Source of the DNA: Candidatus Poribacteria bacterium
GTDB lineage: Bacteria; Poribacteria; DTPJ01; WJIO01
Assembly (NCBI GenBank): GCA_014730235.1
Contig: WJIO01000160.1
Span: forward strand, 1-19,230
DNA length: 19,230 bases
Reading direction: 5' to 3'
The position numbers and the translations under genes were made by a program. Positions 1 to 19,230 of the stretch are shown piece by piece; the stretch's first letter is position 1, and every line of letters starts with the position of its first letter. Below the pieces are notes generated by a model, which saw only the letters and a list, made by a program, of their open reading frames with translations, had not been told where the DNA came from and did not search any database.

Positions 1-58
1 GCAGGAATGACAAGCTGAGAGAATTTTCAATTATAACCACACTAAACCCGGAAGAACC
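1..58 (+). mobile_element. MITE-like element copy 0, right arm only
   Basis: This is the right arm of the inverted-repeat element found elsewhere in the window. It begins in the core (GCAGGAATGAC), runs through the arm containing TTTTCAATTATAACCACACT and ends with CCGGAAGAACC at 48-58. The left arm lies outside the window. The end is 54 bp before the panD start, so the element sits in the panD leader or upstream intergenic region. No open reading frame is present in it. Confidence 0.8.
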
Positions 59-112
59 AATATTTTAAAGAGATACCTTAAACATAACAAAAAAAACACA
101 GGAAATAAAAGA

Positions 113-451
113 TTGAATAGAATATTACTGAAATCAAAAATCCATAGGGCCACTGTAACAGAAGCAAATCTGGACTATATAGGCAGTATAACAATATGCC
201 GGGATTTGATGGATAAGGCCGATCTATGGGAATGGGAAAAAGTCCTTGTGGTTGACCTTAACAATGGCAGTCGTCTGGAAACCTACGTGATTCCAGGGGA
301 AAATGGAACTATCTGCATGAACGGTGCGGCAGCCCATAAAATATTCAAAGGTGACAGGGTAATCATAATGGGATTTGCTATCACCCGTGAACCCATAAAA
401 CCCAAACTTGTTCTGGTGAATGATAAAAATGAATTTGTGAGGTTTATGTAA
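113..451 (+). CDS. panD: Aspartate 1-decarboxylase proenzyme
   Basis: Cytoplasmic pyruvoyl enzyme that decarboxylates L-aspartate to beta-alanine for pantothenate and CoA synthesis. The 112-residue product matches PanD along its length. Lys9 is in KIHRA, and the self-cleavage site is Gly24-Ser25 in YIGSITI, where Ser25 becomes the pyruvoyl group. Arg54 and Tyr58 lie in SRLETY, and the NGAAAH motif starts at Asn70. E. coli PanD has 126 residues, and the shorter C-terminus is within the family range. The start is TTG, preceded by an ACAGGAAA ribosome binding site (98-105) at normal spacing, and no ATG fits the conserved N-terminus. No other pantothenate genes are in view. The gene converges on the Gx-family gene with 12 nt between the stops. 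Confidence 0.95.
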
Positions 452-463
452 AAACAGGACATT

Positions 464-967
464 TTAACTTTCAGGAAAATGTTTAACCATATATCTGGCT
501 ATTAAACCTGTTATTAAACCAGAAATTAAAGCCGCCAGAATCAATACAGGAAATAAGAATATAACACTTGAACGGCTAAGTTTCAATATTACTTGTGCAG
601 TCAATAACTGCGTTGTATTGTGTATAACAGCACCTATAATGCTGACACCCACAAGGCTGAACTTTTTACCCGTTATAGTGTATACAAACCCCATAGCCAG
701 AGAACTGCTTAAAGCAGCGGGAAAGCTGAAGATCAGCATAGGCAATGAGCCAAATAATCCGGCCAGAATAGAACGGACACAGGCAACAGTAACTGCTGAT
801 TTGACGCCATAAATTTCCAGAGCAATTAAAGTTATAATATTAGCCAGACCAAGCCTTAACCAGGGAGGACGGGGAATAGGAAGCTGGCTTTCAAAAATGC
901 TTAAAACCGTAGCCAGTGCTACCAATAACGAAATTCGCACAGTCCTGCGAGAGTCAACAGCTTTCAT
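464..967 (-). CDS. Gx transporter family / HepS component I-like membrane protein
   Basis: The 167-residue protein is strongly hydrophobic, with about five membrane segments. It resembles the family annotated as heptaprenyl diphosphate synthase component I or Gx transporter. Family hallmarks visible are a first helix ending in FESQLPIP, then PWLRLGLANIITLIAL, then SILAGLFGSLP. Proteins of this fold look like small-substrate membrane transport components rather than soluble prenyl synthases, and the substrate is unknown. Its start overlaps the stop of the NusG-domain-II gene by 4 nt (ATGA), so the two are translationally coupled. This pairing recurs in anaerobic bacteria. The family assignment is good, the function is unresolved. 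Confidence 0.85.
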   Translation of the reverse strand: MKAVDSRRTVRISLLVALATVLSIFESQLPIPRPPWLRLGLANIITLIALEIYGVKSAVTVACVRSILAGLFGSLPMLIFSFPAALSSSLAMGFVYTITGKKFSLVGVSIIGAVIHNTTQLLTAQVILKLSRSSVIFLFPVLILAALISGLITGLIARYMVKHFPES

Positions 968-1332
968 TCTGTTATTCCGTCAACCTCATTGTCTTCCCTT
1001 GTCCTGCCCAGATGAATAGTTACCCGGTTAGGCACACACACTATAGTCTGGTAGGATTTATAAATCCAGCCGCTTTGTATACATATTTTTTTCGGGCATG
1101 GTGATTCTATTACCCTTACACGTTTATTCTTTATCTCTATCCTTGTTTTCCCTCTGGGGCCTTCAATGGAAAAGATACCATCAGTTTCCAAATTATATTG
1201 GGAAGCCTCTTTTCCGTCTACCTCAACAACCACAGTATTGCTTGGGGTTGATTTAATCCTTATTAAAACAAACGACAACAAACCTGCTGCCAGTAAAAAA
1301 ACTATCAATAGCTTATCGTAGCGGGTAAACAT
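964..1332 (-). CDS. NusG domain II-containing protein (membrane-anchored)
   Basis: The 122-residue protein has one N-terminal membrane segment (about residues 8-25) followed by an extracytoplasmic beta-rich domain of the NusG-domain-II type. Typical motifs are VVVEVDGKEASQYNLETDG, an IEIKNKRVRV strand, the cysteine-containing stretch SPCPKKICIQSGWI and IVCVPNRVTI. The CPxKxC...C pattern is usual for the family. It is encoded with a Gx-family membrane protein (4-nt overlap), which is the standard association and suggests one membrane complex. The start is 9 nt after the dehydrogenase stop and I see no clear Shine-Dalgarno site, so translation may be coupled to the upstream gene. The biochemical role is unknown. 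It is not the transcription factor NusG. Confidence 0.85.
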   Translation of the reverse strand: MFTRYDKLLIVFLLAAGLLSFVLIRIKSTPSNTVVVEVDGKEASQYNLETDGIFSIEGPRGKTRIEIKNKRVRVIESPCPKKICIQSGWIYKSYQTIVCVPNRVTIHLGRTREDNEVDGITE

Positions 1333-1341
1333 TTTATGATA

Positions 1342-2412
1342 TTAATCATGAGGTAATATTATAGTTTTGATTACATTATCAGAATAATCATGGAGCATCT
1401 CAAAAGCTGGTGTTATTTCATCAAGCGGGAATCTATGGGTTATCAGTTTTTCCACTTCCACCTTACCTGATGCTATCATATCTACAGCTTTGGGGAAATC
1501 CAGGGGGTTAAACCTTCTGACAAAGCTTATAGTAAGACCGGTTCTTCGGGCTGTTATAGCTTTAATAGGTATGTGATCCTGTACAGTGGGAATACCTACA
1601 ACAATCACTGTTCCACCGGGCTTTACCAGTTCCGCCGATAGTTGATAGGCTTTTTCATCACCTGAGACCTCAAAGGTAACATCAACTCCCTTTCCATTGG
1701 TCAAATCTATTATTTTTTCCATTGGAGATTCTGTATCCGGGTTTATGATTTCATCTGCTCCTAATTCCTTTGCCAGATCAAGACGATAGTTTAACGGTTC
1801 AAGAACGTATACTTTTTCAGGATCGCTGATTGCCCGGGCTGTCTGCATTAAAAGCAATCCTTGCGGCCCTGCACCTATTACGGCAATGATTTTGCCTGAC
1901 AACGAACCAATAATTTTTTCCGCGCTGGACATAGCGTTTATCCCCACGTTTACCGGTTCGGCTATTGTTCCCCATTCTAAAGGCATATCATCGGGTATAC
2001 GGTGGACATTGCGTTCCGGAACGGTGTAATACTGTTGATATCCACCATCTACCGGAGGTAGGCTCATAAACTTAAGTTCACGACAGAGATTCGGAGAACC
2101 AGACACACACATATCACATTTACCGCACCATATACTGGGATCAATGGCAACTTTCGCCTCTGCAAGACTCTTGTCCTTTACATCTTCACCAATATCAGCT
2201 ACAATACCCGCCAACTCATGCCCCTGGACAACGCATGTCCCATCCGGCACATTTGGCATACCATAATACCAGTATTTAACTTCTGTGGCGCATATACAGG
2301 TGTGGGTTGATTTTATCAATATATCATCACCCTTGACAGATGGCATCTCCCGGTATTGTATACCCATGTCCCAAGGCCCACAAAGTATCACTGATTTATT
2401 TTTATTATTCAA
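1342..2412 (-). CDS. Zinc-dependent medium-chain alcohol/polyol dehydrogenase
   Basis: MDR-superfamily oxidoreductase that interconverts a secondary alcohol and a ketone using NAD(P). The structural zinc site is CGKCDMC with a fourth Cys eight residues on (Cys96, 99, 102, 110). Catalytic zinc ligands are expected at Cys41 (CAT), His65-Glu66 (GHE) and Glu152. The Rossmann motif GAGPQG is at 180-185. The reading frame opens at a TTG at 2433, but I place the start at the TTG at 2410-2412, because AGGAGG lies 6 nt upstream of it. That gives 356 residues, usual for sorbitol/threonine dehydrogenase-like enzymes. The substrate cannot be read from sequence. It is divergent from the glycyl radical enzyme and first in a unit with the NusG-II and Gx genes, which are unrelated in function. 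Confidence 0.88.
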   Translation of the reverse strand: MNNKNKSVILCGPWDMGIQYREMPSVKGDDILIKSTHTCICATEVKYWYYGMPNVPDGTCVVQGHELAGIVADIGEDVKDKSLAEAKVAIDPSIWCGKCDMCVSGSPNLCRELKFMSLPPVDGGYQQYYTVPERNVHRIPDDMPLEWGTIAEPVNVGINAMSSAEKIIGSLSGKIIAVIGAGPQGLLLMQTARAISDPEKVYVLEPLNYRLDLAKELGADEIINPDTESPMEKIIDLTNGKGVDVTFEVSGDEKAYQLSAELVKPGGTVIVVGIPTVQDHIPIKAITARRTGLTISFVRRFNPLDFPKAVDMIASGKVEVEKLITHRFPLDEITPAFEMLHDYSDNVIKTIILPHD

Positions 2413-2587
2413 AAATATCCTCCTGAATTTCAACTTTCATCCCATTGATATTCTACCTTATTTACAAACATACTCCACCAATAGCTGTCGCATCTTACCC
2501 ACGCCTGTCGCTCTTCCTTATCTCTGTTTTTTACTTTTGCATCATTATAACATGCTTTTATAACATACTCAACCAGGAACGTTCTAA

Positions 2588-2799
2588 CCAAGCATAAATT
2601 TTACATCCCTGTGTTATTGCGAAGAACGGAGTAACAAATAAAGTTTGGTTCTTCCGGGTTTAGTTGGGTTATAATTGAAAATCCTCTCAACTTGTCATTC
2701 CTGCGAAAGCAGGAATGACAGTATAAAAAAGGTTTCTTATCTTTACCCCACTCAAACCAAAAGAGCCAAAGTTTTCATGGACATAAATTTTATACTTGG
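2588..2799. repeat. Outer imperfect inverted repeat enclosing MITE copy 1
   Basis: Positions 2588-2608 (starting CCAAGCATAAA) and 2779-2799 (ending TATACTTGG) are inverted copies matching at 17 of 21 positions. They flank the MITE at unequal distances. The right-hand stretch 2768-2799 also recurs directly beside MITE copy 5 at 18390-18421 (28 of 32 identical). This suggests the MITE landed inside, or mobilised next to, another repeat. AT-rich palindromic content inflates the inverted match. The direct match to 18390 is the firmer evidence. Confidence 0.45.
2647..2767 (-). mobile_element. MITE-like element copy 1 (121 bp, reverse orientation)
   Basis: Begins GGTTCTTCCGGG and ends in AAAAGAGCC. 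The core is the short palindrome TGTCATTCCTGCGAAAGCAGGAATGACA. The arm order is reversed relative to copies 2-5, since the arm with TTATAATTGAAAAT comes first. It is flanked by an exact 7-bp direct repeat AAAGTTT (2640-2646 and 2768-2774), read as a target-site duplication. There is no coding capacity. It lies between two divergent genes. Confidence 0.85.
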
Positions 2800-2822
2800 C
2801 GCGTTCTAAGAGGAGTTTCCTA

Positions 2823-2851
2823 TTGATTAGTTAGAAAATGTCTGATAGAAT
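2823..2851 (+). promoter_or_regulatory. Candidate sigma-70-type promoter for the glycyl radical enzyme
   Basis: TTGATT (2823-2828) and TAGAAT (2846-2851) are separated by exactly 17 nt and lie about 65 bp before the ATG at 2916. It is found by eye only. The adjoining MITE lies just upstream of the -35 box, so insertion may have separated older upstream regulatory sites. Confidence 0.4.
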
Positions 2852-2915
2852 AATCTTACTCCGTTAGTCTCTTGAAAACTATAAATTGTTGATTTTCCTG
2901 TTGGAGGTGTTAGTT

Positions 2916-5087
2916 ATGAACGAAAGAATTTCCATGATGCGGGAACGGGCCATGACGCATCTTCCCGGTGGTTATCCTCATGCTGAAAAACACCGCAGGG
3001 AATCTATGGCAGAAACAGAGGGAGAACCTGCAGTTATTCGTGAAGCAAAAGCCATTGCCAACGCCTTTCGCCACAGGATGCTGGCGATCCACGATGGCGA
3101 ACTGGTAGTAGGTGACCGACCAAGACACAAAGCTGATAATATAAAAATGGGGATATTTGGACGCAGGCAGTGGACAGGTAAGAATATGATTCCCATTGAT
3201 GATCATCTGGAAAGATTTTTTCAGGAAGGTATATTATCCTGGGCAGGAAATCACAAAACATTGGACTACGACACAGTATTTCAAATCGGTTTTAAAGGTC
3301 TCTGCCAACAGATTGATGACAGGATCTTAAGACTTAAAGAAGATGAGAATGATTACGAAGAAAAAAGGAATTTCCTGAAAGCCCTTAAAATTGTTGCTGA
3401 AGGTTACATTGACCTGAGTAATCGCTACGGAGATTATGCCCTTGAGCTATCTCAGAAAGAATCAGACCCTCAACGCAGGGCCGAACTGGAAACTATTTCC
3501 AGAAACTGCCGAAGGGTTCCGGCAAATCCGCCGGAAAATTTCTGGGAAGCCTGCCAATGTGCCTGGTTTTCATTCTTTTTTGTGCCGGATGCCCCGGGCC
3601 GGGTGGATCAATACCTTTACCCAACTTACAAAAATGATATACAAAAAGGCACTTTAACGAGGGATTTCGCCAAAGACCTGATAAGCAACTTATGGATCAA
3701 ATATTTCGAGCTTGTTGGCCCCCAGGGTGGAGTCAGCGCCCACAATCATCTAACTCTGGGCGGCGTGAAACCCGACGGAAGCGATGCCACCAACGAGGTG
3801 ACAGCCTTATGCCTTGAGGTTACAGAAGAACTAAAGATTCATCGTCCGCAGGTAGGATTTCGCTGGAATCGCAATACGCCGCCGGAAATATTGAAAAAAG
3901 CCGTTGGAGTTATGCGAGCCAGAACCGGCAACCCGGACTTTTGCAGCGATGAGCAGATCGTTCCTGCTCTGGTAAACATAGGTGTCAGCACCGAAGATGC
4001 CCGTAATTTTTCCCTTTCCGGTTGTCATGAGGTAATAGTAACAGGTATGTCCCAGATGGGATCAGTAGAAGGTTTTATCAATATGCCCCGGACCATCAGC
4101 ATTGCTCTTGGGCTTGAAAAGAACTTTGAAAACAGCGATGATTTATCAAATATTGACAGCTATGACAAACTATGGGAACGGCTTACAGAAATAATGGAGA
4201 TATTTGCCAAAGCTGCCCACGAAGCATCATTATCCAGAGACAGACATTTTGCCCAGCACACCGGAGGTTATCTGGAAGCCTCTCTGGTTACCAGGGATTG
4301 CATCGAAAAGGCCCTTGGCTATACCCAGGGTGGGGCCCGTTATAATTTCTGCAACTGGGATATAATCGGGGTTACAAATCTGGCTGATTCCCTGCTTGCA
4401 ATCCGTAAGCTGGTTTTTGAGGATAAAAACCTGACTCTGGAAGAACTGAAGGATATACTGTCTTCCAACTGGGAAGGACATGAACAGCTTCGCAGGAAGA
4501 TTCTGAATCAGCTTCCCCACTTCGGCAATAATAGCGATGAAATTGATAATCTCACCGGTCAGATCATAGAAACCTTTGACAAAATAATGAAAAATCGGAA
4601 ACCTTTCCGGGGTGGAGAATATATTCTTGGGACCCTGGCTGGCGGGGAGAATATGCACATAGAATTCGGTAGGGTTACAGGCGCAACACCCGACGGAAGG
4701 AAAGCCGGATCACCCCTGGCCGATAGCGTTGGCCCTGCACAGGGACTTGACCGACAGGGGGTTACTTCCATGCTAAACTCAGTCTCAAAATTGCCTCACA
4801 GGTTACTGCCAACAGCCACATCATTAAATGTCAAACTCGATCCAAAACTGCTTGAAACTGAAGACGGTATAGAAAAAGTGGCATCACTAATTGAAAGTCA
4901 CTTCCTGTCCGGTGGTCAGCAGATGCAGTTTAATTTCTATAACCGGAAGATGCTGATGGATGCGAAAAAAGAACCTGATAAATACGCCGATCTAATGGTT
5001 CGGGTTGCAGGCTACAGCGCGCCTTTTGTCTCACTATGGGCTGATATGCAGGAAGAAATAATTAATCGTACTGAGCATAATATATAG
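2916..5087 (+). CDS. Pyruvate-formate-lyase-like glycyl radical enzyme of unknown substrate
   Basis: Oxygen-sensitive enzyme that uses a stored glycyl radical to generate a catalytic thiyl radical. The ORF can extend to a TTG at 2886, but the ATG at 2916 follows GGAGGTG (2903-2909) at 6 nt, giving 723 residues. The C-terminal glycyl loop reads RVAGYSAPF with radical Gly699, then EEIINRTEH. The thiyl-radical cysteine is Cys370 in SLSGCHEVIV, with Glu372 in the position of the general base of eliminating members. Other family blocks are YTQGGARYNF, VTNLADSLLAI, GATPDGRKAGSPLAD and LNSVSKLPH. The usual loop in diol, choline and isethionate enzymes is GCVEP, while here it is GCHEV, so the substrate is probably different. 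No radical-SAM activase is encoded in the window. Calling it formate acetyltransferase would be misleading, because PFL has adjacent Cys-Cys. Confidence 0.92.
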   Translation: MNERISMMRERAMTHLPGGYPHAEKHRRESMAETEGEPAVIREAKAIANAFRHRMLAIHDGELVVGDRPRHKADNIKMGIFGRRQWTGKNMIPIDDHLERFFQEGILSWAGNHKTLDYDTVFQIGFKGLCQQIDDRILRLKEDENDYEEKRNFLKALKIVAEGYIDLSNRYGDYALELSQKESDPQRRAELETISRNCRRVPANPPENFWEACQCAWFSFFFVPDAPGRVDQYLYPTYKNDIQKGTLTRDFAKDLISNLWIKYFELVGPQGGVSAHNHLTLGGVKPDGSDATNEVTALCLEVTEELKIHRPQVGFRWNRNTPPEILKKAVGVMRARTGNPDFCSDEQIVPALVNIGVSTEDARNFSLSGCHEVIVTGMSQMGSVEGFINMPRTISIALGLEKNFENSDDLSNIDSYDKLWERLTEIMEIFAKAAHEASLSRDRHFAQHTGGYLEASLVTRDCIEKALGYTQGGARYNFCNWDIIGVTNLADSLLAIRKLVFEDKNLTLEELKDILSSNWEGHEQLRRKILNQLPHFGNNSDEIDNLTGQIIETFDKIMKNRKPFRGGEYILGTLAGGENMHIEFGRVTGATPDGRKAGSPLADSVGPAQGLDRQGVTSMLNSVSKLPHRLLPTATSLNVKLDPKLLETEDGIEKVASLIESHFLSGGQQMQFNFYNRKMLMDAKKEPDKYADLMVRVAGYSAPFVSLWADMQEEIINRTEHNI

Positions 5088-5244
5088 ATATCTGGGGTTC
5101 TTCCGGATTCAGTGTGGTAAAGATAAGGAACTTCTTCATGCTATCATTCCTGCTTCAAGCTTTTTGAAAAAGCTTGAAGCAGGAATGACAAGCTGAGAAA
5201 ATTTTCAATTATAACCACACTAAAACCGGAAGCGCCATATCTGG
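5088..5244 (+). repeat. 8-bp target-site duplication flanking MITE copy 2
   Basis: ATATCTGG occurs at 5088-5095, immediately after the TAG of the glycyl radical enzyme gene, and again at 5237-5244, directly bordering the two ends of the element. Collapsing the duplication leaves 16 nt between that stop codon and the HEPN start. Confidence 0.85.
5096..5236 (+). mobile_element. MITE-like element copy 2 (141 bp)
   Basis: Complete copy that begins GGTTCTTCCGGATTCAG and ends CCGGAAGCGCC. The arms carry GTGTGGTAAAGATAAGGAAC on the left and TTTTCAATTATAACCACAC on the right. The core is a perfect palindrome in which TTCAAGCTTTTTGAAAAAGC lies inside CATTCCTG...CAGGAATGA. It carries no gene. It lies between the glycyl radical enzyme and the HEPN gene, 16 nt before the HEPN ATG, so it forms nearly all of that gene's leader. 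Confidence 0.9.
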
Positions 5245-5252
5245 AATGCAAA

Positions 5253-5645
5253 ATGGATCGAAGTCAGGATTGGATAAACGAAGCTGAAGGAGATTTAGAA
5301 CACGCCAGAAAAGCCTCGGATGGTGGTTTCCAGAACTGGGCCTGTTTTTCCGCTCAACAGTCCGCAGAAAAAGCTGTTAAGGCGGTTTTTCAGAAAATGG
5401 GAGTGGTAGCCTGGGGACATTCGGTATCAGATTTGCTGAAAGAATTGTCCAAGTCTCATCAAGTTTCAAATGATCTTATCAACAGGGCATTAGAACTTGA
5501 TAAATCATATATATCTGCCCGTTATCCCGATGCTCATCCATCAGGTTCTCCCAGAGATAGATTTACTATTGATGAAGCCAGGAGGCTTATAAATTATGCA
5601 GAGCAAATCTTCCGGTTCTGTTCAGTTTTATTATCCTCAATTTAG
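5253..5645 (+). CDS. HEPN domain protein (partner of MNT nucleotidyltransferase)
   Basis: The 130-residue all-alpha HEPN protein has the family block ACFSAQQSAEKAVKAVF (residues 30-46) and the ARYPDA signature at 89-94. Arg90-YPDA-His95 fits the R-x4-6-H motif associated with HEPN ribonucleases. Such proteins are encoded with minimal nucleotidyltransferases as HepT/MntA-like toxin-antitoxin pairs or as pairs of unknown role. The downstream nucleotidyltransferase overlaps it by 50 nt in another frame. The ribosome binding site is weak (GGA, 5243-5245), and the target duplication of the upstream MITE includes part of it. Toxicity is not demonstrable from sequence. Confidence 0.85.
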   Translation: MDRSQDWINEAEGDLEHARKASDGGFQNWACFSAQQSAEKAVKAVFQKMGVVAWGHSVSDLLKELSKSHQVSNDLINRALELDKSYISARYPDAHPSGSPRDRFTIDEARRLINYAEQIFRFCSVLLSSI

Positions 5646-5949
5646 CAGAAAAGAGATAATCCAGAAGCTTAAGGACAATATTAAATTTCTTGAGAAAAAG
5701 CTTCCTTTATCTCTGATTGTGTTATTTGGATCTTATGCAAAGGATAATTATACTGCGGCAAGCGATATAGATTTAATGGTCATTTATAAGGGACAAGAAA
5801 TAAAAAATGCCTTTGAAATAGTAAAAAAAACTATCCCTATACCCCGTCTTGAACCCCATGTATACTCGGAAAATAATTATACGAAACTGGAAGATACAAT
5901 TCAAAGTATGATCAGGGATGGTGTTGTCTTATATGATAAAAAGAGCTAA
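5596..5949 (+). CDS. MNT-type minimal nucleotidyltransferase
   Basis: The 117-residue protein of the DNA polymerase beta-like nucleotidyltransferase fold carries the motif GSYAKDNYTAASDIDL, with Gly45-Ser46 and the metal-binding pair Asp57 and Asp59. The third acidic position of larger family members is not obvious and may be replaced in the LEPHVY stretch (residues 85-90), which is common in HEPN-linked members. The start is supported by GGAGG at 5581-5585, 10 nt upstream, so the gene begins inside the HEPN gene with a 50-nt overlap. In characterised pairs the MNT partner AMPylates and neutralises the HEPN toxin. Here that is inference from family and arrangement. Confidence 0.85.
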   Translation: MQSKSSGSVQFYYPQFSRKEIIQKLKDNIKFLEKKLPLSLIVLFGSYAKDNYTAASDIDLMVIYKGQEIKNAFEIVKKTIPIPRLEPHVYSENNYTKLEDTIQSMIRDGVVLYDKKS

Positions 5950-5991
5950 ATTCTCGTTGCTATATATCTATGTATTAAAGAAGGAGAAATG

Positions 5992-7425
5992 ATGGTAAAG
6001 CCGGACAGTGTTTTTAAAACATTTTCTTTATTTCTGAATGATATGCTGGGAGATAAATATACAGAAGCGTTAGACAAAGCATATCAAATCCTTAAAGAAT
6101 CCCCGAAGGAAAAACTGAGAAAAATGGTAGGGAGAAAGATAAAGGAAATACCTGAATTCCCCCAGCTTGATAAAAGGGGCTTTGTTGAAAGCTACCAAAA
6201 ACCAATTGAGGATGATATACTGGCAGGATATGGTTTATTTAAAATAACAGAATCCAGAATGCTCCAAATGGATTGGACAGGTGGACACTATCAGCTTCCA
6301 TTAGGTTATCATTTCAGAAATTTGGATAGAATACTTGTTACTGCTAGAGAACATGGTATTATAGACGATACCCATAACAACACGCCGGGTCAAGCAGTAA
6401 AACTACTTGCTTTTGAGCTTATAAAAAGCGCGAATAAATACGATGGTGAAGTTGATATAAATAAGCTTAAACAGGTAATTGATGCAAAAGACCGTCTTAA
6501 CCGGGTAACAAGCGTTGATACTGGCACAGTGGCCTCTGGTGCAGCTCTAAAAAGCATACTCTATCGCTTCCGGAATTTACATAAAGATAATATACCTGTG
6601 TTTATAATGCAAGAGGGTAATTATCACGGCACTGACTTCTTCCAGCAATACCTTCGGGGTATGTGGCAGTGGATGTTTACCAATGTTATCGTTGAAGCGG
6701 TAAAGCCAAATGATATAGATCATCTGAATCAAACATTCCAGAAGTATCAGAACGGCGGGAAAGAAAAAGTAGCGGCAGTGATTATGGAGCCAGTTCTGAT
6801 GAATAACAGGGCGATTTACCTGAAACCTGAGTATATATACAGGGCAAAGGAATTGGCGGAAAAGCATGATGCAGTAATGATGCTGGATGAAATTCAGACT
6901 GGCTTCTGGAGTCCTGATATATTTATGGCAAATGAGCTTAAAGGCGTTGCGGATATAATAGCAGTAGGAAAAGGCCTGACGTCGGGTTTTTCGCCATTGG
7001 CTTACATGATATGCAAGAAATATCTGGATAACCAGGATCAATACAGTTCCATAAGCACCAACGGAAACGCGGATATGGCGGCTCTTGCGGGATTGGTTGT
7101 TTTATATTCTATAAGAGAAAATTCATCTCATATCCAGAAAACTGGTGAATATTATATGGAGTGTCTGCAAGATTTACAACAAAAACACCCTAAGAAGATC
7201 ACAGGTATAACCGGATGTCGTCATCTGGCAGGTATAAATATTGTGAATGAAAACATGGCTAAAAAGTTTCATCAGGGATGTCTTGACCAGGGAATATTCC
7301 TGAGATTACAGACATACAAAGCCGGTGCGTGCACTATTATAACCAAACCGGCTGTTATTGCCGATGCTGATGATGTGGACTTTGTTATTAAAAAGCTGAA
7401 TGCTGTATTAGACATTATATCTTGA
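5992..7425 (+). CDS. Class III PLP-dependent aminotransferase, divergent
   Basis: Fold-type I transaminase of the acetylornithine / glutamate-1-semialdehyde class. Of two tandem ATGs, the second (5992) sits 5 nt after AAGGAG and is preferred, giving 477 residues. The PLP phosphate loop is DTGTVASGAALKS, an aromatic/His pair lies in NYHGTDF, cofactor-binding Asp299 is in MLDEIQTGF, and the Schiff-base lysine is Lys327 in AVGKGLTSGFSP. There is an N-terminal extension of roughly 60 residues before the core, and the sequence is clearly diverged from biosynthetic ArgD/HemL. The amino donor and acceptor are unknown. It follows the HEPN/MNT pair by about 40 nt and may share a transcript with the glycyl radical enzyme. 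Confidence 0.88.
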   Translation: MVKPDSVFKTFSLFLNDMLGDKYTEALDKAYQILKESPKEKLRKMVGRKIKEIPEFPQLDKRGFVESYQKPIEDDILAGYGLFKITESRMLQMDWTGGHYQLPLGYHFRNLDRILVTAREHGIIDDTHNNTPGQAVKLLAFELIKSANKYDGEVDINKLKQVIDAKDRLNRVTSVDTGTVASGAALKSILYRFRNLHKDNIPVFIMQEGNYHGTDFFQQYLRGMWQWMFTNVIVEAVKPNDIDHLNQTFQKYQNGGKEKVAAVIMEPVLMNNRAIYLKPEYIYRAKELAEKHDAVMMLDEIQTGFWSPDIFMANELKGVADIIAVGKGLTSGFSPLAYMICKKYLDNQDQYSSISTNGNADMAALAGLVVLYSIRENSSHIQKTGEYYMECLQDLQQKHPKKITGITGCRHLAGINIVNENMAKKFHQGCLDQGIFLRLQTYKAGACTIITKPAVIADADDVDFVIKKLNAVLDIIS

Positions 7426-7433
7426 TTGTTCGG

Positions 7434-7446
7434 TTCCCGGAAGAAC
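7434..7446. repeat. Possible MITE end remnant between convergent genes
   Basis: The 29-nt gap between the aminotransferase and ABC-F stops contains CCCGGAAGAAC, which equals 11 nt of the element's right terminus, preceded by GGTTC, which equals the first five bases of its left terminus. It may be a scar after internal deletion. It overlaps a 5-bp GAAGA/TCTTC hairpin that could help end transcription. No flanking duplication is visible. Confidence 0.3.
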
Positions 7447-7454
7447 AAATCTTC

Positions 7455-9077
7455 TTAATCCTCTGACTCTGTTTTTTCTATCATAGCCTGATAGATAGTC
7501 CAGTTACCATTAACTTCCTGTATAGTCCGATCTTCATTGAAAATCAGCATCCTTGTGGCGATCTTATCAATGAAGAAACGGTCATGGCTGACTACCACCA
7601 CCGCTCCGGGAAAATTCACCAGCGCTCTTTCCATCACCTGGGTGCTGGTGAGATCAAGGTGGTTTGTTGGCTCATCCAGCACAATAACCGGCGCGCCGGA
7701 TAGCAGACACTTGGCCAGAGCAACCCTGGCCTTTTGACCGCCGGATAAAGTTCCGATTCGCTGTTCCAGATCCATTTCCGAAAATTGCAACAGAGAAAGG
7801 AAATTATTTATCTGTTTTCGAGGTTTGAAATAAGCCATTTTCACGATATTCACTGCATGGGATACCTTATCATCCAGTTCCAGTTCTGCAAACACCTGAT
7901 TATAATATGCACACTCAGCGGCTTTTCCCCACACAACCCGGCCTGAATCCGGCAATTCCTGTTCAGTAAGCACCCGAATCAGGGTGGTCTTTCCGCATCC
8001 ATTAGGCCCTATAACAGCTAGACGGTCACCCTTTTGTATCTCAAACGACAAATCCCGGAATATTGCTTCTTCATCGTATTGCTTGGAGATATTCTCAACC
8101 CGACACAGCACACTGGATATTTTCAGGTCTTCGTAAACCCTGGTTATTATTCTATCTACTGGACGAGGCTCTATGTTTTTTTTAATCTTAGCCAGCTTTT
8201 TCTTTAAAGCCTGACTTGGATTTTTCATAGCCTCCTGCCTGTCAGATATAGCTTCCGATTCAAAGGCAAGAAGTTCTTCTTCATGCTGAAACTGGCGTTC
8301 CAGAGTTTTGATTCTTATTCGCTTTTCCCGAATATAATTGGTGAAATTTCCATCATAAACCTGAAAATGATAATTTTCTATCTCTATGATGCGGTTTACT
8401 ACATTGTTTAAAAAATGCCGGTCGTGAGATACAATTATTAATGCCCCTTTGATGTTTTTAAACCAGTTTTCCAGCCAGTCTACTCCCTCTATATCCAGGA
8501 AGTTTGTAGGTTCATCCATCAGTAAAACTTCCGGCTCTTCCAACAGTATCTTGGCCAGGGCTGCCCGATTTCGCCACCCACCTGAAAGCTGGTTAATAGG
8601 GCGTTTTCGGTATTCCTCGCTGAAGCCCAGCTTGGTTAAAACGGTATCTATTTTGTTTTGATATGTCCATCCTTCCCGGAGTTCCATTTCTTCCAGAAGT
8701 TCGGCCTGTTTGTCCAGAAGGTTCTCCAGTTTTTTCCCCGATGGGTTATCTTCCAGGGCTATTTCAATATCCAGTAATTCCTCTTCAATATCATGTATAC
8801 GCTTAAATAAACCCTCCAAAACATCTGTAACTGACATTTCACCATCAAGCTCTGAAAACTGGGAGAAATATCCTATCTTTATTTTATCCTCTACTTCCAC
8901 AACTCCGGAGGTTGGCTCTTCTTTACCTAGAATCAGCCTTAGAACCGTTGTTTTACCCACGCCATTCTTGCCGATTAAACCAACCCTGTCACCCTGATCC
9001 AGACGAAAAAATATCTCCCGAAGGACTGGTTTTGAATTATAAGTTTTGTAAATATCATATAACCTTATAAGACTCAT
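7455..9077 (-). CDS. ABC-F family ATP-binding protein
   Basis: The 540-residue soluble protein has two ABC ATPase domains and no membrane segments, which is the ABC-F architecture of ribosome-associated translation factors. Domain 1 has Walker A GKNGVGKTT (36-44), signature LSGGW (164-168), Walker B VLLMDEPTN and SHDR at 217-220. Domain 2 has GPNGCGKTT (357-365), LSGGQ (444-448), VIVLDEPTNHLD and SHDR at 497-500. The charged, helical inter-domain linker lies at about 245-320. There is no Uup-type C-terminal coiled coil. Whether it acts in antibiotic protection or general elongation control cannot be decided. AAGGG lies just before the ATG. Transcribed alone, convergent with the aminotransferase gene. 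Confidence 0.93.
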   Translation of the reverse strand: MSLIRLYDIYKTYNSKPVLREIFFRLDQGDRVGLIGKNGVGKTTVLRLILGKEEPTSGVVEVEDKIKIGYFSQFSELDGEMSVTDVLEGLFKRIHDIEEELLDIEIALEDNPSGKKLENLLDKQAELLEEMELREGWTYQNKIDTVLTKLGFSEEYRKRPINQLSGGWRNRAALAKILLEEPEVLLMDEPTNFLDIEGVDWLENWFKNIKGALIIVSHDRHFLNNVVNRIIEIENYHFQVYDGNFTNYIREKRIRIKTLERQFQHEEELLAFESEAISDRQEAMKNPSQALKKKLAKIKKNIEPRPVDRIITRVYEDLKISSVLCRVENISKQYDEEAIFRDLSFEIQKGDRLAVIGPNGCGKTTLIRVLTEQELPDSGRVVWGKAAECAYYNQVFAELELDDKVSHAVNIVKMAYFKPRKQINNFLSLLQFSEMDLEQRIGTLSGGQKARVALAKCLLSGAPVIVLDEPTNHLDLTSTQVMERALVNFPGAVVVVSHDRFFIDKIATRMLIFNEDRTIQEVNGNWTIYQAMIEKTESED

Positions 9078-9423
9078 TTTTACCCTTTAATACTATATTT
9101 TTGTATATACATTTATTCATGCACAATTTAATCTTGCACCATATCGTGCTGACTGAACTGCCGGGATGGGAACTATATTGTGCATTTTCTGTATTTGCCA
9201 GATCAATTTTATTGGACTAAACGCAGTATTCACAAGTGTATACAGGATTTTTAGAATCCCGGCATACAAGTTGCTATTAATATTACCAGCGAGGGAAACG
9301 CATAATATAACGGGCATTAATCTATTATCATTATTTGTATAGCTGTAATATAACATTTAACTTCACAGACCACAACCCGCAAAACAGCTTTGACAATTCT
9401 GAACATGGATTAATGCCTATTTT
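9078..9423. other. Intergenic region without recognised gene
   Basis: About 345 bp between the ABC-F start and the aldo/keto reductase stop. A 79-codon reading frame on the minus strand (9117-9356) has no ribosome binding site or recognisable domain and I do not call it. No MITE copy, strong hairpin or other feature is seen. Confidence 0.5.
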
Positions 9424-10332
9424 TTAACTCCATTTTTCGCTTATAGCTTCAATCTCTTTTTGCACTTTCTCAGGCAATCCAGTACCATTCGATGCACTGA
9501 CATTTTCCTCAAGCTGTTCAACTGTCCGGGAACCGGGGATAATAGCCGATATAGCTTCCGGAGTCAGGCTAAAATGCAGGGCCATGCGGGTTAGACCACC
9601 CTCGTATTTATCAGCCAGAGGTCGCAGATCTTCCACCCATTTAGTGCGATTAACAGCCCGTTCGCCGTCCAGATTAGCCCGATAGCCTTCGGGAATATCC
9701 TCACCAGGTTTGAATTTTCCGGTCAAAACCCCCCTGGCCAGGGGCATTCTGCATAATAAGCCGACACCCTTTTCCTCTGCCATACCGAACAGTAATTTTT
9801 CCGCCTGAGTCTCAAAGATATTATAGGTTATTTGCAGCACCTGAACCAGATCCTGCTTCATAAGCCATATACCATCTTCCGATGAATTGACGGCAACAGC
9901 GGAAAAACGAATCTTTCCCTGTTTCTTGAGCTTTTCCATACCTTCCGCCCAATTGTATTTCTCCATATCCTCACGTCCTGGGCTGTGAAGCTGGTATATA
10001 TCAATACAATCTCGCTGTAGACGTTTCAGGCTGTCTTCTACAGATTTTGCCATTCTTTTAGCTGAAAAGCGGTCTTCCTTTTTGCGCCAGCCGGATATTT
10101 TTGTGGCGATATAAACATCATCCTGATTGCCCAGGGCTTTTCCCAGCATTTCCTCGCTTCGTCCCCGACCGTATGATTCTGATGTGTCAAATATATTAAC
10201 CCCAAGTTCAACCGCATGTTTGACAAGACTTACCCAGTGATCATCAGGATAATTTTTCTCCCCCAGACGGTTGCATCCCATACCAACTTCCGAAACCATA
10301 AGACCTGTATTGCCAAGTTTACGATAATTCAT
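9424..10332 (-). CDS. Aldo/keto reductase family oxidoreductase
   Basis: The 302-residue (beta/alpha)8 NADPH-dependent reductase has the full catalytic tetrad: Asp49 and Tyr54 in IFDTSESYGRG, Lys78 in ATKISGW, and His116 in YQLHSPG. The cofactor-binding end is IIPGSRTVEQLEENV. The N-terminal RKLGNTGLMVSEVGMG is typical of the general-stress / YghZ-like subgroup of bacterial AKRs. The substrate is unknown, and many such proteins reduce aldehydes or sugars. The ATG is preceded by AGGGG at normal spacing, and a good promoter lies upstream. It is monocistronic, with 91 nt or more of leader and promoter before the next element. Confidence 0.92.
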   Translation of the reverse strand: MNYRKLGNTGLMVSEVGMGCNRLGEKNYPDDHWVSLVKHAVELGVNIFDTSESYGRGRSEEMLGKALGNQDDVYIATKISGWRKKEDRFSAKRMAKSVEDSLKRLQRDCIDIYQLHSPGREDMEKYNWAEGMEKLKKQGKIRFSAVAVNSSEDGIWLMKQDLVQVLQITYNIFETQAEKLLFGMAEEKGVGLLCRMPLARGVLTGKFKPGEDIPEGYRANLDGERAVNRTKWVEDLRPLADKYEGGLTRMALHFSLTPEAISAIIPGSRTVEQLEENVSASNGTGLPEKVQKEIEAISEKWS

Positions 10333-10377
10333 ATTATTACCCCTATCAAATTTGTTTCTATTGAAAAATGTTATGTG

Positions 10378-10406
10378 ATTATATATTATATACTATAAAC
10401 ACTCAA
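10378..10406 (-). promoter_or_regulatory. Candidate sigma-70-type promoter for the aldo/keto reductase
   Basis: Read on the minus strand, TTGAGT (10406-10401) and TATAAT (10383-10378) are separated by 17 nt, about 45 nt before the ATG. The surrounding run of TA steps makes the exact -10 uncertain. MITE copy 3 begins 33 bp upstream of the -35 box. Confidence 0.5.
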
Positions 10407-10430
10407 TTTTTTAGATATGTTCGAAATTTA

Positions 10431-10610
10431 ATGAATTTGGCTCTTCCGGGTTCAGTGTGTTAAAGATAAGAAACTTCTTTACGCTGTCATTCCTGCGAAA
10501 GCATGAATCCAGTAGATCCACATAAAGACTGGATTCATGCTTTCGCAGGAATGACAAGCTGAGGGAATTTTCAATTATAACTACACTGAACCCGGAAGAA
10601 ACATGAATTT
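10431..10610 (+). repeat. 8-bp target-site duplication flanking MITE copy 3
   Basis: ATGAATTT at 10431-10438 and at 10603-10610 exactly borders the ends of the element on both sides. A duplication this clean supports transposition rather than passive sequence similarity, and indicates a fairly recent insertion. Confidence 0.85.
10439..10602 (+). mobile_element. MITE-like element copy 3 (164 bp, long core)
   Basis: Begins GGCTCTTCCGGGTTCAG and ends CCCGGAAGAAAC, with the standard arms. The core differs from copies 2, 4 and 5. It is a 28-bp perfect inverted repeat, starting GTCATTCCTGCGAAAGCATG and ending in AATCCAGT, around a 14-nt loop. This core belongs to the same type as the isolated palindrome at 18582-18657. 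It sits between the divergent aldo/keto reductase and GNAT genes and holds no reading frame. Confidence 0.9.
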
Positions 10611-10662
10611 TAAAGCTTTTTTATGCAATGCGATCATTATAATATCAAAGAGGTAATAATAA

Positions 10663-11154
10663 ATGGCGAACATAAGACCTTTTAACAGAGGTGACGAATC
10701 CTTCATGGAAAAAATAGCCCCCAGGGCCTTTGGTGTCTGGACAAGACTGGCCCTGGATAAAACCCTACCGGAGGAAGGAACCAGGAGATATCTTGTAAAA
10801 GAGGTAAAATGGTATATAAAAAGATGCCAGCACAGGAACGAAAACCTGGGTATCCTGGTTGCCGAAGAGGATAAAGAGGTCGTAGGTTATATTGTACTGG
10901 GTATAGACACCATGCGCTCAAACGCCTTTGGTTTTTTGTGGGGTCATATAATATCCCTGGCTGTTGACCCTGATTATCATGGTAAGGGCATAGGCTCATC
11001 CCTTATAAAAGAGGGGCTTGGATGGCTAAAAGATAAAGGTGTGAAATATGCCGAGGTGCTGACGGACCAGAACAATATCGGGGCAATTAGAGCTTATGAA
11101 AAGAATGATTTCCGGGTTATTTATTCGAGTATAGTGCTGTCTCAATATTTATAA
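10663..11154 (+). CDS. GNAT family N-acetyltransferase
   Basis: The 163-residue protein has the GNAT fold and transfers an acetyl group from acetyl-CoA to an amine. Motif A is IISLAVDPDYHGKGIGSSLI (residues 96-115), with the HGKGIG pyrophosphate-binding loop in place of the usual Q/R-x-x-G-x-G. Motif B is NIGAIRAYEKNDF, where the Tyr is the usual proton donor. It resembles RimI-like enzymes, but nothing identifies a ribosomal or small-molecule substrate. GAGGT lies upstream of the ATG, which follows MITE copy 3 by 60 bp. The gene converges on the glycosidase-like gene with MITE copy 4 between them. Confidence 0.9.
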   Translation: MANIRPFNRGDESFMEKIAPRAFGVWTRLALDKTLPEEGTRRYLVKEVKWYIKRCQHRNENLGILVAEEDKEVVGYIVLGIDTMRSNAFGFLWGHIISLAVDPDYHGKGIGSSLIKEGLGWLKDKGVKYAEVLTDQNNIGAIRAYEKNDFRVIYSSIVLSQYL

Positions 11155-11182
11155 GCAAAACAATTTTTAATAGGGAAAATAA

Positions 11183-11308
11183 GGTCCTTCCGACTTGAGT
11201 GGGGTAAAGATAAGAAACTTCTTTATGCTGTCATTCCTGATTCAAGCTTTTTGAAAAAGCTTGAATCAGGAATGACAAACTGAAAAAATTTTCAATTATG
11301 ACCACACT
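11183..11308 (+). mobile_element. MITE-like element copy 4 (right end truncated)
   Basis: Left end GGTCCTTCCGAC, then the usual arm. The core is a perfect palindrome with GATTCAAGC...GCTTGAATC, and the right arm runs only to ACCACACT. The expected last 15 bp (AAACCCGGAAGAACC in other copies) are missing and coding sequence follows directly. No target duplication can therefore be seen. The right arm contains the last codons and stop of the minus-strand glycosidase-like gene. The palindrome lies between two convergent genes and may act as a transcript-end hairpin for both. Confidence 0.85.
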
Positions 11309-13082
11309 GGAGATCCACAATCCGTATCTCCCCCGGCGGAATTTCCATACTGAATTTATTACCATCCACAGGTATCTCCCGTTCAAGATACCACTCATAA
11401 ACACCATTGATTTCACCATATTTAAGTGTAATTTCAACATTTTTCTTCTGGCTTAAATCCAGCTTTACAGGCGTCATCCTTTCCTTTGTTACGCCGTGAT
11501 TGTTTATTAAGCCTATGAGCCAGCCGCTACGGGTGCGGTTCAGCATAAACTGGATTTCGCCGGAAATTTTCACCGGCATATAATCATCATAAAGGTCTAA
11601 AAGTATGGATCGAACCTCGTCTTTAAAGCTTTTTTCGTAAGGTAAAAGCTCAACGCCTCTTTTACGCTTTTCCAGCGTCGCCTGATCCGCTCCCCAATGA
11701 GCTGGTGTATACCATCTTTCAATATCAATCTTTTTTGGTAATTCATCAGGGTTAAAGCCAAAGGTTTCCACAAATCCAGAGGATTTCAGGGATTCGACTA
11801 CAGAACCAAGCTGTTCTATATGGGCATAGGTCAAATAAAGCCTTCCACCTGATTTGACGTAATTACGGAGCTTATCAACTGTTTCGGGGTTAAATTCATG
11901 TTTACCAAGACAGAATAACACCGGGTAGCTCTGGATAACTTCATCAGGCGCGGTATTCAGCAAGACGTCGAAGGAATCTCCATAGGGTGAGTCCACCAGG
12001 CGGCGGTCTTCCTGCTCAATGTCAATACCGGGGATGAAATCTATATACATGGAGCCGGGAAAGAGGATATCCAGAAAGAGAGATATTTCCCGGTCTGACA
12101 ATTCAGGTTGCAGGACATTCCAGGGCCGGGGTTGAGTAAGGGGAAAGCCGTTGAAGCCGCAGTATTCATCAAGCATAATGGAAAAGGGCGTATATGGAAC
12201 GCCAATTTCCGGGTGTACTCTGGTAACTTCCATAAATTTCTGGGCCCTTTTGCCGATGGGAGACAGGGAAATCCGTTTATCCTTCGGTTGACTCCAGTTT
12301 TGTTCGGGCCTGCCGTTAAAGAAATTAACCTGGCAGTTTTCGGGACATACTATAGCAGCACCTGATAGCCATCCCACATACCACATCCGGGCCAGCAATG
12401 AAGGCGAATGTCCACCGTTGGGAATTGCTATGCCGCCCTTTGATATACCTTCCAGCACCTTTTCTTCGTCAAGATTATGGGGTGTATATTCGTCTTCGCC
12501 CTCCTGAAATATTGGTATTGTTCCCCCAAACCACTGGGACGGCTGGACGTAAAAGGGTATCCGGTTTTGACGGGCAGCACCCCGCAGAAATGCGATCTGG
12601 GCCTGCATGGCTATGATATTCTCACCAGTTTCCAGACCGATCATATCACAACCCCACTGGGCCCCATGGGGAGAATACCAGGAGTGCCCTGTCAGGGAGT
12701 AAAACGGTTTTCCCTCCTCTATTTTACCGCCGCCGTGCTGAGCTTCACCGATTAACGAAAGGTAATGTTTGTGCATCCATTGGTAACATTCCCTGCGATT
12801 TTTACCTTCCGGGCGCAGATTCCATCCCCATTCCGTCGCCCGGGATTCCACAGGGTGCGGAAAATCTGGGCCTTCCCATGTGGGCGTAAGAAGCTTTTGC
12901 ACCTTACATTCATGAGCTACCCGTTGATAGTTCTTCGACCAATCACCGCCGTAGCTCAGGAAAATAAATGACCTGTCAGCCCAATGACGAACCTGCCAGG
13001 GATTTTTATTAAGTTCATCAAAATCAGTTACATCAGAGAAAGAAGCACTAAAAGTATATAGGAGAAGCAATGGTAAATACAT
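11292..13082 (-). CDS. Secreted glycoside-hydrolase-like protein with GATase-like domain
   Basis: The 596-residue protein is not a family I can name with certainty. The start MYLPLLLLYTFSASFSD looks like a short signal peptide. Residues of roughly 20-340 are rich in Trp, Gly and His, with barrel-like blocks such as SLTGHSWYSPHGAQWG. A segment SFDVLLNTAPDEVIQSYPVL...LRNYVKSGGRLYLTYAH resembles the class I glutamine amidotransferase-like (trimerisation) domain of GH42-type beta-galactosidases. The C-terminus is a beta-sandwich ending GEIRIVDL. This suggests a carbohydrate-active or carbohydrate-binding role. The ATG is 1 nt after the upstream YCF48-like stop (TAA-T-ATG), so translation is coupled. 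The last residues QCGHN and the TGA come from, or straddle, MITE copy 4. Confidence 0.65.
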   Translation of the reverse strand: MYLPLLLLYTFSASFSDVTDFDELNKNPWQVRHWADRSFIFLSYGGDWSKNYQRVAHECKVQKLLTPTWEGPDFPHPVESRATEWGWNLRPEGKNRRECYQWMHKHYLSLIGEAQHGGGKIEEGKPFYSLTGHSWYSPHGAQWGCDMIGLETGENIIAMQAQIAFLRGAARQNRIPFYVQPSQWFGGTIPIFQEGEDEYTPHNLDEEKVLEGISKGGIAIPNGGHSPSLLARMWYVGWLSGAAIVCPENCQVNFFNGRPEQNWSQPKDKRISLSPIGKRAQKFMEVTRVHPEIGVPYTPFSIMLDEYCGFNGFPLTQPRPWNVLQPELSDREISLFLDILFPGSMYIDFIPGIDIEQEDRRLVDSPYGDSFDVLLNTAPDEVIQSYPVLFCLGKHEFNPETVDKLRNYVKSGGRLYLTYAHIEQLGSVVESLKSSGFVETFGFNPDELPKKIDIERWYTPAHWGADQATLEKRKRGVELLPYEKSFKDEVRSILLDLYDDYMPVKISGEIQFMLNRTRSGWLIGLINNHGVTKERMTPVKLDLSQKKNVEITLKYGEINGVYEWYLEREIPVDGNKFSMEIPPGEIRIVDLQCGHN

Positions 13083-13083
13083 A

Positions 13084-14955
13084 TTATTTAACGCTGCCCT
13101 TGATTATATTACCCCATTCACCGGCAATCCATAGAGAGCCATCAGCAGCAGGAACAATATCTCTGAGATTTGCAGTTGTTGGAAGTTCCACTGCGTTCCA
13201 TGTTTCGCCGCCGTCCTTGGTTTCAAAAAGCGAACCGGAGTTACCAACAATCCAGCCGTTATTTGCATCGGCAAAATACACGGAATTCAGGTGTTCATAG
13301 CTGTAGCATCGCTGGGAGTTCCATGTTTCCCCACCGTCCTCGGTTTTCAGGATAATGCCATATGTACCTACTATCCAGCCTTTCATATTGTCTACAAAAA
13401 ATACATTCAATAGATCATAGGCAGTATATGTTGTCAATCTTACCCAGCCGTCACCTCCGTTGGTAGAGCGCAGGGCAAGACCGCCAATACCTACAGCCCA
13501 ACCATTTACATTATCAACAAAGTTGATCCCGTCTATGCTCCAGGCCACCTGAGTGTCCTTCTGAGTCCATGTGCTTCCACCGTCGGTTGTACCGACTATA
13601 AGCCCATTATTACCGCACATAAGCATAGTCTGGGGATCAATTATACTTATATCGTTCATAGTGCCTTCGGGTATACCTTCCAGGGGTGTCCATGTTTTAC
13701 CGCCGTCAGTTGTATTTATAACCGATGGTGTAGCTGCTGAAGTGACTATATAACCGTTATTGGCATCTACAAAATTTATATTCTGTATATTGGCGCCAGT
13801 TCCTATATCAACTAAAGACCATGTTTTACCAGCATCTTCGCTGTGATATACCATTCCGTTTGCACCTGCACACCATATACTGCTTTCAGAAACCGGAGAA
13901 ACGCTGGTCAGAACGTCTGCACTTACCTTTACCTGCTGGCTCCATGTTTCCCCGCCGTCTTTTGTAATGAAAATAGCACCATATTCACCTACAGTGCAGC
14001 CCGTTTGTGAACCGACAAAATCAACATCCATCAGACGCAGAGCTTTTACCTCCACAGGTTCCAGGCCTGAATCAGTCACTTTTGCCATAGTTCCTCTGGT
14101 AGTAACACCGATCATATTGCCATCACCCACGGAAACTGCGTTTAAAAAACCGGGAGGGCCTCCACGTCTTCTGGGAGCTTCACCTTCAGCCGGTTGTGGC
14201 GGGGGTGGAATCATGGATTCCCATGTTTTGCCACCGTCCTGGCTTTGCCATATAGCACCGACACCAAAGGCCCAGCCTTTATTGGCATCGGCAAAGTTTA
14301 CAGAAAATAATGGATTATTATGACTTACGTCTTGCTGTGTCCATGTTTTGCCACCATCTGTAGTAGTTAATACAGCCGCTGCCGGTGATCCATGAGGAAT
14401 ACGTCTCTGTCCCCCTACAACCCATCCGGTGCTGGCATCTGTGAAATACACATCATTCAGCGGAAGTGGAATACCATGCTGACGAGTCCATGTATTCCCA
14501 CCGTCATTTGTATGAAATACTATACCCTCATGTCCTATGAACTGTTCTACATTTCCTGTAGCCCATCCCGTCTGGCTATCCAGGAAATATATACTGGTCA
14601 TATAAGTTTTGGTATTCATTTCCTGGTTTTGCCATGTGTTTCCGCCATCCTTTGTATGAAGTATCGTCCCAGCATCTCCCGCTATCCAGCCTGTCATGTT
14701 ATCCACAAACATAACGCTTTTGAGATTTTCGGTAACGCCGCTTTCCTGGGATGACCATTTTTCCCCACCATCGACGGATGCAGCTATAACACCTCTATCA
14801 CCAACAGCCCAGACATGACTGTCATCAGTAAAAGTCACGTCCCGGAAATGGGTAGACCAATCGGCCTGACGAACCATAGTCCATTCACCAAAGGCTGATG
14901 TGCCAAAAGTGAGGGTTATCAATACAAGAACAAAGCAAAACATATATTTTCTCAT
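13084..14955 (-). CDS. Secreted YCF48/BNR-repeat beta-propeller protein (second in operon)
   Basis: The 623-residue protein has a signal peptide (about residues 1-23, Lys/Arg then FCFVLVLITLTFG) and no later membrane segment. It is built from about 12 repeats of roughly 45 residues, each of the form ...F.D...GW.VG..G.I..T.DGG.TW.... The Asp-box-like DGG(K/E/N)TW hairpin appears at 62, 103, 151 and 200 and onward. This matches the YCF48-like / BNR family. The repeat number fits two tandem seven-bladed propellers better than one. Residues 249-269 form an inserted proline- and arginine-rich loop. In cyanobacteria Ycf48 helps assemble photosystem II, but nothing photosynthetic is here, so only the fold is transferred. 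AGGAGGC precedes the ATG. Confidence 0.88.
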   Translation of the reverse strand: MRKYMFCFVLVLITLTFGTSAFGEWTMVRQADWSTHFRDVTFTDDSHVWAVGDRGVIAASVDGGEKWSSQESGVTENLKSVMFVDNMTGWIAGDAGTILHTKDGGNTWQNQEMNTKTYMTSIYFLDSQTGWATGNVEQFIGHEGIVFHTNDGGNTWTRQHGIPLPLNDVYFTDASTGWVVGGQRRIPHGSPAAAVLTTTDGGKTWTQQDVSHNNPLFSVNFADANKGWAFGVGAIWQSQDGGKTWESMIPPPPQPAEGEAPRRRGGPPGFLNAVSVGDGNMIGVTTRGTMAKVTDSGLEPVEVKALRLMDVDFVGSQTGCTVGEYGAIFITKDGGETWSQQVKVSADVLTSVSPVSESSIWCAGANGMVYHSEDAGKTWSLVDIGTGANIQNINFVDANNGYIVTSAATPSVINTTDGGKTWTPLEGIPEGTMNDISIIDPQTMLMCGNNGLIVGTTDGGSTWTQKDTQVAWSIDGINFVDNVNGWAVGIGGLALRSTNGGDGWVRLTTYTAYDLLNVFFVDNMKGWIVGTYGIILKTEDGGETWNSQRCYSYEHLNSVYFADANNGWIVGNSGSLFETKDGGETWNAVELPTTANLRDIVPAADGSLWIAGEWGNIIKGSVK

Positions 14956-15006
14956 AACAAAAGCCTCCTGAGATATTCTCTATTGTAATTGATTCTAACA
15001 AATTAC

Positions 15007-16176
15007 TTAATTTTCATTATTTTCTTCAGGTTCAGTAATCGGTATAGTAAAAGAAAAAGTGCTTCCTTTACCAACTTCGCTATCCAGCCAGATTTCACCA
15101 TCATGAGCATTAACAATATATTTGGCTATAGAAAGGCCAACTCCAATTCCACCGATCTGCCTGGTACTGGAACTATCAACCTGATAAAATGCTTCAAAAA
15201 TTTCCTCTTGTTCATCTTCTGGAATACCTTTGCCAGTATCATTAACAATAAACTTAATATGACTTCCTGAAATCTCAACAGAAATTATAATTTTTCCTTT
15301 CTCTGGAGTAAATTTTACCGCATTGCTGAGAAGTATCCTGAGCACATATCCCAGGGCCCTGCTGTCGGCATAAATTTCAGGAATATCATTAGGAATTTTA
15401 GTTTCTACTTCCAATTTTTTTTCATTGGCCTGAGGATCTATAATATCTATAGCTTCCTGGATCAATAATGATAGGTTTATCTTCCCTTTTACCATAGGTA
15501 TGCCACTGTATCGCATTTCTGACAATATGAGAAGATCGTCTACCAGCATTGTCATCCGGTTTACATTACTTTTGATCCTGGATTTCACCTTTAATGCTAT
15601 ATCCGAACCGCCCCCAATATCGTCCAGTATATCCGTAGACATTTTTAATACTGTTAAGGGTGTACGAAGTTCATGAGAAAGCATGGACAGGAAATTTGTC
15701 TTTAAATCTTCCAGGCTTTCTTTTACCTCCATGCTTTTTTCATATAGGGCAGCCAACCTGTTATCAGTTTTTCTGAGTCTTTCACTTACTAACTTAGCGA
15801 TGGCAGCCAGAAGCTGAGAAGCAGCCTTGTTGCGCTGCATGAGAATATTATAAAAAGATTCTCTTTCAATTTTCAGCAGCGTTGTTTCTTCCAGTGCCAC
15901 CGCCGAGGCACTTCGAGGACCGGAATCCAGCAGGGCCATTTCACCAAACAAGCTGCCAGACTGTAATATAGCCAGAGTTCTTTCTTCTTTGCCTACCCCC
16001 ATGCTGATCTTTACCGCGCCGGATTTTATGAAGAACATCTCCTGACCCTCGGTTCCCTCTTCTATTATCACCTGTTTTGGAGCATATTTTATCTCCTGAG
16101 AATCCCAGGGAAAATCTTGCATATCCAGCATTGATAGTTCTTCAAAGAGATCTCTGTGTTTTTGATCTGAATCCAT
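15007..16176 (-). CDS. Soluble sensor histidine kinase with N-terminal cyclic-nucleotide-binding domain
   Basis: The 389-residue cytoplasmic kinase has no membrane segments. Residues about 20-125 are a CRP/cNMP-binding domain with the phosphate-binding cassette FGEMALLDSGPRSASAV (77-93), which retains Glu79 and Arg88. A charged helix (about 130-160) links to the HisKA dimerisation domain, with phospho-accepting His168 in SHELRTPL. The HATPase domain has the N box at Asn285 (LLSNAVKFTPE), the G1 box DTGKGI (313-318), the F-box region FEAFYQVD and the G2 box GIGVGLSIAK. No receiver domain or response regulator is encoded nearby. It lies between two YCF48-like genes, 34 and 51 nt away, in one operon. 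Its ribosome binding site is weak (AAAGG, about 13 nt upstream). Confidence 0.93.
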   Translation of the reverse strand: MDSDQKHRDLFEELSMLDMQDFPWDSQEIKYAPKQVIIEEGTEGQEMFFIKSGAVKISMGVGKEERTLAILQSGSLFGEMALLDSGPRSASAVALEETTLLKIERESFYNILMQRNKAASQLLAAIAKLVSERLRKTDNRLAALYEKSMEVKESLEDLKTNFLSMLSHELRTPLTVLKMSTDILDDIGGGSDIALKVKSRIKSNVNRMTMLVDDLLILSEMRYSGIPMVKGKINLSLLIQEAIDIIDPQANEKKLEVETKIPNDIPEIYADSRALGYVLRILLSNAVKFTPEKGKIIISVEISGSHIKFIVNDTGKGIPEDEQEEIFEAFYQVDSSSTRQIGGIGVGLSIAKYIVNAHDGEIWLDSEVGKGSTFSFTIPITEPEENNEN

Positions 16177-16210
16177 AGAGATAGAAGCAACCTTTCGGTT
16201 TAAATTATGT

Positions 16211-18037
16211 CTAAAGTTTCTTTTTCAGGATAATGCCCCATTTACCTACAGCCCATAGAGTGCCATCGGCGTAGCATATATCATAGAGTTCGCTTTCCAC
16301 CAATTTCGATATTTCATTCCACGAGGAACCACCATCAGTTGTTTCCAGTATAGTTCCTTCAGCACCCACGATCCAGCCTTTTTGGGGATCTACAAAGATC
16401 ACATCATTCATGTTACCAAAATAACCTGCAGTTCCCATGTTCCACATCATACCGCCATCGGTAGTATACATGTAAGTACCCATGGCACCAACGATCCATC
16501 CTTTTGTATCATCAATGAAAAATACACTGTTCATGTCCGTACCACCGTATATAGGCGCAGGTTTCCACGTCATACCACCATCTTTTGTTTGCAGGGCTTT
16601 GCCAAACTGACCTGTGATCCAACCTTCGTCAGGGTTGGTAAAGTAGGACCTGCGAAGTTCCATCATATCGCCCATGCCGTCACCCTGGGTTATCCATGTT
16701 TTACCACCGTCAAAAGTATGACGTAAAGTTCCAAAATGGCCCACCAGCCAGCCGCGTTTTTCATCTACAAAGAAAGCGTGGTTAAGCTTAAACACTGTAC
16801 CCACATTAACGGATTCCCAGTGTTTTCCGCCGTCGTGAGTGCGTCTTGTTAAACCCATGTCACCGGTTGCCCAGCCGTTATTTTCATCAAAGAATAAAAT
16901 GCTGGAGAGTTCAAAAAGCGAGTTGCTTTGCTGAGTTTTCCAGGTTTTACCTCCGTCATCTGTAAACAAAATAGTACCCGCTGTTCCACAGATCCATCCT
17001 GTTTCAGCATCTATGAAGAATGCGCTTTTAAGGTCGCTGCTGCCGCCTTTTTCGGTCTGGATTTCCCATGTTTTACCTGCATCTGCAGTATGCAGAATAG
17101 TTCCTGATGCGCATGAAAGCCATCCCTCTTCCGGGCTTATAAAGCAACCCTGATATATACGAAGCCCGATCTGAGGATCCTGTACTTCCCATGTTTTACC
17201 TGCATCGGCTGAATGTAATATAGTGCCAAAACCACCCACAGCCCATATATGGTCTGTACCGTAGAAATATATACCGTATAATGGTGATGCCATACCATTG
17301 GGCGTGGGCACATTTGCAGGGAAGCTTTTCCATTCTTCGCCGCCGTTTACTGTACCCATAAGTGTTCCCAGACCACCGACAGCGCCGCCGATTTTATCAT
17401 TGGCGAAATACACATCGGTTATAATACCTGCCTGACCCTGGGATTCACCCATTGGTGGATCCTGAGATTTCCATGTTTTACCACCGTCGGATGTGTGTAA
17501 TATGGTAGCTCCGCCGCCTACACCCCAGGCGTGGGTAGTGCTTCCTGCGCTTATACCCATAATTTCGTTATTGGTATCGGAATTCTGAGCTACCCAGGTA
17601 TTTCCTCCGTCTTCTGTATGTATTATAGTTCCACCATCACCAGATGCCCACCCGACTTTTGAATCGGCAAAGCTTACACTTAATAACCAACTTCGGGTTG
17701 GCGTTTTTTGCTCTATCCATGTCTGACCGCCGTTGGTTGTATGTAAAACAGTTCCATTACCGCCCACTACCCAACCTGTTTGGGGATCTATAAAAGTTAT
17801 AGATTCAAGGTTAAAGGTAACGCCGCTGTTCTGAGGATTCCAGGTTTTACCACCGTCGGTTGTATGGAGTATAACCCCCTGTTTTCCACACGTCCAGCCG
17901 TTTTGTGAATCAATGAAATATACATCAATAAAATCCGTCTGCCATTCGGGATTTCTAACCACCTGCCATGGTCCAGCCATAGCAGTTCCACAAATTAATA
18001 ACATCGCAAATGCTAATAATAAGCCTTTGTATTTCAT
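16211..18037 (-). CDS. Secreted YCF48/BNR-repeat beta-propeller protein (first in operon)
   Basis: The frame opens at 18079, but the ATG at 18035-18037 follows AGGAGGT at 8 nt and begins a classical signal peptide, MKYKGLLLAFAMLLICGTAMA, with cleavage likely after AMA. The mature protein (608 residues in total) has about 13 Asp-box-type repeats (DGGKTW, NGGQTW, DAGKTW, DGGMTW and similar), each ending a roughly 45-residue unit with GW..G..G.I..T. It is a full-length paralogue of the 13084-14955 protein but clearly diverged from it, and lacks the Pro/Arg loop. It is predicted to act outside the cytoplasm as a protein- or ligand-binding scaffold. It is the first gene after the operon promoter. 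Confidence 0.88.
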   Translation of the reverse strand: MKYKGLLLAFAMLLICGTAMAGPWQVVRNPEWQTDFIDVYFIDSQNGWTCGKQGVILHTTDGGKTWNPQNSGVTFNLESITFIDPQTGWVVGGNGTVLHTTNGGQTWIEQKTPTRSWLLSVSFADSKVGWASGDGGTIIHTEDGGNTWVAQNSDTNNEIMGISAGSTTHAWGVGGGATILHTSDGGKTWKSQDPPMGESQGQAGIITDVYFANDKIGGAVGGLGTLMGTVNGGEEWKSFPANVPTPNGMASPLYGIYFYGTDHIWAVGGFGTILHSADAGKTWEVQDPQIGLRIYQGCFISPEEGWLSCASGTILHTADAGKTWEIQTEKGGSSDLKSAFFIDAETGWICGTAGTILFTDDGGKTWKTQQSNSLFELSSILFFDENNGWATGDMGLTRRTHDGGKHWESVNVGTVFKLNHAFFVDEKRGWLVGHFGTLRHTFDGGKTWITQGDGMGDMMELRRSYFTNPDEGWITGQFGKALQTKDGGMTWKPAPIYGGTDMNSVFFIDDTKGWIVGAMGTYMYTTDGGMMWNMGTAGYFGNMNDVIFVDPQKGWIVGAEGTILETTDGGSSWNEISKLVESELYDICYADGTLWAVGKWGIILKKKL

Positions 18038-18161
18038 TACAAAATACCTCCTAAAACAAATATTAGATCTAAACAACAATGGTTAAATTATTCCCGTTAA
18101 AGGAATATTCTATTTCTCAAGTAAACATAAATCAAATGCAAAATACGTTACCTTTGAATTT

Positions 18162-18190
18162 ATCATACCTCTAACAAAGGTCTTTATCAA
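18162..18190 (-). promoter_or_regulatory. Sigma-70-type promoter of the YCF48/kinase operon
   Basis: On the minus strand, TTGATA (18190-18185), exactly 17 nt, then TATGAT (18167-18162). Both boxes are within two bases of consensus. Transcription would start near 18155, giving a leader of about 120 nt before the ATG at 18037. The leader is AT-rich and I see no convincing riboswitch or operator. MITE copy 5 ends 58 bp upstream of the -35 box. Confidence 0.6.
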
Positions 18191-18247
18191 GGATTTTTTT
18201 ATATTGTATGACAAAATACATGTCTCAATTTAGTCGGTTGAAATTTT

Positions 18248-18389
18248 GGTTCTTCCGGGTTTAGCATGATAAAGATAAGAAACTTCTTTATGCTGTCATT
18301 CCTGCTTCAAGCTTTTTGAAAAAGCTTGAAGCAGGAATGACAGGCTGAGAAAATTTTCAAATTATTACCATACTCAAACCGGAAGAGCC
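18248..18389 (+). mobile_element. MITE-like element copy 5 (142 bp)
   Basis: Begins GGTTCTTCCGGGTTTAG and ends CCGGAAGAGCC, with the same palindromic core as copy 2 (TTCAAGCTTTTTGAAAAAGC inside the CATTCCTG arms). The flanks GAAATTTT and AAAGCTTT are only loosely alike, so a target duplication, if present, has decayed. The right flank 18390-18421 is the sequence that also adjoins copy 1. It lies upstream of the YCF48 operon promoter, between divergently transcribed genes. Confidence 0.85.
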
Positions 18390-18421
18390 AAAGCTTTCAC
18401 GGACATAAATTTTATGCTTCG
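18390..18421. repeat. 32-bp sequence shared with the flank of MITE copy 1
   Basis: The stretch beginning AAAGCTTTCACGGACATAAA matches 2768-2799 at 28 of 32 positions, and in both places directly abuts the GAGCC end of a MITE. Because the two MITEs are in opposite orientation, this segment is not part of the MITE itself. It is either a second repeat that serves as insertion site or the remnant of a larger element. Confidence 0.6.
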
Positions 18422-18581
18422 ATAACAAATTAGATGTTTGACGTTTTTGTGATTATATGTTATATTTATACATGTAGGAAGTAGGTTTCCTATTACCTAC
18501 AGTTAATTGTTTATCTATTTTATTAAGCGACACTTTAAATAATACTATACATAATCGTCAAAAAATGGATATAATTTAGTT

Positions 18582-18657
18582 GTCATTCCTGGGAAAGCAG
18601 GAATCCAGTCTCTCAGGATAATGCTTTTTTCTGGATTCCTGCTTTCCCAGGAATGAC
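18582..18657. repeat. Stand-alone palindrome of the MITE core type
   Basis: A 27-bp perfect inverted repeat (arms 18582-18608 and 18631-18657, starting GTCATTCCTGGGAAAGCAGG and ending in AATCCAG) around a 22-nt loop. It has no GGTTCTTCC/GGAAGAACC arms. It is of the same class as the core of copy 3. It lies upstream of the small gene at 18743, and no T-tract follows it, so it is not a standard terminator. Confidence 0.85.
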
Positions 18658-18742
18658 GAATTTTGTAATTTACCATAATTATAAAGGTATTTTCTAAACA
18701 CATTTTTCATTTTTTAACGATTACTATACAGGAGTTAAACAA

Positions 18743-19006
18743 ATGGGATCTCAGAAAAAAATAGCAAATACTATTGAAAAAACAGATGATAAAAGTTTTA
18801 AAGTTATTACTTCTGACACCGAGGAATTAAAATACAGCAAAGCTTATAGAATTAAAGGAGTAACTAGAAGCATAGTGGTAGACGCTTTAAAAGTAATGGA
18901 CGATATGTGGGAAGATTGCCAGGAATCTCCCCAGCTTATGGAAAATTATTACCAGCTTCGCCATTACCTGAGCTATTTAAAGCGTTTTTGTGAAGGAAAA
19001 GTGTAA
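18743..19006 (+). CDS. Small hypothetical protein (87 aa)
   Basis: I do not recognise this family. The 87-residue product is soluble, charged and largely helical in its second half, with an aromatic-rich tail (NYYQLRHYLSYLKRF), no signal peptide and only two cysteines. An AGGAG site (18730-18734) lies 8 nt before the ATG, and codon use looks like that of its neighbours, which supports a real gene. It is isolated: the core-type palindrome lies upstream, and the convergent C-terminal fragment of a secreted protein downstream. Confidence 0.6.
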   Translation: MGSQKKIANTIEKTDDKSFKVITSDTEELKYSKAYRIKGVTRSIVVDALKVMDDMWEDCQESPQLMENYYQLRHYLSYLKRFCEGKV

Positions 19007-19070
19007 ATCACAAATTGTAGAAACTATTTAATTGTAAATTCAGCTTTTAAGCCCTTTGTTTCTCCTCTCG

Positions 19071-19229
19071 TTATTCTTTTTCAAATCTTTCGGGGAAATC
19101 GTCTTTAAGTCCGATTTCACTGGTATCAATGTTCTTAAATCCCAATTTCAGTGCAGGGGATTCGGGTTTTAAGTTGTAATTCCTGTTTTTCGGGTCTACG
19201 AACATGGGGTCAGCGACTATACTGTTCTG
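19071..19229 (-). CDS. C-terminal fragment of a secreted beta-helix / pectate-lyase-like protein
   Basis: The minus strand carries an open frame of 52 codons that runs off the window edge and stops at 19071-19073. It contains the pattern SIVADPMFVDPKN followed by NYNLKPESPALKLGF and IDTSEIGL. This 'adjacent-remainder plus SPALxxG' ending is typical of right-handed parallel beta-helix proteins that bind or cleave polysaccharides in Planctomycetota, Lentisphaerota and similar bacteria. The catalytic part is outside the window, so activity cannot be stated. The frame is too short to show in a listing of long ORFs. Confidence 0.75.
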   Translation of the reverse strand, partial: QNSIVADPMFVDPKNRNYNLKPESPALKLGFKNIDTSEIGLKDDFPERFEKE

Positions 19230-19230
19230 A

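Follow-up and report, generated by a model that had tools for sequence, protein, structure and literature searches.

Glycyl radical enzymes (GREs) carry out demanding anaerobic chemistry and normally are recognized and assigned through a paired activase, which usually is dedicated to a single GRE. In the current study, we analyzed a 19.2-kb window (the whole stretch of DNA under analysis, and the entire contig C81) from a Candidatus Poribacteria genome. It encodes a GRE whose closest described relative, the B12-independent glycerol/1,2-propanediol dehydratase (1R8W, 5I2A, and 9RCO), is its best sequence match and is among its best structure matches. In 1R8W, His281, Ser282, and Asp447 are residues of the glycerol/diol dehydratase active site; none of the three is present in the window GRE, which has Val384 at the Asp position. 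The features of the locus are listed here.

1342..2433, minus strand: divergent zinc alcohol dehydrogenase of the threonine/idonate/polyol type (Pfam ADH_N and ADH_zinc_N; NCBIfam scores below cutoffs)
2903..2909, plus strand: ribosome-binding site GGAGGTG, seen in the sequence with a 6-nt spacing to the start codon at 2916
2916..5087, plus strand: GRE of the putative GCHE subfamily, 723 aa (PF02901 and PF01228, 13 orthologs with the same loop, AF2 fold match)
4020..4034, plus strand: thiyl loop GCHEV, comprising Gly369, Cys370 (the radical Cys), His371 (clade specific), Glu372, and Val373 (SGCHE invariant in 14 of 14 sequences)
4065..4067, plus strand: Val384, equivalent to glycerol dehydratase Asp447, the Asp being missing (alignment to 1R8W)
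4341..4358, plus strand: signature YNxCNW (Tyr476 to Trp481) in place of diol dehydratase YNFSGP (alignment; Y476, N477, C479, N480, and W481 invariant)
4641..4658, plus strand: signature GGENMH (residues 576 to 581), in a loop 2 residues longer than that of glycerol dehydratase (alignment; E578, N579, and H581 invariant)
5001..5018, plus strand: glycyl radical motif RVAGYS (residues 696 to 701) with Gly699 (RVAGY invariant in 14 of 14; PF01228 match)

The frame at 2916-5087 (plus strand) has no internal stop and yields a 723-aa product, and its ATG start at 2916 is common to the aligned orthologs. Both Pfam matches, PFL-like (PF02901; 2e-130) and Gly_radical (PF01228; 2.1e-27), lie far above their gathering scores. 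A preliminary description of this DNA had claimed a complete glycyl loop at Gly699 together with the thiyl residue Cys370 and Glu372. The numbering was right, and these residues, the latter two sitting within SLSGCHEV, are invariant in the orthologs. The GRE motif has been defined as RVXG[FWY] (PMC11528403), and the protein carries RVAGY, with Gly699, in addition to the mid-protein radical Cys370. On the best reading of the sequence, the window gene is predicted to encode an intact, catalytically competent GRE. The same description held that characterized enzymes read GCVEP at the thiyl loop. All of those we aligned do read GCVE, but the final Pro is confined to the diol dehydratases: HypD reads GCVET, PflD reads GCVEL, and the A. 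fulgidus entry 2F3O reads GCVEI.

Thirteen orthologs (43 to 68% identity) were found in Poribacteria, Latescibacterota, Armatimonadota, Lentisphaerae/Victivallales, and Planctomycetota; those of two other Poribacteria are 62 to 68% identical, and scanning the genome collection with a pattern as the seed yielded further records from Latescibacterota, Armatimonadetes, Victivallales, Lentisphaerae, Phycisphaerae, and Planctomycetota. SGCHE is read by all 14 sequences, and Cys370, His371, Glu372, His113, and Gly699 are invariant among them, across several phyla and at down to 43% identity, which argues for selection. Because all 13 orthologs share GCHE, the loop is not a sequencing oddity. One Planctomycetota ortholog (L049, 4112-6805) is 897 aa long rather than the usual ca. 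725 aa and has several in-frame inserts, some of them repeat-like. A search for relatives in viral contigs found none.

In a tree of 78 GREs, five of them characterized or solved, the GCHE sequences were split from all others by a branch that has 100% SH-aLRT support, and their stem is long (0.61). This was a quick tree without bootstrap, and it does not place the exact sister of the clade. The nearest group consists of uncharacterized short GREs with GCTE, GCSQ, and GCIE loops, the fork being open. The family placement that the preliminary description had called for sets the clade apart from the characterized subfamilies tested. Our literature search on GREs in Armatimonadetes found nothing, and that on Poribacteria and glycyl radicals surfaced only a survey of microcompartments and a phylogeny of ribonucleotide reductases. 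Taken together, the alignments and the tree suggest that the GCHE enzymes are a real, conserved, distinct, and previously unassigned GRE subfamily.

What the His of this loop means is less straightforward. The preliminary description proposed that His371 changes the active site, and one reading is that it is a functional residue defining a new chemistry. It is invariant in 14 of 14 clade members, and His followed by Glu is confined to this clade among the GREs surveyed. However, in a survey of 87 distinct GRE sequences and fragments from these genomes, GCHE (14, all from this clade) stood beside GCVE (11), TCVE (10), GCTE (9), GCWE (7), GCIE (5), and GCNW, GCSQ, TCTE, GCHW, ACWE, and more; outside the clade, the residue following the radical Cys is V, I, T, W, S, N, G, C, Y, Q, or H, Val being typical of the characterized GREs aligned. 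Moreover, the His371 side chain may point away from the substrate, and it could not be placed in the AF2 model, which is unreliable in this region (pLDDT below 50 at 382-384 and 574-579). We therefore regard this reading as unlikely and a changed active site as unproven; given how widely the position varies in uncharacterized GREs of the same genomes, His371 marks the clade without being evidence of altered chemistry and appears to be a fixed lineage marker of the GCHE subfamily.

Other fixed differences say more about the pocket, namely, Val384, the YNxCNW and GGENMH signatures, and the loss of the hairpin that carries His281 and Ser282 in glycerol dehydratase. Hairpin loss is common to neighboring uncharacterized clades, but YNxCNW and the longer GGENMH loop are not. 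The overall fold is less discriminating. The AF2 model (mean pLDDT, 81; pTM, 0.84) has the GRE barrel and matches eliminase-type GRE structures with Z scores of 34 to 36 over ca. 700 residues (root mean square deviation, about 3 Å). Since the propanediol and glycerol dehydratases, CutC, HypD, HplG, and PflD all tie in this range, the fold picks out no eliminase subfamily.

With respect to activation, the preliminary description stated that no activase lies within the window, and an ORF scan of the whole of contig C81 agrees: there is no radical-SAM (CX3CX2C) ORF in these 19.2 kb, although adjacency past this point is invisible, as the contig ends with the window. Nor did any GRE activase adjoin the orthologs at the loci examined. 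A radical-SAM gene next to the G023 ortholog was rejected because its product is spore-photoproduct-lyase-like (97.9 bits; cutoff, 400) and not conserved, and another near GRE L009 proved to be SPASM-like rather than a GRE activase. The preliminary description also reasoned that the activating enzyme has to be encoded in another part of the genome and advised a search for an orphan activase; this view is supported, and such a gene was found. The window genome (92% complete) contains 16 GREs and two activases above the TIGR02494 cutoff, one of which, on C407, adjoins its own GRE. The other (C371:1037-1894; 305 aa; 377.6 bits versus a cutoff of 174.35) has no GRE adjoining it, carries GCPLRCLWC plus an extra ferredoxin-type region, and has a membrane-protein ORF on one side and a UvrC-like gene on the other (names assigned by eye from the sequence). 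G001, G004, G011, G085, G091, and G093 likewise carry related stand-alone activases.

The imbalance is not limited to the window genome. Across 18 GRE-bearing genomes (seven Poribacteria plus eleven genomes of other orthologs, all incomplete, fragmented MAGs, 79 to 92% complete where stated), we counted 155 GREs and 37 activases; only 26 GREs lie within 8 kb of an activase, and 12 activases stand alone. Two further Poribacteria have neither. The pattern is uneven: almost all GREs of G006 and G007 have an activase next to them, and in G001, G004, G091, and G093 none does, G091 and G093 having one stand-alone activase each for 7 and 9 GREs, respectively. A missing adjacent activase therefore is the rule in these genomes and not a peculiarity of the window gene. 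With 16 GREs against two recognizable activases, a few activators probably serve the whole set, and these counts suggest that shared activases probably serve many GREs. It is an even chance, in our view, that an entire fleet of diverse stand-alone GREs in these uncultured lineages, including a GCHE subfamily with its own reaction, depends for its activation on just one or two generalist activases.

Could each orphan GRE instead have a dedicated activase that was missed by the assemblies or the search model? The MAGs are fragmented and, where stated, 79 to 92% complete, and a few of the GREs sit close to a contig end, but a deficit of this size is far too large for 10 to 20% incompleteness. In addition, the next radical-SAM matches in the window genome belong to other families (AmmeMemoRadiSam and MoaA), and the ortholog loci are as bare as the window. 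We consider this explanation improbable. Still less do we credit activation by radical-SAM proteins of another class, for instance, the AmmeMemoRadiSam proteins. These are encoded by four genes in the window genome (G000; contigs C186, C176, C423, and C331) and occur in 17 of the 20 genomes surveyed for them, but G006 has GREs and no such protein, control genomes with no PF01228 match (e.g., Methanocaldococcus jannaschii) do have one, and no adjacency was seen. This idea is weakened by our observations, and we now think it highly improbable.

We lean toward the view that the product of the window gene is a GRE of the elimination type that is catalytically competent and belongs to a new subfamily and that a shared, stand-alone activase acts on it in trans. 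By analogy with established GRE chemistry, a radical-SAM activase would take hydrogen from Gly699, and the resulting glycyl radical would generate a thiyl radical on Cys370, which in turn would pull hydrogen off the substrate; Glu372 would act as the acid/base for loss of the leaving group, in a reaction of the dehydratase or C-X lyase type. The C371 activase is the best candidate for the first step and probably would serve several orphan GREs of the genome. However, this pairing is a tentative one; the C371 product is closest to the activase of HypD (388.8 bits; cutoff, 425), the HypD-like GRE L004 of the same genome may be its real partner, and the usual dedication of activases and the incompleteness of the MAGs weigh on the same side.

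The neighboring genes, which are not conserved across the ortholog loci, are a weak guide to the substrate. The zinc alcohol dehydrogenase is a possible partner of the GRE; no relative of it was found in the ortholog loci. There is an aldo-keto reductase in the window, and Gfo/Idh/MocA oxidoreductases and URO-D-like proteins occur in some ortholog loci. URO-D-like genes are present at 5 of 13 such loci (in L040 and L044 they immediately precede the GRE gene in the same orientation), but the case for them as a conserved operon partner is weak because they also occur on activase contigs. A Cys-X-Glu loop suits eliminases and arylacetate decarboxylases alike. From this loop and the scattered polyol/sugar oxidoreductases, we would guess, with low confidence, at a hydroxylated small molecule, either a polyol or one derived from a sugar.

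Elsewhere in the window, the GRE is directly followed by a HEPN/nucleotidyltransferase (MNT-type) pair in a typical toxin-antitoxin arrangement (5253-5949, plus strand) and then by a class III aminotransferase far under every NCBIfam equivalog cutoff (5989-7425, plus strand). A 596-aa protein (11292-13082, minus strand) has no Pfam or NCBIfam match and a distant likeness to an ORF near the L048 ortholog, and two large Ycf48-like (PSII_BNR) repeat proteins are encoded at 13084-14955 and 16211-18079 (both minus strand), the host presumably being nonphotosynthetic. On contig C399 of the same genome, a paralogous GRE of 916 aa (L006) has an F5/8 type C domain inserted before the barrel (Pfam, 2.1e-12). 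A galactose-binding, discoidin-like module is unexpected within a GRE, and GREs of 914 and 939 aa (G001 and G011) that group with L006 may also have it.

The wider imbalance between GREs and activases is, in our view, a more interesting finding than a single missing activase. A cross-phylum subfamily with no linked activase escapes assignment by activase pairing. Generalist activases, if real, would break the one-enzyme, one-activase pattern. The surplus of GREs makes activase specificity directly testable, with one activase facing many natural partners, and it is also a sign of radical metabolism yet to be explored in Poribacteria, Armatimonadota, and lineages related to them.

It remains to compare the window GRE with known subfamilies, and to ask whether it might be one of these (a diol dehydratase, HypD, CutC, or similar) with a drifted loop. 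The common fold and roughly 21 to 34% identity to solved GREs are compatible with this, but every NCBIfam equivalog was missed by hundreds of bits: HypD, the best (NF043068; 444.2 bits versus a cutoff of 1100), CutC (TIGR04394; 373.3 versus 1050), the HpsG and HpfG sulfopropanediol dehydratases (NF048011 and NF048009; 414.8 and 373.8 versus 1000), the arylacetate decarboxylases (NF033715 and NF033718; 237.9 and 314.9 versus 1150 and 1100), and pyruvate formate-lyase (TIGR01255; 108.6, in the C-terminal part only, versus 994.2), whose Cys-Cys pair is replaced by Gly-Cys in the window GRE. Together with the separate clade and the missing glycerol dehydratase hairpin and Asp447, this makes a known enzyme very doubtful indeed. 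Isethionate sulfite-lyase (IslA/IseG), for which no curated model matched, was compared by fold alone (Z, about 33). HypD (6VXC) has the fold and the Cys-X-Glu loop in common with the window GRE but groups in the tree with L004. PflD/YbiW (8ID0 and 8ID7, with 1,5-anhydrohexitol-6-phosphate ligands according to the PDB titles) is alike in fold and loop architecture and 28 to 32% identical, but PflD reads GCVE and lies far off in the tree. The uncharacterized short GREs of the same genomes (GCTE, GCSQ, and GCIE) also have the shortened D-x-x-GR-DQ hairpin, although they differ at the position after the Cys and have neither YNxCNW nor the longer GGENMH loop. Finally, the glycerol/propanediol dehydratases share the Cys, Glu, and Gly residues and His164 (His113 in the window GRE) at about 30 to 34% identity, but glycerol dehydratase is longer (787 versus 723 aa), and the GCHE, YNxCNW, and GGENMH signatures set the window GRE apart from the diol dehydratases.
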